Origin: a virus
IMG/VR virus record: IMGVR_UViG_3300044815_000115
Location: 1 to 64,000 of that record
Length of the DNA stretch: 64,000 nucleotides
Direction: 5' to 3' (one strand)
Shown here: in pieces, positions 1-64,000 of the stretch
How the letters are laid out: every line of letters starts with the position of its first letter
Position numbering within the stretch: the stretch's first letter is position 1
Notes under the pieces: model-generated
The model's database searches: none
Seen by the model: only the letters and a program-made list of their open reading frames with translations
Told to the model about the DNA's origin: nothing
Made by a program: the position numbers and the translations under genes

Positions 1-131
1 CGCGCTTCGGCGTACAGCCACGACCAGGTCTGCGACAGCCGCTCGAGCGGGTTGGTCCGCTCGTCGATGCGCTGCTCATGCTTGGTCCGTCTCCGCCGGG
101 CGGCGGCGCGGGTGCCGGTTTCGCGTGCCAT
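1..131 (-). CDS. hypothetical protein, N-terminal fragment cut by the window edge
   Basis: An open frame begins with ATG at 131 on the minus strand and runs off the left edge after 43 codons. The start is preceded by GAGGAGG at good spacing. The visible N-terminus is rich in Ala and Arg. It is the most downstream visible gene of the leftward operon that begins at 2305. No domain can be recognised from this fragment. Confidence 0.55.
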   Translation of the reverse strand, partial: MARETGTRAAARRRRTKHEQRIDERTNPLERLSQTWSWLYAEA

Positions 132-173
132 GCGCGCGCTTCCCTCCTCGGGGGTAGTTGGTGTTTGTGCAGG

Positions 174-239
174 TCAGAGCAGGTATCCGGCGGCGAACGC
201 GACGCCGAACAGCAGGACCAGGGCGACGAGCCAGCGCAT
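174..239 (-). CDS. 21-residue single-pass membrane peptide
   Basis: The frame starts with ATG one base after the stop of the upstream 92-residue membrane protein. It encodes MRWLVALVLLFGVAF and a few more residues, which is essentially one hydrophobic helix. Position and spacing fit translational coupling in the leftward operon. At this length it could be a chance frame, so only context supports it. Confidence 0.4.
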   Translation of the reverse strand: MRWLVALVLLFGVAFAAGYLL

Positions 240-240
240 G

Positions 241-519
241 TCAGTCCTCGTCCTGGATGGTCAGTTGCCGCCACACGCACAGCAGGAAGATTGCGACCGA
301 GGTGAGGATCGCCGCGACGGCCACCTCGACACCGCCGTGCTGACGGTGCAGGCCGGCGAACGCGACCGGCAGCGTGACCAGCAGCAATACGGCGGATGCG
401 CGGACCGCGGTGAACTTCGGCGGGGGCATCGGCGGGGCGGGTACGGGCGGCGGGGTCTCCACGAACCGGCCCTCGATGAAGGCCGTGGTGGAGGTGGTGC
501 GGGTGTCGAGGGTGGTCAT
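241..519 (-). CDS. small two-helix membrane protein
   Basis: This 92-residue protein has a Pro-rich segment near residues 24-34 and two hydrophobic helices near 40-56 and 66-83. Its start lies three bases from the stop of the upstream 59-residue gene. It belongs to the leftward operon headed by the DUF2637 protein; small membrane proteins next to DUF2637 genes are common in actinomycete transfer (spread) modules. The exact role cannot be read from the sequence. Confidence 0.65.
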   Translation of the reverse strand: MTTLDTRTTSTTAFIEGRFVETPPPVPAPPMPPPKFTAVRASAVLLLVTLPVAFAGLHRQHGGVEVAVAAILTSVAIFLLCVWRQLTIQDED

Positions 520-522
520 CGG

Positions 523-702
523 TCAGTCCTCGAACTTCGAAAAGCCGGACACGATCAAGTTCGGGGTGCCGTAGTGCTCGCGTAGGTCCCTCATGACGAC
601 CTCGACGTCGTCCATGTCGCGGATCGGCTCTGGACGGCTGATCTCGGTCCCTCCGAACCGGCCGTGCTCCGTCGTCCAGGCGATCAGGTAGTGGTGGGTC
701 AT
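523..702 (-). CDS. small conserved-looking protein, 59 aa
   Basis: ATG at 702 follows the strong site GAGGAGAG. The ATG overlaps the stop of the preceding 29-residue frame in an ATGA junction. The product is acidic, starts MTHHYLIAWTTEHGRFGG and ends with FEDxx-type acidic residues. It lies between the DUF2637 protein and the two-helix membrane protein. I do not recognise the family. Confidence 0.6.
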   Translation of the reverse strand: MTHHYLIAWTTEHGRFGGTEISRPEPIRDMDDVEVVMRDLREHYGTPNLIVSGFSKFED

Positions 703-788
703 GATTCGCTCTCCTCAGAGGTGGTCGGGTGGTAGCCGTTCACGGGCGTCGTGACGGGCAGAGTGGACTCGGTGGAGGCGGTCTTCAC
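699..788 (-). CDS. very small frame, 29 aa
   Basis: A GTG start overlaps the stop of the DUF2637 gene (GTGA). The frame ends in an ATGA overlap with the next gene. Coupling at both ends is the only support; the product is Thr/Ser/Glu rich with no recognisable fold. It may be a coupling spacer rather than a functional protein. Confidence 0.35.
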   Translation of the reverse strand: MKTASTESTLPVTTPVNGYHPTTSEESES

Positions 789-2305
789 TGGTTCATCGCC
801 TTGCCTCCAGAGGGCCCCTCCGAGCGCAGTTGCGCCTGGGCCTCCGTGACCGCCTCCTGAAGACGGGGGGCTCTCGCCCAGCCCACTCCGAGCTCGTTCA
901 CGATGGCCTGCTGCGACCACTCTCGAACGTCGCCAGAGGGCAGGTTCTTCGCCGCGTTGGAGGGGGTCTCCAGCAGGCGCTGAACTGCCTCTTCGTCGGT
1001 GAAGCGGGGCTTGGTGGAGGCCCTGCCGGATGCGGTCTTGGAGGGGCCTCTGGTGCGGGCCTGGCGGCGGTCCTCCAGGTTGATGGTGGAGTCCTCCGCG
1101 TACTTCTGCTTGAGACTTCGGAGACCCTCCGCATACTCGGCGGAGGCGGCCTCGGCACGCTTCTCGGAGTCGACCTGGAGGGTTTCCAGCCGCCGCTCCA
1201 GGTCCGCGATGGAGGCGTGGAGGGTGGCGACCTCGGAGGTGTGGAGGGCCACCGTGGAGGTGAGTTCGGAGGTGAGATGCTCTACCCGATGGAGGTGCGC
1301 ATCCCGTTCGGAGGTGACCTCCGACAGTCGCGCGGCGGAGTCATCAAGCTTCGCCTGGAGGTCCCCCACCGCCTTCTCGGAGGCTGCCAGGAACCGGCCG
1401 GTGGTGGTCAGTTCAGAGGTGGCCCGATGAAGCTTCGAGGTGCGCTCCTCCAAGGCGACGACAAGCTGCCGGACCCGGGCCACCGGGTTGACCCGCATCC
1501 ACCAGCCGGGGCTGTCCACGGACGTCGCCCACCGCTGCTGCAGGGCAGCGTTGTAGCCCGTCCACGCCGCCTTCGGGTCGGTGACGTAGTTGTCGATCGA
1601 CCAGCGGCGAGCCAGGTAGGCGCGCAGCGGGAACGAGCGGATCCGGTCGCCGGAGAATGTGGCACCGGCCGCGTCGACGACGCCTTCCTTGCGCAGCTGG
1701 ACGTGCTGCATGCGGCGGGTGTGCAGGCCCCACAGCCACGGGGACAGCAGGGACAGCAGCCCGAACGCGGATGCTGCGGCGTTGACACCGAGCTTGTTGT
1801 CGGGGCTGAAGTCGGCGAAGTGCGCGTAGTTGATCGACGCCACGGCGGCGGCGATCGCGTAAGAGGCGCGGCGGAGTTGTGCGGCGGTCTTGCCGGCCTT
1901 GTTCATCAGGGCGTCGTGGGCGTGCCAGCCGACGTACACGGAGATGGACTCGATGGCGGCGGCGATGACCGCGGCGAGGGCGAGCTTGCCGGGGGTGGGC
2001 CAGCCGGCGGGGGCGACCTTCTCGTAGAAGAAGGCGACCTGCCCGTAGATGGCGGCGCCGTTGACGAGTAGCAGCGGCACGTACATGAGCCGCTTGGCCA
2101 CGTCGGTTTTGGCCTTGGCGGGTCTGCGGGCGATCAGGTAGGTGGCGACCGCTCCGGCGGTGACGCCGAGGAGCACGAGGCCTACCGAGAGAAGGGTGTT
2201 GTGCCCGCCCGCCCACACGCCGTCCGCCCAGCCGCCATCGACCGGGACCGTGGGGGTTCCGGACACGGCGGGGCCGTCGTCGGGCTGCAGGGGGATCAGG
2301 GGCAT
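785..2305 (-). CDS. DUF2637-like membrane protein with coiled coil and C-terminal DNA-binding-like domain
   Basis: This 506-residue protein has about four membrane helices in residues 38-190, including a segment with Glu-Ser-Ile-Ser-Val and a His-Ala-His motif. A long heptad-rich coiled coil follows at about 285-400, then a basic linker and a helix-turn-helix-like end at about 430-495. DUF2637 proteins are found in conjugative plasmids and integrative elements of actinomycetes, where they are linked to transfer or spread. The start is supported by a leaderless promoter: TAGAGT at 2312-2317 (minus strand) lies six bases before ATG. It heads the leftward operon and is divergent from an XRE regulator, whose likely operator lies between them. 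An alternative role is DNA anchoring at the membrane. The DUF assignment is recognition by pattern, not a search. Confidence 0.75.
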   Translation of the reverse strand: MPLIPLQPDDGPAVSGTPTVPVDGGWADGVWAGGHNTLLSVGLVLLGVTAGAVATYLIARRPAKAKTDVAKRLMYVPLLLVNGAAIYGQVAFFYEKVAPAGWPTPGKLALAAVIAAAIESISVYVGWHAHDALMNKAGKTAAQLRRASYAIAAAVASINYAHFADFSPDNKLGVNAAASAFGLLSLLSPWLWGLHTRRMQHVQLRKEGVVDAAGATFSGDRIRSFPLRAYLARRWSIDNYVTDPKAAWTGYNAALQQRWATSVDSPGWWMRVNPVARVRQLVVALEERTSKLHRATSELTTTGRFLAASEKAVGDLQAKLDDSAARLSEVTSERDAHLHRVEHLTSELTSTVALHTSEVATLHASIADLERRLETLQVDSEKRAEAASAEYAEGLRSLKQKYAEDSTINLEDRRQARTRGPSKTASGRASTKPRFTDEEAVQRLLETPSNAAKNLPSGDVREWSQQAIVNELGVGWARAPRLQEAVTEAQAQLRSEGPSGGKAMNQ

Positions 2306-2311
2306 TAGGCA

Positions 2312-2367
2312 ACTCTAACACGGATATCGAGATATCTCTAGGGATTTCTCGCCCTCGGCTATAGGAT
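2312..2367. promoter_or_regulatory. divergent promoter/operator region
   Basis: The leftward -10 (TAGAGT) lies at 2312-2317 and the rightward -10 (TAGGAT) at 2362-2367. Between them are overlapping inverted repeats: GATATC-GA-GATATC at 2323-2336 and GATATCTC-TA-GGGATTTC at 2331-2348. The second matches in layout the perfect repeat GAAATCCC-TC-GGGATTTC at 9569-9586. The XRE protein encoded just to the right is the likely binder (inference). Confidence 0.6.
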
Positions 2368-2374
2368 GAGAGTC

Positions 2375-2656
2375 ATGACCATGACCTCCCATGACGCCGA
2401 AATCAGCCCCCAGCTGATAAATCGGCTACGCGCAGACCGGCTACCACCACCGGCCAGACGACGCGAGATCCGCAAAGCGGCCCGGGCCACGCTGCTCGAC
2501 GTGGCAACCGAGTTGGGTGTGACGCAGCTGTCGGTCTCGAACTGGGAACGGGGGCTACACGAGCCGCGCCGCCGCTACATCCAGCCGTACCGCCGGCTGC
2601 TCGAGGTGCTGGCGGAACTCGCCGCAGAAGAGGTCTCTCAGCAGGGCCGGAAATGA
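2375..2656 (+). CDS. XRE-family helix-turn-helix regulator
   Basis: The protein is about 93 residues. A central HTH is visible around TLLDVATELGVTQLSVSNWE, followed by a second helical segment. The ATG at 2375 is chosen because TAGGAT at 2362-2367 would place the transcript start on it (leaderless); the earlier in-frame ATG at 2366 overlaps the -10. It is divergent from the DUF2637 gene and overlaps the next gene by ATGA. It probably represses both divergent promoters through the inverted repeats at 2323-2348, and perhaps the promoter at 9.56 kb that carries the same half-site. Confidence 0.8.
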   Translation: MTMTSHDAEISPQLINRLRADRLPPPARRREIRKAARATLLDVATELGVTQLSVSNWERGLHEPRRRYIQPYRRLLEVLAELAAEEVSQQGRK

Positions 2657-3105
2657 CGACGGCCGAGGTGCACGAACACCCCGGCCGCTCAGCCCGCCCA
2701 CGTAGTGCGAATACGCAGGAGAGAACCTTGACGGTAACTCAGGACGCGGGGTATGTCAGCCCTCCCCCCGACACCGAAGCCACCTACACCGCGGCCGAAC
2801 TGCTCGAGGTGGTCCTCGCCGCGTACGAGCGCGGGCTGAACGACGCGGCGAGCCAAGACGGCCGTGACCACTGGAACCGGCCCGAGCTGATCGCCGGCTT
2901 CCGGGAGCAACGCAAAGCCGCCGAGATTCGGGCCATGCGCGAACGGGCCGCATCCCGCTACCTGGTCCGCGGGCTCACCGACGGCTACGACTACAAAGGT
3001 GGTCCGGTGGACTTCGAGACGGGCATGCCGCTCGGATCCGCCTGCGCGTGGCTACGGCGCCAGCGCGCTCGTCCCGCGTACGAGTTGGCAGGCGGCGACC
3101 AGTGA
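2653..3105 (+). CDS. hypothetical protein upstream of replication helicase
   Basis: This 150-residue protein overlaps the XRE gene by ATGA and the helicase gene by GTGA, so the three form one operon. The N-terminal 25 codons have weak bias; a TTG at 2728 preceded by AGGAGAG is an alternative start. The body has a helical segment (about 46-110) followed by a GYDYKGGPVDF-type stretch. No family is recognised. Its position suggests an accessory role in replication of this module. Confidence 0.7.
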   Translation: MTTAEVHEHPGRSARPRSANTQERTLTVTQDAGYVSPPPDTEATYTAAELLEVVLAAYERGLNDAASQDGRDHWNRPELIAGFREQRKAAEIRAMRERAASRYLVRGLTDGYDYKGGPVDFETGMPLGSACAWLRRQRARPAYELAGGDQ

Positions 3106-4580
3106 CCGACGAAGAGCCGCTCTGGGGTGACGAGCTCACCGACCCCAGCTTCGAACCACCCGACGACCCCTGGGCGGCGCCGGAAACCGTGGCCGCGAGA
3201 GCCCTCGACGCCGGCGAGAAGGCCGTGCCGCTGGCCAACCTGCCCGAAGAGTTCTGGGGTGCCCGCCAACTGTTCAAAGACGTCCGGCAGGCGGCACACG
3301 CCACGGTCAACTCCGCCGACGCGGTCCTCGGCAGCGTGCTCGCGCGCGCGTCAGGAATGGTCTCGCACGAGCTCCGGTTCGACTCCGGTCGCGGCCCGAA
3401 CGGGTCACTGAACCTGTTCGTCGCGATCGTCGCCCCCTCGGGCATCGGCAAGACGACCGCCGTGCAATGCGCCGACGACCTGGTCATGACGCCGCGGTAC
3501 CTGTCCTGCGGGGAGGGTCGCAGCGACATGGACCGGTTCCGCGACGGCGTCGGGCTGGGTACAGGCGAAGGGATCGCCGAGGCGTACATGGGGATGATCG
3601 AACGCCCCACCGGCGCCGTCCAGGCCCGGTCCACGAAGACCGCGAACGCCGGCGACCCGGTGATGAAGGCGGAACGCGGCCAGGTCCGCCACAACGCGTT
3701 CCTCTATCTCGACGAGGGTCAAACCCTTTCGAAGATGATGAAGGAACGGCAGGGCACGACCATCGGCGCGACGATCAGGACCGCCTGGACCGGTCAGGCC
3801 CTCGGTCAGGCGAACGCACAGGAGGCCACGACCCGGTTCGTGGGGCGGAACATGTACTCGCTGGGCATGGTGATCGGATACCAGCCCGCGGTCGCCCAGG
3901 ATCTGCTGTCCGACGGCGGCCCGGGCACACCGCAGCGGTTCCTGTGGCTGTCGGCGCTGGACCCGAACATCCCCGAGGATGGTCCGTTCATGCCGGCGCG
4001 GGTCGTTCTGCCGCTCGAGACCGTCGACGGGCTGGCGTTGTCCGGCGTGGTGAGCTTTCCGGAGGCATACAAAGCCGATCTTCGGCGGGCGCACCGGGCG
4101 AAGGTGATCGCTGAGGTTGCGGTCGACGAGTTGGATTCCCACGAGCCGCTGATGCTGTGCAAGCTTGCCGCCTTGTTCTGTGTGCTCGACGCGCGGATGG
4201 CCGTGTCGGGCGAGGACATCGAGTTGGCGAACCTGCTGTGGCGGGTGTCGTGCGCGACGCGGGACCGGCTGATGGAGTTCGGCCGGCAGGAGGCGCAACG
4301 GCGTAAGGCGGAAAAGTTGGCGACGAGGATCGCCGAGACTGAGGCGGTCAGTCTTGCAACGAGGGGCGTCGACCACACGATCGACCGGGTGGCTCGGCTG
4401 ATTTTCCGGCGGGTGCGGTCACATGAGGGGCCTGCACTGCGGTATCTGCTGCGCAAGAACATCGGCTCGGCCAACAAGCCCTATTTCGATGCCGCCCTTG
4501 CGCATGCGAAGGGTCAGCGGTGGGTGGCGACGGACGAGGACGACCGCGAGGTTCTGCTGGGGTCGGCGACCCCCCTGTGA
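3102..4580 (+). CDS. P-loop ATPase, DUF3987-type replication helicase
   Basis: The 492-residue product contains a Walker A motif APSGIGKTT (Lys at about 117) and a Walker B segment FLYLDEGQ about 95 residues later. The GTG start at 3102 overlaps the stop of the previous gene (GTGA); longer starts would invade that gene. Proteins of this type (DUF3987-like) act as replication helicase or primase-helicase components in actinomycete integrative elements. A block with palindromes, an AT-rich stretch and poly-G follows directly, which may be its origin. No primase domain is seen. The family call is by motif and length. Confidence 0.75.
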   Translation: MTDEEPLWGDELTDPSFEPPDDPWAAPETVAARALDAGEKAVPLANLPEEFWGARQLFKDVRQAAHATVNSADAVLGSVLARASGMVSHELRFDSGRGPNGSLNLFVAIVAPSGIGKTTAVQCADDLVMTPRYLSCGEGRSDMDRFRDGVGLGTGEGIAEAYMGMIERPTGAVQARSTKTANAGDPVMKAERGQVRHNAFLYLDEGQTLSKMMKERQGTTIGATIRTAWTGQALGQANAQEATTRFVGRNMYSLGMVIGYQPAVAQDLLSDGGPGTPQRFLWLSALDPNIPEDGPFMPARVVLPLETVDGLALSGVVSFPEAYKADLRRAHRAKVIAEVAVDELDSHEPLMLCKLAALFCVLDARMAVSGEDIELANLLWRVSCATRDRLMEFGRQEAQRRKAEKLATRIAETEAVSLATRGVDHTIDRVARLIFRRVRSHEGPALRYLLRKNIGSANKPYFDAALAHAKGQRWVATDEDDREVLLGSATPL

Positions 4581-4592
4581 TTGGGGGGCGAA

Positions 4593-4610
4593 GGGGGGCG
4601 ATCGCCCCCC
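4593..4610. repeat. 18-bp perfect palindrome, copy 1
   Basis: The sequence GGGGGGCGATCGCCCCCC is its own reverse complement. It lies 12 bp after the helicase stop and could act as a terminator stem or a protein-binding site. An identical copy is at 4840-4857. Confidence 0.8.
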
Positions 4611-4731
4611 ATGGGGCTAACGAACAACACAAAACCGAGATTTTTTCGGGATCTTGCAATTGCCCAAAATCCGGTGCCTGAGCTGCATAGATAGATAAAT
4701 ATCAATATCAAAGAGGGGTGACTACGCGCGA

Positions 4732-4845
4732 GGGTGTCTGTGGGGTAGTGGGGGGGGGGGGGGCGGGGGGGGGGGCGGGCGGGGGGGGGGGGGGGGGCGG
4801 GGGGGGGGGGGGGGGGGGCGTGGGTGTCTGTGGGGTAGTGGGGGG
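4732..4845. repeat. 24-bp direct repeats bracketing a poly-G tract
   Basis: GGGTGTCTGTGGGGTAGTGGG occurs at 4732-4752 and again at 4822-4842. Between them, from about 4749 to 4819, the strand is almost only G with single C interruptions. This can form G-quadruplexes and will cause polymerase slippage, so the exact length in the assembly is uncertain. Confidence 0.75.
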
Positions 4846-4857
4846 CGATCGCCCCCC
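4840..4857. repeat. 18-bp perfect palindrome, copy 2
   Basis: This is identical to 4593-4610 (GGGGGGCGATCGCCCCCC). The two copies bracket the AT-rich segment and the poly-G tract, 230 bp apart. Confidence 0.8.
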
Positions 4858-5111
4858 CGCCCCCCACGCAGGCCAACCGCCCCCCACCCTCGATGCGCCT
4901 TTGACCTTCGAATGACAGGAGATCCAGGATGCCGACCCCGTTCGGAGAACAGACTTCCGTCGACGAACTGTCCCTGATCCGACAGCCGGACTGTGATCAA
5001 CCCGATACGCTCAGTACTCGTGCCGTCAACGCTGCGGAGGCACCCATGCCAATCAGCGCACTCCTGACACGAACGACGGAACAGTGGGCTGCGCAACCGC
5101 GCCAACGGCAG

Positions 5112-5123
5112 TACGTTGCGGCG
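5112..5123 (+). promoter_or_regulatory. leaderless -10 for Panacea gene
   Basis: TACGTT at 5112-5117 is followed by six bases and then ATG at 5124, the arrangement seen at many starts in this window. Confidence 0.5.
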
Positions 5124-5588
5124 ATGACTACGAGCGCCAACTCCGTCATCGCAGCCATAGATGCTCGGCGTCCCGGCATGACCATCAACAAGCTGCAACT
5201 GCTGCTGTTCTTCGCCCAGGGCCACCACCTCGGCTGGCGCGGGCAAGCATTGTTCGACGAACCCATGTACGCCACCGAACGGGGCGTGGCCGTCGAGGAC
5301 GTCCCCGGCGAAGACACCCCGGCCCTGCAGGGGGAAGGCCCGCTGAACACCGTCGGATACGTGGTCGAACGCTACGCAGCCTTGTCACCGGCCGATTTGC
5401 GGACACTGATTCAGGCGTCCCAGCCGTGGCAGGCCACCACCAAGCCGGGCGCTGGCCCACGCATCGAATGGGCGCATCTACGCGACTGGTTCCGCCGCCC
5501 TGATGAGACTGACGACCCGGACGACGAGCGGCCCAACCGCGCCGAGATGGCCGAAGCCATGGGGTTCTGGCGATCGCTGAACAGCTGA
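5124..5588 (+). CDS. Panacea-domain (DUF4065) putative antitoxin
   Basis: The product from 5124 is 154 residues, the usual size for a Panacea protein. It has the family pattern: MTTSANSVIAAID, then INKLQLLLFFAQGHHLGW (about 20-37), an Ala-Thr-Glu-Arg-Gly-Val segment, and a C-terminal LSPADLRTLIQASQPW. Panacea proteins are antitoxins that neutralise diverse toxins encoded next to them (established for the family). The start at 5124 is favoured by a leaderless promoter and by weak codon bias upstream; a longer form from 4929 has an AGGAG site. The 126-residue gene 19 bp downstream is the candidate toxin. Confidence 0.75.
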   Translation: MTTSANSVIAAIDARRPGMTINKLQLLLFFAQGHHLGWRGQALFDEPMYATERGVAVEDVPGEDTPALQGEGPLNTVGYVVERYAALSPADLRTLIQASQPWQATTKPGAGPRIEWAHLRDWFRRPDETDDPDDERPNRAEMAEAMGFWRSLNS

Positions 5589-5607
5589 CGACTTGCGAGG
5601 GGGATGC

Positions 5608-5988
5608 GTGGTTGACGCGTACGGCACCTTCGGCACGTGGAAGCTCGATGATTTCGAACCCGGACTCAACGACTGGTTCGACCGCGAGCATCCCCCGTCA
5701 GACTTGTTCGAGCAGGTCCAAGCGTGGTGGCCGCGCCTGGAGCACTCCAGTGAGCGAACCCACGCTCATCCGGCAACCGATGAGGCCACCGCCGACGGGG
5801 GCGGCGAGGACAACGTCTTCGTCATACTCGTGCCAGGCTGCTCCGTCCCGGACGAGTCCAAGGGGATGCTTCGTGCGTTGTGCATCTTCCAGGTCTTTGA
5901 GGTAGGCCACCGGGTGGTGTGCCGCGCATTCCACACCGTGCGGTCGACGGCGCCCGCCGAGGTGGACCGGGCGGACGGTATGGGTTAG
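5608..5988 (+). CDS. hypothetical protein, candidate toxin partner of Panacea
   Basis: The GTG start at 5608 follows GAGGGGG at short spacing and lies 19 bp after the Panacea stop. The 126-residue product starts VVDAYGTFGTWKLDDFEPG and ends with a compact segment containing VFVILVPGC and FEVGHRVVCRAFHTV. It resembles no toxin family I know. Its role as toxin is inferred only from gene order and size. Confidence 0.6.
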   Translation: MVDAYGTFGTWKLDDFEPGLNDWFDREHPPSDLFEQVQAWWPRLEHSSERTHAHPATDEATADGGGEDNVFVILVPGCSVPDESKGMLRALCIFQVFEVGHRVVCRAFHTVRSTAPAEVDRADGMG

Positions 5989-6001
5989 CCGGTAACGGCG
6001 C

Positions 6002-6013
6002 TACCCTGAGGGC
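6002..6013 (+). promoter_or_regulatory. leaderless promoter for small protein/PIN operon
   Basis: TACCCT at 6002-6007 plus six bases leads directly to ATG at 6014. Confidence 0.55.
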
Positions 6014-6190
6014 ATGGAGCATGACACCGACGCGCAGAGCGACTCGGCCCCCGCAACGGCCGGCGTGGGCACCCCGCAGGGCCGTGAGCGCGCCCGTAGG
6101 CTCCTCGCCGACGGACGTGACCGGATGAGCCAGCAGGACTGGGCCGACCTGCGGGAGCGGTTCGGTGTCCGCGTGCGGCACGTGGCGTGA
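6014..6190 (+). CDS. small putative antitoxin, 58 aa
   Basis: The product is 58 residues with an acidic N-terminus and an Arg-rich helical C-terminal half (RERARRLLADGRDRMSQQDW). It starts leaderless at 6014 and overlaps the PIN-domain gene by GTGA, the typical arrangement of a type II toxin-antitoxin pair. No DNA-binding fold is certain. It could instead simply be a translational leader. Confidence 0.6.
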   Translation: MEHDTDAQSDSAPATAGVGTPQGRERARRLLADGRDRMSQQDWADLRERFGVRVRHVA

Positions 6191-6582
6191 CCGATAGGCC
6201 TGTCACGCTCGTCCTGGACACCTCCGCGATCATCGCCTACACCCGGGCCGAAACCGCCATCCACGTCGGTGACGTGCTGGTCCAGGTGGTCGACGAGGAT
6301 GCGCTGGCTGTTCTGCCGGCGTCCTGCCTCGCCGAGGCACTGCCGTCGGTCGCCGACCCGGACATGCTGGATCTGCTGGTGGCGCATGAGGCGACCACAG
6401 TCCTCGCGGACGGCCCCGACATGTGGCGGGACCTCGCGGCGATGGTGGAGATCACCGGCCGTCCGGACTCGGCGTCCGCGGCACTCGCAGCGATCGACTT
6501 CACCGCGAGCATCCTCACCCGCGCCCCACTGTTGTACGCCGGGCTCCGCGACGGCCGGATGGTCATCCCGATCGGCGAATAG
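6187..6582 (+). CDS. PIN-domain protein, VapC-like putative toxin
   Basis: The product is 131 residues with the PIN start VLDTSAIIAYT (Asp11) and a conserved-looking Glu50 in SCLAEAL. PIN toxins are Mg-dependent RNases that use about four acidic residues. The usual C-terminal Thr-Arg-Asp appears here as ILTRAPLLYAGL, so one expected acid is missing, which may lower activity. GTG at 6187 overlaps the upstream stop. The upstream 58-residue protein is the likely antitoxin. Confidence 0.75.
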   Translation: MTDRPVTLVLDTSAIIAYTRAETAIHVGDVLVQVVDEDALAVLPASCLAEALPSVADPDMLDLLVAHEATTVLADGPDMWRDLAAMVEITGRPDSASAALAAIDFTASILTRAPLLYAGLRDGRMVIPIGE

Positions 6583-6756
6583 TCGCCAGCCGCTCACCGA
6601 TGGTTGCCGTGGGCGCCCCGACCGGCTGAGATCACTGTCCTATGAGGCCTCTTCCGATCTTCGACGGTTGCCGATGGGATGGGGTGCGGTCGGCCTTCTC
6701 GGACCGGGGGCCGGCCACTAACCGGTCTGGTCCCGGTCTGCGTCTGGAGCCCTCTC

Positions 6757-7530
6757 GTGTCGTACGACCCGTATCCCCCGCAACCCGACCCGGACCGGCC
6801 GGTTCAGGAGTACGGGCATCCCGCACCGCAGGCGCCGCGTAGGCCGTGGTGGCCGTGGGCCGCCCTGGCTGCCGCGGTGCTGTTGCTCGCGAGCGGCACC
6901 TGGTACGCGTACGAGTATCGGATCAAGAAGGACTCGGGCATCGCCGCGTGCGAGGCGTTCCGCGACCAGGGCAAGGTTGCCGGCGCGTCCGCAGAAAGCC
7001 CGACCGGCGACAAGCTGACCGAGGCCGAGTACCGCAAGCTGCGGAAGGTGTTCGAGGACTCCCGCCACGACGACATCCGCGAAAAGGGCACCAAGCTGAT
7101 GGATGTCCTCTGGCAGGTGACCCAGTTGGGCGACAATCCCGGCCTGGAGGCACTGCCCTTCGTGGGTCAGATGATGGACGCGGTCTCGGATATGCAGACG
7201 GCGTGCGCGAACCACGGTGTCATCGTCGTGTTCGACATGGGCGGTGCGTCGCCGAGCGACTCACCCGACGTAAAGGCGAAATGCAGTGACGTGTTCCGCA
7301 GCGGCGAGCTCATTGACGAGGTGAAGGCGTCCGCCGGGTGTTCCGACGGCGACGGCGATCCTGGGGCTATCGGCGACTTCCCCTGCGCAGACGGCACCCA
7401 CCTGTTCTCTGCGACCGACGTTCCGGGCGTCACGAACGGCTGGGGCTGGGGCGGGCAGCAATACCGGGCGACGGGCAACCCGGCGGACGATCCGGCCTAC
7501 CAGAAGGCCATGGCGCGCTGCTATCCGTAG
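6757..7530 (+). CDS. single-pass membrane protein with extracytoplasmic domain
   Basis: The 257-residue product has a Pro/Tyr-rich cytosolic N-terminus, one membrane helix at about 31-52 (WWPWAALAAAVLLLASGTWY), then an exported domain with several Cys and a short Gly/Trp-rich segment near the end. GTG at 6757 follows GGAG at eight bases. N-termini like this are common in actinomycete anchored proteins of unknown function. It is monocistronic and ends at a strong hairpin. Confidence 0.7.
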   Translation: MSYDPYPPQPDPDRPVQEYGHPAPQAPRRPWWPWAALAAAVLLLASGTWYAYEYRIKKDSGIAACEAFRDQGKVAGASAESPTGDKLTEAEYRKLRKVFEDSRHDDIREKGTKLMDVLWQVTQLGDNPGLEALPFVGQMMDAVSDMQTACANHGVIVVFDMGGASPSDSPDVKAKCSDVFRSGELIDEVKASAGCSDGDGDPGAIGDFPCADGTHLFSATDVPGVTNGWGWGGQQYRATGNPADDPAYQKAMARCYP

Positions 7531-7542
7531 TCCGGACAACGA

Positions 7543-7575
7543 AAGCACCCCCGGCCGGTCGGCTCGGGGGCGCTT
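7543..7575 (+). terminator. hairpin terminator
   Basis: AAGCACCCCCG and CGGGGGCGCTT pair with one mismatch around a short loop, 12 bp after the membrane protein stop. The converging gene ends at 7591, so it may serve both strands. Confidence 0.7.
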
Positions 7576-7590
7576 CGTCGTTCAGTGGAT

Positions 7591-8142
7591 CTAGGTTGTC
7601 GCGTTGCCCTTCTCGCGGGCGGCACGGATGGCCAGGTCACGGAACCTGCGGGCCTCGGCAACCTCAGGCTCGTCGACCAGCAGTTCGACGCGCACACGGA
7701 AGCCCTTGTCGTCGAAGAACATCAGGACGAGCCGCTCGTCGTCGAGGAGCCACCAGTCCTGTTCGCCCGCGGCCGGCAACAGTCCCACCTCGTGCGCCCG
7801 GCGCCGCGTCAGGTAGTCGATCGTCTCCCCCGCTTCACGGTTCCAGCGGTCCATCCACCGCATCCACCGCTGGTAGTCGGTGATCGGTTCGTCGACGATC
7901 CGGACACGGCCGACCGTCTTGCCTTCCGACGTCTGCTGTGCGACCTGCCTCATCCACGCCCCGAGGTCCGGGTTGTCGGTGGGGGGCTGGGGGTGACCGG
8001 CGAGGAAGTCGTCGAACTGCTGGTGTTCGTAGCCGATGAAGTAGGCGCGCTGCTGCTCGAACCGCCACGCCGAGCGCGTGAAACCCTCGAACACCTCCCA
8101 GAACTCGGTGCCCGGGCCGCCGTCTGTGAGCGTGCGTCGCAT
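7591..8142 (-). CDS. DUF6879-family protein
   Basis: The 183-residue protein follows the DUF6879 pattern: an N-terminal FTRSAWRFEQQ segment, then VGRVRIVDEPITDYQRW, then a WWLLDDERLVLMFFDDKG segment and a C-terminal helix. In actinomycetes these proteins are usually encoded next to a DUF5753 XRE regulator, as here (two-base gap). The molecular function is unknown; the pair is often discussed as a toxin-antitoxin-like or developmental regulator unit. Confidence 0.8.
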   Translation of the reverse strand: MRRTLTDGGPGTEFWEVFEGFTRSAWRFEQQRAYFIGYEHQQFDDFLAGHPQPPTDNPDLGAWMRQVAQQTSEGKTVGRVRIVDEPITDYQRWMRWMDRWNREAGETIDYLTRRRAHEVGLLPAAGEQDWWLLDDERLVLMFFDDKGFRVRVELLVDEPEVAEARRFRDLAIRAAREKGNATT

Positions 8143-8144
8143 GG

Positions 8145-9020
8145 CTACCCCTCCACCTCCTGCTGCCCTTTCCGCGCCTCTCGGGCGTGGTGGGCCATGG
8201 CCGCGTCGATCAGCTCGCGGGCCTCATCGCCCTCCTTGGCGTCCTGCCAGACGTCGGCCATCACCTCGTCGTATTTGATCCACTGTTCGGTGTTCTGCGC
8301 GTCGTCGTTGTAGTAGGTCTCCACGATGCCGACGTCGCCGTAGATCTCGAAACTGTTACGCACCGGGTCGTGGTACTTGCCGTAGACGGGCAAGATGCCG
8401 ATGCGCACGTTGGGAAGCTCGGTGGCGTCAAGGATCCGCTTGACCTGGGCGTGCATGATGGCCGCGGTTGCGGTGTTCCGCGTGAGGACCGTCTCGTCGA
8501 TGACGAATTGATACTGGTGCTTGCCGTCGTACATGAACCTCTGGCACTCGAGGCGCGCCTGGGCAGCGGCGTCGACGTCGTCCGCAGTCTTGTGCAGGTT
8601 CTTCGAGCCCACCATGATGGCGCGGGCGTAGTCGAACGTCTGCAGCAGGCGGGGAACGAATGACCGTTCGAGCATCCTGACGACCTCGGACTGTTCGATC
8701 AGCTCGTTGTAGTCGCGCTGCCGCTGCTCCTGACCCTGTTTGAGCCGGCGCTCGAAGCTGCTGTGGTTCTCGTCCGCCTCGGCGAGGATCGCGATGAGTT
8801 CCTCGGCGACGCTGCCGGCGGCGCCGGCTGCCGTCACCCAGGCGCGGATGTCTTCCTCGGTGGGTAGTTGCTGCCCGAGGCGTAGTTTCGAAACCTTCGA
8901 CGGCCGCATGCCGACCCGGGCTGCGAAGTCGACGCCGGCGGTTTTGCCTTGCAACTGCCGGAGTCGGGTGGCGAGGCCACCGGGCTCCAGTAGCCACTGC
9001 TGCTGCTTGAGATCCTGCAC
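8145..9020 (-). CDS. XRE regulator with DUF5753 domain (Scr1-type)
   Basis: The 291-residue product has an N-terminal HTH at about 12-65 (FAARVGMRPSKVSKLRLGQ) and a DUF5753 domain at about 95-280 with VPRLLQTFDYARAIMV, QFVIDETVL and LPNVRIGILPV. This family comprises actinomycete DNA-binding regulators normally paired with a small DUF397 or DUF6879 partner. GTG at 9020 follows GGAGAG. It likely autoregulates the pair. Confidence 0.85.
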   Translation of the reverse strand: MQDLKQQQWLLEPGGLATRLRQLQGKTAGVDFAARVGMRPSKVSKLRLGQQLPTEEDIRAWVTAAGAAGSVAEELIAILAEADENHSSFERRLKQGQEQRQRDYNELIEQSEVVRMLERSFVPRLLQTFDYARAIMVGSKNLHKTADDVDAAAQARLECQRFMYDGKHQYQFVIDETVLTRNTATAAIMHAQVKRILDATELPNVRIGILPVYGKYHDPVRNSFEIYGDVGIVETYYNDDAQNTEQWIKYDEVMADVWQDAKEGDEARELIDAAMAHHAREARKGQQEVEG

Positions 9021-9196
9021 GCGTGCTCTCCTTCTGTTAGGCGGACTGCCAGGTCCCGCCGGGCACGCGCTTGTCGGATCGCTTCGGGTTCATGTGGTTG
9101 TCCAACCTTTCGGACCAAGGTCGGCGGTTCGGATATGACTGCGTCCGGGGCTCCTTGGTGGCTGCCCCGGACGTCTGTGTAGCGCTTGCTGTGGTC

Positions 9197-9420
9197 CTAG
9201 TTGCGGAGCCTGTCGAGGACGTTGTCCGGGACGAAGATGACGTCCTCGTCGGCGCCGAGGCCAGCGTTGTTGGCGTCGGAGACTGCCTGCAGCGCTGCCC
9301 GCTTCTCCGCGCCGACGATCTTGCCTTGCACGTAGTAGCCGCCGTCGCCCTTGATGAGGGCGGGGCATCCGTTGCCGCCGGAGCTGAGGTCTTTCCAGAG
9401 GAACTCGAGCTCGTCCATGC
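9197..9420 (-). CDS. small acidic protein of the DUF5753 neighbourhood
   Basis: From ATG at 9420 the product is 73 residues, starting MDELEFLWKDLSSGGNGCP and containing YYVQGKIVG. Such proteins recur beside DUF5753 regulators, and the layout (unlinked promoter, same strand) fits. An upstream in-frame start at 9490 would add 24 residues but has no better ribosome site than AAGGG before 9420. Function unknown. Confidence 0.65.
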
Positions 9421-9497
9421 CGCTGCCCTTCGGTAGGTGCGCGATTGCGAGAGATTCCTTAACCAGGGTCCCACTGGGACATGAGATCACACAACAG

Positions 9498-9526
9498 CCC
9501 CGGCCACTTGATCAGTGTGACCGGGG
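9498..9526 (-). promoter_or_regulatory. leader hairpin
   Basis: CCCCGGCCAC and GTGACCGGGG form a ten-base stem with one mismatch in the 5' leader of the leftward 9197-9420 gene. It could be an attenuator or an mRNA-stabilising structure. Confidence 0.45.
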
Positions 9527-9560
9527 TGCCTGCGTGCCCCTCTGGAACCTGGCACTGTTC

Positions 9561-9586
9561 ACTATAGCGAAATCCCTCGGGATTTC
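9561..9586 (-). promoter_or_regulatory. promoter with perfect inverted-repeat operator
   Basis: On the minus strand TATAGT (9561-9566) is a near-consensus -10. Immediately upstream lies GAAATCCCTCGGGATTTC (9569-9586), a perfect 8-2-8 inverted repeat inside the promoter spacer. One half (GGGATTTC) and the spacing recur at 2331-2348. A bound repressor would block this promoter and perhaps the rightward operon starting at 9704. Confidence 0.6.
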
Positions 9587-9703
9587 TTGACTAGAGCTTC
9601 CCTGTAGGTCACCGTGGAGGTAGGCATTCAGCCGCCATCTCCCGGTCGGGGTTGGAGAGCACAAGCCCAGCCCCGACCGGACATCAAAGCCTCGGAGGCA
9701 TCC

Positions 9704-10009
9704 ATGGCCCTTCCGGCCACACCCTTGACCGACCTGCTGATGCGGGCCGCGTACCTGGGCAACCTGGTCCTCGACACGGAGTCCGGCCGCTACTACCGGC
9801 TCGACACCTGCGGCAGCCCCGACGACAGGCAGACCCTCGCCGACGGCGACGTCATCGGTGTCGGCTGCCCCTGCGGTAAGCGCCCCCAGTACGGCAACGC
9901 CGCCGACGGGATCGAGACGGAACACATCAACGACCTGATCGCCCGAGGCGACCTCGCGGCGGCCGGAACCGTCGGACCGGGCCTCATACGGATCGGGGGG
10001 ACCCGATGA
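9704..10009 (+). CDS. hypothetical protein, first gene of rightward operon
   Basis: ATG at 9704 follows GGAGGC at suitable spacing. The 101-residue product has a Leu-rich helix early, then YYRLDTC and VGCPCGKRPQYG, a possible small metal site (three Cys). It overlaps the next gene by ATGA and opens a chain of very small coupled genes. Confidence 0.7.
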   Translation: MALPATPLTDLLMRAAYLGNLVLDTESGRYYRLDTCGSPDDRQTLADGDVIGVGCPCGKRPQYGNAADGIETEHINDLIARGDLAAAGTVGPGLIRIGGTR

Positions 10010-10314
10010 CCATCACCGCGAACCCGACCACCGCCACCTGCCCCACCTGGTGCCGGCGCATCCACGACGAAGGCCCGCTCGAGTCCGTCATCCACGAGTC
10101 CGACCGGGCGGAGGTTTTCGCCCTGCCACACCCGGGCGGCCCGTCGAAGCCCGTCCGTGTCTCCCTCGGCCAGGACGACGACGACCGGGTGTACGTGCTG
10201 CTCGGCGAGGCCGAACTGACCCCGGGCGACGCCGAACACCTCATCGCCGTGCTGACGACCTTGGTGAACCGGGCGTACGCGACCCTCGACAACCTGGCGG
10301 GGGTGACCCAGTGA
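10006..10314 (+). CDS. DUF6907-family protein
   Basis: The 102-residue protein begins with the CPTWCRRIH motif and continues with a beta-rich segment (VRVSLGQDDDDRVYVLLGE) and a C-terminal helix, matching actinomycete DUF6907 proteins. These are small, cytoplasmic, of unknown function, and frequent in phages and integrative elements. Coupled on both sides (ATGA, GTGA). Confidence 0.75.
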   Translation: MTITANPTTATCPTWCRRIHDEGPLESVIHESDRAEVFALPHPGGPSKPVRVSLGQDDDDRVYVLLGEAELTPGDAEHLIAVLTTLVNRAYATLDNLAGVTQ

Positions 10315-10535
10315 GCGCCGGCATCGACCATCTGATCGTCAACGCCGCCGGTGACAACCTGGTCACCTACGACGGCTCCACCAAGTACGGTTTCCGCCTC
10401 GACGACCAGGTCGTCGACTTCGACCTGTCGCAGCGGCTGGACCAGATGGCCCACGATGGCCTGCTCGTCGTGGACCGCAGCGACAACGGGTCCTTCGTGA
10501 CGCCGACCCGCGCGGGTTGGGCGGCTGTCGTATGA
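10311..10535 (+). CDS. small hypothetical protein, 74 aa
   Basis: GTG at 10311 overlaps the DUF6907 stop and the gene ends in an ATGA overlap. The product looks like a small winged-helix (FDLSQRLDQMAHDGLLVVDR followed by a Gly-Ser turn and PTRAGWAAV), but this is only a resemblance. Confidence 0.65.
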   Translation: MSAGIDHLIVNAAGDNLVTYDGSTKYGFRLDDQVVDFDLSQRLDQMAHDGLLVVDRSDNGSFVTPTRAGWAAVV

Positions 10536-10792
10536 GCCACAGCCCGGACACCGAGCAGCACATCACCGAGTGCATCGGCCCTCGCGTCGTCGGCACCCGC
10601 TGGAGGTCGCATTACTGGGGCGTCGAGGTGACCGTTCTGGCCGTCGACCGTGACCCGCCCGGCTGGGAGTTGTGGACGGTCACCGAGGCCACCGATGAGG
10701 AACTTGCCCGGAACGCGTCTCGCACGCATTGCACGCGGTGGGACTACGACCGGGATCAGGTCATCACCCAGCTGCAGGAGGCGACCCGGTGA
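10532..10792 (+). CDS. small hypothetical protein, 86 aa
   Basis: ATG at 10532 overlaps the previous stop. The product has a beta-rich pattern with many Trp (RWRSHYWGVEVTVLAVDRD, GWELWTVTE) and looks like a small barrel fold. Family unknown. Confidence 0.65.
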   Translation: MSHSPDTEQHITECIGPRVVGTRWRSHYWGVEVTVLAVDRDPPGWELWTVTEATDEELARNASRTHCTRWDYDRDQVITQLQEATR

Positions 10793-11100
10793 GCCGCGCG
10801 AAGACGACAGCCCAGTGGCGCCGCGATGATCCGGTGTTCGCCGCGATGAGCGACGACGTCGTGCGGCTGCGGAACAACTGGCCCGGCACCCATTCTGTCG
10901 CGCACCGCGACGAGACCACCGGTGCGGTCACGTTCCACCTGCACGTCCGCGAACACGACCTCGGCAAGCTCCGGCAGATGCTCGGCAACATCCCGGTCAA
11001 CCCGATGCGCGATGCCAGGTCGGGTCTCACCACCTACCACTTCCGTGGCCGCAGGCCGGACATGGACCGCCTCCTGTCACGGCTGGGGGCGACCCGATGA
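10789..11100 (+). CDS. hypothetical protein, 103 aa
   Basis: GTG at 10789 overlaps the previous stop and the gene ends in ATGA. The N-terminus is RRDDPVFAAMSDDVVRLR; a central TFHLHVREHDLGKLRQML segment follows. No family recognised. Confidence 0.6.
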   Translation: MSRAKTTAQWRRDDPVFAAMSDDVVRLRNNWPGTHSVAHRDETTGAVTFHLHVREHDLGKLRQMLGNIPVNPMRDARSGLTTYHFRGRRPDMDRLLSRLGATR

Positions 11101-11327
11101 CCGCCCGCACCGACGCCATGGACCAGATCGTCCACCTTATCGAGGACGGCACCGGCTTGAGTGACACGGCCGGAACCCTCGCCAGCGCCCTGCAACACGA
11201 GGTCGCCGACGACGGCACCTCCGCCCCGTTCTGGTCGCACCTCGCCGACCTGCTGACCTTGCACACCGTATCGCTGCTGACGGCCGCCGAGACGGCCCGA
11301 CGGCTCGCTGACACCGCTGAGGAGTGA
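11097..11327 (+). CDS. small helical protein, 76 aa
   Basis: The product is mostly alpha-helical and acidic, with LIEDGTGLSDTAGTLASAL and a Leu/Thr-rich second helix. It is coupled upstream by ATGA. Function unknown. Confidence 0.6.
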   Translation: MTARTDAMDQIVHLIEDGTGLSDTAGTLASALQHEVADDGTSAPFWSHLADLLTLHTVSLLTAAETARRLADTAEE

Positions 11328-11332
11328 CTGCC

Positions 11333-11524
11333 ATGAGTGCCCCCACCACCACCTACGCCTCCGGCGACTTCGACGACTTCCGCGCCTGGGAGGTCGAGTG
11401 CGCCGACCGGCCCGAAATGGACCCGGACGTGGACTGGCGGCTTCCGCCCCGCCATCACCGGCCGTCGCGGCAGGTGCAGAAGTACCGCGCCATCACCGAT
11501 TCGCTCACCGAGCGGGAGGCGTAG
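11333..11524 (+). CDS. small acidic protein, 63 aa
   Basis: ATG at 11333 is preceded by GAGGAG at eight bases, inside the end of the previous gene. The product has an acidic half (DFDDFRAWEVECADRPEMD) and a basic C-terminal half. Function unknown. Confidence 0.6.
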   Translation: MSAPTTTYASGDFDDFRAWEVECADRPEMDPDVDWRLPPRHHRPSRQVQKYRAITDSLTEREA

Positions 11525-11526
11525 CC

Positions 11527-11886
11527 GTGCGCATCCTGTGGATCGTCTCGGACGTTCCCACCCCGGCCGGTGTCGTCTTCGACGAGGTTCGTACCGCCGA
11601 GTTCACGCCGTCCGCGCCCCAGCAGTGCCGGGCGTGCAGCGCCTCCGATGTCGGCCACCGCTGGCAGGTCACCGACGACGCGGTCACCGTCGCATGCTCC
11701 GAGCAGGGCAAGTACACCCCGCCCCGGCCCGGTGACCGCCTCGACGGCATGGAGTGGACGGGCCAGTCGTGGGCACCGATCTGCCCCGCCTGTGATGTTC
11801 CGATGACCGAGTACAACGCGTCGGCCGAGTTGTACTGCCTGGCGTGCAGGGTCAGCTACATCGCCCGGATGAGGGCCGAACGGTGA
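11527..11886 (+). CDS. two-zinc-ribbon small protein
   Basis: GTG at 11527 lies two bases after the previous stop. The 119-residue product carries CRAC, CPAC and CLAC pairs, plus a lone Cys in between, consistent with zinc ribbons. It could bind nucleic acid or protein; nothing more specific is visible. Confidence 0.65.
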   Translation: MRILWIVSDVPTPAGVVFDEVRTAEFTPSAPQQCRACSASDVGHRWQVTDDAVTVACSEQGKYTPPRPGDRLDGMEWTGQSWAPICPACDVPMTEYNASAELYCLACRVSYIARMRAER

Positions 11887-12059
11887 CCGCCCAGTGCTGG
11901 CTGCACCCCGAGGGTGAGGAACACGACGTGACCCTGCTGGTCGGGGTGCGCCGTGACGACGGCCAGGTCGAGCCAGCGGATCTGCGATGCGCACGGGCTT
12001 TCCCCGACGAGGACATGCTGCCCGCGACGGAGATCAACGTCGAGGTGGTCCGGTCATGA
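11883..12059 (+). CDS. small hypothetical protein, 58 aa
   Basis: GTG at 11883 overlaps the previous stop (GTGA) and the end overlaps the next ATG. The product is acidic and beta-rich with a CWLHPEGEEHDVTLLVGV start. No family recognised. Confidence 0.55.
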   Translation: MTAQCWLHPEGEEHDVTLLVGVRRDDGQVEPADLRCARAFPDEDMLPATEINVEVVRS

Positions 12060-12289
12060 CCGCCACCTTGGACGTCGACCTGCACGTCGAGGCGCTGTTC
12101 GTTTCCGACGTGCAGCGCTCTCAGCACCCGACCGCTGAACTGGTCCGCGCCGTCGTCGCCTCGACCGAGGACCGCCTGGGCAAGACCGGCTGTGCGGGCC
12201 TGGTGGCGCAGGAGTTCGGCGACCACCCCGACTGTGCGTGCCACCGGATGGAGTGGGCGATCGCCGCTGTCCACGACGCGTTCGCCTGA
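12056..12289 (+). CDS. small hypothetical protein, 77 aa
   Basis: ATG at 12056 overlaps the previous stop. The C-terminal half has CAGLVAQEFGDHPDCACHRME, with three Cys and two His that could hold a metal. It ends at a long hairpin, so it closes this transcription unit or precedes an attenuator. Confidence 0.6.
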   Translation: MTATLDVDLHVEALFVSDVQRSQHPTAELVRAVVASTEDRLGKTGCAGLVAQEFGDHPDCACHRMEWAIAAVHDAFA

Positions 12290-12347
12290 CCGGCCACCTT
12301 GGCCGCCAGCTCCCCTTCCCCGGTGCTGGCGACCGTGGTGGCCGGTC
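12288..12347 (+). terminator. nested long hairpin
   Basis: GACCGGCCACC (12288-12298) pairs perfectly with GGTGGCCGGTC (12337-12347), and an inner GCCAGC/GCTGGC pair nests inside. It separates the genes ending at 12289 and starting at 12377. No U-run follows, so it may be a partial terminator or an RNA-processing site. Confidence 0.55.
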
Positions 12348-12376
12348 GGACCGTCTGATCGCTGAGAAAGGAACCC

Positions 12377-12589
12377 ATGTACACCGACGACAGGCCAAAG
12401 CCGGAGCACCTGAGCATTCCCATCAGTGCCCTCGCTGAGGCCCCGCCCAGCAATTCCGTACGGCAGACCGTCCTGGACACCGCCGAGCGCCACCCCGACT
12501 ACGACTACACCGAGGTACACGAACTGCTCGGTGAGATGGGCCGATCGGTCGAACTGAAGCACGTTATCGGCGCGATGACGGGCCTCTGA
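12377..12589 (+). CDS. small hypothetical protein, 70 aa
   Basis: ATG at 12377 follows GAAAGGA. The product has a helical, acidic C-terminal half (YDYTEVHELLGEMGRSVE) and ends before another hairpin. Function unknown. Confidence 0.55.
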   Translation: MYTDDRPKPEHLSIPISALAEAPPSNSVRQTVLDTAERHPDYDYTEVHELLGEMGRSVELKHVIGAMTGL

Positions 12590-12593
12590 CCCA

Positions 12594-12640
12594 CCGCCTT
12601 GCTCCACAGCCTGCCTGTGGGGTTTGGCGGCCCGTCAGAC
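12594..12640 (+). terminator. intergenic hairpin
   Basis: CCACAG-CCTGC-CTGTGG forms the apex and CCGCC/GGCGG extends it, between the stops at 12589 and the start at 12664. A weak terminator is likely. Confidence 0.45.
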
Positions 12641-12663
12641 GACGGCCGAGACAAGGACGTGAC

Positions 12664-12924
12664 ATGAGCGAACTGACCATCACCCTGACCCGAGCCCTTT
12701 TCGAGCGGCTGCGCACCGGTCAGCACATCTGGTGGGACGACAACACCGGCCGTGAGGTACTGGTGCGCATGGAGGGCGGGGACCCGAATTACGTCTACAA
12801 CGGTGCGACTGTGGCGGCGCTGACGTCCGGGGATCTGGACTTGATCGAGTCGCCGGACGGCCTGATCGTCGCCGACGTGACCGGTACGACCGGCTGGCGG
12901 ATCCGCATGGAGGCGTCCCGGTGA
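12664..12924 (+). CDS. small hypothetical protein, 86 aa
   Basis: ATG at 12664 follows ACAAGGACGTG. The beta-rich product contains HIWWDDNTGREVLVRME and ends in ATGA-type coupling to the next gene. Function unknown. Confidence 0.6.
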   Translation: MSELTITLTRALFERLRTGQHIWWDDNTGREVLVRMEGGDPNYVYNGATVAALTSGDLDLIESPDGLIVADVTGTTGWRIRMEASR

Positions 12925-13106
12925 GCGGGGAGCAGATGTGCCCGGGTTGCATCGGTAGAGGGACCGGCACGCGGTGTTACATGTGCAGCCGGCCCATCCC
13001 GGTCTGGTTGCAGCGCAAGCCGAGCGATCCGTCTGAGGCGCCCGGCGTGGTGCTCGACGGCTGGGCGTTCGCCGTCACGCTGGAAGCCCTCAGGAGGGTG
13101 TCGTGA
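12921..13106 (+). CDS. small CxxC protein, 61 aa
   Basis: GTG at 12921 overlaps the previous stop. The N-terminal half has CPGC and CYMC pairs separated by about nine residues, a likely zinc knuckle. Coupled to the next gene by GTGA. Confidence 0.6.
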   Translation: MSGEQMCPGCIGRGTGTRCYMCSRPIPVWLQRKPSDPSEAPGVVLDGWAFAVTLEALRRVS

Positions 13107-13375
13107 CCGAACTGACGATCGAGGTCGAAGCGTTCTGGGGCGACAACGACACCCACAACGAGATGTGGATGGTCGGCCCCTACGTGACGGTCGAGGAGCG
13201 CGAGCGGGACCTGCTCAAGCTCAACAGCCTGCCGGGTAACGACGGCTCCGCGTTGTTCTTCTACTGCCACAAGCCGATGACGGCGGCCGACAATCATGTG
13301 ACCCCGGATCGGCTGTCGCGGGTGACCACGTTCGAAGAGCTGTTGGACGCGTTCGAGTACGGGCCTCCGCGGTGA
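13103..13375 (+). CDS. small hypothetical protein, 90 aa
   Basis: The product is acidic, alpha/beta, starting MTELTIEVEAFWGDNDTHNE. It overlaps both neighbours (GTGA, GTGA). Family unknown. Confidence 0.6.
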   Translation: MTELTIEVEAFWGDNDTHNEMWMVGPYVTVEERERDLLKLNSLPGNDGSALFFYCHKPMTAADNHVTPDRLSRVTTFEELLDAFEYGPPR

Positions 13376-13608
13376 CGGCCCCGATCGTCGCGCTCGCCGC
13401 GGACACCGTCCCGGTCCCGGGTGGCTGGCGTGTCCACCGCCCCGACGGCACCTCCCGCACGGTCCTGAAGCGGCCGTCGGGCGACGGCTGGGCCGTGTTC
13501 AACGGCACGTCGACGGACACGAGCCGGGAGCCTGCGCTGGGCTACCCCGGCAGCTGGCGGCAGAAGCCGGAGGCGGCGATCGAGTGGGCGCGGACGGCGA
13601 CGTCATGA
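13372..13608 (+). CDS. small hypothetical protein, 78 aa
   Basis: GTG at 13372 overlaps the previous stop and the end overlaps ATG at 13605. The product has a Gly/Trp-rich beta pattern (PVPGGWRVHRPDGTSRTVLK). Function unknown. Confidence 0.6.
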   Translation: MTAPIVALAADTVPVPGGWRVHRPDGTSRTVLKRPSGDGWAVFNGTSTDTSREPALGYPGSWRQKPEAAIEWARTATS

Positions 13609-13868
13609 ACGTGCTTGAGCACCTGACCGAGATGTTCGAGGGCTCGGACGAGTGGAAGGAGCTTTGCGAGCTGCAGTACCTGCCCGCCGAGCTTGCCCCC
13701 GGCACCGAACGCGATGCGGTGTGCAACCGGCTGGCGGAGATTCTGGAGGCCCACGCGGACCGGATGGAACGGTCCGGGCTGGTGCGGTGGTTTGCGTCGT
13801 CGTTCACCCCGGACGGTTTGCGGGCCGACGCGGCGGTGTGGCGCGAGGGCAGGGATCCGCATGCCTGA
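13605..13868 (+). CDS. small acidic helical protein, 87 aa
   Basis: ATG at 13605 overlaps the previous stop. The product is Glu/Leu-rich and helical, with CELQYLPAELAPGTERDAVC. It is followed by a 15-codon frame and a Cys-rich gene. Function unknown. Confidence 0.6.
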   Translation: MNVLEHLTEMFEGSDEWKELCELQYLPAELAPGTERDAVCNRLAEILEAHADRMERSGLVRWFASSFTPDGLRADAAVWREGRDPHA

Positions 13869-13908
13869 CAGCGACGAGGACTGGGCGCGTACGGAGGCGA
13901 CGTCGTGA
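13861..13908 (+). CDS. 15-residue coupling frame
   Basis: ATG at 13861 overlaps the previous stop by eight bases and its own stop overlaps the GTG of the next gene. The product MPDSDEDWARTEATS is acidic. It may exist only to couple translation. Confidence 0.3.
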   Translation: MPDSDEDWARTEATS

Positions 13909-14087
13909 GTGGCAGCGACTGGGTGGTGCTGGCCGCATTGCAGTGCCCCGCCGGCGGCTTGTGTGACTGCAAGCATCCCGGTGGGGAGTGGGCGTGCTCG
14001 CACTGTCGCTGCGACTGTTCGTGGCCGGATCAGTTCGAGACGGACTACGACCCGGATGCATGCGTGTGCTGTCACCGCATGCCGTGA
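13905..14087 (+). CDS. Cys-rich small protein, 60 aa
   Basis: GTG at 13905 overlaps a tiny upstream frame. The product has nine Cys, including CDCKHPGGEWACSHCRCDC and CVCC near the end, arranged like two zinc sites. It ends before a strong hairpin. Confidence 0.6.
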   Translation: MSGSDWVVLAALQCPAGGLCDCKHPGGEWACSHCRCDCSWPDQFETDYDPDACVCCHRMP

Positions 14088-14096
14088 GATTTGAGT

Positions 14097-14137
14097 GCGG
14101 GGCCCGGACATCCACCCCTGAAGGTCGCGGGCCCCGC
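14097..14137 (+). terminator. hairpin terminator
   Basis: GCGGGGCCCG and CGGGCCCCGC pair over ten bases, followed by TTGAT. It lies ten bases after the Cys-rich gene. Confidence 0.6.
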
Positions 14138-14168
14138 TTGATCGCAATCCCGATGAAGGAGGAATCGC

Positions 14169-14303
14169 ATGTCACAGAGTACGCAAGGTGAACAGCGGCA
14201 GGGCAACGGTCGAGACGAGAAGCCGACGACCGGCACGCAGCAGGACACGCAGCGCCGCGCCGGGCAGGCCGCGGGCAGGGATCGGCGGCGGATCAATGTC
14301 TGA
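14169..14303 (+). CDS. small polar basic protein, 44 aa
   Basis: ATG at 14169 follows GGAGGAATCGC, a strong ribosome site. The product is very rich in Gln, Arg and Gly (MSQSTQGEQRQGNGRDEKP) and probably disordered. It overlaps the next gene by eight bases. Function unknown. Confidence 0.55.
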   Translation: MSQSTQGEQRQGNGRDEKPTTGTQQDTQRRAGQAAGRDRRRINV

Positions 14304-14415
14304 GCCGAAGCGCAGGCAGTGGAAGCCCACGCCTGAGGAGGCTGCGGAGATCCTGGCCGGCATGTTGCACGAGGCGGCCGTGCAGGACGCGCACACGACG
14401 AGGAGGCACCACTGA
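14296..14415 (+). CDS. small hypothetical protein, 39 aa
   Basis: ATG at 14296 lies inside the end of the previous gene. The product has one helix (PTPEEAAEILAGMLHEAAVQ) with a basic start and end. Coupled by TGATG to the next gene. Confidence 0.5.
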   Translation: MSEPKRRQWKPTPEEAAEILAGMLHEAAVQDAHTTRRHH

Positions 14416-14555
14416 TGGCCAACGGCACCGAGTTGCAGCGCGGCACGTGGCGTCTGGAACGGGACGAGGACGGCCGTGAGGTTCAGGTCGAGGACCACTC
14501 CGGGCGTGACGGGCACGGGCCGATCAGTCCCAGGCCGCAGGAGCCGAAGCGGTGA
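14415..14555 (+). CDS. small hypothetical protein, 46 aa
   Basis: ATG at 14415 follows GGAGGCACCAC and overlaps the previous stop in TGATG. The product is polar (MANGTELQRGTWRLERDEDG) with a Pro/Arg end. It overlaps the next GTG. Confidence 0.5.
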   Translation: MANGTELQRGTWRLERDEDGREVQVEDHSGRDGHGPISPRPQEPKR

Positions 14556-14740
14556 GTTCCGTCGCCGACCTCATCGACTACTTCGCGTGGAACGAGCCGG
14601 GAGAGCTGGACCGGATGGAGCGGGATATCCGCGCCGAGGCCGACAACCCGGAGTGGTCGGAACCGGAACGCCACCGCAAGCAGGAGGCACGCCGTCGGAC
14701 GCTCGAGCGGATCGGTGAGGCGAGACGGCACGCGCGGTGA
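14552..14740 (+). CDS. small helical protein, 62 aa
   Basis: GTG at 14552 overlaps the previous stop. The product is strongly charged and helical, with an acidic first half and a basic second half (RHRKQEARRRTLERIGEARR). It is the last gene before a bidirectional hairpin. Confidence 0.6.
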   Translation: MSSVADLIDYFAWNEPGELDRMERDIRAEADNPEWSEPERHRKQEARRRTLERIGEARRHAR

Positions 14741-14745
14741 AGACG

Positions 14746-14775
14746 GACCCCGTTAGCTTCCGGCTGGCGGGGTTC
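14746..14775. terminator. bidirectional hairpin
   Basis: GACCCCGTTAGC and GGCTGGCGGGGTTC pair with a four-base loop and two mismatches, followed by TCTTCTT. It sits at the convergent ends of 14552-14740 (+) and 14753-15019 (-). Confidence 0.6.
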
Positions 14776-15019
14776 TCTTCTTTGGCCGACCCCTCGGTGG
14801 CGTCTCGGCCGCAACGGCCGCCAGATATGCGGCCAGACCGTCCAGTCGGCGCGCCGGGTTGGCTCGGAATTCCATGAGCATCGCCTGCAGTAGTTGGTTC
14901 ATGTTGACCCCGTTCGCCTCGGCCGACTCCTTCGCAGCGTCGTAGAGCTCAGGCTCTGGGCGAAAGTTGCGGGTGGGCCAGCGGGTCACTCGGTCAGCAT
15001 CCCATAACGTGCTTGCCAT
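14753..15019 (-). CDS. ribbon-helix-helix-like regulator, antisense to the operon
   Basis: The 88-residue protein has the RHH pattern RNFRPEPELYDAAKESAE then NGVNMNQLLQAMLMEF, and a basic C-terminus. It is the only leftward gene in this stretch and splits the rightward chain into two units. A divergent spacer with an inverted repeat (15024-15039) separates it from the Cys-rich gene at 15089, which it probably regulates together with itself. Confidence 0.65.
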   Translation of the reverse strand: MASTLWDADRVTRWPTRNFRPEPELYDAAKESAEANGVNMNQLLQAMLMEFRANPARRLDGLAAYLAAVAAETPPRGRPKKRTPPAGS

Positions 15020-15088
15020 TTTCTATGCAGGCTGCGATAGTTGTAACAGATAATTGGAGCGCCATATCTGACCAGGAAGTTTCTGCGC
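15020..15088. promoter_or_regulatory. divergent promoter region with inverted repeat
   Basis: TATGCAG-G-CTGCGATA at 15024-15039 is an imperfect inverted repeat. Rightward, TTGTAA (15041-15046) and TATCTG (15065-15070) are a possible -35/-10 pair. The segment is more AT-rich than its surroundings. Confidence 0.4.
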
Positions 15089-15346
15089 ATGTCCCGCGAG
15101 ATAGCGATCCGCACCAGCAACCTGCAGCCGTCCGAGCTCGTCGACGGTGAGCTGATCGACGCGATGCCGTGGCACTCCCTGTGCGGCGAACCCCACCCGG
15201 TCGTCGACTCCTACGTCGAGTGCTGCTGCGGCGACACCCACAGCCTCGACCAGTTCGTGTGCTGCGGCTGCGGCCACCACCACGACATGGACCGCGGCTG
15301 CCTGCCTGCGGGCCCGTGCGGGTCATTCGTCTGCTGCATCAACTGA
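15089..15346 (+). CDS. Cys/His-rich small protein, 85 aa
   Basis: ATG at 15089 follows AGGAAG. The second half holds a dense metal pattern (ECCCGDTHSL, VCCGCGHHHDMDRGC, VCCIN) with about twelve Cys and four His, suggesting a multi-zinc fold. It begins a new rightward unit after the RHH gene. Function unknown. Confidence 0.7.
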   Translation: MSREIAIRTSNLQPSELVDGELIDAMPWHSLCGEPHPVVDSYVECCCGDTHSLDQFVCCGCGHHHDMDRGCLPAGPCGSFVCCIN

Positions 15347-15362
15347 ACCCGAAAGGCATCTC

Positions 15363-15644
15363 ATGGATTTCTCTCCAGCCCTCGTTGACTCCTGCTTCGA
15401 CGGCTCCCGCATGTGGTGGACCTACGAGTTCCCCAACGGGCACTCCGCCGCGGTCTCGCTGGACCCGGAGTTCCCGTTCCGGTTCGAGGTCGAGTCCAGT
15501 GACCCGGAAGACGTCAAGGCCAACCCGGTCCGCACCACGACCGGTGCCGGCACCGTCGCCAACCTGACCACCGAGCAGGTGGAGGCGAAGCTGGCCAAAC
15601 TCGCCGGGCTCGAGCGGGTCGAGTACGGCCAGGTGACGCTGTGA
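15363..15644 (+). CDS. hypothetical protein, 93 aa
   Basis: ATG at 15363 follows GAAAGGCATCTC. The product is alpha/beta, starting MDFSPALVDSCFDGSRMWW, and ends with a helix (EQVEAKLAKLAGLERVE). It overlaps the next gene. Family unknown. Confidence 0.6.
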   Translation: MDFSPALVDSCFDGSRMWWTYEFPNGHSAAVSLDPEFPFRFEVESSDPEDVKANPVRTTTGAGTVANLTTEQVEAKLAKLAGLERVEYGQVTL

Positions 15645-15826
15645 TGGACGTGTCCTCGTTCCACATCGACGACTACCGGGGCGACGCCCTGGACCGGCGC
15701 ATCCAGGAGGTCCTCGAGTTCGAACTGAACCTTGAGGACGACGGCGAGATGTTGATGCCGTTGAAGCGGCACGAGATCGGCTCGCTGTGGACGTCGATTC
15801 GCCGCCTGGTCGAGGAGTCGGCGTGA
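15641..15826 (+). CDS. small acidic protein, 61 aa
   Basis: Start is GTG at 15641 (GTGA overlap) or ATG at 15644. The product is acidic and helical (RIQEVLEFELNLEDDGEM). It overlaps the next ATG in TGATG. Confidence 0.55.
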   Translation: MMDVSSFHIDDYRGDALDRRIQEVLEFELNLEDDGEMLMPLKRHEIGSLWTSIRRLVEESA

Positions 15827-16059
15827 TGTTCGACCGCGCCGTGTTCGTGCAGGGTGCATTCCAACTCCGTGAGTTCGCCGACGGGTATGCCGCGCTCGGG
15901 CTGGACGCCGAGTCTGCCGCCGCGTGGGCGAACCGTGGTTTCCTGCCCGGCGAGGCCGAGATTTGGCTGGCCGAAGACCACACCCCGCAGCGTGCCTCGT
16001 ACTGGGCGAACAAGTACACCGTCTCACCCGCCGAAGCCCGAGAAAGGGATGGCCGATGA
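15826..16059 (+). CDS. small helical protein, 77 aa
   Basis: ATG at 15826 overlaps the previous stop. The helical product contains REFADGYAALGLDAESAAAW and resembles small HTH-like domains (AAAWANRGFLPGEAEIW), which suggests DNA binding but does not prove it. Coupled to the next gene by ATGA. Confidence 0.55.
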   Translation: MFDRAVFVQGAFQLREFADGYAALGLDAESAAAWANRGFLPGEAEIWLAEDHTPQRASYWANKYTVSPAEARERDGR

Positions 16060-16292
16060 CCACCGGCTACCTGACCTGCTTCAAGGGCCGCCTACTCGAC
16101 GGGTCCACGTTGGTCGTCGAGGGCGCCGAATACCCGATCCCTACCCGGACCGCCGACGGCAGTGTCCAGGCCGGTGACCGTGTCCGCGCGGCTGCGACCG
16201 AGGCCGGCTACCGCATCCCGTGCGCGTTCCTCGACGCCATCTCCGACGTCGACGACCACGGCGGCTACACACTCGAGCTGGTGCGGCTGTGA
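16056..16292 (+). CDS. small hypothetical protein, 78 aa
   Basis: ATG at 16056 overlaps the previous stop. Beta-rich product with FKGRLLDGSTLVVEGAEYPI. Overlaps a 24-codon frame by GTGA. Function unknown. Confidence 0.55.
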   Translation: MTTGYLTCFKGRLLDGSTLVVEGAEYPIPTRTADGSVQAGDRVRAAATEAGYRIPCAFLDAISDVDDHGGYTLELVRL

Positions 16293-16363
16293 CCGCCTTC
16301 GACGACATCCACCGCGCCGCCGCCGTTGTGATGACCTCCGCAGTCCTCTTCCCCTCTTCCTGA
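16289..16363 (+). CDS. 24-residue coupled frame
   Basis: GTG at 16289 overlaps the previous stop. The frame ends seven bases before a GAAGGAG ribosome site. The product is short with a hydrophobic middle. Real translation is plausible but unproven. Confidence 0.3.
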   Translation: MTAFDDIHRAAAVVMTSAVLFPSS

Positions 16364-16375
16364 AGGAGCCCGACC

Positions 16376-16579
16376 ATGACCACCTCTGACGTCACGCACA
16401 TCCGCACCCGTAAGCGCACCCGCACCCAGTCCGAGCCCACCCCGGAGTCGTCCGACCCTCGCGTGACGGAGATCGACGCAGCGTTGGCGTCGGGCCGCTA
16501 CCTGGAGTGGGCCGACCTGCTCACCGAGGAACGGTCACGGCTGCTGACCGAGCCTGCCCGCAAGATCCTGGCAGCGTGA
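16376..16579 (+). CDS. small hypothetical protein, 67 aa
   Basis: ATG at 16376 follows GAAGGAGCCC. A basic Arg/Thr-rich N-terminus (HIRTRKRTRTQSEP) precedes an acidic helical half (LEWADLLTEERSRLL). Function unknown. Confidence 0.6.
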   Translation: MTTSDVTHIRTRKRTRTQSEPTPESSDPRVTEIDAALASGRYLEWADLLTEERSRLLTEPARKILAA

Positions 16580-16580
16580 A

Positions 16581-16820
16581 ATGACCACCTACGAGCCGGT
16601 CGAGACCCGCGCCTGGTCCACTCGCGAACTCGCCGCCCTCATCGGCGAGATTGTCAGCGTCAGCTTCCGGCCGGACGGCGGTAAGCCGCTACCTGCAGCC
16701 CGTGTCGCCGACGCCGGCATCGGCCGCTTCGGTCAGGCCTGGATCGAGTTTGAGGGCGGTGGTTCAGCGGCTTGGGACCGCAACCAGATCAGCGTGACCA
16801 TCACGGTGGAGGGGGACTGA
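16581..16820 (+). CDS. small hypothetical protein, 79 aa
   Basis: ATG at 16581 directly follows the previous stop. Beta-rich product with LIGEIVSVSFRPDGGKPL. Overlaps the next gene in TGATG. Confidence 0.6.
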   Translation: MTTYEPVETRAWSTRELAALIGEIVSVSFRPDGGKPLPAARVADAGIGRFGQAWIEFEGGGSAAWDRNQISVTITVEGD

Positions 16821-17047
16821 TGGTCTACAGTCCACCGCTCTGGGGCATTTGGTCTAGTGACCGGGCCGCCATGCTCGAAACCGGCATCGAGGATCTGGAA
16901 GATGCCAAGGAACGTGTCTGGAAGTACTTCGACGCCGGAGACGACTCGGTGATGGTTGTCGGCGTATGCCCTCAGCACCCGCAGGGGAAACTCAAGAGCG
17001 GGCGATGCAGGATCTGCCGCCCGTGGCGCACGGATGAGGTGGCCTGA
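16820..17047 (+). CDS. small protein with C-terminal zinc-like site, 75 aa
   Basis: ATG at 16820 overlaps the previous stop. The N-terminal half resembles a Trp-containing alpha/beta segment, and the C-terminus has CPQHPQGKLKSGRCRIC, a likely zinc finger. Function unknown. Confidence 0.6.
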   Translation: MVYSPPLWGIWSSDRAAMLETGIEDLEDAKERVWKYFDAGDDSVMVVGVCPQHPQGKLKSGRCRICRPWRTDEVA

Positions 17048-17244
17048 TGCCCCGCACCAAGTGGCGCACCGTGTCCTGCCTCAACGACAGCCTCCGCTCC
17101 CACGGCTCCCAGTTGGGCGCGTACGGCTGGATCAGCGGCCAGCGTGCGGGCGCCCGCTTCCGGGTCCAGTACGACAAGGGCCGGGGCTGGCAGGACGACG
17201 CGAAGGTTGTGTCAAACGGCGACGGCACCACGGAGGAGGAGTGA
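17047..17244 (+). CDS. small basic protein, 65 aa
   Basis: ATG at 17047 overlaps the previous stop. The product is basic with several Gly-rich turns (SHGSQLGAYGWISGQRAG). Followed by a GGAGGAG ribosome site for the next gene. Confidence 0.55.
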   Translation: MPRTKWRTVSCLNDSLRSHGSQLGAYGWISGQRAGARFRVQYDKGRGWQDDAKVVSNGDGTTEEE

Positions 17245-17246
17245 CG

Positions 17247-17534
17247 ATGCCTGACATCAAGCTGACCGGCGCCCGACTCGACGTCCTGAAGGGTGTCGCC
17301 GCGGGCGAGGTAAGTCACCACCGCAACTGGGGCCGCGACCCGGATGAGGACATCTGGCGCCCAGGCGGGTACGGCCGAAAGAAGGTCAACGGTGCTGTGG
17401 AATTCCTCCGGACCGTGCACCTGATCCAACTCGGCCCCGCGTCCGGCCCGTCGATGTACTCGGCGCAGCCATGGGTGCTGACGGCCAACGGCGAGCAGTG
17501 GCTTGCCCGCGCCGAGCAGGAGTCCAACCGCTGA
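17247..17534 (+). CDS. winged-helix-like small protein, 95 aa
   Basis: ATG at 17247 follows GGAGGAGTGAC. The order helix, helix, Gly-rich wing and C-terminal TANGEQWLARAEQ resembles winged-helix regulators. Coupled to a Cys-rich gene. DNA binding is inferred, not shown. Confidence 0.6.
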   Translation: MPDIKLTGARLDVLKGVAAGEVSHHRNWGRDPDEDIWRPGGYGRKKVNGAVEFLRTVHLIQLGPASGPSMYSAQPWVLTANGEQWLARAEQESNR

Positions 17535-17704
17535 TGTGCCACCCGCCCTGCGTCAACCCGTTCGCGCACATCCAGGCCGACATGGTCAACCTGCCCTGCG
17601 GCTGCCAGGACGTCGTCTACGCCTGCGGCTGCATCTGCCGTGAACACGCACACCTGCAATGCGACGGCCGGCCCGTCGCCGAACTTGAGGAGTCCGCCAA
17701 GTGA
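17534..17704 (+). CDS. Cys-rich small protein, 56 aa
   Basis: ATG at 17534 overlaps the previous stop. Nine Cys with CHPPC, CGC, CGCIC and a terminal Cys fit two zinc sites. Overlaps the next GTG. Confidence 0.6.
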   Translation: MCHPPCVNPFAHIQADMVNLPCGCQDVVYACGCICREHAHLQCDGRPVAELEESAK

Positions 17705-17979
17705 TCGACAACCCGCTCATCGCCGAACAGCACCAAACCTGCTACGGCTGCCCCGACCAGTGGGAAGGCCGGCTACTCTCCGGCGAGTTTTTCTACTTCC
17801 GGTACCGGTCCGGCTGGGCGTCGCTCGCCGTCGGTCATGACGCCGACGCAGTGTCCGGGCGCCAGGACGTCGGCATGGGCCACGGTGACGGGCTGCAGGG
17901 CATCTTCGAGTCCGCCGAGGCCCGGACCGCCGTATTCAACAAGCTGCTGTTCGAGCTGCTCGCCAAGGAGAGCCGATGA
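17701..17979 (+). CDS. hypothetical protein, 92 aa
   Basis: GTG at 17701 overlaps the previous stop. One CYGC pair near residue 14, then a beta-rich segment and a C-terminal helix (AVFNKLLFELLAKE). Family unknown. Confidence 0.6.
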   Translation: MIDNPLIAEQHQTCYGCPDQWEGRLLSGEFFYFRYRSGWASLAVGHDADAVSGRQDVGMGHGDGLQGIFESAEARTAVFNKLLFELLAKESR

Positions 17980-18181
17980 CCGTCCTTCGGGCGGCGGACC
18001 TGCCGGTCGGGACCATCGTCGCCACGGAAACTATGGCCTGGATCAAGTCTTCCAAGGCCGAGCACGACCTGGAGGGTGGCTCGGTACTGGAGACGAGACG
18101 TCAACCTACGACTGGGAGCCGCAGGAAGCCCTCGACGCCGGCGCCCAGGTGCTGCGGGTCGGCAACGGGAGTAGGCAGTGA
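17976..18181 (+). pseudogene. frameshifted homologue of the 20271-20462 protein
   Basis: The frame starts ATG 17976 with MTVLRAADLPVGTIVA, matching the start of the protein encoded at 20271-20462 (AADLP, VVA). After about residue 35 the original frame loses similarity, while the frame shifted by one missing base gives a plausible end (TYDWEPQEALDAGAQVLRVG) that matches GxVVLRxG in the homologue. The shifted stop (18179-18181) forms a perfect GTGA overlap with the next gene, as everywhere in this operon. So one base is missing near 18,070-18,085, by mutation or sequencing error. Unshifted, the frame would run to 18185. Confidence 0.65.
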
Positions 18182-18339
18182 GTGACGAAACCCCGATCAA
18201 GGTCGTCGGCATGGGCCCATTCCCGCTGCCCGGCGAGAAGAAACGCTGGAAGCGGGCCGAGAGGGAAGCCCGCCGGCTGCTCGACCTCGCTGAAGCCGCT
18301 GAGCAACGCACGACCGAAACCGGCACCGACGAGAGCTGA
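18178..18339 (+). CDS. small helical protein, 53 aa
   Basis: GTG at 18178 overlaps the restored stop of the frameshifted gene. The product is charged and helical (KKRWKRAEREARRLLDLAE). It is the last gene of the first rightward chain and ends at a terminator hairpin. Confidence 0.55.
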   Translation: MSDETPIKVVGMGPFPLPGEKKRWKRAEREARRLLDLAEAAEQRTTETGTDES

Positions 18340-18346
18340 TCCATCG

Positions 18347-18373
18347 GCCCCGCCTCCACTCGGAGCGCGGGGC
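18347..18373 (+). terminator. hairpin terminator
   Basis: GCCCCGC and GCGGGGC pair around a 13-base loop, followed by TTCGTCG, eight bases after the stop at 18339. Confidence 0.6.
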
Positions 18374-18452
18374 TTCGTCGTGTCCGAGAAACAACAGCCG
18401 TTTAGTTCCGACCAGCGAGAATGCCCCCACGACCCACGGGTACCGCCACGAG

Positions 18453-18671
18453 GTGGAGACGGTAGAGGGCGCTCTCCAGACACCCGACGGATCCTGGCGT
18501 GTCGAGATTGTGAAGCGCGGCCGGACCCGCTGGTACCGGATCGTCCACGGCGACGACGTCATCGACTGGCTGTCGATCGCCGCGGTGGAGCGGATCCTCG
18601 GCGAGGCGGGCGTGAGCATGGCCCAGCTGACCGTGTCGGACGCCGGCGAGAGCGGGCGCGGGGCGGCCTGA
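18453..18671 (+). CDS. small hypothetical protein, 72 aa
   Basis: The best start is GTG at 18453, but no clear ribosome site is present, so the true start is uncertain. The product is beta-rich then helical (SWRVEIVKRGRTRWYRIVHG). Located between a terminator and a leaderless gene. Confidence 0.5.
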   Translation: METVEGALQTPDGSWRVEIVKRGRTRWYRIVHGDDVIDWLSIAAVERILGEAGVSMAQLTVSDAGESGRGAA

Positions 18672-18675
18672 ACCG

Positions 18676-18687
18676 TACGCTGGGCGA
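18676..18687 (+). promoter_or_regulatory. leaderless promoter
   Basis: TACGCT at 18676-18681 plus six bases leads to ATG at 18688. Confidence 0.55.
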
Positions 18688-19011
18688 ATGACCGACCTCC
18701 CCGACCGCAAGGCGATCGTCTGCAACTACGCCGAGGCAACGAAGGTCGCCAAGCCGGGCACGAAGGCGTACATCGTGCCGCAACTCGGCGGGAACCTGCC
18801 TGAGCGGGTCCGGGTTCGGTTCCAGTCCCGCGGCGGCCGGTGGGTCGAGAAGTGGGAGGCGTTGGCCCGGCTCACCAACTTCCGGCTGACAACGATTCCG
18901 CCCGAGCATCCGATGTACGAAGCGCATTGGGTGTCGATCGACGTCGGATGGGCCGACGAGATGCTGCGGCGGGTTGTCGTCTCCAATGCTGAGGTCACTG
19001 CAGCGCGATAG
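18688..19011 (+). CDS. hypothetical protein, 107 aa, leaderless
   Basis: The product starts MTDLPDRKAIVCNYAEATKV and has a beta-rich basic centre (RVRVRFQSRGGRWVEKWE). It has its own leaderless promoter and is monocistronic, facing the leftward gene at 19060. Family unknown. Confidence 0.65.
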   Translation: MTDLPDRKAIVCNYAEATKVAKPGTKAYIVPQLGGNLPERVRVRFQSRGGRWVEKWEALARLTNFRLTTIPPEHPMYEAHWVSIDVGWADEMLRRVVVSNAEVTAAR

Positions 19012-19059
19012 CCACTCTGATGCGTTCTGGGCGACCATCGCGCTCGGAATCCGGCACCC

Positions 19060-19254
19060 CTAGGCGGCTTGCTCCGCCGCTCGATTGCGGGCCAGTTTCT
19101 CCGCATGCCGGCGCTTCAATCCCGCGTCGCGACGGCGTTTGAACGTCCGCCTGATCTCGGTGAGGGTGCTGGTGCGCTGGGCGTCTGCGCTGGTCCGGGC
19201 TGCGGCACGTTCGGCGATCATCGCTGCGATAGCGTCCGGCACGTCGGCGTCCAT
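19060..19254 (-). CDS. small basic helical protein, 64 aa
   Basis: The product is strongly basic (RRTFKRRRDAGLKRRHAEKLARN) with an Ala-rich acidic start, like small nucleic-acid-binding proteins. A 17-bp palindrome (19267-19283) lies just upstream of its ATG. It converges with 18688-19011. Function unknown. Confidence 0.55.
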   Translation of the reverse strand: MDADVPDAIAAMIAERAAARTSADAQRTSTLTEIRRTFKRRRDAGLKRRHAEKLARNRAAEQAA

Positions 19255-19266
19255 GAATGTGAGTGT

Positions 19267-19283
19267 GCGCTATCGAATAGCGC
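19267..19283. promoter_or_regulatory. 17-bp palindromic operator
   Basis: GCGCTAT-CGA-ATAGCGC is a perfect 7-3-7 inverted repeat 13 bp upstream of the leftward ATG at 19254. It is likely the operator of that gene. Confidence 0.55.
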
Positions 19284-19309
19284 AATGTACAGCCAAATAG
19301 AGCGGGAGC

Positions 19310-19335
19310 GGGCCGCACCGTGATCGGTGCGGCCC
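19310..19335. terminator. perfect hairpin
   Basis: GGGCCGCACCG-TGAT-CGGTGCGGCCC is an 11-bp perfect stem with a four-base loop, followed by TCTCGCT. It terminates the leftward cluster ending at 19362. Confidence 0.7.
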
Positions 19336-19361
19336 TCTCGCTAACGCTTGCCTGGTGCGAA

Positions 19362-19502
19362 CTAATCGGAAAGTTCAGTCGTCGGGCGGCCGGACCCAGG
19401 GCATTGAGCCCGATCAGCGGGTGCCTGATGCATCGGTGCGGGCTCACCCGGACCGGCGCCTACTCGCGCGCCGCACTCGCTGCATTTGCTCCGTGGAGGC
19501 AC
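19362..19502 (-). CDS. small zinc-type protein ending in CPGSGRP, 46 aa
   Basis: GTG at 19502 follows GGGGGTGAAGAC. The 46-residue product has CSEC near the start and HQAPADRAQCPGSGRP near the end. The CxxC...H...CPGSGRP pattern recurs in small proteins of actinophages and integrative elements. It overlaps the 3' end of the upstream gene by about 43 bases in another frame. Function unknown. Confidence 0.55.
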   Translation of the reverse strand: MPPRSKCSECGARVGAGPGEPAPMHQAPADRAQCPGSGRPTTELSD

Positions 19503-20029
19503 GTCTTCACCCCCTCCGGGATCACATAGTCGGGGTACGGATCGGTTGCCGGGTCGGTGGCTCCAGAGCCGGAGGTGACCCGCAGGTAGAAGCTTGAACC
19601 GTCGGCGCATTTCAGCTCGACACCGCAGGCGTCCGGGAGGCCGAGGTCGGGGAACGCGACGGTACGCCAGCCCTTGAACTGTGCGGGCCGGGCAACGTCG
19701 AGCAGGCGCAGCAGGAACCGGATAGCGTGCGGGTTGCGCACCCGCAGCGACGCGACCGCCGGGGGAAGTTCGGCCGGCACCGCCTTGCCCGCAGGCGCGG
19801 CCCAGATGTACGCCTCGCTGCCGGACTGGTAGCGGATGGCGACACCCGCCGGTGACTGCCCGCCCGGTTTCAGGTCCCGCCCGTAGCGTCTGACCTGCAC
19901 AATGTCCGGGTGTTCGGCCGTATTGAACAGCCGCTCCACCACGTCCAAGACCTGCGCCGACTCCATCTGTGCCCCCAACTCGCGTGCCCGCTCAGGGCCG
20001 GAGTCTAGTAGCCGGAGGGTGGCCGTCAC
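19460..20029 (-). CDS. hypothetical protein, 189 aa
   Basis: GTG at 20029 overlaps the stop of the upstream gene (GTGA). The product has a helical N-terminus, then an alternating strand region (GVAIRYQSGSEAYIWAAPAG) and a C-terminal segment near VAFPDLGLPDACGVELKC. No family recognised. It belongs to the leftward cluster 22273-19362. Confidence 0.6.
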   Translation of the reverse strand: MTATLRLLDSGPERARELGAQMESAQVLDVVERLFNTAEHPDIVQVRRYGRDLKPGGQSPAGVAIRYQSGSEAYIWAAPAGKAVPAELPPAVASLRVRNPHAIRFLLRLLDVARPAQFKGWRTVAFPDLGLPDACGVELKCADGSSFYLRVTSGSGATDPATDPYPDYVIPEGVKTCLHGANAASAARE

Positions 20030-20274
20030 GCCTCCGCCTTGACGCGGCGATCCACGAACACCCCCACGTACGCGATCGGCCCGAGCTCGGTCAACTCCGC
20101 CCACGTCAGGTCTGAGCCGTCCTCGTCGTCCCCGAGCCGGGACACGAGGCGCCAGTTGCGTTCCGGCTGCTCCTCGGCCTCGGCGTAGGCGTCGTCGCGG
20201 CGGTACAGCCGGATGTCGTCCAGAGTGTCGACGGCCACACGTCCGCCGTTGGCGGGCTCGTCGGTGGTGGTCAC
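20026..20274 (-). CDS. small acidic protein, 82 aa
   Basis: GTG at 20274 overlaps the upstream stop. The product is acidic (Glu/Asp-rich) with a C-terminal beta stretch (GPIAYVGVFVDRRV). Coupled on both sides. Function unknown. Confidence 0.6.
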   Translation of the reverse strand: MTTTDEPANGGRVAVDTLDDIRLYRRDDAYAEAEEQPERNWRLVSRLGDDEDGSDLTWAELTELGPIAYVGVFVDRRVKAEA

Positions 20275-20462
20275 GCCATCCCCTCCCGCAGCACAACGAA
20301 CCCGTCAGCGAACAGCAGGCCGTCAACGTCCTCGTCGGTGTAGCGCCTCTTGTCGGTGCCGTGCCAGACGAACCCGATACCGGGTATCACGCGCACGATC
20401 GCGATGTGGGAGTTGGCGACCACGCTGCCCTGTGGCAGGTCGGCGGCCTTCGTGGCGGTCAC
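20271..20462 (-). CDS. small beta-rich protein, 63 aa
   Basis: GTG at 20462 overlaps the upstream stop. The product (AADLPQGSVVANSHIAI, HGTDKRRYTDEDVDGLL, FVVLREG) is the intact relative of the frameshifted gene at 17976-18181. The two lie on opposite strands 2.1 kb apart, so this family is present twice in region A. Confidence 0.65.
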   Translation of the reverse strand: MTATKAADLPQGSVVANSHIAIVRVIPGIGFVWHGTDKRRYTDEDVDGLLFADGFVVLREGMA

Positions 20463-20638
20463 AACTCCACCCCCATGTCGCGGGCGATCTGGCGTACGTC
20501 GTCGGCCGTGAATTCGTGCCGGATCTGCACGGCGGCTAGGACCCGCCGCATCGCTTCGGCCGCACCCCTCGCGAACTCGACGTTCATGTCGTGCTGATAG
20601 GCGTAGTCAAGGCCGGAGCCTTCAACGTTCGAGGCCAT
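20459..20638 (-). CDS. small hypothetical protein, 59 aa
   Basis: ATG at 20638 follows AAGGAGAACACA and the stop overlaps the next GTG. The product is helical with an acidic start (MASNVEGSGLDYAYQHDMN) and HEFTADDVRQIARDMG. Function unknown. Confidence 0.6.
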   Translation of the reverse strand: MASNVEGSGLDYAYQHDMNVEFARGAAEAMRRVLAAVQIRHEFTADDVRQIARDMGVEL

Positions 20639-20660
20639 TGTGTTCTCCTTCGCGGGTTGG

Positions 20661-20903
20661 TCAGTTGGTGGTGGTCGAAAACCGGGGGTCGGAGGTCAGC
20701 GCCCACGTCCTGCCGCCGGACCTGGCCTCACCCACCTCCCGTGCCTCCCCGTAGGAGGCGAGACGCTTCAGGGAGGCACGGACCCGGGCGGCACTCAGGT
20801 CGAGCTGTACGGCGATCTCAGCGACCGTCTCCAGTGCTTCGTCCTTGCTTGCCAGCCGGGCGAGATGGTCGATGACCTCACGGTCGATGTCGTCGGTGCT
20901 CAC
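20661..20903 (-). CDS. winged-helix-like regulator, 80 aa
   Basis: GTG at 20903 follows GAAGGAGAACC. The product matches a winged HTH: IDHLARLASKDEALETVAE, VRASLKRLASYGEAREVG and a C-terminal wing. Likely a local DNA-binding regulator. Confidence 0.65.
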   Translation of the reverse strand: MSTDDIDREVIDHLARLASKDEALETVAEIAVQLDLSAARVRASLKRLASYGEAREVGEARSGGRTWALTSDPRFSTTTN

Positions 20904-20926
20904 GGTTCTCCTTCGCGGGTTGATGG

Positions 20927-20995
20927 TCAGTTTGCGCGGGGCCGTTGCGGGTCGCAGGTGAGATGCCCACAGAGGGCGGTGCGCCGGTCGGTCAT
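20927..20995 (-). CDS. 22-residue coupled frame
   Basis: ATG at 20995 overlaps the upstream stop (ATGA). The product MTDRRTALCGHLTCDPQRPR has a CxxxHxxC-like pattern that could hold zinc. Supported only by coupling. Confidence 0.4.
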   Translation of the reverse strand: MTDRRTALCGHLTCDPQRPRAN

Positions 20996-21204
20996 CGCGC
21001 GTCCGGCTTGGTGGCGAGGATGACGAACCCGGCGCTCCGGCGGTCCAACTTGCGGACCTCCCAGTCGTGGCGGTCGAGGATGTCCTGCATGCGGTCGTCG
21101 ATGACACCCCCGCCGTCGTCGAGAAGGGTGACGAGGACATCGTCTCCACCGCGGCCGTCGGCGACCATTCGGTTGAGCAGGTCGGCGAGCTCCTGGACGT
21201 TCAC
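20992..21204 (-). CDS. small acidic helical protein, 70 aa
   Basis: GTG at 21204 overlaps the upstream stop. The product is VNVQELADLLNRMVADGRGG followed by DDVLVTLLDDGG, a helix-strand arrangement. Function unknown. Confidence 0.6.
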   Translation of the reverse strand: MNVQELADLLNRMVADGRGGDDVLVTLLDDGGGVIDDRMQDILDRHDWEVRKLDRRSAGFVILATKPDAR

Positions 21205-21410
21205 GGCCGGGCCTCCGTCGCGCAGTCGAGGACGTCGCCGCCGTCGACCAGCTGCCACACGTGGATGTGCAGCAGCCTGTTGCAGCGCCCGCAGCGAGGT
21301 CCGGTGTAGGGGTCGGCCGAGTGGTAGCCGAACACGGTGTCGGTGGCCCCGTGGCGTGCGACGAGCACTGCCGGGCCGGGGGCCTGGGTGAGGTCGGCGA
21401 GGAGTTTCAC
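21201..21410 (-). CDS. small CxxC/His protein, 69 aa
   Basis: GTG at 21410 overlaps the upstream stop. The C-terminal half has CGRCNRLLHIHVWQL and a further Cys, a likely zinc site. Function unknown. Confidence 0.6.
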   Translation of the reverse strand: MKLLADLTQAPGPAVLVARHGATDTVFGYHSADPYTGPRCGRCNRLLHIHVWQLVDGGDVLDCATEARP

Positions 21411-21685
21411 GACAGGAACCCCTGCATCTTCAGCAGCGGCGTCTGCAGGGCGTGGCCGACCGCGCAGATGCCGTCCGCCACGTCCTGGCCGACGCCGAAG
21501 TTGCCGGGGTTCTGGGACAGGTCGTGCAGGTCCACCTGCTCGATCAGGTCGAGCAGGGCGGTGACCGCAGCGGCATCGAGGCCGACGATAGCCCGTCCGG
21601 TGTCACGGTCGGTGCCAACGGCGACGAACATGCCGGCGTCCTGGGCGTGCGGGTCGGGCTGGACATTGGCGAGGCCTGTGCTCAT
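21407..21685 (-). CDS. hypothetical protein, 92 aa
   Basis: ATG at 21685 has a weak upstream site (AAGGAGAAACGC). The helical product contains GLDAAAVTALLDLIEQVDL. It follows a long hairpin and is coupled downstream by GTGA. Confidence 0.6.
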   Translation of the reverse strand: MSTGLANVQPDPHAQDAGMFVAVGTDRDTGRAIVGLDAAAVTALLDLIEQVDLHDLSQNPGNFGVGQDVADGICAVGHALQTPLLKMQGFLS

Positions 21686-21711
21686 GCGTTTCTCCTTACG
21701 GGTCGTGGGGT

Positions 21712-21747
21712 GGGCCGCCGCTGCACGCTCGAGCGGAGCGGCGGCCC
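21712..21747 (-). terminator. perfect 11-bp hairpin
   Basis: GGGCCGCCGCT and AGCGGCGGCCC pair perfectly between the leftward genes 21759-21983 and 21407-21685. It may attenuate expression of the downstream part of the cluster. Confidence 0.55.
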
Positions 21748-21758
21748 GGGAGGAAGGT

Positions 21759-21983
21759 CTAGAACTGCTGCTCCATGCGCAGGCAGATCAGCCGGTCACG
21801 GGAGCGGTCGAGGATGCGGTAGGCCGCCGCCCGGCCCGACTCGCGCATGGATTCCAGCGCCTGCGCCCTGAATGCTTCCGGGTCAAGCGGGGTGCCTGTC
21901 TCCTGCGACCACTTGAGGGTGCTGATCAGGAGTTCAACCTCCATCAGCAGGTCGGCGCCGGACTTCGGCTCAGGACGGCTCAC
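21759..21983 (-). CDS. small helical protein, 74 aa
   Basis: GTG at 21983 overlaps the upstream stop. The product is helical with SGADLLMEVELLISTLKWSQE and a basic C-terminus. Function unknown. Confidence 0.6.
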   Translation of the reverse strand: MSRPEPKSGADLLMEVELLISTLKWSQETGTPLDPEAFRAQALESMRESGRAAAYRILDRSRDRLICLRMEQQF

Positions 21984-22273
21984 GCCTCTTCCTCGGGCAG
22001 GTCGCCGGTCAGGGTTCCGAAGCAGTGACCGCGCCGGTCCTCGACGACCAGCAGCAGCACGTCAAGGCCGTTCGTGCCGACCTGCTCAACATGGCCATCG
22101 CGGCTGGACCAGCCGGTGAACCGGACAACCGGTTCGGTGCGGCCGTCTTCGTGTTCGAACGTTTCGTGGTGGACGATCTCCACTTCGAGGCGGCTGCGGT
22201 AGCCATCCCACGGGAACGCGATGACCTGGCCGGTGCGGACCATGCGGGCGGGGGTCTCGTAGACGCCGGTCAC
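21980..22273 (-). CDS. hypothetical protein, 97 aa
   Basis: GTG at 22273 overlaps the upstream stop. The product is beta-rich with RTGQVIAFPWDGYRSRLEVE and RRGHCFGTLTGD, and looks like a small barrel. Function unknown. Confidence 0.6.
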   Translation of the reverse strand: MTGVYETPARMVRTGQVIAFPWDGYRSRLEVEIVHHETFEHEDGRTEPVVRFTGWSSRDGHVEQVGTNGLDVLLLVVEDRRGHCFGTLTGDLPEEEA

Positions 22274-22914
22274 GCCGCCACCCGCTTGCTGCCCTTGACG
22301 GTGAGGACAGCCCCGGTGATGGCCCTGGTACTGCCGCGCCGCCCGTACGTGAGGGTGACGAGTCCGCGCCTCTCCAGGGCGATCAGCTGGACGCTGGTGG
22401 CGTCCTTCGAGCGGGGGATGTAGCCGTTGCCGTTCGCGGCCTCGGCGATGATGCGGTCCATTGCGCTGGAGGTGATCGCGGCGCGGGTCTGGCCGGCGAC
22501 CTGGGTGCGGAGGTTGGCCCGCCAGTTCGGGTCGGCGTCGGCCATGATGGCGTCCCGGTCGGCGGCCAGCTGGTTGCGGGCGGCGGTTTCGGCCTTGACG
22601 TAGGCGGCGCCGTCGGTGTTCAGGTCCGCCCGGACCTGCTCGGGGGTGCGGCCGGTAGCGGCGTTGTGCGCCTCTTCGAGGGCCTGCACTTCCCAGACGA
22701 TCTGGTGGATGCGCTTACCCTGCTCGGCGGCCCGGGCGACGTGCAGGTAGTACGCCTTGGCCTGCTCGCGGTCGGCGAAGGTCTTGGTGAGCTCGTCGAT
22801 GCGCTGCACGCCGTCGGAGACGTAGAAGTGGATACCGGTCTCGACGAGGGCGGTGGTGATGAGCAGCGCGCCGTGCGGGTGGGTCACGGGCTGGTCGACA
22901 GTCGCTTTCTGCAC
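22270..22914 (-). CDS. hypothetical protein with C-terminal winged-helix-like end, 214 aa
   Basis: The GTG at 22914 follows GGGAGG and lies about 65 bases downstream of a canonical promoter; the more upstream ATG at 23016 would overlap the -35 and is rejected. The product has a helical centre (AKAYYLHVARAAEQGKRIHQ) and ends with LIALERRGLVTLTYGRRG, which looks like a winged helix. It is the first gene of the leftward cluster. Role unknown. Confidence 0.65.
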   Translation of the reverse strand: MQKATVDQPVTHPHGALLITTALVETGIHFYVSDGVQRIDELTKTFADREQAKAYYLHVARAAEQGKRIHQIVWEVQALEEAHNAATGRTPEQVRADLNTDGAAYVKAETAARNQLAADRDAIMADADPNWRANLRTQVAGQTRAAITSSAMDRIIAEAANGNGYIPRSKDATSVQLIALERRGLVTLTYGRRGSTRAITGAVLTVKGSKRVAA

Positions 22915-22987
22915 TTCGGGGTACCTCCCGATCGGGGCTCCGGTCTGCGTTGGCGCGCTTCCCGATGCCGCGTTTCCTATGCCAACG

Positions 22988-23016
22988 ACACTAGTCCTCT
23001 CGACCTTGCATGTCAA
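22988..23016 (-). promoter_or_regulatory. canonical promoter for leftward cluster
   Basis: On the minus strand TTGACA (23011-23016) is 17 bases from TAGTGT (22988-22993). It drives the cluster beginning at 22914. Confidence 0.7.
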
Positions 23017-23031
23017 GGATCCATGGCATAG

Positions 23032-23068
23032 GATCGTAGGCAGACGATCCGAGGCATTATTGCCTCGG
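23032..23068. promoter_or_regulatory. two adjacent inverted repeats between divergent genes
   Basis: GATCGT-AGGCAG-ACGATC (23032-23049) abuts CCGAGGCA-TTAT-TGCCTCGG (23049-23068). Both are perfect repeats, and they sit between the leftward promoter and the rightward HTH gene at 23095, whose product may bind them. Confidence 0.55.
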
Positions 23069-23094
23069 CCTAGGACAACTCAGATCATGGGGAG

Positions 23095-23358
23095 GTGAGC
23101 AAACTGAACGAGATCATCGATGCGTGGAATGCCATCGACGAAGCCGAGCGTCACTACCGCGAGATTCTGCGGAAATACCTGGCCAGCGGCGATGTCCAGC
23201 AGGTCGACGTGGCCCGCGAACTCGGACGCACCCGAGAGATGATCCGCCGCGACGCCATGACTGAGGAGCAACGCGAGGAGATCCGCAAGGCGGACGCCGA
23301 GCGTAAGCGCCAACTGCGTGGATCCAAGTCAACGGGGGTGGAGACACCCCGAAACTAG
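23095..23358 (+). CDS. HTH protein resembling sigma region 4, 87 aa
   Basis: The product has an HTH with DVQQVDVARELGRTREMIRR flanked by charged helices, similar to region 4 of sigma factors and to phage HTH regulators. The GTG at 23095 follows GGGGAG closely. It is divergent from the leftward cluster and just precedes the replication gene. It likely regulates both. Confidence 0.7.
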   Translation: MSKLNEIIDAWNAIDEAERHYREILRKYLASGDVQQVDVARELGRTREMIRRDAMTEEQREEIRKADAERKRQLRGSKSTGVETPRN

Positions 23359-23360
23359 TC

Positions 23361-23396
23361 GGGGCCGGAGGCGCGCCAACGCCTGAACCCGGCCCC
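23361..23396 (+). terminator. nested hairpin
   Basis: GGGGCCGG and CCGGCCCC pair, with AGGC/GCCT nested inside. It lies just after the HTH gene stop and before the replication gene. Confidence 0.55.
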
Positions 23397-23485
23397 TACG
23401 GAGAGGCACCTCCGCGTGCAGCACTGTAACTACATCCGCGCGTCGTACATCAGTGCGATCTTGCCGGATTCGCGGTGAGCGCCTG

Positions 23486-24574
23486 ATGGGATACAGGCTG
23501 CGCCGAGAGGTACGTGACGCCCTGCCGCCGGGGCTGCTCACCGCCGGCGAACGTCTCCTCGTGCTGGAGTTGGCAGACATCTGCGGCGACGACACCCGTG
23601 AGGGTTGGCCCGGAATTGCCAAACTGGCCACCCTCACCGACATGTCGGGCCGAAGTATCCAGCAGACGCTGAACCGGGTCGGCAAGAAGTGGATCGAGCT
23701 CCGCGTTCCGCTTGGCAGGAACGACGACGGCAAGGTCTATTACGCCCATGCAGGGAGGCGCACCGTGTACCGGTTCCCCGTCCTGAAGCCCTCGGGTGGT
23801 GCGATGGATGAGTGCCCAAGTGGTGCGACAGATGAGCGTCCACCTTCCGAGAGTGGTGCGACAGATCGGTCCGAGTGGTGCGATGGATCGGTAGAAGAGG
23901 TGCGACAGATGAGTGACCCTTCTCCTCAAGGAACCTCTCAAAAATTCAACCACTCATCTCTCTCTGTGGCCGACGTCGAAGCGCCGGGCTCGACTGTGGT
24001 TAACGAGGCAGATCGAGAGAGAGATGAGTCGGCTTCACAAAGAAGCAAAACCCATCAACTGCTCCTCGAAGCGGGTTGCCCCGACGATGACCTCGACGAC
24101 GTAGAAGACGAACTCAAACGCCGCTTCGAAGTCCGCTCCCCCGCCTGGTTCCGCACCGTCCACGGCAACGGCGAACTGGCCGCCCTCGTCGGTGAGGTTC
24201 TTGAAGCCCTCAACGGTACGACCGCAACAGCGCCGTCCCGGAAGGCGTTCATGGAGACCCTCGTGGGTGAACCCGAGTGCGGTCACGGCATCGAGGGCGG
24301 CAACATCGCATGGGACCACGACGGCTGGATGCTCTGCTCCACCTGCCGCCGGCTGGCCGGGTGGACCGAGGTCAACAACCAAGGGCGCACCGACGGACAG
24401 GACCCTCGCCGTAAGCGGTCCGTCAGCGTGTTGCGCGCAGAGCAGGCCCTCGCGGTCGCCGCCGAGCTGGATGCGCTGTACCCGCGTGAGATTCGCTCAC
24501 CGGCCGATCAGCGCGTCGCTGACGGTGCCGTGTTGTACGAGAAGTACCGACGACTCGAAGGAGAACCCGCATGA
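23486..24574 (+). CDS. lambda O-like replication initiator with internal iterons
   Basis: The 362-residue protein has an N-terminal winged-helix region (residues 1-95, including WPGIAKLATLTDMSGRSIQQ), a variable middle (about 100-190), then a Zn-like segment (CGHGIEGG...CSTC) and a C-terminal tail with SVSVLRAEQALAVAAELD. Phage initiators of this layout bind the origin through the N-terminus and recruit helicase through the C-terminus. The variable middle is encoded by five iterons and an AT-rich stretch (23798-23967), so the origin is probably inside the gene, as in lambda O. ATG at 23486 is preferred; GTG starts upstream are possible. No helicase gene follows in this region. Confidence 0.75.
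   Translation: MGYRLRREVRDALPPGLLTAGERLLVLELADICGDDTREGWPGIAKLATLTDMSGRSIQQTLNRVGKKWIELRVPLGRNDDGKVYYAHAGRRTVYRFPVLKPSGGAMDECPSGATDERPPSESGATDRSEWCDGSVEEVRQMSDPSPQGTSQKFNHSSLSVADVEAPGSTVVNEADRERDESASQRSKTHQLLLEAGCPDDDLDDVEDELKRRFEVRSPAWFRTVHGNGELAALVGEVLEALNGTTATAPSRKAFMETLVGEPECGHGIEGGNIAWDHDGWMLCSTCRRLAGWTEVNNQGRTDGQDPRRKRSVSVLRAEQALAVAAELDALYPREIRSPADQRVADGAVLYEKYRRLEGEPA
23798..23915 (+). repeat. five 17-bp iterons
   Basis: Copies start at 23798, 23822, 23855, 23877 and 23899, each close to GGTGCGACAGATGAGTG. Spacings are 24, 33, 22 and 22 bp, near two or three helical turns. This fits cooperative binding of the encoded initiator. Confidence 0.8.
23916..24029. other. candidate DNA-unwinding region with inverted repeat
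   Basis: After the iterons comes an AT-richer run (around CTCAAAAATTCAACC) and a long inverted repeat: CACTCATCTCTCTCT (23951-23965) and AGAGAGAGATGAGTC (24014-24028). The inverted arm also matches the GATGAG of the iterons. This completes an origin-like layout. Confidence 0.55.
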
Positions 24575-24819
24575 CCACCTGGACCCCGCCCGAGACCGTC
24601 CACCTGTTCAGCAACGACTGCGGCAACGTCGTGGACGGGCTGCTGCGCCCAGACAGCCGCGCCGACGCCCTCGCGTTCGTCGGCACCCTCGAAGACGACG
24701 GATTGCTGCGCGTAATCGCCTGCCAGGTCGCCTACGAGCAGCACCGACCCAAACCTGAGGTGGTCGATGGCGACACGTACCGCGCGTTGATCCGTGAATG
24801 GACGGCGGTGACGGCGTGA
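24571..24819 (+). CDS. small hypothetical protein, 82 aa
   Basis: ATG at 24571 overlaps the initiator stop (ATGA). The product is helical with NDCGNVVDGLLRPDSRADAL, and is coupled to the next gene. Position suggests a replication accessory, but nothing specific is visible. Confidence 0.6.
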   Translation: MTTWTPPETVHLFSNDCGNVVDGLLRPDSRADALAFVGTLEDDGLLRVIACQVAYEQHRPKPEVVDGDTYRALIREWTAVTA

Positions 24820-25199
24820 GCAGCCGCGAGTGTGAGAACCATGAAGCCTTCCAGCGCATGGCGCGGGGCGCGATCCTCCGTCGTGCTATGGAGCCCGGCG
24901 GTGTCGACGCCTGGGCACGGATCGACCGGAAGGTCCCGGGTGCCGAGGCGGGGTGGGTGATCGTGCCTCAGGACCACGGCGGCCACTCGCCCGGTGCGAT
25001 GCCCGTCACCGACGACACGGTGATCCGGGCCATTGGGTGGCTGCAGGGCGGCACCACCCTGGAGGACCTGAACTGTGACAGCGAGTTCATCGACCAGGTG
25101 GACGCCGCGCTCGGCCACGGCAGCATCTTCGACTTCGAACCGGCTGTGGCTGCGGGCATTGTGCAGATCGGCCTGTTCGGGTCGATCTGGTATCCGTAA
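24816..25199 (+). CDS. hypothetical protein, 127 aa
   Basis: GTG at 24816 overlaps the previous stop. The product contains RKVPGAEAGWVIVPQDHGG and an acidic second half. Family unknown. Confidence 0.6.
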   Translation: MSSRECENHEAFQRMARGAILRRAMEPGGVDAWARIDRKVPGAEAGWVIVPQDHGGHSPGAMPVTDDTVIRAIGWLQGGTTLEDLNCDSEFIDQVDAALGHGSIFDFEPAVAAGIVQIGLFGSIWYP

Positions 25200-25221
25200 A
25201 CACTTTCCGAAGGAGAACGAC

Positions 25222-25455
25222 ATGACCGACACCACCGCTCCCATGCCCCCAGCCTGGTCCGACCTGATCGAAGCCTTGACCCTGCTCGCCAGGCACTACA
25301 CGGACCCGATCAGCCCGTTCAACTGCGAGCACGACGAGTTGACCGTGCTGGCCGACCCGTCCGCGTTCACCGACGAAGAGCGGGCCCGTCTCGACGATCT
25401 CGGCTTCCACGTGGGCGACGAGTCGTTCTATTCGTTCCGCTTCGGCAGCGCCTGA
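25222..25455 (+). CDS. small acidic protein, 77 aa
   Basis: ATG at 25222 follows AAGGAGAACGAC. Acidic, helical, with SPFNCEHDELTVLADPSAF. Function unknown. Confidence 0.6.
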   Translation: MTDTTAPMPPAWSDLIEALTLLARHYTDPISPFNCEHDELTVLADPSAFTDEERARLDDLGFHVGDESFYSFRFGSA

Positions 25456-25470
25456 CCCCGAGGACAGGTC

Positions 25471-25752
25471 ATGACTACCACCGACGACCTCGACTACTTC
25501 ACAACCCCTGGCCATGACCGCGACATCGCCTACGCGATCTATGCCCAGTCCCGGAACCGCAAATGCTCCCCGATCAACGACGTCCAAATCCGGCACCTGC
25601 TGCGGATCGGCTACATGGCAGGCCGGGCTGTCACCGCCGCAGACGACGCGTTCGAGCGCACCGACGCGAGGATGGGTCGCTGGGTGATGCTCTATGTCGG
25701 TGCGGCGGCGGGTGCCGCGTTCACCGGCCTGGTGACCTGGATCTTCGGCTGA
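25471..25752 (+). CDS. tail-anchored small membrane protein, 93 aa
   Basis: ATG at 25471 follows GAGGACAGGTC. A soluble helical region precedes one C-terminal membrane helix at about 71-93 (WVMLYVGAAAGAAFTGLVTW). Likely membrane-bound with the N-terminus in the cytosol. Function unknown. Confidence 0.65.
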   Translation: MTTTDDLDYFTTPGHDRDIAYAIYAQSRNRKCSPINDVQIRHLLRIGYMAGRAVTAADDAFERTDARMGRWVMLYVGAAAGAAFTGLVTWIFG

Positions 25753-25767
25753 CCTGAAGGGAACGAC

Positions 25768-25929
25768 ATGACCGCCACGACCGACTCCGAGCCGTTCACC
25801 TGCCCCGACTGCGACTTCACCGCCCCGCTCGCCGGTGGTCTGATCAGCTTCCATGAGCCGGACTGCCCGAACGTCTGCGAGGACGACGGGGAGCCGGACG
25901 AGGACGACTTCGACCCCGACACGTACTGA
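25768..25929 (+). CDS. small zinc-finger-like protein, 53 aa
   Basis: ATG at 25768 follows GAAGGGAACGAC. The product has CPDC then HEPDCPNVC and a very acidic tail (EDDGEPDEDDFDPD). Function unknown; the tail suggests a protein-binding role. Confidence 0.6.
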   Translation: MTATTDSEPFTCPDCDFTAPLAGGLISFHEPDCPNVCEDDGEPDEDDFDPDTY

Positions 25930-25940
25930 GGAGAACCCCC

Positions 25941-26294
25941 TTGACCACCACCCGTAACCCCGGCCTGCCGATCTGCCAGCACATTGCCCTCGGCACCCAA
26001 CTCCAGCAGGTCCGCGCACAGCTGATGGACGCGCTCACCGCCGTCCAGGCCGGCTACCCGAAGACTTCCAAGGCGGTGCGGCAGGCGCAGAAAGCCCTCC
26101 GCGAGCTCGACGGGCTGCGCAGCGAGCTCGACAGCGTGTCGGCGGGAGAGAACCCCGGAGACGGCGACTGGTCGACGACCGCGTATTACGGGGCGGATCG
26201 TGAGGCGTGGGAGCGGGAGACCCTGCCAGTTCTGCGCCGGCATCAGGCGAGCAACCCGGCATGTTGCACCGGCAAGGCGGAGGCGCCCCGATGA
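25941..26294 (+). CDS. hypothetical protein, 117 aa
   Basis: The start is TTG at 25941 after GAGGAGAACCCCC. The helical product includes ALGTQLQQVRAQLMDALTAV and ends with a CC pair. Coupled to the next gene by ATGA. Confidence 0.55.
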   Translation: MTTTRNPGLPICQHIALGTQLQQVRAQLMDALTAVQAGYPKTSKAVRQAQKALRELDGLRSELDSVSAGENPGDGDWSTTAYYGADREAWERETLPVLRRHQASNPACCTGKAEAPR

Positions 26295-26671
26295 CCACCG
26301 GCAAACCGTCGATGCGCGCCGAACTAGTCGCGATGCTGGAGTTGTCCGACCTGCTCGACGACTGGGCCATCCCCGACACCGAAAGCCGAGGAGATTCGAT
26401 AACCGAGACAGGAGATCCGATGACCGGCGCTATCCATCATCGAACCGCCCGCAAGGTCGCGCCGGGCGTCTGGGACGTCGCCCGCCCACTGCGGGACACG
26501 TCGCCGTGGCGCCGATGGAAGCAGGAACGTGCCTGCCGGAAGTCCACGGGCCACTGCTGGCATCCGGAAGCGCTCATCGACTGGTTCTGCTGCCTTTGCG
26601 CCGCCGAGACCGACGGCATGCCCCCGCAGGACTGTGTCCACTGCCGCGCGGCCGGGTCGGTGTCCTCGTGA
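26291..26671 (+). CDS. hypothetical protein with CxxC/His end, 126 aa
   Basis: ATG at 26291 overlaps the previous stop. The C-terminal half has ACRKSTGHCWHPEALIDW and CCLC...CVHC, likely zinc sites. A second start with AGGAGATCC before ATG at 26420 could give a shorter form. It may be a fusion of two small genes. Confidence 0.6.
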   Translation: MTTGKPSMRAELVAMLELSDLLDDWAIPDTESRGDSITETGDPMTGAIHHRTARKVAPGVWDVARPLRDTSPWRRWKQERACRKSTGHCWHPEALIDWFCCLCAAETDGMPPQDCVHCRAAGSVSS

Positions 26672-26901
26672 AGTCCTGGCTCGCCCACCACCTGCGCCGG
26701 ATCGCCGACCGGATCGATGACGCGGGCGCCCCGAGGCGCACCAACCTGTCGTTCACGTTCGAGAACAAGCGCGGCATCGTGGTCCGGGAGAACGGTCCCG
26801 GCTGCCCGCTCTGGTACTACGGGGAGGCCGACTACCGGTGTCGACTGGGTGGACGCGATAGCCCGGTTCGGCCGATGACCATCACAGAGGAGATCCACTG
26901 A
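26668..26901 (+). CDS. small basic protein, 77 aa
   Basis: GTG at 26668 overlaps the previous stop. The product starts VKSWLAHHLRRIADRIDDAG and has a beta-rich centre. Coupled to the next gene. Function unknown. Confidence 0.55.
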   Translation: MKSWLAHHLRRIADRIDDAGAPRRTNLSFTFENKRGIVVRENGPGCPLWYYGEADYRCRLGGRDSPVRPMTITEEIH

Positions 26902-27125
26902 TGAGCGCTGACTTTTCGAAGGTCGCCCAGCACCTCGCCGACAACCTCGTGGAACACGCCAAGCGGGACGGGCTGAGCCCGGTCATGACTGCGGTGTTCC
27001 TGTCCCGTGGTGGTCATGCTCCGGGGACGGTGTGCCCGTCTGAGCCGACACGGGAGCCGATCCATGCGATGGGCTGCGACCTGATGGTCGACGGCGAGTG
27101 CTGCACCTGCGGGGCGACCCGATGA
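26901..27125 (+). CDS. small protein with terminal Cys cluster, 74 aa
   Basis: ATG at 26901 overlaps the previous stop. The C-terminus has MGCDLMVDGECCTCGAT, a possible metal site. Coupled by ATGA to the next gene. Confidence 0.6.
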   Translation: MSADFSKVAQHLADNLVEHAKRDGLSPVMTAVFLSRGGHAPGTVCPSEPTREPIHAMGCDLMVDGECCTCGATR

Positions 27126-27316
27126 CCAGCCCCGAACCGATCACGGAGCACGCGATCCTGATGTCCGGTGGTTCGATGCAGGCCCGGCCGAACGGAGGCC
27201 ACATCGAACGCGTCTACCCTCTCGCCCAGTGGGTTCCGGACAACCAGCGTTTCGGCGGGAAGGTGTACCGGCGGACGGTGATCGTCGTCGAGGACTGGTG
27301 GGAGGTGGAGCGGTGA
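27122..27316 (+). CDS. small hypothetical protein, 64 aa
   Basis: ATG at 27122 overlaps the previous stop. Beta-rich product with GGHIERVYPLAQWVPDNQ. Function unknown. Confidence 0.55.
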   Translation: MTSPEPITEHAILMSGGSMQARPNGGHIERVYPLAQWVPDNQRFGGKVYRRTVIVVEDWWEVER

Positions 27317-27726
27317 TCGCGTGGAACCGTTTCGACCACACGGCGCCGACCGTAACCGGCCCGGCCGACACCACCGGCGAGTCGCCCTACTGGGTGGTGG
27401 AGGACCGCCGCCCCGCCCGGTCGACGATCGCCTACTTCACCGACTCGGGGTGGATGCTGGCGGACGGCTCCGACGATGCCAGCATCTCGTGGTGGGCTGA
27501 GATCGAATACCCGGCACCGCCTGCCGAGGAGAACGCCGGCTACCGCAGAACCCCGACGGACGACGCGAGGGGGGCAGCCGCTGACGTGGCCGGAGCGGTC
27601 GCGAACCTCATCCGGGCCACCGACCCCACCGATCCGCGCTACGACGCGTTCAGGGAGGCGTACGGCCTGGCGCTGGAGGCTGCCGGGCTCGTGCCGGAGG
27701 AGACGCGGCCGAGGATGAGAGGCTGA
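27313..27726 (+). CDS. hypothetical protein, 137 aa
   Basis: GTG at 27313 overlaps the previous stop. The N-terminal half is beta-rich and the C-terminal half helical (LIRATDPTDPRYDAFREAYG). Family unknown. Confidence 0.6.
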   Translation: MIAWNRFDHTAPTVTGPADTTGESPYWVVEDRRPARSTIAYFTDSGWMLADGSDDASISWWAEIEYPAPPAEENAGYRRTPTDDARGAAADVAGAVANLIRATDPTDPRYDAFREAYGLALEAAGLVPEETRPRMRG

Positions 27727-27730
27727 GCGC

Positions 27731-27808
27731 ATGAGGTTCATCGCAGCTGCGTGGGATGACATCGTCCGTGGCCTCTGGGCCGGCGTGGATTGGCTGATGT
27801 ACGGATGA
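27731..27808 (+). CDS. 25-residue amphipathic peptide
   Basis: ATG at 27731 lies four bases after the previous stop and the frame ends in an ATGA overlap. The product (MRFIAAAWDDIVRGLWAGV and six more) is amphipathic and Trp-rich, and might associate with membrane. Confidence 0.4.
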   Translation: MRFIAAAWDDIVRGLWAGVDWLMYG

Positions 27809-28143
27809 CCGGCATGGACGAGTTGCGCAACGCTGGCGTCACCGGAGCCGAGTTCGCCGCGACGGTCAAGCGCAATGCCCAGGCTCTCGCCGAGCTGTGG
27901 AACTTCGCTGGGGCAGCAACCGGGCGCACCGAACCGCCGATGATCACCCACAAGGGCGGCATCCCGTGGCATGAGGCCCCAATGCCACGCCGCTGGCACC
28001 GCTGCTGGGCGCAGACCGAGGGCAGTGTGGACGGGGCCGTCTGGACGGCCCGCTGCGCCTGTGGGGCCACCCGGCGCTTCCCCAGTCTGCTCACCTCCTC
28101 GGGCCCGTGGATCGAGCGCAACTCCCGGCGGCGAGCGAAGTGA
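27805..28143 (+). CDS. hypothetical protein, 112 aa
   Basis: ATG at 27805 overlaps the previous stop. The helical start MTGMDELRNAGVTGAEFAAT precedes a Trp/Cys-rich end (RRWHRCWAQ, ARCACGATRRF), a zinc-like site. Coupled to the DUF6221 gene. Confidence 0.6.
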   Translation: MTGMDELRNAGVTGAEFAATVKRNAQALAELWNFAGAATGRTEPPMITHKGGIPWHEAPMPRRWHRCWAQTEGSVDGAVWTARCACGATRRFPSLLTSSGPWIERNSRRRAK

Positions 28144-28637
28144 CCGGCATGGACGATCTGGTGACCTGGCTGCGCGCCCGGCTGGACGCACGCGAGCGGG
28201 AGCTGGACGAGGACGCGCGGGTGGCGAGTGCTGCCCTGCTGTCTCCAAGCGCGTCCCTCGCGGCCCAGCTCGGCATGAGCCTGTGGGAGCCGCGCGACAT
28301 CGGCGGCCCGGAGATGCCCTCGGTCTGCGAAGGCACGGCCATCGTGGCCAGTAAGCTGGCCGACGAACACGCCGCGCACATCGCCCGCTGGGATCCGGCC
28401 CACGTGCTGCGCAAGGTCGCCACCGAGCGGGCCGAGGTGGATGCCCAGCGGCGGATCCTGGAGCGGCCCGGCCCGGTCTGCGATTGCTCCGAGTCGGATC
28501 CCCCGATGGATCCAGAGACCAGGTGGACAACGCCGCTGCCACATCACTTCGACTGCGCCAGCTACGAGACGGCGAAGCTGCTCGCCCTGCCGTGCGCCGA
28601 CCGGGCTGGCTACCGCGAGGATTGGCGACCGGAGTGA
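28140..28637 (+). CDS. DUF6221-family protein
   Basis: GTG at 28140 overlaps the previous stop. The 165-residue product follows the DUF6221 pattern: VTGMDDLVTWLRARLDARER, a central DPAHVLRKVATERAEVDAQR, and a C-terminal ALPCADRAGYREDW. These actinomycete proteins are frequent in mobile elements and have no known function. Confidence 0.75.
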   Translation: MTGMDDLVTWLRARLDARERELDEDARVASAALLSPSASLAAQLGMSLWEPRDIGGPEMPSVCEGTAIVASKLADEHAAHIARWDPAHVLRKVATERAEVDAQRRILERPGPVCDCSESDPPMDPETRWTTPLPHHFDCASYETAKLLALPCADRAGYREDWRPE

Positions 28638-28888
28638 TCAATCCCGAGGACTTCGAACCGGAACTGGACGACCTGCCCCGCTCGCAGCTGCGGGAGGGCT
28701 CGCTCGGGGACATGCCGGGCGACGTCGCTGACGTCCTGGACGACTGGCTGCACGAGCAGCACGGGGTCACATCCAGCCACCACGGGGTCGGCTCGTTCCT
28801 GGAAGGGTTGGCCGACGCCGGATACCGGGTCACGAAGATCGACCCTGGACCGTCGTTCGAGGAGCTGCTACCGGCGCCGACCGAATGA
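28634..28888 (+). CDS. small acidic protein, 84 aa
   Basis: GTG at 28634 overlaps the previous stop. The acidic product is helical with GDVADVLDDWLHEQHGV. Coupled to the lipoprotein gene. Function unknown. Confidence 0.55.
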   Translation: MINPEDFEPELDDLPRSQLREGSLGDMPGDVADVLDDWLHEQHGVTSSHHGVGSFLEGLADAGYRVTKIDPGPSFEELLPAPTE

Positions 28889-29295
28889 GCGATGTGCCCG
28901 ATCAGTCGCACCGGGACAATGGCCTGATGTCCCTCCACCGTGTCGCCCTCGTCGCTGTCGCCCTTGTGATGCTGGCCGGCTGTTCCAAGCCGAACCGGGC
29001 CGCCGACTTCGAGGAGCCCGCCGTGCAGCCTGTCGTCACGGCGTCGCAGGTGGACCTTCCGTCTGCGGTCCCGTCAGTCGCGCCGACGACTGCCCCGACC
29101 GCGGCGACACCCAAGCCGAAGCCGAAGGCGACGACGAAGCCCGCCCCGAAGGCGACGACGGACGAGCCCGAGGTGGCCTACTACGCGAACTGCTCGGAGG
29201 TGCGGGCTGCGGGTGCCGACCCGATCCGTGTCGGCGATCCGGGTTATTCCCGCAAGCTGGACCGTGACGGTGACGGCGTGGCCTGCGAGTCCTGA
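28885..29295 (+). CDS. lipoprotein with Excalibur calcium-binding domain
   Basis: The 136-residue product has a hydrophobic signal with lipobox VMLAGC (Cys33), a Pro/Thr/Lys-rich linker, and an Excalibur-type end (YYANCSEVRAAGADPIRVG then RDGDGVACES) that binds calcium through the DxDxDG-like loop. It would be anchored outside the membrane. ATG 28885 overlaps the previous stop; a shorter start at 28927 would give a more normal signal peptide. It looks like cargo with surface function. Confidence 0.75.
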   Translation: MSDVPDQSHRDNGLMSLHRVALVAVALVMLAGCSKPNRAADFEEPAVQPVVTASQVDLPSAVPSVAPTTAPTAATPKPKPKATTKPAPKATTDEPEVAYYANCSEVRAAGADPIRVGDPGYSRKLDRDGDGVACES

Positions 29296-29375
29296 CCCTT
29301 CGCCCGATGTATCGCCGCTGATGGTTTGCGAGTCGCACCTAGACTTCATCACCCGACCCCGCGAATGGATGGCCC

Positions 29376-30005
29376 ATGCCCGAGTCTCGAAGAATGTGGC
29401 GGTGGCTCACCGTCGGCGCTGTCCTCGCCACCACCACGGCCGTCGCCGTCGGTGTCGCGTCCGCAGCGACCACTCAGGCCACTCCGTCGGTGCGCTTCAC
29501 GAAGATCTACTACAACTCGCCGGGTACCGACACCCGGTCTAACGCCAGCCTCAACGGCGAGTGGGTGCGCCTCACGAACATGACCGCGAAGGCGATCGCG
29601 TTGAAGGGCTGGAAGGTCCGTGACGTTGCCGGGCACACCTACACGTTCGGCAGCTACACGCTCCCGGCTCGTGCGAATGTGTATGTCCACACCGGTAAGG
29701 GCACGAACGGCAGGCCGGACAGTCAGCACCGGTATTGGCAGTCGGGCAACTACATCTGGAACAACACCGGGGACGCGGCCACGTTGCGTGACAGCAAGGG
29801 TGCCGTGGTCCATTCGTGCAAGTGGGGCAAGACGGGTTCGGTGACCTATTGCGGGTCGACCCCGACGAGCACCCCGACGTCGAAGCCGACGACCAGGCCG
29901 ACGATGACCACTCCGCCGACGACGAAACCGACGACTGTCCCACCGTCGTCTACACCACCGACCGGCGCTACACCACCTTCGTCTACACCGCCACCGATCG
30001 GCTAG
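29376..30005 (+). CDS. secreted protein with lamin tail domain (LTD)
   Basis: The 209-residue product has a signal peptide (about 1-31, ending ASAATTQ), an LTD at about 38-155 (FTKIYYNSPGTD, GEWVRLTNMTAKAIALKGW, SGNYIWNNTGD), and a Pro/Thr-rich tail (158-209) that may be cell-wall spanning. LTDs bind extracellular partners or help assembly in bacteria. It follows the Excalibur lipoprotein, and the two form a surface pair on a mobile element. The tail has no LPXTG motif. Confidence 0.75.
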   Translation: MPESRRMWRWLTVGAVLATTTAVAVGVASAATTQATPSVRFTKIYYNSPGTDTRSNASLNGEWVRLTNMTAKAIALKGWKVRDVAGHTYTFGSYTLPARANVYVHTGKGTNGRPDSQHRYWQSGNYIWNNTGDAATLRDSKGAVVHSCKWGKTGSVTYCGSTPTSTPTSKPTTRPTMTTPPTTKPTTVPPSSTPPTGATPPSSTPPPIG

Positions 30006-30029
30006 TCGGTCTTCCCGGCGGCGTCGTGG

Positions 30030-30125
30030 CTACGGCTGCGGCGCCGCTTTCTTGTCGCCGGGCGGCTCGTAGTCCTTCCGACGGGGCATCTTCGCACCGG
30101 GTCGCTTGAGGAACGCAGCGATCAT
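30030..30125 (-). CDS. 31-residue basic peptide
   Basis: ATG at 30125 overlaps the stop of the leftward excisionase-like gene. The product MIAAFLKRPGAKMPRRKDYE and eleven more residues is basic. Supported by coupling only. Confidence 0.4.
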   Translation of the reverse strand: MIAAFLKRPGAKMPRRKDYEPPGDKKAAPQP

Positions 30126-30316
30126 CCGCGCCGGTGTCGGGCCGGGTGACCTTCCCGCCACGCCTTGATCTCTTCCGGCTCCCACAGTGGCGTGCGCCCA
30201 ACGTGTTTGGGCTGCGGAAACCCGGGCGACTTGGCCGCCATCCGGTAGACCGACGCACGCTTCACTCCTAGGTGGTCGGCTACTTCTTGCGCGGTCCACA
30301 GGCCGCCGATAGTCAT
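30122..30316 (-). CDS. excisionase/AlpA-like DNA-binding protein
   Basis: From ATG at 30316 the 64-residue product has LWTAQEVADHLGVKRASVYR followed by PLWEPEEIKAW, the winged-helix pattern of excisionases and AlpA regulators. A leaderless promoter (TATCAT at 30324-30329 on the minus strand, seven bases before ATG) favours this start over the ATG at 30325, which lies in the -10. Divergent from 30377. It may control excision of region A, or its own operon through the operator at 30333-30353. Confidence 0.75.
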   Translation of the reverse strand: MTIGGLWTAQEVADHLGVKRASVYRMAAKSPGFPQPKHVGRTPLWEPEEIKAWREGHPARHRRG

Positions 30317-30332
30317 ACTCAGCATGATAAGC

Positions 30333-30353
30333 TAGTCCTAGTCAATCGGACTA
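30333..30353. promoter_or_regulatory. inverted-repeat operator between divergent genes
   Basis: TAGTCC-N9-GGACTA at 30333-30353 lies between the leftward excisionase-like gene and the rightward operon at 30377. It probably binds the excisionase-like protein. Confidence 0.5.
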
Positions 30354-30376
30354 AGATCAGCAGGCAGGGAGACCGC

Positions 30377-30577
30377 GTGAGCAAGTTCAAGATCGGCGAC
30401 ATGGTGCAGATGCCCGGCGTTCCGTTCGTCGTCGAAGTCCTCGAGATCGGCGTCTGCGAGGACTACGAGAAGGGCTCGCAGTTCTGCAACAACGAGGAGA
30501 CATTCCGGTTCAAGGACCCCGGTGGTCAAGGTGACGACTGGGCGCACGCCGACGAGTTCGAGAAGGTGGCCGCGTGA
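30377..30577 (+). CDS. small acidic beta protein, 66 aa
   Basis: GTG at 30377 follows AGGGAGACC. The product is beta-rich (KFKIGDMVQMPGVPFVVEVL) with two Cys and an acidic end. Coupled to the next gene. Confidence 0.6.
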   Translation: MSKFKIGDMVQMPGVPFVVEVLEIGVCEDYEKGSQFCNNEETFRFKDPGGQGDDWAHADEFEKVAA

Positions 30578-30786
30578 ACGACATCGAGAAGTACGCCGTC
30601 ACCCTGGTCGGCGCTGGTGCCCTGAGTTACGCCGAGGACGACATCGACGAGGAAGGCGAGTTCGACGCCGAGGACGACTGGCGCACGGCCCGCACGCTCG
30701 GCCTGAAGATGGCGACAGCCGTCCGCGACAACCCGGAGGCGTTCCTCGCCTGGTACGTCTCGATCGTGCCGGCGGATGCGTCATGA
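30574..30786 (+). CDS. small acidic protein, 70 aa
   Basis: GTG at 30574 overlaps the previous stop. Acidic helical product with GALSYAEDDIDEEGEFDAED. Function unknown. Confidence 0.6.
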   Translation: MNDIEKYAVTLVGAGALSYAEDDIDEEGEFDAEDDWRTARTLGLKMATAVRDNPEAFLAWYVSIVPADAS

Positions 30787-30968
30787 GCGACCTGGACTAC
30801 CAGCAGCTGCACGACGACCTGATCGAAGAACTGCAGCGCAACATCCCCCAGGACTGGGAAGCCTCCGAGGGTTCGGCCGAATCGATCGTCGTCGACTACG
30901 TGCGGGAGATCGAACGGCGACTGATCGCGCTCGGTGGCTCACTCGAGCGTTGGCCAGGTGAGAGCTGA
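30783..30968 (+). CDS. small acidic helical protein, 61 aa
   Basis: ATG at 30783 overlaps the previous stop. Helical, acidic (QQLHDDLIEELQRNIPQD). Function unknown. Confidence 0.55.
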   Translation: MSDLDYQQLHDDLIEELQRNIPQDWEASEGSAESIVVDYVREIERRLIALGGSLERWPGES

Positions 30969-31366
30969 TGAGCTACGACATCAACGTCTCGGGCGAGATC
31001 CGCATCGACCCGCCGATCCTCGCCGAGGAAGCCCACGCCGCTGGTTTCAGCGGACCCGGCGCGTTCGGTGACAAGGATGTGGCCATCCGCCAGTTGGACG
31101 AGCCCGTGGCCGGCATTCCTGGGGCCTACCGGCGTCTCGTTACCGCGATCGTTCCGGCCATGGCCACCTATACCGCCTATCACCTCGTCGAGCACATCCA
31201 GGAAATCCTGGACCGCTGGGGCGAGGGCCGCACCTTCACCGGACGCTTCGACTGCTCCGACCCGGACACGGGCGGGCTGTGGCGGGTCGAGGTCCACGAC
31301 GGGCGGGCGGTCGAGGTCAAGCCCCGGATCGTCTGGCCCGACGGCAGTGAGGAGGCCGCACAGTGA
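30968..31366 (+). CDS. DUF6205-family protein
   Basis: The 132-residue product matches DUF6205: MSYDINVSGEIRIDPPIL at the start, YTAYHLVEHIQEILDRWG in the centre, and FTGRFDCSDPDTGGLWRVEV with VEVKPRIVWPDGSEE at the end. These proteins are widespread in actinomycete phages and elements. Function unknown. Coupled on both sides. Confidence 0.75.
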   Translation: MSYDINVSGEIRIDPPILAEEAHAAGFSGPGAFGDKDVAIRQLDEPVAGIPGAYRRLVTAIVPAMATYTAYHLVEHIQEILDRWGEGRTFTGRFDCSDPDTGGLWRVEVHDGRAVEVKPRIVWPDGSEEAAQ

Positions 31367-31557
31367 TCACCACCATCCCCCGCGACCAGATCCTCGAGGT
31401 GATGGAGCGGTACAACGACTGCTGGGACCTGCGCGAGGACCCGCCGGCCGTTGTGGTCCGCCACCTCGCCATGACGTTGGCGACGGGAGCGGCTGAGGAG
31501 CGGGCCGAAGCTGTCGACCTCCATGAGCTCGTCGACCGGATCGAGGCGTCACAGTGA
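31363..31557 (+). CDS. small acidic protein, 64 aa
   Basis: GTG at 31363 overlaps the previous stop. Helical with DQILEVMERYNDCWDLRED. Coupled to the HD gene. Function unknown. Confidence 0.55.
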   Translation: MITTIPRDQILEVMERYNDCWDLREDPPAVVVRHLAMTLATGAAEERAEAVDLHELVDRIEASQ

Positions 31558-32000
31558 ACCCGGCAATCTCGGAGGCAGACACGCTCGCCGAGCGTGCCCA
31601 CTTCGGCCAGGTCGACAAGGCCGGCAATCCGTACATCGACCACCCGAGGGCCGTGGCGAAGATCCTCGCCGACAAGGGGCTAGGCGACAACGCGGTCATG
31701 GCCGGACTACTCCACGACGTTGTCGAGGACACCGACGTCACCCTCGATGACCTGCGTGAGGCCGGCTACCCGGAAGAGGTCGTGCGAGCTGTCGACTCAG
31801 TGACAAGGCGGGCAGACGAGACGTACATGGATCTGATCCGACGGGCCGCCGCTGACCCGCTTGGACGGCTGGTGAAGCTGGCTGACAACGAGAACAACAG
31901 TGACCCGGCACGACTGGCCCTGCTCGACGAGGAGCAGCGGGCGTGGTTTACCAGGAAGTACGCCAAGGCCCGGGTTGCGCTGCTCGGGGAGGCCTCGTGA
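31554..32000 (+). CDS. HD-domain hydrolase, SpoT/MESH1-like
   Basis: The 148-residue product has the HD signature with YIDHPRAVA (His30), GLLHDVVEDTD (His54, Asp55, Glu58, Asp59) and LVKLADNENNSDP (Asp111), the arrangement of SpoT/MESH1 small alarmone hydrolases. Those enzymes remove pyrophosphate from ppGpp or related nucleotides using Mn. No synthetase domain is present, so it could only degrade alarmones. It sits in the tiny-gene operon, coupled by GTGA on both sides. Substrate not shown; a related nucleotide is possible. Confidence 0.8.
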   Translation: MNPAISEADTLAERAHFGQVDKAGNPYIDHPRAVAKILADKGLGDNAVMAGLLHDVVEDTDVTLDDLREAGYPEEVVRAVDSVTRRADETYMDLIRRAAADPLGRLVKLADNENNSDPARLALLDEEQRAWFTRKYAKARVALLGEAS

Positions 32001-32185
32001 ACCCCTACGAGGAGCGCACCGAACGGCAGTGGTTTCTGCGGGACAAGCGTGACGCCCTGCACCGCTGTGACGACGAGCAGGACGCGGTCCTGCAGCTCGA
32101 CGAGTACACCCGACAGTGCGGTGAGGGCGGGGTTGTGTTCTACCGCGACGTCACCACGGGGGCGTTGACCGAGGTCGGGCGGTGA
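31997..32185 (+). CDS. small acidic protein, 62 aa
   Basis: GTG at 31997 overlaps the HD gene stop. Product has DKRDALHRCDDEQDAVLQLD and a beta end. Function unknown. Confidence 0.55.
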   Translation: MNPYEERTERQWFLRDKRDALHRCDDEQDAVLQLDEYTRQCGEGGVVFYRDVTTGALTEVGR

Positions 32186-32448
32186 GCGACGTTGGCGAGT
32201 CTCAGCGCCTCATCGACGCTCTGCTCGACGCAGGTTGGACGGTAGTCGGCGAGCGCAGTGGCATCTACAAGCGGCTCGGCTTGCGCGACGGACGGAAGGG
32301 TTGCTCGCTTGTCGTGCCCCTCGACCCGACCGCGCCCGATCATGGGGAGCTGTTGGCCGCCGTGTTTGCCACGCTCGAAACCGCCATGCGCGACGGGCAG
32401 TCTGCCCGTCAGGTACTGCACCGGATGAAGCCGGAGCTCTACCCGTAA
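32182..32448 (+). CDS. small hypothetical protein, 88 aa
   Basis: GTG at 32182 overlaps the previous stop. Alpha/beta product with LIDALLDAGWTVVGERSGIY. Last gene before a 397-bp non-coding stretch. Confidence 0.55.
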   Translation: MSDVGESQRLIDALLDAGWTVVGERSGIYKRLGLRDGRKGCSLVVPLDPTAPDHGELLAAVFATLETAMRDGQSARQVLHRMKPELYP

Positions 32449-32845
32449 CCACCCCTCGTGGACCTGCCGGCCCGTGCCCGACCGTCCCGCCCGCATTGCC
32501 GCTAGTCGTGTCGGCGGATGCCCGGATGGTCCTCGGTGGATCTGTGAATCGGTGACAGCCGACCACTCCAAGATCGACGCTGCGATGTGGTGCCGTCGCC
32601 CACCGCGACAGTAGAACTGCACGTTTCCGCTGGTGTGGACATTGAAAAGTGAGGTTGGAAAGTTTCCGCCCCATTCGTCGATCAACCGCTAAGCGATCTA
32701 GAACGGCTGGATGGATAATGCATGCCGGACGGTTGGACACGCTCGTGAAGCGTTCAGCCGGAAGAATGAAATGTGCCCGTAACCTGCGCCACACTAGTGC
32801 GGTTGCTCGATTGAACTCGATCACACGAGAGACCTGGGGGGATCC
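32449..32845. other. 397-bp gene-free, AT-richer stretch
   Basis: No supported gene is seen. The stretch is less GC-rich than its neighbours and holds a short palindrome GGAAAGTTTCC (32657-32667). It probably contains the promoter of the membrane protein at 32846, but no clear -35/-10 pair was found. Confidence 0.4.
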
Positions 32846-33427
32846 GTGTACGACGACATAGGCGGGACCACCCGCGACAATCTGACCGCCGGCAAACCAC
32901 TCCCGGCGGAGCAGGTCACCGGTGAGCCCGACGACGAACCAGACGACAAACCCGGCAAGAAACCCGGCATCCCCGACCTGGAAAAGCTGAACCGCCGCTA
33001 CGGGCTGATCCTCATGATCGGCGGGCTCGCCGTCGTCTTCCTCACCGTCACCGGCATCCTCCTCTTCGAAGAGAACCTCCGGGGGAGCCGGCCGCCGTTC
33101 GTGACCATGTCCGTGATCATCGCGTTTTTGAGCATGGGCGTCACCGGCATCGCGGTCGGCCTGCAGGAGATCTTGCAGCGGTACGGCCGGCACCTCACGC
33201 GTAAGGTGCTGGCGAAGCAGGCGGAGCAGGCCCGCCGCCTGCACGATGCGATGTCGGAGCAGGCCGAGCAGGTCCGCCTCCTGCGTGAGTTGACTACCGC
33301 GATGGACCTGTTCAGGGAGCGGCTGGCGGCGATCGAGCTGGCGATCGCGAAGGTGCCCGACTACGGCGCCGGTGTGATCGACGGCATGCAGATCCGGCAG
33401 TCCGCGGGGCAGCAGGACGGCGGCTAG
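32846..33427 (+). CDS. two-helix membrane protein with coiled coil, 193 aa
   Basis: GTG at 32846 follows CTGGGGGGATCC. The N-terminal 40 residues are polar and acidic, then helices at about 52-74 and 86-110, then a coiled coil (118-165) rich in Gln/Ala/Glu. The C-terminus ends in Gly. Membrane-anchored scaffold-like layout; function unknown. Followed by a strong hairpin. Confidence 0.65.
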   Translation: MYDDIGGTTRDNLTAGKPLPAEQVTGEPDDEPDDKPGKKPGIPDLEKLNRRYGLILMIGGLAVVFLTVTGILLFEENLRGSRPPFVTMSVIIAFLSMGVTGIAVGLQEILQRYGRHLTRKVLAKQAEQARRLHDAMSEQAEQVRLLRELTTAMDLFRERLAAIELAIAKVPDYGAGVIDGMQIRQSAGQQDGG

Positions 33428-33451
33428 GCGGCGTTCCGCTTTTGCTGAGGT

Positions 33452-33477
33452 GGGGCGGACGTCCGCCTGTCCGCCCC
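33452..33477 (+). terminator. hairpin terminator
   Basis: GGGGCGGAC and GTCCGCCCC pair over nine bases with an eight-base loop, 25 bp after the membrane protein stop. Confidence 0.6.
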
Positions 33478-33501
33478 GCAAGACGTCCGGACGGGCGTCC
33501 C

Positions 33502-33513
33502 TAGTGTTCTTCC
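33502..33513 (+). promoter_or_regulatory. leaderless promoter
   Basis: TAGTGT at 33502-33507 plus six bases leads directly to GTG at 33514. Confidence 0.55.
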
Positions 33514-33927
33514 GTGATCACTCCCCAACCGGGCGGCGCCCCCGTCTACGCCCGGTTGGCTGACCTGCTGAGACGTGACATCCTGAGCGGTCGCCTGCGG
33601 CCCGGGCAGGCGATTCCGTCGGAGGTGACCCTGCAGCAGGAGTTCGGGCTGGGGCGGCACACCGTCAGGCGGGCGGTGGCGGTTCTACGCGCTGAGGGCC
33701 TTGTTGTCGTAGCCAAGGGTCATGGTGTGCTGGTGAGAGAGCGCGCTGAAATGCAGGATCTTGTTCCCGTCGCGGGGTCGACGGTGACCGCCCGGATGCC
33801 CACGGTTGAGGAACGCGCCGAGCATGGCGTCGACGAGGGCGTGCCGGTGTTCTCGGTGATCGGCCCGGACGGTGCCGCCCGGATTTTCCCGGGGGACCGG
33901 TGGCAGTTGCGGTGGCCGAGCCTCTGA
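33514..33927 (+). CDS. GntR-family regulator with short effector part
   Basis: The 137-residue product has a GntR winged-helix N-terminus (YARLADLLRRDILSGRLRPG, EFGLGRHTVRRAVAVLRAEG). The C-terminal part (about 80-137) is too short for a full UTRA or FCD effector domain. GntR regulators of this size occur near the integration region of actinomycete integrative elements (for example KorSA of pSAM2). It starts leaderless and lies 133 bp left of the tRNA-like attachment core. Confidence 0.8.
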   Translation: MITPQPGGAPVYARLADLLRRDILSGRLRPGQAIPSEVTLQQEFGLGRHTVRRAVAVLRAEGLVVVAKGHGVLVRERAEMQDLVPVAGSTVTARMPTVEERAEHGVDEGVPVFSVIGPDGAARIFPGDRWQLRWPSL

Positions 33928-34010
33928 GCGCTTGCTCGAGACCCTGTCCGGCTGGACCCGGAGCCCCCGCCTGGCCGTCCGGTGACCCCGTGGTGCCCCC
34001 AAAGCTTTTA

Positions 34011-34024
34011 GCTGATCGATCAGC
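34011..34024. repeat. 14-bp palindrome beside att core
   Basis: GCTGATCGATCAGC is a perfect palindrome 36 bp left of the tRNA half. It may be a terminator stem or a protein-binding site. Confidence 0.5.
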
Positions 34025-34059
34025 GCCTATATGGGAACGCGGTTCTTGCAGTTCAGGAA

Positions 34060-34109
34060 TGGTGGGGCGGGCGGGACTCGAACCCGCGACCGAGGGATTA
34101 TGAGTCCCC
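34060..34109 (-). other. truncated tRNA (CAT anticodon) 3' half, likely att core
   Basis: On the minus strand the segment reads anticodon arm GGGGA-CTCATAA-TCCCT, variable CGGTC, T arm GCGGG-TTCGAGT-CCCGC, acceptor CCGCCCC, discriminator A, and CCA. The 5' half (expected acceptor GGGGCGG and a D arm) is missing: the preceding bases do not pair. So this is not an intact tRNA but the 3' half typical of attachment cores in which the element carries the tRNA end. The anticodon CAT means Met or Ile2. Confidence 0.75.
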
Positions 34110-34238
34110 TTTTGGTCGAATAGGCTGACCTGCCGATTAGGCCGTTTCGCCTGCTAGACCACCATCCCCAGGCGATGACTGGCGATGACTGAGGGACGTT
34201 TGACGACTTCTGGTGCCCCCGTGACCCCAGAATTGCGC

Positions 34239-34252
34239 TAGCCTCTGCCGTC
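34239..34252 (+). promoter_or_regulatory. leaderless promoter for integrase
   Basis: TAGCCT at 34239-34244 lies eight bases before ATG at 34253. Confidence 0.45.
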
Positions 34253-35635
34253 ATGGCGACCGTTGAGGAACGGGGTAACTCCACCAGGGTCAATTGGCGA
34301 CTCGGCGGCACCCGTGACGGTGCCCGGCAGTCTTGCACATTCCAGGGAACGTCCGTGGCGCGCGCAAAATTGGCGAACGCGGCGAAGGCCGTGATCGAGT
34401 CGCGGAACCACAACATGACCCGCGCCGAGTGTTACGCGGCGGTACTCGGGCAGGAGCCGGTCGCCACCGACTCGATCGTGCCGACGGTGAAGATGTGGGT
34501 CGGTCAGTACCTCGAGATGCGGGCTCGGGCCCGTGACGTGCAGCCCGACACCATCGAGCGGTACCGGCAGATCCTTCAGACGCGGGTGGTGCCCCGGCTC
34601 GGGCACCTGCGCCTCGACGAGATCACCGAGGACGACATCAAGGACTGGGTGGCGTGGATGTCCAGCCGTCGTGTGACGAAGGGCAGCCGGAACCGGGTCG
34701 CGACGGATCGTCTCCTTGCGGGGCAGACGGTGCGGCGGGCGCATTCGATCCTGCACACCTGCCTGGGTGCGGCGGTGCCGAGGTGGATCCCCCGGAATCC
34801 GGCGGCGCGGCCGGCGGGGGCACGCAAACATACTGCGGGCCTGCCGAAGGTTGAGGCGTTCGAGGGGATGTTCCTGACGCCTGCCGAGGTGCGCATGGTG
34901 CTGGACCGGTGCGGTGAGGCGATCCGGGACCTGGTGTACACGGATCTGCGCACCGGCATGCGGCTGGGTGAGATCGTCGCGTTGCAAGCCAAGCACGTCG
35001 CGCGGGGGCCCAACGGTGTCGTGGTGAAGGTGCGCCGGGCGTTGAAGGATGACGGGTCGATCGGGCCGCCGAAGTCGGCGAAGTCGATCCGTGACCTGCC
35101 GGTGAGCAACACGGTGGGGCGGATGCTGTTGGGGCGGGTCGCGGGGAGACGGCCGACGGATCTGGTGTTTCCGTCGCCGCGGGGCAAGGTGTGGGATGAG
35201 AATAATCTGCGGGAGCGGCATTGGCTGCCTGCGGTTGCCGCCGCCCAGCGGTGTGTGGAGCATCCGCCTGCGGAGCCGCCGAAGCCGAGGCGGGGGCCGA
35301 GGCGCAAGTTACGCAACGACGAGGTGTCGACGTGTCCATGTGAGACCCGGTTGACGCGGCGGCCGAGGTTGCACGATCTTCGCCACACGCATGCTTCGAT
35401 GCTGATTCATGCCGGGTTCACGCCGAAGAAGGTGCAGGGGCGGATGGGTCACGCCAGCTACCTCGTGACGATGAACATTTACGGTCACCTGTGGGACCTG
35501 GGTGATGAGGGCGAGCTGGACGCGGTGGAGCGGCTGCTGTCGGGCGATGTGTCTAGTCCTCACCGCGGGCGAGCTGGATCAGCCGAACGGCGTGTGCGAC
35601 GCGTTGCCGTTCGGCGTCGCGTTTCTGGTCGATGA
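34253..35635 (+). CDS. int: tyrosine-family integrase
   Basis: The 460-residue protein has a core-binding domain (about 75-190) and a catalytic domain (205-430). Catalytic residues are visible: Arg237 in TDLRTGMRLGE, a Lys near 274-277, His374/Arg377 in LHDLRHTHAS, His400 in MGHASYL, and Tyr410 in MNIYGHLWD. The enzyme would integrate and excise the element at the tRNA core just upstream. The C-terminal 25-30 residues are Arg-rich and overlap the 3' end of the leftward repressor gene by 83 bp, which is unusual; an ancestral stop near the end of SGDVSS may have been lost. The gene reads away from the att core. Confidence 0.9.
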   Translation: MATVEERGNSTRVNWRLGGTRDGARQSCTFQGTSVARAKLANAAKAVIESRNHNMTRAECYAAVLGQEPVATDSIVPTVKMWVGQYLEMRARARDVQPDTIERYRQILQTRVVPRLGHLRLDEITEDDIKDWVAWMSSRRVTKGSRNRVATDRLLAGQTVRRAHSILHTCLGAAVPRWIPRNPAARPAGARKHTAGLPKVEAFEGMFLTPAEVRMVLDRCGEAIRDLVYTDLRTGMRLGEIVALQAKHVARGPNGVVVKVRRALKDDGSIGPPKSAKSIRDLPVSNTVGRMLLGRVAGRRPTDLVFPSPRGKVWDENNLRERHWLPAVAAAQRCVEHPPAEPPKPRRGPRRKLRNDEVSTCPCETRLTRRPRLHDLRHTHASMLIHAGFTPKKVQGRMGHASYLVTMNIYGHLWDLGDEGELDAVERLLSGDVSSPHRGRAGSAERRVRRVAVRRRVSGR

Positions 35636-36002
35636 GGATTTCGACGATGAGGCGTTTCCGGTCGTCGGGGAGGTCGCTAAGCATGACCCGCCGTAGTGCC
35701 TCGTCCGGGTCGGCCGCGTTGTCGGCCGTCGTGGTCGCACCGTTGGCGGCGTCGGGGCGCATGGGGTTGAGGGTCGGTTCTCCCCCTGCGACGATGTCGT
35801 CGACGCTGCCTGCGGCCCAGCCGAGGGCGTTTTCGAGGGCGGCGATGGTGTTGGGCTCGTATTTTTCCCGGCGTCCGGTTTCGAGGTCGCCGAGGGTTCG
35901 CAAGCTGATGCCGAGGGCGTCGGCGAAGGGCTGCCGGGTTTTGTAGCGGAGTTGGACGCGGCGGGAGACGACGTACTTGCCGAGGCGTTCCCATGGCGTC
36001 AT
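35553..36002 (-). CDS. XRE-family phage-type repressor
   Basis: From ATG at 36002 the 149-residue product has an HTH at about 20-50 (QPFADALGISLRTLGDLETG) and a C-terminal helical region with DLPDDRKRLIVEILIDQKRD. This is the layout of actinophage immunity repressors. The start is set by CACAAT six bases upstream and by two operator half-sites in the promoter. It is divergent from a Cro-like gene and next to the integrase, the classic immunity arrangement. It overlaps the integrase 3' end. Confidence 0.85.
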   Translation of the reverse strand: MTPWERLGKYVVSRRVQLRYKTRQPFADALGISLRTLGDLETGRREKYEPNTIAALENALGWAAGSVDDIVAGGEPTLNPMRPDAANGATTTADNAADPDEALRRVMLSDLPDDRKRLIVEILIDQKRDAERQRVAHAVRLIQLARGED

Positions 36003-36008
36003 GCGCTC

Positions 36009-36032
36009 ATTGTGGTGGCAACTAGTGGCAAC
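36009..36032 (-). promoter_or_regulatory. repressor promoter with two 10-bp operator repeats
   Basis: CACAAT (minus strand, 36009-36014) is followed on the plus strand by GTGGCAAC at 36015-36022 and 36025-36032, 10 bp apart. The half-site is the reverse complement of the rightward GTTGCCAC-type repeats, so the repressor probably controls both sides. Confidence 0.65.
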
Positions 36033-36053
36033 AGGAAGCCACGAAACGGCAGT

Positions 36054-36067
36054 TGACATTATTGTCA
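36054..36067. repeat. short inverted repeat in immunity region
   Basis: TGACA-TTAT-TGTCA is a perfect inverted repeat overlapping a TTGACA-like hexamer (36053-36058) between the divergent regulators. It may be an additional binding site. Confidence 0.4.
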
Positions 36068-36140
36068 CTCCCCCAGGCCGTACCGGATCTACTGATGCTA
36101 GTCGATGGATTGTCGCGCGCCGACTCATCCGAATGTACGG

Positions 36141-36202
36141 GATCGCCTGAGATTGCCTGTCATTGCTTGACCGACTGCCACAGGTTGCCTATGGTTGCCT
36201 CA
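36141..36202 (+). promoter_or_regulatory. helically phased operator array and leaderless promoter of Cro-like gene
   Basis: Six 10-bp units with a core RTYGCC start at 36141, 36151, 36161, 36173, 36183 and 36193; all but one step are 10 bp. They cover TTGACC (-35, 36167-36172) and TATGGT (-10, 36190-36195), 17 bp apart, and end at the ATG at 36202, six bases after the -10. Units on one DNA face suggest polymer-like repressor binding that blocks RNA polymerase. Confidence 0.75.
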
Positions 36203-36447
36203 TGCGAACCAAGCTCGACGGCGACGCCGTCCGCCGACTGCGTGAGGAGCAAGGCCTCAGCACTCTGCAACTCGCACACGCAGTCGGAAAAAACCGGACC
36301 TACATCTGGCGGCTTGAGGAAGGTAAGCGTCTCTACGGCTCGGCCAAGACCCGCCTCGACATCGCCCGAGCGCTCGGGGTGGGCCTCGCCGAGATAACGC
36401 TGACCGAGCCCGACGGCCAGCCCAACCCGGCGGCGGTGGCCGCGTGA
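36202..36447 (+). CDS. Cro-like XRE regulator, 81 aa
   Basis: The leaderless ATG at 36202 starts MRTKLDGDAVRRLREEQGLS with the HTH LSTLQLAHAVGKNRTYIWRL. It is divergent from the repressor and first in the rightward early operon. It probably antagonises the repressor at the shared operators. Coupled to the next gene by overlap. Confidence 0.8.
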   Translation: MRTKLDGDAVRRLREEQGLSTLQLAHAVGKNRTYIWRLEEGKRLYGSAKTRLDIARALGVGLAEITLTEPDGQPNPAAVAA

Positions 36448-36818
36448 TCTCCGGGCCGATCCCCGACGCCGACACCATCGCCGAGGCCGTGTCCGAAGCT
36501 GTCGCCCGGCGACTGGAAGCCGCGATCGCCGCCTACCACCGCGACGAGGCGGGCGCCCGCGTCTTCTCCCTCGCCGAGGCCGCCGGGCGGCTGCACATGT
36601 CGGAGCAGAAGCTGACCCTCGAGTGTCGTGCCGGCAAGGTCGCCCACACGCGGATCGGCAAGTTCCGGGGCATGACCGCCGAGCAGGTCGACCGGTATGC
36701 GGCCCAGCATGCCGTCTTCGACGACGTCACGCCTTCCACGCCCGCCGCCGACGTCGCCGCAGCGATTGCGATGAGCCGGCGCTCCGGCGGTCGGCGCAGT
36801 CCGAGGCGGGCGGCATGA
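36444..36818 (+). CDS. excisionase-like MerR/HTH_17 protein, 124 aa
   Basis: GTG at 36444 overlaps the Cro-like stop. The central part has AEAAGRLHMSEQKLTLECRAG and FRGMTAEQVDRYAA, a winged-helix pattern seen in excisionases. Position next to repressor, Cro and integrase supports an excision or early regulatory role. Confidence 0.65.
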   Translation: MISGPIPDADTIAEAVSEAVARRLEAAIAAYHRDEAGARVFSLAEAAGRLHMSEQKLTLECRAGKVAHTRIGKFRGMTAEQVDRYAAQHAVFDDVTPSTPAADVAAAIAMSRRSGGRRSPRRAA

Positions 36819-37468
36819 AGCGCGGTCAGATGCCTCCGAAGTCGTACGCGGGCGGCTATGTCTACGTCCTGCAGTTCTCCAACACCACCGTCAAGGTCGG
36901 ATCGACGCAGCACCCCGCCCGGCGGTTCTATTCGCACAGCGCGGACGCGGAGATTTTCGGGCGCACAGTGCAGGGTTGGTGGATTTCCGAGGAGTTCCGC
37001 GACTTCAGCGCTGTCGAGGACGCGCTGATCGACTTCGCTCACGGCCTGGCTAGCCGTTCAATCCGGCGCGAGTACTTCCAGGGTGTCAGCCTCGCCGCCC
37101 TCCGCGACCATGCCGTAGAGCTTGTGCGGGCGTCCATCGACAGCGAAGGCCCGCAAGTCTTCGGCGTGGCGTGCACCGCCGAGGTTGCTACGGCCATGAA
37201 GGGGCGTACCACACCCCTCACCCTTGCGGAGGTGTCCGCGCTGCTGAATGTCGAGCTGGCTGACCTTGAGGCTGGTTGCGAGAGCGGCGAGGTCGCGCAT
37301 GCTCGGATCACGCTACGACGTCAGCCTCTTCGGCTGATGAACGAGCGCTGCGTCGCGGAGCTTGCGGCCCGACTGTCGCCCGGTGGCGACCTCTGCCCGG
37401 AAGCCTCGACTGCGCCGTTGCTGCGCCGTCGAGTGAACCCCGATGACAGCTGGCTGGTGTCCGCATGA
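36815..37468 (+). CDS. GIY-YIG-like (T5orf172/MUG113) protein with HTH-like end
   Basis: The 217-residue product begins with YVYVLQFSNTTVKVGSTQHP and RRFYSHSADAEIFG, matching the GIY-YIG-related MUG113/T5orf172 fold, then AEVSALLNVELADLEAGCES in the C-terminal third, an HTH-like pattern shared with the previous gene. Nuclease activity is plausible but the catalytic residues were not traced. ATG at 36815 overlaps the previous stop. Confidence 0.65.
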   Translation: MKRGQMPPKSYAGGYVYVLQFSNTTVKVGSTQHPARRFYSHSADAEIFGRTVQGWWISEEFRDFSAVEDALIDFAHGLASRSIRREYFQGVSLAALRDHAVELVRASIDSEGPQVFGVACTAEVATAMKGRTTPLTLAEVSALLNVELADLEAGCESGEVAHARITLRRQPLRLMNERCVAELAARLSPGGDLCPEASTAPLLRRRVNPDDSWLVSA

Positions 37469-37671
37469 CCGTCGCGAACATCGAGCCGCTGCCTTCAGGC
37501 ACTGCCGTCGTCGAACTGAACGGGATCACTCACGACTTCCCGTCGTGGGAGGCCGCGGTCGCCGAGTGCCGCCGGATTGGCATCGCCTGGCATCTGCTGC
37601 CGTTCCCGCCGCTGTCGGTCGATCCGCCGCGTGTCGAGGTGCTGGCGGTGTCGCCGGCCTTCGTGTCCTGA
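37465..37671 (+). CDS. small hypothetical protein, 68 aa
   Basis: ATG at 37465 overlaps the previous stop. Product has HDFPSWEAAVAECRRIGIAW and a Pro-rich end. Ends before a hairpin. Function unknown. Confidence 0.55.
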   Translation: MTVANIEPLPSGTAVVELNGITHDFPSWEAAVAECRRIGIAWHLLPFPPLSVDPPRVEVLAVSPAFVS

Positions 37672-37681
37672 GAAATGAAGC

Positions 37682-37712
37682 GGCTCCCAGCTGTCGGAAG
37701 CAGCTAGGAGCC
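37682..37712 (+). terminator. hairpin terminator
   Basis: GGCTCCCAGCTG and CAGCTAGGAGCC pair with one mismatch and a short loop, 11 bp after the stop. Confidence 0.6.
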
Positions 37713-37752
37713 CGGTGCTAATCCAATCACCCCACCGCCAAAGCGAGGGTAA

Positions 37753-37998
37753 ATGTCTCTTCAGACTATCGGCACATGTCGATCAACGCCAAACGGCTTG
37801 ACAGAAATTGACACGCCCGAAACCTGGGGTACCGCGTCCCGGTTCCGGCGTCTGGCCCGGGTCGACGCGGACACGGCCTCCTACTGGCTGCGGACCGTCG
37901 GCCGCCGCGCCCACCATTTCGGTCACCCGAACCTGAACATCGACCGCTGCCCGGGCTGCGCGTTCGAGGATTCGGCGAAAGCTGAGGCGGCCCGATGA
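37753..37998 (+). CDS. small protein with CxxC, 81 aa
   Basis: ATG at 37753 follows GAGGG. The product ends with IDRCPGCAFEDSAKAEAA, a zinc-like pair. Coupled to the methyltransferase gene (ATGA). Confidence 0.55.
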   Translation: MSLQTIGTCRSTPNGLTEIDTPETWGTASRFRRLARVDADTASYWLRTVGRRAHHFGHPNLNIDRCPGCAFEDSAKAEAAR

Positions 37999-39614
37999 TC
38001 CGGGTCTACGACGAGTTCGCCGGCGTTGGCGGCACCAGCCACGGAGCCTCGTACGTGCCCGGCGTGGAGGTGTACGCGGCGGCGAACCACGACAAGCACG
38101 CCGTCGACTCGCACACCCTCAACTTCCCCGGCGCCCGCCACTTCCAGGCCGACATCACCAAGCTGCCAGTCGACAAAATGCCGTACGCGGAGCTGTTCAG
38201 CGCGTCGCCAGCCTGTCCCGCCTGGACCACCGCGAACGGAGTGCGCCGCGAGTTCGACCGGGCCAACGTTGAGGTTCAGACCCTGTTTGACGTTGCCGAG
38301 GACGAGGACCCGAAGCTGACTGCGCGCCGCGAGGAGTACAAGCGGTCCCGGCTACTGATGAAGGAGATCCCCCGCTACCTGCGTTCCATGCAGGAACGCG
38401 GGAAACCGGTGCTGGCCGGGATGATGGAGAACGTCATCCAATGCCGGATGTGGCACGAGTGGGATGACTGGTTCGCCGAGATCGTCAAGCTCGGGTACGA
38501 GATCCGGATCATTGCGTTCAACTCGATGCACGCCCAACCGGTGCGCGCGCTGCAGGCGCCGCAGTCCCGCGACCGCCTCTACCTCGCGTACTGGCACAAC
38601 AGCCTGAAGCGCAAGCCGGACTTCGACAAGTGGCTGCGCCCGCAGGCGTACTGCCCGCGCTGCGACGAGACCGTGTCGGCGTTGCAGGTGTTCAAGAAGC
38701 CGGGCGCCGACATGGGCCGCTACGGCGCCCAGTACGTCTACCAATGCCCGAGCGCCAGCTGCCGCGGGCAGGAAGTCTTCCCGGAGACGTTGGCCGCGCT
38801 GGCTGCGATTGACCCGACCATTCCGGGGATCCGGATCGGCGACCGCGGCGAGTACAGGTTGCCGTTGCTCGCTGATGCGACCTTGGACCGGATCCGTGCC
38901 GGTGTCCGCCGGTACTGGGCGCCGCTGATGGTGCCGGTTGAGGGCCGGCCGGGTAAGTCCGCGGCGCCGGTGTCGCAGCCGATCCGGACGCAGACGTGCC
39001 GCAACGAGACAGGGTTTGCGCTGCCGCCGTTCATCACTCCGTTGCGGGGTGGCGGCGACAAGGAGAATGCCCGGTCGGTGTCGGATCCGCTGACCACGGT
39101 GACGGCTTCCGGGAATCATCACGGCCTGGCGCTGCCGCCGATCGTGATGCGCCATAACACGGCCCGTGGTGACGCCGGTCAGATGTGCTCGCCGGCGACG
39201 GAGCCGGTGCGGACGTTGACGACGGCGGGCCATCAGTCGCTGGCGTTTTCGCCGCATCTGCTGGTGCCGTTCTACGGGTCGAGCACGTCGGCGGCCCCGG
39301 CGACCAGTCCGGTGGGCACGTTGACCACCCGTGACCGGTACGGCCTGGCCACCCCGGATGTGGATGCGATTGCGGACGGCTTCGACCTGGACGACGTCCT
39401 GTTCCGGATGCTCGCGCCGCATGAGATTGCGCGGGCGATGGCGTTCGCGCCGACCTACCTGACGTCGGCAAAGGACAAGCGTACCCAAGTGCGTCTATAT
39501 GGGAATGCTGTTACGGCGCCGGTGGCCGAGGTCATCATGTCGGCACTGGTCGAGTGCATCACCGGTGTGGAGCTTGAGCGCACCGTCTCCCAACCTGAGC
39601 TGGTGGCAGCATGA
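37995..39614 (+). CDS. C5 cytosine DNA methyltransferase
   Basis: The 539-residue protein has motif I DEFAGVGGTSHGA (6-18), motif IV ASPACPAWTTANG with catalytic Cys74 (the usual Pro before Cys is Ala), motif VI MMENVIQ, motif VIII APQSRDRLYLAYW, and motif X-like VRLYGNAVTAPVAEVI. A zinc-ribbon insert (CPRC...CPSASC) and four repeats of a segment starting P-x-x-T-x-T (residues about 328-455) lie before motif IX/X, so target recognition is unusual. Phage methyltransferases protect their DNA from host restriction. Likely expressed early. Confidence 0.9.
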   Translation: MIRVYDEFAGVGGTSHGASYVPGVEVYAAANHDKHAVDSHTLNFPGARHFQADITKLPVDKMPYAELFSASPACPAWTTANGVRREFDRANVEVQTLFDVAEDEDPKLTARREEYKRSRLLMKEIPRYLRSMQERGKPVLAGMMENVIQCRMWHEWDDWFAEIVKLGYEIRIIAFNSMHAQPVRALQAPQSRDRLYLAYWHNSLKRKPDFDKWLRPQAYCPRCDETVSALQVFKKPGADMGRYGAQYVYQCPSASCRGQEVFPETLAALAAIDPTIPGIRIGDRGEYRLPLLADATLDRIRAGVRRYWAPLMVPVEGRPGKSAAPVSQPIRTQTCRNETGFALPPFITPLRGGGDKENARSVSDPLTTVTASGNHHGLALPPIVMRHNTARGDAGQMCSPATEPVRTLTTAGHQSLAFSPHLLVPFYGSSTSAAPATSPVGTLTTRDRYGLATPDVDAIADGFDLDDVLFRMLAPHEIARAMAFAPTYLTSAKDKRTQVRLYGNAVTAPVAEVIMSALVECITGVELERTVSQPELVAA

Positions 39615-39793
39615 CCGCCGGAACGTCTGACCGCGGCTGGTGGCTCCGTCTGAGGGCGCGTACCGCCGACGTCCCGCCGTGGCCTGCCGGTGAGCTCGGC
39701 CTGTGGAAGTCGCGGGCCCAGTTGGAGCGGGAGCGGGCCGAGAAGAACCGCCGGGCGAACCGGTGCTGGCTGCGGCCGGGGCGTGTGTCGTGA
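39611..39793 (+). CDS. small basic protein, 60 aa
   Basis: ATG at 39611 overlaps the methyltransferase stop. Strongly basic helical product (KSRAQLERERAEKNRRANRC). Function unknown. Confidence 0.55.
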   Translation: MTAGTSDRGWWLRLRARTADVPPWPAGELGLWKSRAQLERERAEKNRRANRCWLRPGRVS

Positions 39794-40068
39794 GCGTCGG
39801 TGCGGTGTTGCTGACCGCGCTGGGCATGGTCCTGGTCGGTGCTGCGACGGGCTGGGTGGCGTGGACGCTGCTGAGTCACGACGCGTACACGCAGGGCGTG
39901 CTGGACGAACGGGCGCGCCTGGCGGAGTTGACGCATGGCGGCTGGTATCCGGTCGTGTCGGAGGGCTGGAACCAGCCGGAACAGTCCGGTCGGCATCGCT
40001 CACCGGACCGCAAGGCGCCCAGGCCGGTCGAGCCGCAGCCGCCGACACCCGTCCTCCACCTTTCCTGA
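39790..40068 (+). CDS. small membrane protein, 92 aa
   Basis: GTG at 39790 overlaps the previous stop. One N-terminal membrane helix at about 4-28 (LLTALGMVLVGAATGWVAWT), then a soluble Pro-rich C-terminus. Function unknown. Confidence 0.6.
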   Translation: MSVGAVLLTALGMVLVGAATGWVAWTLLSHDAYTQGVLDERARLAELTHGGWYPVVSEGWNQPEQSGRHRSPDRKAPRPVEPQPPTPVLHLS

Positions 40069-40120
40069 CCGTTTTTCTCACCCGTCCCTTTGTCGTTTCA
40101 GCTCTACCGGAGGCACCCAT

Positions 40121-40417
40121 ATGTCCGCTGTCGATACGAACACCAGGATTCTGCGGCCGAGCGCGGAGACACGTCAGGCGATTGCCGAGGGCCGCATCCC
40201 GGACTGGCAGGCACCTTTGATCACCCACCGGACCCATGAGGGCAAGCACCGGCTGAACGAGGATTTGACGACCAGGAAGATCCCGGCCGGGCGGATCGCG
40301 GCGTTGCGGGAGCGGGTGCAGTCGGTGCCGGTCGTGTCGGCGCCGGTCCACGTCCACGCGTCGTCGAGCCCGTCGAAGCTGGCGATGCTGTGGTCGAACC
40401 TTCGGGGGCGGCGATGA
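40121..40417 (+). CDS. hypothetical protein, 98 aa
   Basis: ATG at 40121 follows GGAGGCACCCAT. The product has AEGRIPDWQAPLITHRTHEG and a basic helical end. Coupled to a membrane protein gene. Confidence 0.55.
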   Translation: MSAVDTNTRILRPSAETRQAIAEGRIPDWQAPLITHRTHEGKHRLNEDLTTRKIPAGRIAALRERVQSVPVVSAPVHVHASSSPSKLAMLWSNLRGRR

Positions 40418-40656
40418 CCGTCGAGCAGTTGGAAACGGTCGAGCACGTCTTCTGGATTGTCTTCGCGGTCGGTGTCGGCATGGTCGTGGTGGGGGCAGCC
40501 CGTCTGGTCCTGCCCCGCCTCGTGGCCGCGTTGCGGGTTGTCTCCGAGGCCAGGCGGGACACGACGCCCGGCGTCTGGCGGGTCAACCCGGACACGTGGG
40601 ATCTAGCGGAGTCCGTCGACCCGGTCCGTGAAATCGGGCGGCCGGTCGATGAGTGA
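40414..40656 (+). CDS. small membrane protein, 80 aa
   Basis: ATG at 40414 overlaps the previous stop. One membrane helix at about 12-35 (VFWIVFAVGVGMVVVGAARL). Coupled to the next gene with eight-base overlap. Confidence 0.6.
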   Translation: MTVEQLETVEHVFWIVFAVGVGMVVVGAARLVLPRLVAALRVVSEARRDTTPGVWRVNPDTWDLAESVDPVREIGRPVDE

Positions 40657-40855
40657 GCGCCGTAACGACTCGCAGCATTTTCCGGCGCTGAACGGGGGCG
40701 GTCATCGCCGCCGGAAGGTCGTCAACCTGCCCGCTGAGACCAGGTTCGCGCTGGATCCTTACGAAACCCGGGCTTTGGAGATCATCGGCGAGTTGGACCG
40801 GTGGCTGGCCGCCGAGCAGGCGCGCGGCAAGCGGCCCGGTGATTCCGGTGAGTAA
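40649..40855 (+). CDS. small basic protein, 68 aa
   Basis: ATG at 40649 lies in the end of the previous gene. Basic first half (NGGGHRRRKVVNL), then a helix with ETRALEIIGELDRWLAAEQ. Function unknown. Confidence 0.55.
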   Translation: MSERRNDSQHFPALNGGGHRRRKVVNLPAETRFALDPYETRALEIIGELDRWLAAEQARGKRPGDSGE

Positions 40856-41111
40856 CGCCGAGGTTGACGCCGCCAGCGTGGTGCTGCAAACCCTTCACGC
40901 GAAGTTCGTCGCGGCCACGGACGCCCGGATCCGGGACACGCTGACGCCGATGCTGAGGGAGTCGTCGCAGACCGCCCACGAGTTGGGTGGCGCGCCGGAG
41001 GTCCGCGAGGAACGGTCGTGGCACATCGGCCGGGCGCAAGGCCTGCTGGATGCGCTGCACGCGCTGGCGCCGGTGTTCGGCGGGGAGACGCCGGATCGGG
41101 GTGCGTCGTGA
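40848..41111 (+). CDS. helical protein, 87 aa
   Basis: GTG at 40848 (or GTG at 40839) overlaps the previous gene. The helical product contains RESSQTAHELGGAPEVREER and LLDALHALAPVF. Coupled by GTGA to the next gene. Confidence 0.55.
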   Translation: MSNAEVDAASVVLQTLHAKFVAATDARIRDTLTPMLRESSQTAHELGGAPEVREERSWHIGRAQGLLDALHALAPVFGGETPDRGAS

Positions 41112-41260
41112 CCTGGCGGGATTCGTGGTTCGGCGTCTTCACGTCCCTCGGCCTCTTCCGGGGCTGGCATGCCCGGGCTGTGGTGCTGGCTGCTGTCGAG
41201 GCCGCGGTGGCCGAACAGGTTCAGGTCCTCGTGCCGGCGCAGCGGGTGGGTGAGCGGTGA
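41108..41260 (+). CDS. small hydrophobic helical protein, 50 aa
   Basis: GTG at 41108 overlaps the previous stop. Product VTWRDSWFGVFTSLGLFRGW is amphipathic with an Ala/Val-rich second helix. May associate with membrane. Function unknown. Confidence 0.5.
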   Translation: MTWRDSWFGVFTSLGLFRGWHARAVVLAAVEAAVAEQVQVLVPAQRVGER

Positions 41261-42186
41261 GCGCCGAACCGATCGCCGAGGTTGTCGCCGACATCCGGGC
41301 TGGACGCGTTGACCACCCCGCCGGGTTCGACGCCACCGGCCGCAGGATCAGCAAGGTCTACCTGGAGCGCGCCCAACTTCCGCAGCCGGTCGTGGACTGC
41401 ACTGCCATCTACGACTCCTACATCAGCACCGACAAGGGTGTGTCGCTGTACGACGACCATCCGTCGATCGTGCCGCCGTGGACGGATTCGCTGCTGTGCT
41501 GGGTCAACCAGTACGGCAACGTCACCGCCTTGCAGACGCACCGTTCCGACTGGGACGGCTCGACGCCCAGCCAGGAGGACTGGTACACGCAGAACGAGGT
41601 GGACTGGCCCCGGGTCCGCTGGATCGCTGAGACGGCGATCTGGATCGGTGGGAGGTCCGGCGACGGCCGGTACATGCCCACGTCAGGCCCGTGTCATCTC
41701 CTGCGCCACGCGATCCACGACGACGGCTCAGTGGCGGACATCAACTGGGTGGCGCTGATGCACAAGCGCAGCCTGCAGGGTGAGAGGTACGACCTCGGGG
41801 ATCCGCACACGGGAGTGTGGGATACGGCGACGGTGATGGTGGGCGCGGTCCTCAACTTCTTGGGCGCCTCGAATGTGGAGGTGGCGGAGCCGCAGCGTGC
41901 CCGCCCGATCCGGCGCCGTCTGGCTCGGACGGGTGTGGCGGTGCAGACGATCGTGGTCCGGCCGCCGGGGAAGCGTCGCGCGGCGTCGTCGGTGCCGCGT
42001 CCGATCGAGGCCGGCGAGCAGGTGTTCAGTCCGGTGCGCGGGCACTTCAGCCGCTACGGACCCGAATTCAACCGGGGCCTTCTGTTCGGCAAGTTCGCCG
42101 GAAAGTTCTGGGTCTCGGCACATGTCCGCGGCCAGGACGAAGGCGAACCGAGGGACTACGTACTGAGGCCGGCGGGCGCCGCATGA
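41257..42186 (+). CDS. hypothetical protein, 309 aa
   Basis: This is one of the larger unrecognised proteins. It starts MSAEPIAEVVADIRAGRVDH, has a Trp-rich first half (YDDHPSIVPPWTDSLLCWV) and a basic linker around 215-255, then a short C-terminal domain (FSRYGPEFNRGLLFGKFAGKFW). The GTG at 41257 overlaps the previous stop. Its size and position suggest a phage early protein, function unknown. Confidence 0.6.
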   Translation: MSAEPIAEVVADIRAGRVDHPAGFDATGRRISKVYLERAQLPQPVVDCTAIYDSYISTDKGVSLYDDHPSIVPPWTDSLLCWVNQYGNVTALQTHRSDWDGSTPSQEDWYTQNEVDWPRVRWIAETAIWIGGRSGDGRYMPTSGPCHLLRHAIHDDGSVADINWVALMHKRSLQGERYDLGDPHTGVWDTATVMVGAVLNFLGASNVEVAEPQRARPIRRRLARTGVAVQTIVVRPPGKRRAASSVPRPIEAGEQVFSPVRGHFSRYGPEFNRGLLFGKFAGKFWVSAHVRGQDEGEPRDYVLRPAGAA

Positions 42187-42437
42187 GCCTCGACGATCAC
42201 CGCTGCGAAACCGTCGTCGACTCCGACGGGACGGTCCTCGGGCATGCCCGCGTCTCCCCTGACCTGTCGGATGAGGGCAGGGGGCATCTGGTCGAGGTGA
42301 TGAAGGCCGCGATCCGGTTGATGGCCGAGGAGGACGCAGCCGATCCGGAGGGTGCTGCGGAGCGCGGTCGTCGGCAGCAGGCGGCGATTGCGCGGGTTCG
42401 GGAACGGGCCCGGCGGTTGCAGGGTGAAGCCGGGTGA
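42183..42437 (+). CDS. small helical protein, 84 aa
   Basis: ATG at 42183 overlaps the previous stop. The helical charged product (LVEVMKAAIRLMAEEDAADP) ends facing the leftward HTH gene. Function unknown. Confidence 0.55.
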   Translation: MSLDDHRCETVVDSDGTVLGHARVSPDLSDEGRGHLVEVMKAAIRLMAEEDAADPEGAAERGRRQQAAIARVRERARRLQGEAG

Positions 42438-42442
42438 AGACC

Positions 42443-42703
42443 TCAGTCCTCGGAGCGTGGCTTTTTCCTCGACGGCTTACCCGGACGACCACCCGGGATG
42501 CCCGCCTCACGAGCCAGCGTGCGGATGTGGGTGCTGGTGAACGGCACTCTTCCGTAGACCTCGCCGGGCTGGGCTCCTGCCCGAAGTGCTTCCAGGGCGC
42601 GTGCGATCACAGCCTCGTGCGCGCGATTTCTCGCGGCGTCGGCTTCCTTGTAGCGCTCGCTGGCTTCGGTGAGCTCCTTCAGCGCGTCGGTCGGGGTGGT
42701 CAT
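42443..42703 (-). CDS. HTH regulator, 86 aa
   Basis: The ATG at 42703 has TAAGGT six bases upstream (leaderless). The helical product has an HTH with FTSTHIRTLAREAGIPGGRP and a basic tail. It is divergent from the frameshifted gene at 42803; repeats with CGTAAG lie between them and are likely its operators. Confidence 0.65.
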   Translation of the reverse strand: MTTPTDALKELTEASERYKEADAARNRAHEAVIARALEALRAGAQPGEVYGRVPFTSTHIRTLAREAGIPGGRPGKPSRKKPRSED

Positions 42704-42725
42704 GCCGACACCTTAGCGGAAGTGG

Positions 42726-42780
42726 CTTGCGTAAGTCACTGCCGGAGCCGTAAGCTGCTTACGTAAGGCAAATCCGTAAG
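42726..42780. promoter_or_regulatory. repeated CTTACGTAAG-type operators
   Basis: CTTGCGTAAG (42726-42735), CCGTAAG (42748-42754), perfect palindrome CTTACGTAAG (42758-42767) and CCGTAAG (42774-42780) lie between the divergent genes 42443-42703 and 42803. Multiple copies suggest cooperative repressor binding. Confidence 0.6.
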
Positions 42781-42802
42781 ATCATTTCGGAAGGAATCTC
42801 TG

Positions 42803-43665
42803 TTGACTCAGCCCGATCTCGCTCTGACGGAGTCCCGCACCCTGCGTGCGCAGCACATGACCCGTACCGAGGTGCTCGACAAGGTGGGCTCGCTGAGCCT
42901 GCTCGCGGACGACATTCACGCGACGACTGACCTGGTCGCCAGCTACTTCGAGGTTGACGCCGAGACCATCAAGAAGCTCGTCCAGCGCAACCGGACGGCA
43001 TGCGGGTCGTCAAGGGCGACGAACTCCGGGCCATGGTGAGGGACAATCCGTCCCTCACCTACGCCAGTTCACTGGCCCTCTTTACCCGACGCGCGATCCT
43101 CAACGTCGGCCAACTGCTGACCAGTTCCTCGATCGCCGTTGACGTTCGCCGCTATCTCCTCAACGTCGAACACTCCGCGCCATCCGAGGCCCGCGCGGCG
43201 GCCGTTCAGGCCGTTGCCGAAGCGCCAAACCCGGTCATCGAGCGGGCCAATGTTGCGCAGGCTCACCTGGCAGTGATCGAGGCAGCCAAGTCAACTGGCG
43301 TGCTCGACGCCGAGTGGCTCGCCAGCAAGGCGTATGTCGCGGTCGCTCGAGGTTTGAGCGAAGAGCCCGAGGTGCCGATCGAGTTGCACCCGCTCTATGT
43401 GCCGGACTACCTAGCGGAAAAGGGCCTGACGAGGAAGGAGATCACCTCGGAGCAGTCCTGGTTCAGCAAGCGCGTCAAGGCGCTGGCCGAGGCAGATGGC
43501 GTCGAGGTTCCTCGCCCCCGATACGCAGACCTCGTCAACGGCCAGATCCGTAAGACGATCGCTTGGAAGCAGAAGCACCTGCCCTACTTCGAACAGGTCT
43601 GGAACACGCATTGCGCTGAGAAATACGCCCGCCCAATGTTCCTTGAGCTTGGCGGTGCGGCATGA
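42803..43665 (+). pseudogene. frameshifted phage antirepressor/Rha-like protein
   Basis: The first frame (TTG 42803 after GGAAGG) gives TEVLDKVGSLSLLADDIHAT and IKKLVQRNRTACG, then loses sense. The overlapping frame from 43000 continues with MVRDNPSLTYASSLALFTRR and VDVRRYLLNVEHSAP. The two parts together match the N- and middle domains of actinophage proteins annotated as antirepressor or Rha-like. One base (a G near 42,996) appears deleted. It could be a real mutation, a sequencing error, or two separate genes; no slippery heptamer for programmed frameshift is seen. Confidence 0.65.
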
Positions 43666-43991
43666 CCACCAACGCTGCCGTCTACATCACCGCCGACGAA
43701 GCCCTCGCCGCGATCCGCGACGCCGCCTGGATCCAGTACGACTACGACAAGGCCACCTGCGGGCATCCCGGCTGTACCGAACACCCCGACGAGAGTCGTC
43801 GTCGAATCCACACCCAAAGTTCGCACGGCTTCGGCGCCGACTGGGACCTCGATAAGGCTGAGGCGTTCGTCCGTACCGCCCAGCGGTGCGCGTGGGTAAA
43901 CGGCCTCGTCCGTCACGCACTAGGCGTCATCGGTGCTGACGGCCGCGCGATCTACTTCGACGCCAAGCGGCCCACGGACGGTGCGGCATGA
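43662..43991 (+). CDS. hypothetical protein with Cys/His site, 109 aa
   Basis: ATG at 43662 overlaps the previous stop. The N-terminal half has KATCGHPGCTEHPDESRRR, a possible metal site. Coupled to the next gene. Function unknown. Confidence 0.6.
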   Translation: MTTNAAVYITADEALAAIRDAAWIQYDYDKATCGHPGCTEHPDESRRRIHTQSSHGFGADWDLDKAEAFVRTAQRCAWVNGLVRHALGVIGADGRAIYFDAKRPTDGAA

Positions 43992-44263
43992 GCGCCCCCG
44001 TCTACTTCAACCTGGCCGCCGCCGAGGCTGCGGAGGACCGGGAGGAGAACGGCGTAGACCTGCTCCCCGGCGACCGCAAGCTGATTGACGCCCTGGACGG
44101 CTGGCGCCAGCAGGAGTGGGACGCCTACTGGCAGCCGATCTGGGAGGCCGAGGACAAGGCGCGGCTGGCCGAGTGGCTGGCCGACAAGTGCCCGGCGTGT
44201 GAGGACGGCGGCACCGGCCCGGTCTGCGACGAGTGCGCCGACGACGAAGAGGCAGCGGCATGA
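43988..44263 (+). CDS. small acidic protein with CxxC pairs, 91 aa
   Basis: ATG at 43988 overlaps the previous stop. Acidic helical product ending with KCPACEDGGTGPVCDECADD, a zinc ribbon-like pair. Function unknown. Confidence 0.6.
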   Translation: MSAPVYFNLAAAEAAEDREENGVDLLPGDRKLIDALDGWRQQEWDAYWQPIWEAEDKARLAEWLADKCPACEDGGTGPVCDECADDEEAAA

Positions 44264-44472
44264 CCGACTACGACGCCATGCACGCCGGCCGTTCCTGGTC
44301 CGGCACTCCCCTCGAAGATGCCTGCCCGTGCCCGAAGAAACCGTGCGGGCTGGTCGCGTACAACGAGGCCGACCCCGACTGTGTGCAGCACGGCCGTAAC
44401 CACCCGGCGAAGACGATGCGCCAGGGCCACACACCGGATCGGTGTAAGCCGCGCATGGATGCTGCCTCATGA
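44260..44472 (+). CDS. small Cys-rich phage-type protein, 70 aa
   Basis: ATG at 44260 overlaps the previous stop. The pattern DACPCPKKPCGLV...DCVQHG...MRQGHTPDRC recurs in actinophage and element proteins, probably a zinc fold. Function unknown. Confidence 0.65.
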   Translation: MTDYDAMHAGRSWSGTPLEDACPCPKKPCGLVAYNEADPDCVQHGRNHPAKTMRQGHTPDRCKPRMDAAS

Positions 44473-44666
44473 CCGCCCCGCTGGACCGCCGAGAAATCGA
44501 GGTCGAGACGCTGCGTCGTGTCGCCGCCCACGTACACGACATGGCCGAACGTGGCGGATCTCCCGCCGTAGCTGAGGCGTTGCACGCGGTTTCCCGTGCG
44601 GTACGCCGGTGGGCCGACAACGCCGTCGACGGCACGGACTCCGCCTTCCTGGGTGGTGACTCGTGA
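44469..44666 (+). CDS. small helical protein, 65 aa
   Basis: ATG at 44469 overlaps the previous stop. Mostly helical (RREIEVETLRRVAAHVHDMA). Coupled to the next gene. Function unknown. Confidence 0.55.
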   Translation: MTAPLDRREIEVETLRRVAAHVHDMAERGGSPAVAEALHAVSRAVRRWADNAVDGTDSAFLGGDS

Positions 44667-44830
44667 CCACCCCGACCGTCCACACGATCCAACTCGACCA
44701 GTTCCGTCCCGGCCGTTGGCGGTCCTCCTGCTCGTGCGGCAAGTACAAGTCGTCCGGCTACAGCTACAAGGGCAGCGCTGAGGGCGCCTGGGAGTCACAC
44801 GTCCGGTCCAAGACCCGGGGCACCACATGA
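44663..44830 (+). CDS. small CSC/CGK protein, 55 aa
   Basis: GTG at 44663 overlaps the previous stop. The product holds SSCSCGKYKSSGYSYKGSAE, one CxC metal-like pair. Function unknown. Confidence 0.55.
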   Translation: MTTPTVHTIQLDQFRPGRWRSSCSCGKYKSSGYSYKGSAEGAWESHVRSKTRGTT

Positions 44831-45042
44831 CCGCGGCCACGACCACCGCCTCGGACACGCTGGCCCGCCTCGACGACGGCAGTCTCCTGCCCGGCGACCG
44901 CGCCGTCATTGAGGTGTTCGAACGCCACCTCCAGTGGGGGGCGCAGCGTTTCTGCCTCGTCTGCGGCGAGCCGGGCGGACCCGAATGCGACAGCTGCCAC
45001 TCAGCCCATGACCGCACCATCACCCGCCTCACAGACATCTGA
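44827..45042 (+). CDS. small zinc-ribbon protein, 71 aa
   Basis: ATG at 44827 overlaps the previous stop. C-terminal CLVCGEPGGPECDSCHSAHD is a clear zinc ribbon. It precedes the recombination ATPase by nine bases. Confidence 0.6.
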   Translation: MTAATTTASDTLARLDDGSLLPGDRAVIEVFERHLQWGAQRFCLVCGEPGGPECDSCHSAHDRTITRLTDI

Positions 45043-45051
45043 GGAGTCACC

Positions 45052-46113
45052 ATGACACTGCGCACCCGTAAGCCCAGCGGCAAAATGGCCCCACCCGTGA
45101 TCCTCCTCGAAGGAGGCGAGGGCGCCGGCAAGAGCTGGGCGGCAGCTGCCCTGTCCGCTTCGGACAAGGTCGGGCGTACCTTCTGGCTGCAGGTCGGCAC
45201 CGAAGTGACCGCCGACGAATACGGCGCCATCCCCGGTGTCCGCTACGAGATCGTCGAGCACGACGGGTCCTGGCGGCAGATCTTCGGTGCGGTCACCGAC
45301 GCCAAGGTCGAGGCCGAGCAGGAACGCAAGCGCGGAGCCAAGCCGGCCGTCCTGGTCATCGACACCGTCGGTGCCCTTTGGGAGATGCTCTCCGACTGGG
45401 CATACAACCGCGCCAAGGGGTCCAAGAAGAACCAGGCCAAGCTGGCCGAGGATCCGAACGCCGAAATCGACGTCACCACCAACTTCTGGAACGACGCGAC
45501 CGGCCGCTGGCGCAAGCTCATGACCACGGCACTCACCTTCCCCGGCATCGTCGTTCTGCTGTCCCGGGGACGGGAGACGGTTCTCATGCAGAACGGCCAG
45601 CCCGTCATGGGCAAGACGGACTACAAGGTCGAGGGTCAGAAAGGCCTCACCTTCGACGTCCCGGTGTGGTTGCGGATGACGCGGGACATGGGCCCGCACA
45701 CCTGCCGGATCATGAAGCTCCGCTCGGTGCACAACGCGATCGATCCCCCGGTGCCCGGCACAGCTCAGCCCCGCAACCCGGGCAAGGTGCTGCCGGACTT
45801 CACCCTCGAGCGGCTGATCTTCGAGTACATCAAGTTCACCCCGGAGGGCTCCGAGGAGCGGGTGCTGGTGCCGATGAAGCCCGGCTCGGACGCCCCCCTG
45901 TCGGAGGCTGCCTCGATCCTCGAGTTGGCGGTGACGTCGGCCGAGGACGTCGAGAAGCAGTTGCGGGCCGCGTACGGCCGGATCAAGCCCGCATTGGACA
46001 ACAACGACATCAGCGTCCTCGAGGCGGACTACCTGAATTCGCTGGTGGCACGCCGCAAGGAAGCGATGTCCGCCAAGCCCGCCAAGGCTGAGCCTGTCGA
46101 GGCGGCTGCCTGA
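45052..46113 (+). CDS. Sak4-like RecA-fold ATPase
   Basis: The 353-residue protein has Walker A GGEGAGKSW (Lys27) and Walker B VLVIDTVGALW (Asp103), with a RecA-like core to about 240 and a C-terminal Lys/Ala tail. Sak4 proteins are phage single-strand-annealing partners with RecA-type ATPase. Neighbours (HNH nuclease, VRR-NUC, clamp) support a recombination module. ATG at 45052 follows GAGGAGTCACC. Confidence 0.75.
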   Translation: MTLRTRKPSGKMAPPVILLEGGEGAGKSWAAAALSASDKVGRTFWLQVGTEVTADEYGAIPGVRYEIVEHDGSWRQIFGAVTDAKVEAEQERKRGAKPAVLVIDTVGALWEMLSDWAYNRAKGSKKNQAKLAEDPNAEIDVTTNFWNDATGRWRKLMTTALTFPGIVVLLSRGRETVLMQNGQPVMGKTDYKVEGQKGLTFDVPVWLRMTRDMGPHTCRIMKLRSVHNAIDPPVPGTAQPRNPGKVLPDFTLERLIFEYIKFTPEGSEERVLVPMKPGSDAPLSEAASILELAVTSAEDVEKQLRAAYGRIKPALDNNDISVLEADYLNSLVARRKEAMSAKPAKAEPVEAAA

Positions 46114-46592
46114 TGGGCGACATGAAGGCCGGCGGCCGTACCGCGATGGCGGCGAAGCTGATCGCCGACGTGGTGACCGCCGAGCACAAGCCCGCCAAGG
46201 CGGGCCTGCTCGCGGACATGCTCGATGGTGGTGTGGAGCGGGTCGGGGTCACCGACGATGACGGGGCGAAGCTGGGCGCGGTCTCGTTGACTGTGCGCGG
46301 TCCGGCGCCCCAGGTGGTCGACGACCGGGCGTTCCTCGCGTGGGTGTTGAAGCGCTACCCAGACGAGATCGTTCAGGCGGTCCGCGCGTCGTTCACGGAG
46401 AAGCTACTGGCCGGCGCGAAAGCGGTCGGTGAGCCGATCGACCCGGCGACCGGTGAGCTGATCGACGGCGTGGACATGGTGGCGGGTGAGCCGTATCTGA
46501 CGGTGCGCCCGACCGCTGAGGCGAAGGAGCGGATGCGGGAGACGATCCTCGCGTCCGGCCTGCTTCAGCTCACCTCGGGTGACGCGGCATGA
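46113..46592 (+). CDS. hypothetical protein beside Sak4-like gene, 159 aa
   Basis: ATG at 46113 overlaps the previous stop. The product has AAKLIADVVTAEHKPAKAGL and LAWVLKRYPDEIVQAVRASF; no fold recognised. Genes of this type often sit between Sak4-like ATPases and nucleases in actinophages. Confidence 0.6.
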   Translation: MGDMKAGGRTAMAAKLIADVVTAEHKPAKAGLLADMLDGGVERVGVTDDDGAKLGAVSLTVRGPAPQVVDDRAFLAWVLKRYPDEIVQAVRASFTEKLLAGAKAVGEPIDPATGELIDGVDMVAGEPYLTVRPTAEAKERMRETILASGLLQLTSGDAA

Positions 46593-46975
46593 CTGACGTC
46601 GAAGTCACCTCGGTAGCCCAGCCCACCGAGGCTCAGACCCCGGTTACGGCCGAGGATGCCATCGACTTCTGCATCAGGCAGTTGCGCCGGGCGCCGGACA
46701 TCATCAAGGAACGTTTCAAGGCGTACAACGCGTTGAAACACGCCCTAGACATCAAGATGGCGCAGGTCGCCGACGCGACCGAGGGCACTGAACTGGCGAA
46801 GAAGCGTGCGGCGACCATCGCCTGCATCAGCGAGCGGCAGGCGATGGACAGCGCGCACGAGGCGTACAAGTACGCGCAGGCGCGCGCCCGTGCACTGGAA
46901 AAGGAACTGTCGGGGCTGCAGTCGGTCAACAAGTCGGTCACGAACTCGTACAACACGAGCGGGTGGCGGTCGTGA
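46589..46975 (+). CDS. coiled-coil protein, 128 aa
   Basis: ATG at 46589 overlaps the previous stop. The product is helical with VTAEDAIDFCIRQLRRAPD and AQARARALEKELSGLQSV, likely coiled coil. Coupled to the HNH gene. Function unknown. Confidence 0.6.
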   Translation: MTDVEVTSVAQPTEAQTPVTAEDAIDFCIRQLRRAPDIIKERFKAYNALKHALDIKMAQVADATEGTELAKKRAATIACISERQAMDSAHEAYKYAQARARALEKELSGLQSVNKSVTNSYNTSGWRS

Positions 46976-47514
46976 AGCGCGGCGGCGAGCTCAAGCGCGC
47001 CAAGCCGCTCGAACGGAAGTCGGCGCTTACCGCATCGCCGCTCGCACGCTCGTCGCTGCACGCCAATCAGGCGAACCAGCGTCACCAGCCGAAAGCGCAG
47101 CGCCGCAACACGGGCCCGTCCGGCAAGGTCGTCGCCCAGATCGCCCAGCGTGACGAGTGGTCCTGTTTCCGCTGCGGCGGTTCGTGTCACGGTCGGCGCG
47201 GCGTCGACTGGTCTGTTCAGCATCGCCGGGCCCGGGGGATGGGCGGGACGAGACGGCCGGACGCGAACGAGCCGCAGAACCTGATCCTGCTCTGCGGGTC
47301 CGCGACGTCGCCTGGCGGCTGTCACCTGCGCGTCGAGCAACGCCACGCCTCCGACGCTTCCGCCGGGTGGGGGATCAAGCAGTCCGAGAACCCGCTGCAG
47401 GTGCCTGTTCTGCACTGGCAGTACGGCCTGGTCTTCCTCTGGGCTGACGGCGGCTTCGGCTCCCGGCCCGCAACGACTTCCAATCCGACCGCCGAGGAGG
47501 CGACCTTTTCATGA
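46972..47514 (+). CDS. HNH endonuclease
   Basis: GTG at 46972 overlaps the previous stop. The 180-residue product has CFRCGGSC, then VQHRRARGMGGTRRPDANEP and NLILLCGSA...GGCHLRVEQRH, the HNH signature with zinc ligands. Lys-rich N-terminus suggests DNA binding. Likely acts in phage DNA recombination or packaging-type cleavage. Confidence 0.8.
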   Translation: MKRGGELKRAKPLERKSALTASPLARSSLHANQANQRHQPKAQRRNTGPSGKVVAQIAQRDEWSCFRCGGSCHGRRGVDWSVQHRRARGMGGTRRPDANEPQNLILLCGSATSPGGCHLRVEQRHASDASAGWGIKQSENPLQVPVLHWQYGLVFLWADGGFGSRPATTSNPTAEEATFS

Positions 47515-48149
47515 TCCTTGTCCCTACCGGTGAACTCACCGGCGTCCTCGGCGACGTCATCCCGTTCGCCTGCCCCGACGACGACCTGCCCACCCTCAAC
47601 TGTGTCCGCATCGAATGGGACGGCGCAATGCTGCACACGCTGGCCACCGACAGGTTTCGGATCGCCTGGTCGATGTGGCACCCCGACGACCAGCCCGACC
47701 TCGACTCGCAGGACGACCTGTTCACCACGTGGGGCGGAGCCGACGACCCATGGCAGGCCACGATCTGCCTGGACGACGCCAAGGAACTCGTGAAGGTGTT
47801 CAAGCTGCCCAGCAAGGAGCAGCGGGTTCCGCTGGCACTCGACCTCGACCGGCAGCAGGTCACCGTCCGCCGCGACCGGGACACCGGCTACACGGCGCTG
47901 CGCCTGGACATCCCGGACCAGCAGGCGGAGTTCCCCGACGTGCGGACGCTGCTGTCGGACAGCGACCGGATCGAACCGGTCACTGGTCTGATGTTCAACG
48001 CCAAGTACCTCGCCGACTTCAGCAAGGTCCGCCCGCGGTCGCCGCTGCAGATGTCGTTCACCGGGTCGACAGGGATCGCGCACGTGTCGATCGGTAAGCG
48101 GTTCACCGGAGCGATCATGCCGGTGCGCGAGGGCGAGACAGCGTCATGA
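47511..48149 (+). CDS. short DnaN-like sliding clamp
   Basis: The 212-residue product has VRIEWDGAMLHTLATDRFRI, matching the conserved ATDRxRL segment of beta clamps, and ends with IGKRFTGAIMPVRE like the clamp C-terminus. Normal beta clamps have three domains (about 370 residues); this one lacks the length for all three, so it may be a two-domain variant. A phage clamp could tether polymerase or the nearby nucleases. Assignment is by motif. Confidence 0.7.
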   Translation: MILVPTGELTGVLGDVIPFACPDDDLPTLNCVRIEWDGAMLHTLATDRFRIAWSMWHPDDQPDLDSQDDLFTTWGGADDPWQATICLDDAKELVKVFKLPSKEQRVPLALDLDRQQVTVRRDRDTGYTALRLDIPDQQAEFPDVRTLLSDSDRIEPVTGLMFNAKYLADFSKVRPRSPLQMSFTGSTGIAHVSIGKRFTGAIMPVREGETAS

Positions 48150-48604
48150 TCCGCGCAATCACGATCCGGCAACCCTTCGCGAGCAGTATTTCCGTCGGCG
48201 CGAAGACGGTCGAGAACCGCGGGCGGCGCGTCTCCTGGCGCGGCGAGCTCGCCATCCACGCCGGTCTGACAGTTGACGCCTGGGCGTACGGGGACGAGCG
48301 GGTACAGGAGGCGCTCGGCGAGACCCTGCCCGCCCTTGCCCTGCCCACCGGAGCGGTGATCGCTGTCGCCGAACTGGTCGACTGCCATCCGGCGGAACAG
48401 CCGGCGGGCAGACTCGACCCGACGTGCTGCCAGCCGTGGGGCGAGAAGCGCCACGGCGGCGGTCCCGCCTTCCACCTCATCCTCGCGAACATCTGGGCGT
48501 TGGACGTCCCGGTGCCGTGCCGTGGCTCGCTGCCGATCGGCTGGACGGTGCCGGCTGAGGTCGAGGAGCAGGTTCGGGCGCAGCTCGCTGGGGTGACCCG
48601 ATGA
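48146..48604 (+). CDS. ASCH-domain protein
   Basis: ATG at 48146 overlaps the previous stop. The first half has TIRQPFASSISVGAKTVENR and GELAIHAG, the ASCH pattern. ASCH domains bind RNA or modified nucleotides. The second half is specific to this family. Coupled downstream. Confidence 0.75.
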   Translation: MIRAITIRQPFASSISVGAKTVENRGRRVSWRGELAIHAGLTVDAWAYGDERVQEALGETLPALALPTGAVIAVAELVDCHPAEQPAGRLDPTCCQPWGEKRHGGGPAFHLILANIWALDVPVPCRGSLPIGWTVPAEVEEQVRAQLAGVTR

Positions 48605-48858
48605 TGGGCTTCCTCAAGGACCGACGGGCCGCGCGCCGTGCAACCGACGAGCGCAAGGTGCTGGCCGCGATCGCCATGCTGCGCCCGTCGCAGGCGTCCG
48701 GCTATCCGATCTCCCGGCTGGCGCACATGGGTGTCGGGAAGGTGTACGCGGTGCTGGCCCGGCTGGAGCGGTCAGGGCAGGTCGTCTCGGACTGGGCTGA
48801 CGGGCCGTACCCGCGGCGGCGGCTGTACCGGGCGACTCGGGCCGGGGTGCGGTCGTGA
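48601..48858 (+). CDS. PadR-like winged-helix protein, 85 aa
   Basis: ATG at 48601 or 48604 overlaps the previous stop. HTH at GYPISRLAHMGVGKVYAVLA with a following wing (RSGQVVSDWADG). Likely regulator. Confidence 0.65.
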   Translation: MMGFLKDRRAARRATDERKVLAAIAMLRPSQASGYPISRLAHMGVGKVYAVLARLERSGQVVSDWADGPYPRRRLYRATRAGVRS

Positions 48859-49217
48859 CCGCGCCAACCATGTCCGAGGACGACCTCCTCTGCGCCGTCC
48901 TGGACCTCGCGAAGACGCTCGGGATCCGCTCGGCGCATTTCCGGCCGGCGCAATCGCAGACCGGGCGGTGGCTGACCGCAGTCCAGGGTGACGGGAAGGG
49001 CTACCCGGATTTGACGCTGGTCGGTAAGGGCGGCGTCCTGTTCCGGGAGTTGAAGTCCGCGAAGGGTGCGCACTACCCGGAGCAGAAGGCGTGGCTGGCG
49101 GCGCTGACCGAAGCGGGTGCTGACGCCGACAGTTGGCGCCCAGCCGACCTGCATTCGGGGCGTATCGAGGCGGAGCTCCGCGCGGTGCGCAAGACGCGAA
49201 TGCGGTGCCCGCAGTGA
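48855..49217 (+). CDS. VRR-NUC endonuclease
   Basis: GTG at 48855 overlaps the previous stop. The 120-residue product has the nuclease motif GKGYPDLTLVG (Asp52), LFRELKSAKG (Glu65-x-Lys67) and PEQKAWLAALTEAG, matching VRR-NUC Holliday-junction-type nucleases. Completes the recombination cluster. Confidence 0.8.
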   Translation: MTAPTMSEDDLLCAVLDLAKTLGIRSAHFRPAQSQTGRWLTAVQGDGKGYPDLTLVGKGGVLFRELKSAKGAHYPEQKAWLAALTEAGADADSWRPADLHSGRIEAELRAVRKTRMRCPQ

Positions 49218-49378
49218 CCGCCGTCGTCATCCCGCTGCGCAGGTCCGCCGGCCCCTGCAACTCAGGCACTATCCCGGATGGTTTCAGCCCACCGTGCGGG
49301 GACCTGGTGACACGCCCCTACGTGTGCGGACCTCGATGCGACCGGCACCGTCCCGTCAACCGGCGGGAGGCGTCGTGA
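49214..49378 (+). CDS. small Cys-rich protein, 54 aa
   Basis: GTG at 49214 overlaps the previous stop. Cys in SAGPCNSG, PPCGDL and VCGPRCDRHR fit a zinc fold. Coupled to the regulator gene. Confidence 0.55.
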   Translation: MTAVVIPLRRSAGPCNSGTIPDGFSPPCGDLVTRPYVCGPRCDRHRPVNRREAS

Positions 49379-50190
49379 ACACCGCCCCAATCGACCGTTC
49401 CGGCTGTCCCGCCAGACGCCACGGCGAGTACTGGATGGTCCACAAGGACGGCTGCCGCTGCCCCGACGCGGTCTTCGCCTACTTCCGGTACAACAAGGCG
49501 AAGAAGCGCGGAGAGCGCCGTGTCGTCGACGCGACAGCGGCCCGACGCATCACCCAGGGGCTCGCCTTCCACGGCTTCCACGTCGACCTCATCGCCGAGA
49601 TGGCGGGTGTCAGCGCCCGGACTGTGGCCGGTTTACAGTCCGGTTCGAAACCGACCCTGTGGCGCAGCAAGGACGAGGCCCTGCGACAACTCGCCCGGAG
49701 CATCCGCCTCGACCAGCCACGCAGCGGATGGGATGCGAATCGTGCCCGCTCGGCCGCCCGCCGCAACGGCTGGGTGCCCCTCGCGGCGTGGGATGACGAG
49801 ACCATCGGTAACCCCACTGTTGGACCGGAACTGGGCGGCCGGGGTGAGGACATCGTCGACGAGGTTGCTGTCGCTCTCGCCGTCAAAGGCGAAAGGTTGC
49901 GCCTGACCGATTCGGAGCAGGTTGAGGCGCTGCGCCTGGGCGTGAGGCAGGGCGAGCCCCTGTCGGAGGTTTCGAGTCGGCTCGGCATCAACTACTCGGG
50001 CGCCCGGCGGCTTGTGGCCGGCGGTTCGACGCCACGCCGGAGCAAGCAGGCTCGTGTTGAAGCCGAGGTGGTTCGTGTCGGCGCCACCCACGACGACCGT
50101 GCTATCGCCGCCCTGGTGGGCGTGCATTTCACGACCGTTGCCCGCGCCCGCCAGCGTCTCGCTGAGCGGCAACAACAACTTGCGTCCTGA
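49375..50190 (+). CDS. multi-HTH regulator with N-terminal Cys site, 271 aa
   Basis: GTG at 49375 overlaps the previous stop. The N-terminus has RSGCPARRHGEYWMVHKDGC and RCPDAVFAYFRY, typical of actinophage transcription factors with a Cys-bound fold. Three HTH segments follow: LIAEMAGVSARTVAGLQSG (about 65-85), LSEVSSRLGINYSGARRL (near 200) and IAALVGVHFTTVARARQR (near 250). Likely controls early or late phage genes. Confidence 0.75.
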   Translation: MNTAPIDRSGCPARRHGEYWMVHKDGCRCPDAVFAYFRYNKAKKRGERRVVDATAARRITQGLAFHGFHVDLIAEMAGVSARTVAGLQSGSKPTLWRSKDEALRQLARSIRLDQPRSGWDANRARSAARRNGWVPLAAWDDETIGNPTVGPELGGRGEDIVDEVAVALAVKGERLRLTDSEQVEALRLGVRQGEPLSEVSSRLGINYSGARRLVAGGSTPRRSKQARVEAEVVRVGATHDDRAIAALVGVHFTTVARARQRLAERQQQLAS

Positions 50191-50206
50191 AATCGATCGG
50201 AGTCCC

Positions 50207-50416
50207 ATGTCCCACACCCACATGATCGAGACGACTGGCGGCCTGCCCACGTCGGCCCTGCTACGCGACGCCTTGGAGCAGTTGAGACGGTTCCGCGACT
50301 TCACCGAATGGTGCGCCCGACTCGACCAGCCGGACCCGCAGCCGTCCGAGGAGCAGGCACGGTTGAGGCTTGAGATCCGGCACGTCGCCGAGACGGCGCG
50401 GGCGGTGCTGTCATGA
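50207..50416 (+). CDS. small helical protein, 69 aa
   Basis: ATG at 50207 follows CGGAGTCCC. Helical charged product (LRDALEQLRRFRDFTEWCA). Coupled to the next gene. Function unknown. Confidence 0.6.
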   Translation: MSHTHMIETTGGLPTSALLRDALEQLRRFRDFTEWCARLDQPDPQPSEEQARLRLEIRHVAETARAVLS

Positions 50417-50721
50417 CCGTCACCTACATGCCCACGCAGACCGCCGCTTTCCTCGCCGCGGGCTGTTTCCAGCACCTGTGGGATCAGGTGCAGGACGAGC
50501 AGTCGCAGGGCTGCTGCCCCGAATGCTGCGCCCCGTGCAGCGGGTTGCGGGCACTGTTCGAGCTCGGCCAGCTGGACGACCTGTACGCCGCGTATGTGGA
50601 GATCGTCGGCGGGGAGCACGGGATCTGGGATGCGGCTGCCGGGCGGGTGCGCCGTGACTGGCTGATCCCCGCCTGGTCGGTGGTCCTCGGCTGCCACGGC
50701 GAGCGCGGGGAGACGCCGTGA
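50413..50721 (+). CDS. Cys-rich hypothetical protein, 102 aa
   Basis: ATG at 50413 overlaps the previous stop. The centre has GCCPECCAPCSGLRALFE, a dense Cys site, and the rest is helical. Function unknown. Confidence 0.6.
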   Translation: MTVTYMPTQTAAFLAAGCFQHLWDQVQDEQSQGCCPECCAPCSGLRALFELGQLDDLYAAYVEIVGGEHGIWDAAAGRVRRDWLIPAWSVVLGCHGERGETP

Positions 50722-50921
50722 GGAGCGCGGACACCTACAGCGGGCGAGCGTGCAACTGCTTCGAGGCTGTCATCGAAGATGGGGCGGCCGAGTTGTCTGC
50801 CCAAGTCGATGCCGTGACTACCGACGAGTTGTTCGACCTGCAGTGGCACGCCGAGCGTCTCGCCAAGGTGGCGCGCGCTGAGTGGCTGAACCGGGTCAGG
50901 CGACCGGCGGGTGAGTCGTGA
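50718..50921 (+). CDS. small helical protein, 67 aa
   Basis: GTG at 50718 overlaps the previous stop. Helical, acidic then basic (DELFDLQWHAERLAKVARAE). Coupled to the LexA-like gene. Confidence 0.55.
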   Translation: MRSADTYSGRACNCFEAVIEDGAAELSAQVDAVTTDELFDLQWHAERLAKVARAEWLNRVRRPAGES

Positions 50922-51163
50922 CCGCGCCCGTCGTGCCGCTGCTCACCGTCACCCAGCTTCGCGTCGTCGAGGTGATCCGCGCCTACGCCGTCGAGCACGG
51001 TTTCGCGCCGTCGGTCCGGGAGATCGCCGAGCTGTCCGGCCTGTCGTCGTCGTCGTGCTGGTACCAGATCAATCAACTCGCGCGTAAGGGCTGGATCCGC
51101 CGCCACCCGCACCGGCCGCGGGCTCTGGTCGTCCTCAACCCGGCGGACGGGAGCGACTCCTGA
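50918..51163 (+). CDS. LexA N-terminal DNA-binding domain protein without protease
   Basis: GTG at 50918 overlaps the previous stop. The 81-residue product matches the LexA winged-helix domain: LTVTQLRVVEVIRAYAVEHG, PSVREIAELSGLSSSSCWYQ and IRRHPHRPRALVV. The S24 autoprotease domain (cleavage site, Ser/Lys dyad) is absent, so RecA-dependent self-cleavage is not possible. It may act as a non-inducible SOS-box competitor or regulate phage operators. Confidence 0.8.
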   Translation: MTAPVVPLLTVTQLRVVEVIRAYAVEHGFAPSVREIAELSGLSSSSCWYQINQLARKGWIRRHPHRPRALVVLNPADGSDS

Positions 51164-51222
51164 TGATCCGCACGCTGGAGGAGATCAGGGCTGAACGGCC
51201 GCCGCTCGGGTGGTTGCTGTGA
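51163..51222 (+). CDS. 19-residue coupled frame
   Basis: ATG at 51163 overlaps the LexA-like stop (TGATG) and its stop overlaps the next GTG. Product MIRTLEEIRAERPPLGWLL. Coupling on both ends supports translation, though the function may be coupling itself. Confidence 0.4.
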   Translation: MIRTLEEIRAERPPLGWLL

Positions 51223-51428
51223 CGAACTACCCGACGACCCGGTTGGCGCGCGGCTCGGCCCGGCGTGAAGTCCTGGACCGCTACCTGGAACGTGCCGTCC
51301 GGGACGCACATCGGGACACCCGGACTATCGCGTGCGCGGAGGACCGCCATGTCGGCCAGTTGGGCGGGTGTGCGGTGGACGGCACCCGATGCCTGTGCGG
51401 CTGCCACGACCCGGCGGTGACGTCGTGA
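51219..51428 (+). CDS. small Cys-rich-ended protein, 69 aa
   Basis: GTG at 51219 overlaps the tiny frame stop. Helical start, then CAVDGTRCLCGCHDP, a probable zinc site. Coupled by TGATG to the next gene. Confidence 0.6.
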   Translation: MTNYPTTRLARGSARREVLDRYLERAVRDAHRDTRTIACAEDRHVGQLGGCAVDGTRCLCGCHDPAVTS

Positions 51429-51793
51429 TGAACGGCTACGAGTACGGCTACGCCCGGGGTGAGGACACCGTGTGGTGCATCCGTAAGGACGGTGTGAAGG
51501 CGCGGATGTTGTGCGGCCGGGAGGTCGGGTTCGTGCCCGTCATCCAACCGGAGCATCCGAAAAGTGTGCACCGGGACTGCATTGAGGCCATGTACGGGGC
51601 TGTGCAGAGGGCCGTGGACCGGCCGTCGTCGCAGGTCGGCTATGCGGTGTGCCCTGCGTGTGCGGGTGAGGCCGCCGTGTTCCAGGGTCGGCTGCAGGCC
51701 CACGGTGAGTGGAGGGTCGGCCCGGACGGTGGGCGGTATCAGTCCGAGGTGCCGTGTGTTGGCGTGAATTTGCCTGCCCGGAGGAAGCGGTGA
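51428..51793 (+). CDS. hypothetical protein with CPAC site, 121 aa
   Basis: ATG at 51428 overlaps the previous stop. The product has HRDCIEAMYGAVQRAVDRP and CPAC, plus four other Cys. Ends facing a leftward HTH gene. Function unknown. Confidence 0.6.
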   Translation: MNGYEYGYARGEDTVWCIRKDGVKARMLCGREVGFVPVIQPEHPKSVHRDCIEAMYGAVQRAVDRPSSQVGYAVCPACAGEAAVFQGRLQAHGEWRVGPDGGRYQSEVPCVGVNLPARRKR

Positions 51794-51819
51794 GGGCGGC
51801 GGGTGCGGAGGGCTGTCGG

Positions 51820-52065
51820 CTACTCGGTCTGCGCCGCTTCGGCCTTTTCGGCTTCAGAGACCAGTGTGCCGACGTACTCGCGGGTGTACCCGGCCCTGCG
51901 GCCGACCTCAGACTTCGACATTCCGGATCTGACTGCCGCAACACAGGCGGCGTGCAGAGTCTCGCGCTGGACGTCGAGCTGCTTCTGGATACGGCTGAAC
52001 GTACGAGCAGCTTCATCGAGGGCGAGTGCCTCGTCGGACTTGGTGAGACGGCGAGGACCGGGCAT
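51820..52065 (-). CDS. HTH regulator, 81 aa
   Basis: From ATG at 52065 the product has SGMSKSEVGRRAGYTREYVG, a homeodomain-like HTH preceded by a long charged helix (DEALALDEAARTFSRIQKQL). The start is favoured because GACAAT seven bases upstream resembles a leaderless -10 and overlaps a GTGCG/CGCAC repeat. Divergent from 52209. Confidence 0.65.
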   Translation of the reverse strand: MPGPRRLTKSDEALALDEAARTFSRIQKQLDVQRETLHAACVAAVRSGMSKSEVGRRAGYTREYVGTLVSEAEKAEAAQTE

Positions 52066-52162
52066 GTGCGGGATTGTCGCACAAGCGTGATCGCGAAGCA
52101 GGGTAGCGGACTCTGTTCTCGTTTGTCCTTGGGCTTGAAAGTGTGAAGTCACTCCGCAATAC

Positions 52163-52187
52163 TAGTTCGCGTACCTAGTCCGCGTTA
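52163..52187. promoter_or_regulatory. direct repeats between divergent genes
   Basis: CTAGTTCGCGTAC and CTAGTCCGCGTTA lie in tandem about 20 bp before the rightward ATG at 52209. They are likely operator half-sites of the leftward HTH protein. Confidence 0.45.
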
Positions 52188-52208
52188 ACCCGCCTTGGAG
52201 GACGCCGC

Positions 52209-52406
52209 ATGAGCTACCAGCGACCCGAACTCGGCCCTTACACCCGCAAGTCCGACGGCGCCGACGTTCTCGTCCTCGGCTCCACCGGCAGCGAGTGGAA
52301 CGACAGCGTCCTCTGCTCGCGCACGACTGAGGACGGCAAACGCACTTGGCATGTCCGGCTGGAGAACTTCTGGAAGAAGTACGAGCCGAAGGGCGATGCC
52401 ACGTGA
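52209..52406 (+). CDS. small acidic protein, 65 aa
   Basis: ATG at 52209 follows TTGGAGGACGCCGC. Beta-rich product (KSDGADVLVLGSTGSEWN). Coupled to the next gene. Function unknown. Confidence 0.6.
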   Translation: MSYQRPELGPYTRKSDGADVLVLGSTGSEWNDSVLCSRTTEDGKRTWHVRLENFWKKYEPKGDAT

Positions 52407-52861
52407 CCGCCGTTCCCGTCGAGATCGCCTCCGACTTCCTCGATGTCGCCTCCGTCGTAACCGGCGGCTCCTCCCTGCCGCTGACCGGCTGGCAGCGCAC
52501 CGCCGCCATCCAGGCCATGCACGCCCTCGACTACCGCATCGAACGCATCCAGCAGGCGTTGCAGATCGAACGGCGCTGGTATCTGGCAAGGGTGGCCCGC
52601 GAAGAGGCGGGCATCGACTTGTACGCGGGCGACGACCAGCCCGACCTGCTCGCCGTCGAATGGGTTCGTGCCGGCGCCCGGCTGCGGCTTCGGGGTGCCG
52701 ACCGGGACGCGGCGATTGTCGCGTTGGCGGCTGACGGCAAATCCGCGCCCGAGATCGCCCGGCGGATCGGCATCTCGTCCACCGAGGTTTCGAAGGCCGC
52801 CCAACGGCTGGGTGTGGCCACGAACGCGGGCAAAAACAACCGCACCCTCATCGCCGCCTGA
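52403..52861 (+). CDS. HTH protein, 152 aa
   Basis: GTG at 52403 overlaps the previous stop. Helical N-terminus (GWQRTAAIQAMHALDYRIER) then KSAPEIARRIGISSTEVSKA as HTH near 115-135. Likely a regulator. Followed by an unlinked ribosome site for the next gene. Confidence 0.65.
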   Translation: MTAVPVEIASDFLDVASVVTGGSSLPLTGWQRTAAIQAMHALDYRIERIQQALQIERRWYLARVAREEAGIDLYAGDDQPDLLAVEWVRAGARLRLRGADRDAAIVALAADGKSAPEIARRIGISSTEVSKAAQRLGVATNAGKNNRTLIAA

Positions 52862-52876
52862 CCCCCTGGAGGAACC

Positions 52877-53467
52877 GTGACCGACACAAGGACCACCGAC
52901 CCCTGCTACTACTGCAACGACGCAGGCTGCGCCAGCTGCGACGCCACACTCGACACCACGCCCGGCGGCATCGTCCGTCTCGCCGCGGACAGGATCGGCG
53001 AGAGCGGCTACACCGACACCAGCATCTACGCGCTCACCGCCGACCTGCTCCAGGTCATCGGTGACGACATGGCCGACTCCGGCGCCAAAGAGCAGGAGTA
53101 CCCGAACCATGCCGCGTTCGCCCGCTGGCAGGTCGTCGACGAGTACGGCAAGGGATGGATCAACCATCCCGGCTGGGATGAGGCACTGAAGCTGGCCCGC
53201 GCGATCCTCGGCCAGTCGGAACCGAACCGGGCCGACCATGTCGTTGACTCGCAGGCCGTCGTGGATCACTGGAACGAACAGCACCCGGTCGGCACCTCGG
53301 TTCGCTACTGGACCGGCGACCGGCAGGGCGACGGGAAGGTCAGCCGGACCCGCTCGCGCGCCGATCTGCTGGGTGGCCACACCGCCGTCGTCTGGGTCGA
53401 GGGGCACGGTGCCTGCATCGCCCTGTCGCACATCCGCGTGCTCACCGAAGCGGAGGCGGCCCGATGA
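52877..53467 (+). CDS. hypothetical protein with N-terminal Cys site, 196 aa
   Basis: GTG at 52877 follows TGGAGGAACC. N-terminal DPCYYCNDAGCASCDATLDT is a zinc-like site; a helical centre (LKLARAILGQSEPNRAD) and a beta end follow (GDGKVSRTRSRADLLGGH). Function unknown. Confidence 0.6.
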   Translation: MTDTRTTDPCYYCNDAGCASCDATLDTTPGGIVRLAADRIGESGYTDTSIYALTADLLQVIGDDMADSGAKEQEYPNHAAFARWQVVDEYGKGWINHPGWDEALKLARAILGQSEPNRADHVVDSQAVVDHWNEQHPVGTSVRYWTGDRQGDGKVSRTRSRADLLGGHTAVVWVEGHGACIALSHIRVLTEAEAAR

Positions 53468-53823
53468 CCGATCAACTCGTCCGGGTGAGCTCGTACGGCC
53501 AGCCGGTCTTCCAGGGTCTCACCGGCCCGCTATGGCGCCATGCATGCGGGCATCTCACCTCCGTGGACCTGCTCGCCGATGGCGACGCCCAGCTTCAGCC
53601 CTGGCAGCGCCCGTGCGAGGGCTGTGGTGTTCGTGACGGCTGGATTCCTTACGGCAACTGTGACGGCTGGCTCCCGCTGCTCACCTACACCGGGCCGCTG
53701 TGTGACCAGTGCCAGGGCAACGGCTGGGTGCCCATTGCAGGAAAAGTGAACAGCGCTCCGTACGGATTCGTGACGGTCACAGAGTGCACAGCGTGCGAGG
53801 CGTCTGGGATGGACACCCGATGA
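53464..53823 (+). CDS. zinc-rich protein with DnaJ-like CxxC repeats, 119 aa
   Basis: ATG at 53464 overlaps the previous stop. The product has CEGCG, CDQCQGNG and CTAC pairs with Gly, reminiscent of the DnaJ zinc-finger CxxCxGxG. Function unknown. Confidence 0.6.
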   Translation: MTDQLVRVSSYGQPVFQGLTGPLWRHACGHLTSVDLLADGDAQLQPWQRPCEGCGVRDGWIPYGNCDGWLPLLTYTGPLCDQCQGNGWVPIAGKVNSAPYGFVTVTECTACEASGMDTR

Positions 53824-54131
53824 CCACCTACGTAACCAAGGTTCAGTCGAACGGCAAGCTGAAGCGCGGCCCGTGCGTGTCGGTCCCGAACCGGGAGTGG
53901 AGCGAGCCGATCCCGGACGAGCTGCTGACCCTGATCGACGCGGCCCAACTCGTGGTCGACGACAACGACCACGCGTACACCGTCTACGACTGGGGGAAGG
54001 CGGTTGGCTTTGCTCGGCTCGACGCCGAGGGTGAGTGGCTTGTCTGGCAGGTCGGCGCAGAAGCCCGGCGGGTGCCGACCCGCGACGGCGCGCTGACGGC
54101 CCTCGTCGCTGAGGCGGTGAGCGTCCGATGA
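53820..54131 (+). CDS. hypothetical protein, 103 aa
   Basis: ATG at 53820 overlaps the previous stop. Alpha/beta product with KVQSNGKLKRGPCVSVPNRE and an acidic centre. Function unknown. Confidence 0.55.
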   Translation: MTTYVTKVQSNGKLKRGPCVSVPNREWSEPIPDELLTLIDAAQLVVDDNDHAYTVYDWGKAVGFARLDAEGEWLVWQVGAEARRVPTRDGALTALVAEAVSVR

Positions 54132-54451
54132 GTGACGACAACGTCATGATGGGAATCTGCGGCTCCGACGGCTTGTGCTCGCTGTGTGCCGCCGAGGACC
54201 GCACCGGCAGCGACGGATGCGGCTCGTACTTCCGGGCCGGCACCGCCCGTCCTGGGCTGTCCATCACCACGATTGAGATCACCCACCCGCAGGGGTTCGG
54301 GGATCACGAATTCGAGTACGACGCGGGCAACGACCTGTTCAAGTGCACGCACTGCGGCGGCTACGAAATCGCGTTGCGCAATCCCGAGACCGGCGAGATC
54401 CCGCAGTGTCCCGGACCTGAGCGCACGAACGGCGGCGTGGACCATGCCTGA
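54128..54451 (+). CDS. hypothetical protein with two Cys sites, 107 aa
   Basis: ATG at 54128 overlaps the previous stop. Cys in GICGSDGLCSLCAAED and KCTHCGGY suggest zinc sites. Overlaps the next gene by eight bases. Confidence 0.6.
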   Translation: MSDDNVMMGICGSDGLCSLCAAEDRTGSDGCGSYFRAGTARPGLSITTIEITHPQGFGDHEFEYDAGNDLFKCTHCGGYEIALRNPETGEIPQCPGPERTNGGVDHA

Positions 54452-54707
54452 CCTGACGATGATCTACATCACCGCCGACCCGCAGGACGGCGCTGCGGAG
54501 CTCCGGTGCACGGACCACCCGGAGTGGTGGGCCGACGCCGACGGCACCGACTTGCCGTCGGCGGTCCGGACCGCGAGGGGCCATTTCCGCGACGAACACC
54601 GGGCGCACGTGACCGACTGCATGTGCAGCGGCACACAGGTGATTGATCAGCGGTGCATCCCGGACGTCGCGGTCACCGTGCCCAACCCGTCGGGCGGTAC
54701 GTCGTGA
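54444..54707 (+). CDS. hypothetical protein, 87 aa
   Basis: ATG at 54444 lies in the end of the previous gene. Product has MIYITADPQDGAAELRCTDH and a CMCSG pair. Coupled to the next gene. Function unknown. Confidence 0.55.
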   Translation: MPDLTMIYITADPQDGAAELRCTDHPEWWADADGTDLPSAVRTARGHFRDEHRAHVTDCMCSGTQVIDQRCIPDVAVTVPNPSGGTS

Positions 54708-55000
54708 TCTTCAGCGAAGCGCATGGGCCGGACTTTGACCTGATCGTCTGCGGCACGCCAGGGCCGAAGTCGGCCCACCGATTCCCGGACAAGTACGTCA
54801 GCTGCGAGCACGGCCCGGAGGGCGCGGACGATGGCACTACCGACTCCGATCCGTTCCGATGCGTCTGCCCGGTCGATCCGTACGCGGGCCGCGTCACCCG
54901 GGCCGCCGCCGATTGCCCGGCACACCAGGCCCGATACGCCGCTCAGCAGTTCGCGAGCGATAACGCTTCCTCGCAGGCCGAGGGTGGTGGAGACCGGTGA
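54704..55000 (+). CDS. hypothetical Cys-containing protein, 98 aa
   Basis: GTG at 54704 overlaps the previous stop. Beta start (FSEAHGPDFDLIVCG) and a FRCVCPVDPY centre. Helical end. Function unknown. Confidence 0.55.
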   Translation: MIFSEAHGPDFDLIVCGTPGPKSAHRFPDKYVSCEHGPEGADDGTTDSDPFRCVCPVDPYAGRVTRAAADCPAHQARYAAQQFASDNASSQAEGGGDR

Positions 55001-55344
55001 TCCACGACGAATCGTCGCCGGACGGCGCCCTCGACGCCCTGCTCGACGCGCCCATCCGGTTCTGGCAGTGCCCCGTTGAAGGCCATCGCTACCGGACCGA
55101 CCGCGACGGCTTTCCCCTCGCAACCGTCGAATGGGACGGCGGCGTCGCAGGCTGCCTCTTCCGCGGCTGCGGACGCATCTCAACCGACCCCGTCCCCCGC
55201 GGCGAATGCTGGTGCGACGGCGATACCCCCGACGGCGAGGAATGCGCAGGCGAATGCTGCGGGATCGGGCAGTGCTCGTGCACCCCGGACCAGGCAGCGA
55301 CCGACGCCGGCTCAGGCCTCTCCGGCGGTGACAGCGATGCCTGA
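54997..55344 (+). CDS. Cys-rich protein, 115 aa
   Basis: GTG at 54997 overlaps the previous stop. About ten Cys, with CPVEGHRY, CLFRGCGR and the cluster CWCDG...CAGECCGIGQCSC. Likely multi-zinc. Overlaps the MazG gene. Confidence 0.6.
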   Translation: MIHDESSPDGALDALLDAPIRFWQCPVEGHRYRTDRDGFPLATVEWDGGVAGCLFRGCGRISTDPVPRGECWCDGDTPDGEECAGECCGIGQCSCTPDQAATDAGSGLSGGDSDA

Positions 55345-55666
55345 GCCCATGGACATCCGCGCCGTTCAGGCCGCGCTGTGGAAGAACAAGGTCGCGAAGG
55401 GTTTCAACCTGACCGACGTGCCACTCGAGTTCTGCCTTCTGCAGGGTGAGGTCGCCGAGGCGTTCGTTGCGTGGCGCAAGAGCCTGCCGGACCTTGACGA
55501 GGAGTTGGCCGACGTCGTCCTGTACGTGGCCGCGCTCGCCGAGATGACCGACATCGACCTTCAGGACGCCGTGGAGCGGAAGTTGGCGAAGAACGCCGGG
55601 CGCACGTATGTCACCGGGGCGAACGGCTACATGGTGCGCGTTGGCTCGGGCGGTGAAGGCCGGTGA
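55337..55666 (+). CDS. MazG-like nucleotide pyrophosphohydrolase
   Basis: The 109-residue product has the MazG metal motif: Glu38-x-x-Glu41 in LQGEVAEAFVAW and Glu56-x-x-Asp59 in EELADVVLYVAAL. MazG-type enzymes hydrolyse NTPs or dNTPs to monophosphates and pyrophosphate; phage versions alter nucleotide pools or alarmone levels. ATG at 55337 lies in the end of the previous gene. Good start choice; a second ATG at 55349 is possible. Confidence 0.8.
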   Translation: MPEPMDIRAVQAALWKNKVAKGFNLTDVPLEFCLLQGEVAEAFVAWRKSLPDLDEELADVVLYVAALAEMTDIDLQDAVERKLAKNAGRTYVTGANGYMVRVGSGGEGR

Positions 55667-55932
55667 CCTGCCTGCGCATCAAGGGTCCGGGGGGAACCCC
55701 CATCATGCTCTGCTCCGAGATCGAGAAGACGCATCCCGACCCGGACTGCCCGAACGCGGACCAGCACACACCCCACCCGGCGGGTTACATCCAGCACTCG
55801 GACTGGGCCGAATCGATGCTCACGACCCACCGCCAGCAGCGATGCGAGGGCTGCGGGAACTGGAACATCTGGACGCCCAAGGGCCACTCCGGCGCCAATA
55901 CCGGTTCAAGCCCCTCTGGCGGCCCCTCATGA
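55663..55932 (+). CDS. hypothetical protein with Cys/His site, 89 aa
   Basis: GTG at 55663 overlaps the MazG stop. Contains DCPNADQHTPHPAGYIQH and CEGCGNWNIW, a zinc-like site. Function unknown. Confidence 0.55.
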   Translation: MTCLRIKGPGGTPIMLCSEIEKTHPDPDCPNADQHTPHPAGYIQHSDWAESMLTTHRQQRCEGCGNWNIWTPKGHSGANTGSSPSGGPS

Positions 55933-55954
55933 CCGCCGCCGAGAAGGAGATGCC

Positions 55955-56140
55955 GTGAGCGTCTACATCGAGGTCGAGCTCCGCTGCGACGGCGTCGAAG
56001 GCGACCCGTTCGGTTGCACCGCGCAGGTCTTCGCGGGCACCGGCACTCGGGCACGCGCGGACGCCCGCTCGGCTGGCTGGAAAGTTAACGCGCCTGGCGG
56101 CAAGGACTACTGCCCTGACCACCGCGGGGACGCCCGATGA
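55955..56140 (+). CDS. small protein, 61 aa
   Basis: GTG at 55955 follows GAAGGAGATGCC. Beta-rich (VEVDELRCDG-like) with a C-terminal CPDHRGDA site. Coupled to the DUF4326 gene. Confidence 0.55.
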   Translation: MSVYIEVELRCDGVEGDPFGCTAQVFAGTGTRARADARSAGWKVNAPGGKDYCPDHRGDAR

Positions 56141-56709
56141 CCGCCACCGAACCGCTGCACACCATCCACGGCGTCGACCTGTACGACGACGGCCTCGGCG
56201 GGCTGAAGGCGTACCGCGGGCACCAGTTCGTCGGGGCCGCCTTCCCGAGCGTCGTCCCTGAGCCGGCCGGTTCCTGGTTCGGCCGCCGTCGGGGTGAGAC
56301 GGCCCGACGTTTCGGCACCCGGCATGCGGCACTCGCCTACCTGGTGGGTCCACGCCGTGTCCGGGTCCTCGGCGACCTGTACCACGGCCGGATCCCTGAC
56401 GGTGCCGTCTACGTCGGCCGTGCCGCCCCAGGTCTGCCACCAAGCCCGTACGCCAACCCGCACAAGGTCGGGAAGCCGTGCCGTCTGTGCCGTGTCGAGC
56501 ATGACCGGGTGGGCGCGGTGGACGCGTACCGCCGGGCACTCATGCAGCAACCCGAGTTGCTCGCCGCCGCACACCGGGACCTGGCAGGGCGTGACCTGGC
56601 CTGCTGGTGCCGACTCGACGAAGGACCGTGCCACGCCGACGCACTGCTTGCCCTGGTCAACCCCGACGTTCATGCACCCGAGCACGACATGACCAAGGGG
56701 ACGCGATGA
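56137..56709 (+). CDS. DUF4326-domain protein
   Basis: The 190-residue product has an N-terminal beta segment and a DUF4326 domain with VYVGRAAPGLPPSPYANPHK and LACWCRLDEGPCHADALLAL. DUF4326 is common in phages; the function is unknown to me. ATG at 56137 overlaps the previous stop. Confidence 0.75.
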   Translation: MTATEPLHTIHGVDLYDDGLGGLKAYRGHQFVGAAFPSVVPEPAGSWFGRRRGETARRFGTRHAALAYLVGPRRVRVLGDLYHGRIPDGAVYVGRAAPGLPPSPYANPHKVGKPCRLCRVEHDRVGAVDAYRRALMQQPELLAAAHRDLAGRDLACWCRLDEGPCHADALLALVNPDVHAPEHDMTKGTR

Positions 56710-57041
56710 GCGAGCCGACCGTCGAGAGTTTGCAGGCGGAGATCGCCGAACTACGTGCTGAGCATGAGCGCGACGACATCAAGATTAACCGCTACTTCGA
56801 CCGGCTCACCCAACGGCGCGGCGCGGTCGAGGCGGAGCTCCGCGAGGCGACCGGCGAGATCACCGAACTGCGGGTCCAACTCGACTCGGCGCGGCGCCGT
56901 GTGCAGGAACTCGCCGACATGACGAATGCCTATTCGGACGACCTGGAGTCGGAACGGGCCCGGTCCGCGCAGCTTGTCCGGGTGATCGAGGAGCTGGGTC
57001 GGAAGCTGCTGTCCGCCGACTTGACTGAGGAGAAGCGATGA
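56706..57041 (+). CDS. coiled-coil protein, 111 aa
   Basis: ATG at 56706 overlaps the previous stop. Almost all heptad-rich (LQAEIAELRAEHERDDI, ELREATGEITELRVQL). Probably dimeric. Function unknown. Confidence 0.6.
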   Translation: MSEPTVESLQAEIAELRAEHERDDIKINRYFDRLTQRRGAVEAELREATGEITELRVQLDSARRRVQELADMTNAYSDDLESERARSAQLVRVIEELGRKLLSADLTEEKR

Positions 57042-57229
57042 GCGACATGTGGATCGAGTTGGCCAAGCGAATCACTGCCTCTGAGCGTGCCTACCGGAAC
57101 CTGGCCGAACAGGACTGGCGAGACGGCGACGTCATTCGGGCGGTCCGCTATCGGGGCATGGCTGAAGGGCTGGCGATGGCCTGTGAGCACCAACGCAACC
57201 TGGCAGCCGAGTCGAGGGGAGAGCAGTGA
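57038..57229 (+). CDS. small helical protein, 63 aa
   Basis: ATG at 57038 overlaps the previous stop. Helical, with ERAYRNLAEQDWRDGDVIRA. Coupled to the next gene. Function unknown. Confidence 0.55.
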   Translation: MSDMWIELAKRITASERAYRNLAEQDWRDGDVIRAVRYRGMAEGLAMACEHQRNLAAESRGEQ

Positions 57230-57462
57230 GCGACCCGATGGCGACCTTCGTGGTCGAGTACCCCTGCGACCGGCGGTGTCAGGTCGAACTGGACCTGTCC
57301 GACATTCACCTGCGGTTCACCCACGGGCAGATGCTGCGGACAGCCGAGGACGCGCACCTGGAGGCGCATGAGGCGGATGCGGTCAAGGTGTTCAGCCCGC
57401 GGCCTGAAGTGGTCGTGCGGGCCGGCGTGCTGGACTCCGTCTTGACGGGCGGTCCGCGATGA
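57226..57462 (+). CDS. small hypothetical protein, 78 aa
   Basis: GTG at 57226 overlaps the previous stop. Starts MATFVVEYPCDRRCQVELDL (after the initial residues) with a CxxxC pair. Function unknown. Confidence 0.55.
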   Translation: MSDPMATFVVEYPCDRRCQVELDLSDIHLRFTHGQMLRTAEDAHLEAHEADAVKVFSPRPEVVVRAGVLDSVLTGGPR

Positions 57463-57647
57463 ACCCGGCGCCCACGTCCGCCGGTTTCGTGCTGGTCCTG
57501 AAGTACTTCGACGGCAGCGGGATCCTCGGCATCTGGGGGCCGTACGCGACCGAGCAGGACGCGGAGGCCGGCAAGGAAGCGCTGCGGAAGTGGCCGATCG
57601 AAGAGGCTGACTGGTCGATCGAGCCGCTATTCACGCCGCTCGCCTGA
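57459..57647 (+). CDS. small hypothetical protein, 62 aa
   Basis: ATG at 57459 overlaps the previous stop. Alpha/beta product with LVLKYFDGSGILGIWGPYAT. Last gene of this unit before the terminator at 57693-57731. Confidence 0.55.
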   Translation: MNPAPTSAGFVLVLKYFDGSGILGIWGPYATEQDAEAGKEALRKWPIEEADWSIEPLFTPLA

Positions 57648-57692
57648 CGCACCTTGCACCGTCCCGCACCGCCTACATCCACAGCGAGGAGA

Positions 57693-57731
57693 AGCCCGTG
57701 ACTGTCGACGAGAGCCGAGGGGTCACGGGCT
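57693..57731. terminator. bidirectional hairpin
   Basis: AGCCCGTGAC and GTCACGGGCT pair perfectly over ten bases. It lies between the convergent ends of 57459-57647 (+) and 57740-57931 (-). Confidence 0.65.
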
Positions 57732-57739
57732 GCTTCGGG

Positions 57740-57931
57740 TCAGTCCTTGCGGGGTGGGCGCTCGGGGAGCTTGGCGCCGGGCTCCCGGAGGTACCAGGCG
57801 ACGAGGGCGCGGATGACCTCCGAGCGACCGCGGTCGCCGACGAGTAGGCCTAGCCGATCCCAGAGATCACCAGAAAGCGCGATCTGGCGGCGGGGTGTGA
57901 TCCGCCGCTTGTTCGGGTTCTCCTCGGCCAT
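57740..57931 (-). CDS. ribbon-helix-helix regulator, 63 aa
   Basis: The product has RRQIALSGDLWDRLGLLVGD and RSEVIRALVAWYL, the RHH (CopG/Arc) pattern, after a basic N-terminus. It starts leaderless: TACCTT (57938-57943, minus strand) is six bases before ATG. The three operators at 57947-58030 include one in its promoter spacer, so it probably autoregulates. Confidence 0.75.
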   Translation of the reverse strand: MAEENPNKRRITPRRQIALSGDLWDRLGLLVGDRGRSEVIRALVAWYLREPGAKLPERPPRKD

Positions 57932-57946
57932 CCCCTAAAGGTACGG

Positions 57947-58030
57947 CGTGTCGGTACACGATTCGCCGCACTCTGTCTTGCGTGTACGTACACGAAGCGG
58001 TAGCCTCAGGATTGCTCGTGTAGGTACACA
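57947..58030. promoter_or_regulatory. divergent promoter region with three 14-bp operators
   Basis: CGTGTCGGTACACG (57947-57960), perfect palindrome CGTGTACGTACACG (57981-57994) and CGTGTAGGTACACA (58017-58030) are spaced 34 and 36 bp apart. The rightward -35 (TTGCGT, 57978-57983) and -10 (TAGCCT, 58001-58006) are 17 bp apart, and the middle operator overlaps the -35. Confidence 0.7.
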
Positions 58031-58067
58031 GATCCTGCGTTTCACCAGCCTAGAAGGGATCCAGCAC

Positions 58068-58256
58068 ATGCCCCACAAGACGCTCTACGTGTCACCAAAA
58101 GACGAGTCGCTCTGGGCAGCAGCACAGCGTGTCGCAGACAAGGCAGGGACCAGCGTTTCCCAGATCGTGACGCAGGCACTGAAGAACGACCTGCCACGTG
58201 TCGTTGCGGAACTTGATCAGCCCAAAACTGACGAGTGGGCTGATCTGGCCGCATGA
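58068..58256 (+). CDS. RHH-like small protein, 62 aa
   Basis: ATG at 58068 follows AAGGGATCC. The product has KTLYVSPKDESLWAAAQRVA and TSVSQIVTQALKNDLPRVVA, an RHH-like layout. It is divergent from the other RHH gene, so one or both may bind the three operators. Coupled to the endonuclease gene. Confidence 0.65.
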   Translation: MPHKTLYVSPKDESLWAAAQRVADKAGTSVSQIVTQALKNDLPRVVAELDQPKTDEWADLAA

Positions 58257-58864
58257 CCGCCCCGTCGATTCTCTTTCCGAAATACATCGAGCCGTTCGCC
58301 GAGCCACGCTGGTGGAAGCGCGACATTGCATCTCCGTTGCCGAACGGACCCGTGCCGCCAGGACTTCACGTGCGCTGCGCGACCCACGTGAAGTACGCGC
58401 TGAGTTGCCGTCAGTTCGATCGGTTGCTCGCCCGCTCGGGCGGATGTTGCGAGGCGTGTGGGATGCCGGCCGCCGAGAACCGGTTCGGCACCCTATGCAT
58501 CGACCATGAGCACGACCTCGGCGATTGGGCCGTTCGCGGACTTCTCTGCACTCCATGCAACGCGGCGCTACACCCTGGCGCTGCTACCCAGCCAAGATTC
58601 CGAGCGTATGTCCGGCGCTCGTTCTACCTGACGCTTCTCGCCGAGGCGGCCGTCACGGAGCTCAAGCCAGACGAACCTCCGCTGGGCACCGTCATGCTTG
58701 ATCAGGGTGGACGCCCCTGGCGCCATGAGCCGGATTGCCTTCCCGGTTTGCGCTGGTATCCACGCCACCGCCACTACCCGCAGTCGCCCCGGAGCTGGGG
58801 CTGGCTTCTTAAGCGCGTCGGGCCGCTCTACCTCCGTCCGCATATCACCGTCGACGCGGCCTGA
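58253..58864 (+). CDS. recombination endonuclease VII-like protein
   Basis: The 203-residue product has CCEACGMPAAENRFGTLCID (Cys66, Cys69), HEHDLGDWAVRGLLCTPCNA (catalytic His/Asp and Asn103; Cys99, Cys102), the endonuclease VII signature. Endo VII cleaves branched DNA in phage recombination and packaging. ATG at 58253 overlaps the RHH gene stop. Confidence 0.85.
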   Translation: MTAPSILFPKYIEPFAEPRWWKRDIASPLPNGPVPPGLHVRCATHVKYALSCRQFDRLLARSGGCCEACGMPAAENRFGTLCIDHEHDLGDWAVRGLLCTPCNAALHPGAATQPRFRAYVRRSFYLTLLAEAAVTELKPDEPPLGTVMLDQGGRPWRHEPDCLPGLRWYPRHRHYPQSPRSWGWLLKRVGPLYLRPHITVDAA

Positions 58865-58898
58865 TCAACCCCCACGACATGGAGCAGGAGGCTTCCGC

Positions 58899-59111
58899 AT
58901 GCCAAGGAAAGACGGCCGGCCGGATCTGACGTACCGCGCGCCGATTCTGAGCGTCGATCTGGGCCCGTTCGGCTGGGAGATCTGGCCGTGCCACGAGTGC
59001 CTGCCCTGGCATGTGGAGTTCGTCCTCGACGACGGAAACTACTACGCCCGCGAGTGGCACGCGGCCGAGTGCCCGGTCCTAGTCGAACTTCTCAACCAGG
59101 GCCAGGCCTGA
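58899..59111 (+). CDS. small hypothetical protein, 70 aa
   Basis: ATG at 58899 follows AGGAGGCTTCCGC. The product has GPFGWEIWPCHECLPWHVEF, with a CxxC. Overlaps the initiator gene start (TGATG). Confidence 0.6.
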   Translation: MPRKDGRPDLTYRAPILSVDLGPFGWEIWPCHECLPWHVEFVLDDGNYYAREWHAAECPVLVELLNQGQA

Positions 59112-60262
59112 TGTCCCGCAACTACGCCCAGTTCACCACCGCCATCTGGCGCCCGGGTGACGACTTCGGCAACCTCACCCGCAACGGCCAATGGGTTTAC
59201 TTCATGCTGTCCACCCAGCCTGATATCAGCGCGGCCGGCACCTTGTCGCTCAACGTCCGGCGCTGGTCCGGCCGGTGCGCAGACGGGTCAAAGCAGGACG
59301 TGATCGACGGCCTCCAGGAGTTGAGCACCCATCGGTTCGTCTTCTACGACTACGACACCGAGGAGGTACTGCTGCGGGGCTTCATCAAGGCTGATGGCGG
59401 CTACGGCAACCGCAAGCGGAAGCCAGTGATCGAGCGCGCTGTCCGGGATGTGGAGTCGCCAACGCTGCGGAAGGTGCTCGCGGAGGAGCTGGCGAAGGTC
59501 GGCCTACCGGCGGAATGGGCATCGGATAGCCCATCGGACGTTCATCGCATGGCCTATCCGCTTGACGGTGACGAACCGCCGGAGGCAACGGGACGGGGGC
59601 AATCAGATTCAACGTTTCCGCAGGTCGATAGCCTATCCGATACCCTATCGGGTACGGCATCCGATAGCACATGCCGTTCTGACGGGGTTGTGGTTACTCA
59701 AGCTCTAGTAGTAGATCCCCAACCCTCAACCCGCAATCCTCAACCCGTTCCGCCCCCGGCGGACAGCGCTTCCGCGCCGTCGGAGCAAGTGGCGTTCGAG
59801 GGGATGCCCGAGGTGCCTGTCGTCGCAGAGACCGAGGAGCAGACCAGCTGGCGGCTGGCGCGGGCCTGGGAGAAACGACGACAGGACGCCCGGAAGCCGA
59901 TCATCGCTCGCGGCAGCAAGAAGAAGCCCGACCAAGTCCTCATGCCGTTGAAGAACCTCATCCGCGGTGCCCTGATTGCGAAGTACACCGAGGGCGAGGT
60001 GAACGCAGCCCTTGAGGCGTGCAACGAGGGGATTCCGACGGGCAACAGGTTCGACAAGGTCATTGCGGATCTCCGAGATGCCGCTGCGGCAGAAGACCCA
60101 AACAACCAAGGGCGCGCCGGTTCATCGCTCGCCCGCAGGCCGATGCCGGACCAAGTACGTCGTTCAACATCAGCGCTGCGCGCCGAGCAGGCGCTCTCTG
60201 TCGCTGACGAACTTGATCGTGAATACGGACACGGGCTCTATGCCCAGGAAGGAACCCAATGA
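59111..60262 (+). CDS. second replication initiator with internal repeats, upstream of DnaB
   Basis: The 383-residue product has a winged-helix-like N-terminal part (NLTRNGQWVYFMLSTQPDIS, SAAGTLSLNVRRWSG, about 1-100), a low-complexity middle (about 135-250) encoded by a cluster of GATAG-type repeats, a helical domain and a C-terminal tail with STSALRAEQALSVADELD. It also has NNQGR before the tail. The tail matches the initiator at 23486-24574 (SVSVLRAEQALAVAAELD, also preceded by NNQGR). The next two genes are a likely loader and DnaB. A lambda O/P-DnaB-like initiation set is the best reading. Confidence 0.75.
   Translation: MSRNYAQFTTAIWRPGDDFGNLTRNGQWVYFMLSTQPDISAAGTLSLNVRRWSGRCADGSKQDVIDGLQELSTHRFVFYDYDTEEVLLRGFIKADGGYGNRKRKPVIERAVRDVESPTLRKVLAEELAKVGLPAEWASDSPSDVHRMAYPLDGDEPPEATGRGQSDSTFPQVDSLSDTLSGTASDSTCRSDGVVVTQALVVDPQPSTRNPQPVPPPADSASAPSEQVAFEGMPEVPVVAETEEQTSWRLARAWEKRRQDARKPIIARGSKKKPDQVLMPLKNLIRGALIAKYTEGEVNAALEACNEGIPTGNRFDKVIADLRDAAAAEDPNNQGRAGSSLARRPMPDQVRRSTSALRAEQALSVADELDREYGHGLYAQEGTQ
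59519..59668. repeat. cluster of GATAG-core repeats inside initiator gene
   Basis: Copies in both orientations: GCATCGGATAGC (59519-59530), reverse GCGGATAGGCC (59551-59561), TCGATAGCC (59625-59633), reverse GGTATCGGATAGGC (59631-59644), reverse CCCGATAGGG (59643-59652) and GCATCCGATAGC (59657-59668). An AT-richer stretch and a 10-bp tandem repeat CCTCAACCCG follow (about 59,724-59,748). This parallels the iteron/AT layout at 23.8 kb. Confidence 0.65.
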
Positions 60263-60705
60263 CACCCGGAGAGGCGGCCAGGCTGCTCGCGGCCTGCGCC
60301 ATGTACGACTTCCGAACGGTCGAGAAGGCCGACGGGATCGCATGGCATCACGTGATCGGCGATCTCGACTTCGACGATGCGATGGAGTCGGTGCGCCAGC
60401 ACTACCAGAACTCGACGGACCGCATGATGCCCGCCCACGTCCGCCAGGGCGTGAAGGCGATCCGGGCCGAACGGCGTCGACAGGAACCGTCGGAGGCGAC
60501 TGCGCTGCCGTCACCGTTCGAGCAGGACATGAACCGGCAGGTCCGTATGGAGGCTGGCGCGGCCAGTGTCCGGGAGGTGCTGGCAAGGATCACCTCCCAC
60601 CTGGACCAGAAGTCCCCGGCGCCGGTGTCGGCGATGGAGCAGCTGCGGGCGATCACTCCAGGACCGGACTGGGCCGGCGACGAGCAGGACGGGGATCAGC
60701 GATGA
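60259..60705 (+). CDS. putative helicase loader, 148 aa
   Basis: ATG at 60259 overlaps the initiator stop. The N-terminal 75 residues have MTPGEAARLLAACAMYDFRT, VIGDLDFDDAMESVRQHYQN and PAHVRQGVKAIRAERRR, the layout of G39P/DnaI-type loader N-termini. A helical C-terminus follows. Being between initiator and DnaB fits a lambda P-like loader role. No AAA+ domain is present. Confidence 0.65.
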   Translation: MTPGEAARLLAACAMYDFRTVEKADGIAWHHVIGDLDFDDAMESVRQHYQNSTDRMMPAHVRQGVKAIRAERRRQEPSEATALPSPFEQDMNRQVRMEAGAASVREVLARITSHLDQKSPAPVSAMEQLRAITPGPDWAGDEQDGDQR

Positions 60706-62045
60706 CCGAGGGCAGGTCCGACCGGATGCCGCCGCAGGACGTCGAGGCGGAGCAGGCGACGCTGGGCGGGATGCTGCTGTCGAAGGACACCATCGACGCC
60801 GTGTCGGAGATCCTGGCTCCGGGAGACTTCTACCGGCCGATCCACAAGACGGTGTTCGACGCGATCGTCGGGTTGCACGCGAAGGGCGAGCCGGCCGATT
60901 CCCGCACCGTCACCGGGGCACTGTTCGACTCCGGTGACCTGGTGCGGGTCGGTGGTGCCCCGTACCTGCACACCCTGACGGAGTGCGTCCCGACCGCGGC
61001 GAGCGCCCCGTACTACGCGCGGATCGTCGCCGACCGGGCCGTGTCCCGGCGTCTGGTCGAGGCGGGCATCCGTATCACCCAGTTGGGTTACGGCTCCGCT
61101 GCCGGTGACGGGGTTGAGTTGTCCGATGTCGTCGACCTGGCGCAGCAGGCCGTGTACGACATCACCGTCGACCGTGGCGCGAGCGAATACTCGCGGCTCG
61201 ACGAGATGCTGCAGCCCACCCTCGACGACATCGAGGCCGCCGCCGGCAAGGACGGCCGGATGTCGGGGGTGCCGACCGGTTTCATCGACATGGACCGGCT
61301 CCTCAACGGCCTACAGCCAGGTCAGGTCATCGTCGTTGCTGGACGGCCAGGGCTCGGCAAGTCGACGGTGGGTTTGGACGTCGTCCGGCATGCGGCGATC
61401 CGGGCGGATATGGCGTCGGCGTTCTTCACCTTGGAGATGAGCAAGGTGGAGGTGGTCACGCGCCTACTGTCGGCCGAGGCCCGCGTGCCGATGCATGTCC
61501 TGCGCTCGGGGCAACTTTCCGACGACGACTGGGCACGACTGGCCCGACGCATGGGGGAGATCTCCGAAGCGCCGATCTTCGTCGACGACACCCCGAGCAT
61601 GGGTTTGGCGGACATCCGTGCCAAGGCGCGGCAGTTGAAGAAGCGCCACAACCTGCGGCTGCTGGTCGTCGACTATCTGCAGCTGATGACCTCGCCGAAG
61701 CGGACGGAGAGCCGGCAGCAGGAGGTTTCGGACCTGTCGCGGAGTCTGAAGCTGCTGGCGAAGGAGATCGAGTGTCCGATCATCGCGGTGAGCCAGTTGA
61801 ACCGGGGCCCGGAGAATCGTCAGGACAAGCGTCCGCAACTGTCCGACCTGCGCGAGTCGGGTTCGATCGAGCAGGACGCTGACGTGGTGATCCTGCTGCA
61901 CCGCGACGACTACTACGACAAGGAGTCGGCCCGCGCAGGCGAGGCGGATTTCATCGTGGCTAAACACCGCAATGGCCCGACGGACACGGTCACGGTCGCC
62001 GCCCAACTGCACTTCTCACGCTTCGTCGATATGGCGATCGCATGA
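60702..62045 (+). CDS. dnaB: replicative DNA helicase DnaB
   Basis: The 447-residue product has the DnaB N-terminal domain (VEAEQATLGGMLLSKDTIDA) and the RecA-like helicase domain with GRPGLGKST (Lys220), LLVVDYLQLM (Asp324), SQLNRGPENR and the arginine finger KHRNGPT (Arg423). ATG at 60702 overlaps the loader stop; upstream in-frame sequence belongs to other genes. The length is normal for DnaB, with no intein. Confidence 0.95.
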   Translation: MTEGRSDRMPPQDVEAEQATLGGMLLSKDTIDAVSEILAPGDFYRPIHKTVFDAIVGLHAKGEPADSRTVTGALFDSGDLVRVGGAPYLHTLTECVPTAASAPYYARIVADRAVSRRLVEAGIRITQLGYGSAAGDGVELSDVVDLAQQAVYDITVDRGASEYSRLDEMLQPTLDDIEAAAGKDGRMSGVPTGFIDMDRLLNGLQPGQVIVVAGRPGLGKSTVGLDVVRHAAIRADMASAFFTLEMSKVEVVTRLLSAEARVPMHVLRSGQLSDDDWARLARRMGEISEAPIFVDDTPSMGLADIRAKARQLKKRHNLRLLVVDYLQLMTSPKRTESRQQEVSDLSRSLKLLAKEIECPIIAVSQLNRGPENRQDKRPQLSDLRESGSIEQDADVVILLHRDDYYDKESARAGEADFIVAKHRNGPTDTVTVAAQLHFSRFVDMAIA

Positions 62046-62051
62046 CGTACC

Positions 62052-62084
62052 GGGGACCTGAACGATCTCAGCGCTCAGGTCCCC
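62052..62084 (+). terminator. hairpin terminator after dnaB
   Basis: GGGGACCTGA and TCAGGTCCCC pair perfectly over ten bases, six bases after the dnaB stop. Confidence 0.65.
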
Positions 62085-62144
62085 GCACCCCTGGTTCTAC
62101 CGCACCGCTCGCACGAACCCAAGCCAATCGACCAAGGAGTGATC

Positions 62145-62429
62145 ATGCTTCATGAACTGAAGACCTGGCCCGGCTACTTCGAGCGGATCGCTGACGGCAC
62201 GAAGACGTTCGAGATCCGCCGTAACGACCGTGGCTTCCAGACGGGCGACACGCTGCAATTGCGCGAGTACAACCCGGCGGGCGACCACGACGAGTGCGCC
62301 GACGACCAGTGCTCGACGAAGCGATACACCGGTCAGGAGGCGTTCCGCAAGGTCGGCTTCGTTGCCGCTGGCACCCTGTTCGGCCTGGAACTCGGCGAGT
62401 ACGTCGTCATGTCGCTGGTGCGCTCATGA
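62145..62429 (+). CDS. DUF3850 (ASCH-like) protein
   Basis: ATG at 62145 follows AAGGAG at five bases. The 94-residue product matches DUF3850: HELKTWPGYFERIADGTKTF, EIRRNDRGFQTGDTLQLREY and a C-terminal strand pair. ASCH-like proteins may bind RNA. Coupled downstream. Confidence 0.75.
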   Translation: MLHELKTWPGYFERIADGTKTFEIRRNDRGFQTGDTLQLREYNPAGDHDECADDQCSTKRYTGQEAFRKVGFVAAGTLFGLELGEYVVMSLVRS

Positions 62430-62854
62430 CTACAGATGAGGCGATCTGCACGTTGAGCCACGCCGAGCACTTCGCCACCTGGCAATCGTGGCGCGACGAC
62501 TGCGACGGGTGCGGCTTCGGGATGCAAGACCCCGACCAGTGCGACCGCGGGCATCCCGACGACGGGGTCACGTTCTGTGGCGTCTGCGGTTGGGACGTCG
62601 TCTACAACGCGCTGAAGGTCGGCGAGCTGTCGGCGATCTGTGACAAGGCGGAGGCGTCCGGGGTGAGCACCGACGGCTGGTCCATCGCCGAGACGATCCG
62701 CGCGTTCCCGCTCACCGACGAGGAGCGGGTGAAGGTCCGCCGGGATCAGGAGGCGGCGCAAGCCCGTGCTCGCGCGAACTGGACGCCGGAGCAGTGGGCG
62801 TCGTTCCGGGCGAACTGCGAGCGGGCCGACCGCTACTGGGAGGCGATGGCGTAA
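62426..62854 (+). CDS. hypothetical protein with Cys site, 142 aa
   Basis: ATG at 62426 overlaps the previous stop. DCDGCGFGMQDPDQCDRGHP and FCGVCGWD indicate zinc sites; the C-terminal half is helical and charged. Function unknown. Confidence 0.6.
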   Translation: MTTDEAICTLSHAEHFATWQSWRDDCDGCGFGMQDPDQCDRGHPDDGVTFCGVCGWDVVYNALKVGELSAICDKAEASGVSTDGWSIAETIRAFPLTDEERVKVRRDQEAAQARARANWTPEQWASFRANCERADRYWEAMA

Positions 62855-62856
62855 CC

Positions 62857-62925
62857 ATGCTGACCTGCGACGGACCGGCGGATACGACCCGCCCCCAGCC
62901 TGCCGAACCAGTCCAGAAAGATTAA
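62857..62925 (+). CDS. 22-residue frame
   Basis: ATG at 62857 lies two bases after the previous stop. Product MLTCDGPADTTRPQPAEPVQ and two more. No ribosome site is clear. Likely chance or coupling only. Confidence 0.25.
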   Translation: MLTCDGPADTTRPQPAEPVQKD

Positions 62926-62929
62926 TCCC

Positions 62930-63124
62930 TTGCTCGCCTGTCACGCCTGGCTCCGCACCGACTGGCTGGTCCGTGCCGGCTTCACCCTCGAGACCACCGC
63001 GGACGGCGGCCGCTGGGCTGTGCGTGACGGGCGCCGATTCGATCTCGACCCGGGGTGCGCGTGCGGGCAGGACGTCTGCCCGCCGCACCCGATCACCTAT
63101 CTGAGCCTCAAGGAGGCGGCATGA
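62930..63124 (+). CDS. small Cys-rich protein, 64 aa
   Basis: The start appears to be TTG at 62930, with a weak ribosome site. Product has GCACGQDVCPPHP at the end. Coupled to the next gene. Function unknown. Confidence 0.5.
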   Translation: MLACHAWLRTDWLVRAGFTLETTADGGRWAVRDGRRFDLDPGCACGQDVCPPHPITYLSLKEAA

Positions 63125-63543
63125 CCGACACGACACCATCGCTGGCGTTACTGCGTCGCCAGGTCGCTGCCCTGCTGTCGGAGATCGACACCGCGACACT
63201 GCCCCGCCCCGACAAGCTGAACGGCCGCGCCACGAAGAAGCCCGGCTGCGAGTGGAAGCCGCGCAAGGGCTGGTCGGTGTTCACGATCGAGAACGGCGAC
63301 AGTGCCGGCATGGTGTACCTCGACCACGAGTGCGACGACATCGACTACCGCTGGGGCGAGCCGGGCGACTGGGAGTCCCTGCGCATCGAGGACGCCCGCG
63401 CGATTGGCCTTGCGTTCCTGGCTGCCGCCGCGCGGGCTGAGGAGTTGTTCGTCGGCGTGACCCGCCTACCAGAGCGGCAGCCAGTCGACGGCGAGCAGGA
63501 CGGCGAGGCTGCGCAGGTGCGCGAGTTCAGGAGCCGCAGATGA
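63121..63543 (+). CDS. hypothetical protein, 140 aa
   Basis: ATG at 63121 overlaps the previous stop. Helical start (LALLRRQVAALLSEIDTATL), a basic linker, and a beta centre (GMVYLDHECDDIDYRWG). Function unknown. Confidence 0.6.
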   Translation: MTDTTPSLALLRRQVAALLSEIDTATLPRPDKLNGRATKKPGCEWKPRKGWSVFTIENGDSAGMVYLDHECDDIDYRWGEPGDWESLRIEDARAIGLAFLAAAARAEELFVGVTRLPERQPVDGEQDGEAAQVREFRSRR

Positions 63544-64000
63544 CCACGGAGCACACCTTCACGGCCCTGCGCGCCCACGAGCGCACCACCGCAGCCCTGA
63601 TGGCCGACCCGCAGATCGTCGGGGATCTTCTCCTCGTCGGGCTGTGGCTGTCCCGCGCCGTCCACCTGCAGGAGCCCGCGCCGGGTGAAGGCGGCTGGTC
63701 GATGCGGGACATGGCCGCCGACCTGTTCCCGCCGTGCACCCCGCTTCCGGTGGGGTCGTTCAACGGCGTCCCCGACCGACCCGACCCGGACCTGAACCTG
63801 CGGCGGATCCGAGAGGTCGTCAAGAACGACGTCCGCCGGTACGACCCGTGGGCCGACCTGCCCGCTGGTAGACCCAAGACCACCCCGTGCGCCGGCCCGG
63901 CCGCACGCAAGCCGGTGTGCGGGAAGCCCGCGTACACGTGGTCAATGGTCACCGACCCCGCCACGGGACGGCGGCGGATGCTCGGTGCGTGCCGTAGACA
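63540..64000 (+). CDS. hypothetical protein, cut by window edge
   Basis: ATG at 63540 overlaps the previous stop. The visible 153 residues have a helical N-terminus (HERTTAALMADPQIVGDLLL, AVHLQEPAPGEGGWSMRDMA) and RIREVVKNDVRRYDPWAD, then CAGPAARKPVCGKPA, a Cys site. Family not recognised. Confidence 0.6.
   Translation, partial: MTTEHTFTALRAHERTTAALMADPQIVGDLLLVGLWLSRAVHLQEPAPGEGGWSMRDMAADLFPPCTPLPVGSFNGVPDRPDPDLNLRRIREVVKNDVRRYDPWADLPAGRPKTTPCAGPAARKPVCGKPAYTWSMVTDPATGRRRMLGACRR

What the first reader, a model, noticed from the sequence alone, without database searches (positions are those of the whole stretch)
23798..24029. Lambda O-like origin inside a replication initiator gene
The gene at 23486-24574 contains five near-identical 17-bp iterons (GGTGCGACAGATGAGTG-like) spaced 22, 22, 24 and 33 bp, i.e. 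about two or three helical turns. An AT-richer stretch and a 15-bp inverted repeat whose arm shares GATGAG with the iterons follow. The gene has a winged-helix N-terminus. The same arrangement (origin within the initiator gene) is known for lambda O. Here it marks a self-replicating module in a region without structural phage genes.
Basis: partly seen in the sequence, partly recalled or inferred. Interest (0 to 1): 0.85.

Follow-up and report, generated by a model that had tools for sequence, protein, structure and literature searches.

The report
Phage replication start inside initiator gene
A tailed phage, probably of an actinobacterium, carries a gene for a DNA-replication starter protein with what looks like the protein's own landing sites and melting region inside the coding sequence, as in phage lambda; unusually, the same phage seems to carry a second, different gene built the same way.

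Summary
Five copies of GGTGCGAYRGAT, all at 23798-23915, are the only exact matches in the 103-kb record, and they lie in three reading frames, so the repeat is kept as DNA, not as protein. The protein (362 aa) matches phage replication-initiation families. A 64%-identical homologue in another phage keeps the core word GGTGCGACA at the same place. More distant relatives have other iterons there, mostly in mixed frames; one is fused end-to-start with DnaB, others precede a 'Replication P' gene. This is a lambda-O-like embedded origin: a new member of a known kind. The 'self-replicating module without structural genes' is only half right: the record is a temperate siphophage with terminase, portal, head protease, tape measure and endolysin outside the window. 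Beyond the finding, the phage has a second initiator gene (59111-60262) beside its own DnaB, with a different internal array and another easily melted stretch. The two proteins share only a C-terminal tail, suggesting two origins served by one helicase. Nothing was tested biochemically.

The parts
23486..24574 (+). Gene A: embedded-origin replication initiator, 362 aa (P0001)
   Evidence: phrog_1032 'replication initiation protein' E=4.5e-7; HTH_36 E=0.013, below Pfam's cut-off; 64% identical N-terminus in L005/L007
23486..23779 (+). Winged-helix DNA-binding N-terminus (residues 1-98)
   Evidence: alignments A1, A2, A4; AlphaFold2 helices 3-12, 20-33, 43-51, 55-69 and strands 75-78, 84-86 at low confidence, pLDDT 55; fold search gives only generic winged helices
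23798..23814 (+). Iteron 1, GGTGCGATGGATGAGTG (coding frame 0)
23822..23838 (+). Iteron 2, GGTGCGACAGATGAGCG (frame 0)
23855..23871 (+). Iteron 3, GGTGCGACAGATCGGTC (frame 0)
23877..23893 (+). Iteron 4, GGTGCGATGGATCGGTA (frame +1)
23899..23915 (+). Iteron 5, GGTGCGACAGATGAGTG (frame +2)
23905..23965 (.). Candidate DNA-unwinding element (includes CTCTCAAAAATTCAACC)
   Evidence: least stable 40-, 60-, 80- and 100-bp stretch inside any of 205 called genes; 60-bp stability percentile 99.98 in the record
23952..23965 (.). Left arm of perfect 14-bp inverted repeat, contains ACTCATCT (complement of AGATGAGT)
24016..24029 (.). Right arm of the inverted repeat, contains AGATGAGT
24278..24346 (+). C-terminal Cys/His knuckle (CGHG...CSTC); similar Cys clusters near the C-termini of P0002, L125 and L127
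   Evidence: sequences; zinc binding is inference
24374..24484 (+). C-terminal tail shared with gene B (NNQGR...LRAEQALAVAAELD)
   Evidence: BLASTP gene A against gene B, 42% over 74 aa, E=3e-8; own-record search E=7e-5
59111..60262 (+). Gene B: second, unrelated-headed initiator, 383 aa (P0004)
   Evidence: phrog_3171 'replication initiation protein' E=2.2e-40
59518..59672 (.). Internal array of gene B: inverted and direct copies of ATCGGATAGCCC
   Evidence: 12-mer, 2 mismatches: 5 copies, 0 of 150 codon shuffles; repeats
59627..59726 (.). Candidate unwinding element of gene B
   Evidence: rank 2-4 of 205 genes for least stable internal DNA
60101..60229 (+). C-terminal tail of gene B shared with gene A
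60259..60705 (+). Gene between initiator B and DnaB, position of a helicase loader (function inferred)
   Evidence: phrog_6055, unknown function, E=3.9e-27
60702..62045 (+). DnaB-like replicative helicase
   Evidence: phrog_19 E=9.3e-115
34253..35635 (+). Integrase; excisionase at 36444-36818
   Evidence: phrog_1 E=1.9e-50; phrog_1840 E=4.3e-6

Best explanation
Gene A encodes a phage replication initiator of the lambda O type in the working sense, with its origin inside its own coding sequence. Proposed steps: the winged-helix head binds the five GGTGCGAYRGAT iterons; the assembled protein strains the AT-richer stretch just downstream so that it melts; the C-terminal part brings in a DnaB-type helicase and theta replication starts. 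Shown here: the protein-family match, the array, its DNA-level (mixed-frame) conservation, the adjacent easily melted DNA, the same arrangement in homologues, and linkage of relatives to DnaB or P. Inferred: iteron binding, unwinding, helicase recruitment, and that the partner is the phage's own DnaB at 60702-62045, suggested only by the tail that gene A shares with gene B.
For: Family: phrog_1032 E=4.5e-7; homologue P0002 also matches 'replication initiation O-like' families. Array: five exact 12-mers only here in 103 kb, in three frames, above codon shuffles. Unwinding element: rank 1 of 205 genes. Homologues: L005/L007 shares the N-terminus (64%) and the core GGTGCGACA. Pseudonocardia pPaSha2 (35%) has GAAAGGGGCC x5 in three frames at the same place. 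L125 and L127 have AGGTGACCCT-type repeats x7-8 in mixed frames. Pseudomonas D14E, TC7 and Riah have ACCCCCGCAG x7 in mixed frames; in D14E and TC7 a 'Replication P family' gene follows. In L125 the gene overlaps by 4 bp the start of a DnaB. Lambdoid precedent for iterons plus AT-rich tract in the middle of O: PMC7466680.
Against: No loader or DnaB gene next to gene A; the downstream genes match nothing. The phage has a second, more conventional initiator-DnaB module, so gene A could be redundant or decayed, although its frame is intact. The winged-helix model is low confidence. No close nucleotide relative in the phage collection. LZ35 repeats are all in one frame, so mixed frames are not universal. 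The iterons could in principle serve autoregulation only.
Confidence: 0.82

Rival explanations
1. The array is an operator cluster: the protein binds its own gene to shut down its transcription, and does not start replication there.
For: Winged-helix heads resemble transcription regulators in fold searches; repeats inside a gene can act as a roadblock.
Against: The array lies about 300 bp inside the gene, not at a promoter; it adjoins the least stable intragenic DNA; the families matched are replication initiators; relatives abut DnaB or P.
Confidence: 0.08
2. Gene A is a leftover from a recombination with another phage; only gene B starts replication in this phage.
For: Gene B sits beside the DnaB gene and has its own internal array and melted stretch; gene A stands among small genes of unknown function. 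Of six records searched with the gene B family, only this one has it.
Against: Gene A is intact, its iterons are preserved, it has the strongest unwinding element in any gene, and it shares gene B's C-terminal tail, which suggests both are kept to meet the same partner.
Confidence: 0.25
3. The repeats only encode a repetitive peptide linker (Gly-Ala-Thr-Asp).
For: Copies 1-3 share one frame and read GAMDE/GATDE/GATDR. Most metagenome hits to a three-core pattern are collagen-like coding repeats.
Against: Copies 4 and 5 are in the other two frames and encode different peptides; the same shift is seen in L005/L007, pPaSha2, D14E, L125 and L127.
Confidence: 0.01

Closest known systems
Lambda O / ori-lambda and relatives (PMC7466680)
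   Same: Winged-helix-type N-terminal initiator, iterons in the middle of the gene, AT-rich tract on one side
   Different: No match to the lambda O Pfam family; different iterons; no P-type loader gene next to it; GC-rich phage, probably of an actinobacterium
Bacillus phage SPP1 gp38 / oriL and oriR (PMC6316719)
   Different: SPP1 uses one initiator for two origins; here two different initiators each carry their own array
RepA phages of Mycobacterium (PMC7157519)
   Same: Actinobacterial temperate phages with a helix-turn-helix initiator and an origin thought to lie in or next to repA
   Different: Those are plasmid prophages with parABS, and no repeats were reported; here no ParA or ParB match was found and an integrase is present
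Element of Pseudonocardia alni pPaSha2 (CP052773.1, 41.9 kb circular)
   Same: Homologous head (35%), mixed-frame iterons right after it, terminase, portal and capsid genes
   Different: Different iteron sequence, no DnaB found, no gene B

Membership tests
Lambda O family of initiators | Match to the lambda O protein family model | tested here: not met
   Pfam-A scan gives only HTH_36, below cut-off; PHROG phrog_8540 'replication initiation O-like' only E=0.037 for P0001
Lambda O family of initiators | N-terminal winged-helix DNA-binding domain | tested here: inconclusive
   Secondary structure fits, but pLDDT 55 and only generic structural matches
Lambda O family of initiators | Iterons within the initiator gene | tested here: met
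Lambda O family of initiators | AT-rich, easily melted tract beside the iterons | tested here: met
   rank 1 of 205 genes
Lambda O family of initiators | Helicase loader (P) or helicase gene directly downstream | tested here: not met
   Downstream genes match nothing; met in relatives D14E, TC7 and L125
Lambda O family of initiators | Protein binds the iterons and melts the tract | not testable with these tools
   needs biochemistry
Broad class of phage initiators with embedded origin (PHROG replication initiation proteins) | Significant match to a replication initiation protein family | tested here: met
   phrog_1032, E=4.5e-7
Broad class of phage initiators with embedded origin (PHROG replication initiation proteins) | Iteron array conserved in position in homologues | tested here: met
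   L007, pPaSha2, L125, L127, D14E, Abidatro
P1-type plasmid prophage replicon | Iterons flanking, not inside, repA | tested here: not met
   All five copies are inside the gene; flanking arrangement in P1 from PMC10999674
P1-type plasmid prophage replicon | parAB partition genes | tested here: not met
   No AAA_31 or ParB_N match in the record; other partition types not tested

The most novel reading that the evidence does not exclude
One temperate phage carries two different embedded-origin initiator genes, each with its own iterons and unwinding element and with unrelated DNA-binding heads, that share a C-terminal tail and so hand over to the same phage DnaB. One might serve early or prophage-state replication and the other lytic replication. 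SPP1 has two origins with a single initiator; here each origin would have its own initiator.
Probability: 0.4. Interest if true: 0.62.

Novelty: new member of a known kind. Interest (0 to 1): 0.45.

Why it matters
It gives a precise, testable origin for a phage with no close relative in the phage collection, and shows that the lambda O layout recurs in initiators of distantly related phages while the iteron sequence changes together with the DNA-binding head. If both initiators work, the phage would be a natural case of two origins with separate initiators and one helicase, which would let one ask how origin choice is divided over a phage life cycle. Small replicons for actinobacterial genetics could be built from such modules.

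Tried and rejected
Direct searches with the whole protein in genome contigs, viral contigs, phages and plasmids found nothing significant, and the two-sequence head alignment found nothing in genome contigs; the breakthrough was searching for the iteron itself. A looser three-core iteron pattern gave 105 stretches; those fetched were mostly collagen-like Gly-Ala-Thr coding repeats, with only L005 and L061 clearly origin-like, so 'GGTGCGA is a universal iteron' is rejected. Searching the shared tail in phages found nothing, and so did a scan of viral contigs for gene B. I considered that 1-33 kb might be a different element flanking an integrated prophage: no att-like direct repeats were found between the integrase region and the right end, and composition is uniform, so the record is treated as one genome. 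Drawing taxonomic relatives is not possible for a virus record. PDB sequence search empty; fold search of the head uninformative; gene B head model too poor to use.

Full report
What was checked. The five repeats are real and sit at 23798, 23822, 23855, 23877 and 23899 with spacings 24, 33, 22 and 22. The conserved part is the 12-mer GGTGCGAYRGAT; it occurs exactly five times in the 103,319-bp record, all in this array. Copies 1-3 share a reading frame, copy 4 is shifted by one base and copy 5 by two, so they encode GAMDE, GATDE, GATDR, WCDGS and VRQMS. The repeat is therefore kept as DNA. Shuffling synonymous codons within the gene never gave five copies of a 10-mer with one mismatch in 150 trials.

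Unwinding element. Nearest-neighbour stability was computed over the whole record and within each of 205 genes called by a simple script. The least stable stretch lying wholly inside any gene is at 23868-23965 in this gene, at window sizes 40, 60, 80 and 100 bp. This measure does not depend on the repeat counts. The gene calls are approximate.

What the protein is. The 362-aa product matches phrog_1032, 'replication initiation protein', at E=4.5e-7, and HTH_36 only below Pfam's cut-off. A scan of viral contigs for two nearby iterons found a 44-kb siphophage record whose gene at L005:11001-12068 (minus) has a 64%-identical N-terminus starting at the same Met-Gly. It has GGTGCGACA repeated in three frames directly after that domain, although the linker proteins do not otherwise align well. 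A third relative, 35% identical, is in the circular 41.9-kb element pPaSha2 of Pseudonocardia alni, with terminase, portal and capsid genes; there the repeat is GAAAGGGGCC, five copies in three frames. Two further types (L125/L126 and L127) have AGGTGACCCT or AGGGTCACCT repeats in mixed frames. Weakly similar annotated phage initiators (E-values not significant) show the same plan: Pseudomonas D14E, TC7 and Riah with seven ACCCCCGCAG in mixed frames, and Abidatro with three GGGGTGAACG. In Acinetobacter LZ35 the repeats share one frame.

Link to replication. In D14E and TC7 the next gene is annotated 'Replication P family'; in LZ35 it is DnaB; in L125 the DnaB reading frame overlaps the initiator's stop codon. 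Next to gene A in the window no such gene is found. No DnaB match was found in the records of L005, pPaSha2 or L127, so there the host's helicase would have to be used.

Context. The window is the first 64 kb of a virus record. Outside it lie a large terminase subunit, portal, head protease, tape measure and endolysin. Inside are an integrase and an excisionase. No ParA or ParB match and no att-like repeats were found. At the record ends a minus-strand run (a membrane protein at 785-2305, small genes, then a P-loop protein resembling FtsK/TraB transfer ATPases by eye only, with no Pfam or PHROG match) recalls the DUF2637-FtsK order of pPaSha2. This suggests, but does not show, that the ends are adjacent in life; direct sequence similarity to the pPaSha2 proteins was not found. 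The host is inferred to be an actinobacterium from GC content and relatives.

A second initiator. Gene B at 59111-60262 matches phrog_3171, 'replication initiation protein', at E=2.2e-40 and is followed by a small gene and a DnaB. After its N-terminal domain it holds direct and inverted copies of ATCGGATAGCCC (5 copies, 0 of 150 codon shuffles for 12-mers with 2 mismatches) and the second to fourth least stable intragenic DNA of the record. Relatives GAL1, P1312 and GD43A-5 also have internal repeats above or near the top of codon-shuffle controls; BrutonGaster is within its control range. Genes A and B share only a C-terminal tail of about 40 residues (NNQGR...LRAEQAL.VA.ELD). The simplest reading is a common partner, most likely the phage DnaB or its loader; a recombination between the two genes would explain the similarity equally well.

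Mechanism. Most likely the winged-helix head of protein A binds the iterons, the neighbouring AT-richer stretch melts, and the C-terminal part recruits DnaB. Binding, melting and recruitment are inferred. Whether A and B act at different stages of the life cycle is speculation.

Known or new. The plan is that of lambda O (PMC7466680) and of SPP1 gp38 with oriL inside gene 38 (PMC6316719). For mycobacteriophage RepA an origin within repA was proposed but no repeats were found (PMC7157519). Gene A is therefore a new member of a known kind. Two different embedded-origin initiators in one phage, with a shared tail, is the part I did not find described in the few papers searched; that search was limited and covers only the held library.

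Caveats. The record is a virus record (IMG/VR collection), apparently a metagenome assembly; a chimera cannot be excluded, although composition is uniform. Structure models are weak. All functional steps need experiments.

Noticed in passing
window 4577-4880: Intergenic region after a primase/helicase-like gene (3102-4580, DUF3987): two GGGGGGCGATCGCCCCCC palindromes, a 69-nt nearly pure G run (4750-4818) and the least stable DNA of the whole record (about 4617-4720). It looks like a third origin-like or other regulatory site.
   Followed up: partly
window 59111-62045: Second initiator gene with its own internal inverted/direct array, a small gene in loader position, and DnaB.
   Followed up: yes
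L004 18045-19319 and window 1-2305 (minus strand): P-loop ATPase resembling FtsK/TraB by eye and a membrane protein lie on the same strand on either side of the record ends, recalling the DUF2637-FtsK order on pPaSha2; the record may be circular.
   Followed up: partly
window 6014-6582: Small gene pair that looks like a PIN-domain toxin with antitoxin by eye; no Pfam match.
   Followed up: partly
L004 16375-16785 (minus): Phd/YefM-type antitoxin (PF02604, E=3.5e-9) near the right end of the record.
   Followed up: no
window 37995-39614: Cytosine-C5 DNA methyltransferase of the phage (PF00145).
   Followed up: no
L004 about 14990-15050: Sequence like the 3' half of a tRNA (GCGAGTTCGACTCTCGTCGGGTACACCA) without a tRNA call; possible attachment-site remnant.
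   Followed up: partly
L061 8503-9186 (minus): Unrelated-looking phage fragment whose initiator-like gene carries the same core, CGGTGCGACG, in two frames.
   Followed up: partly
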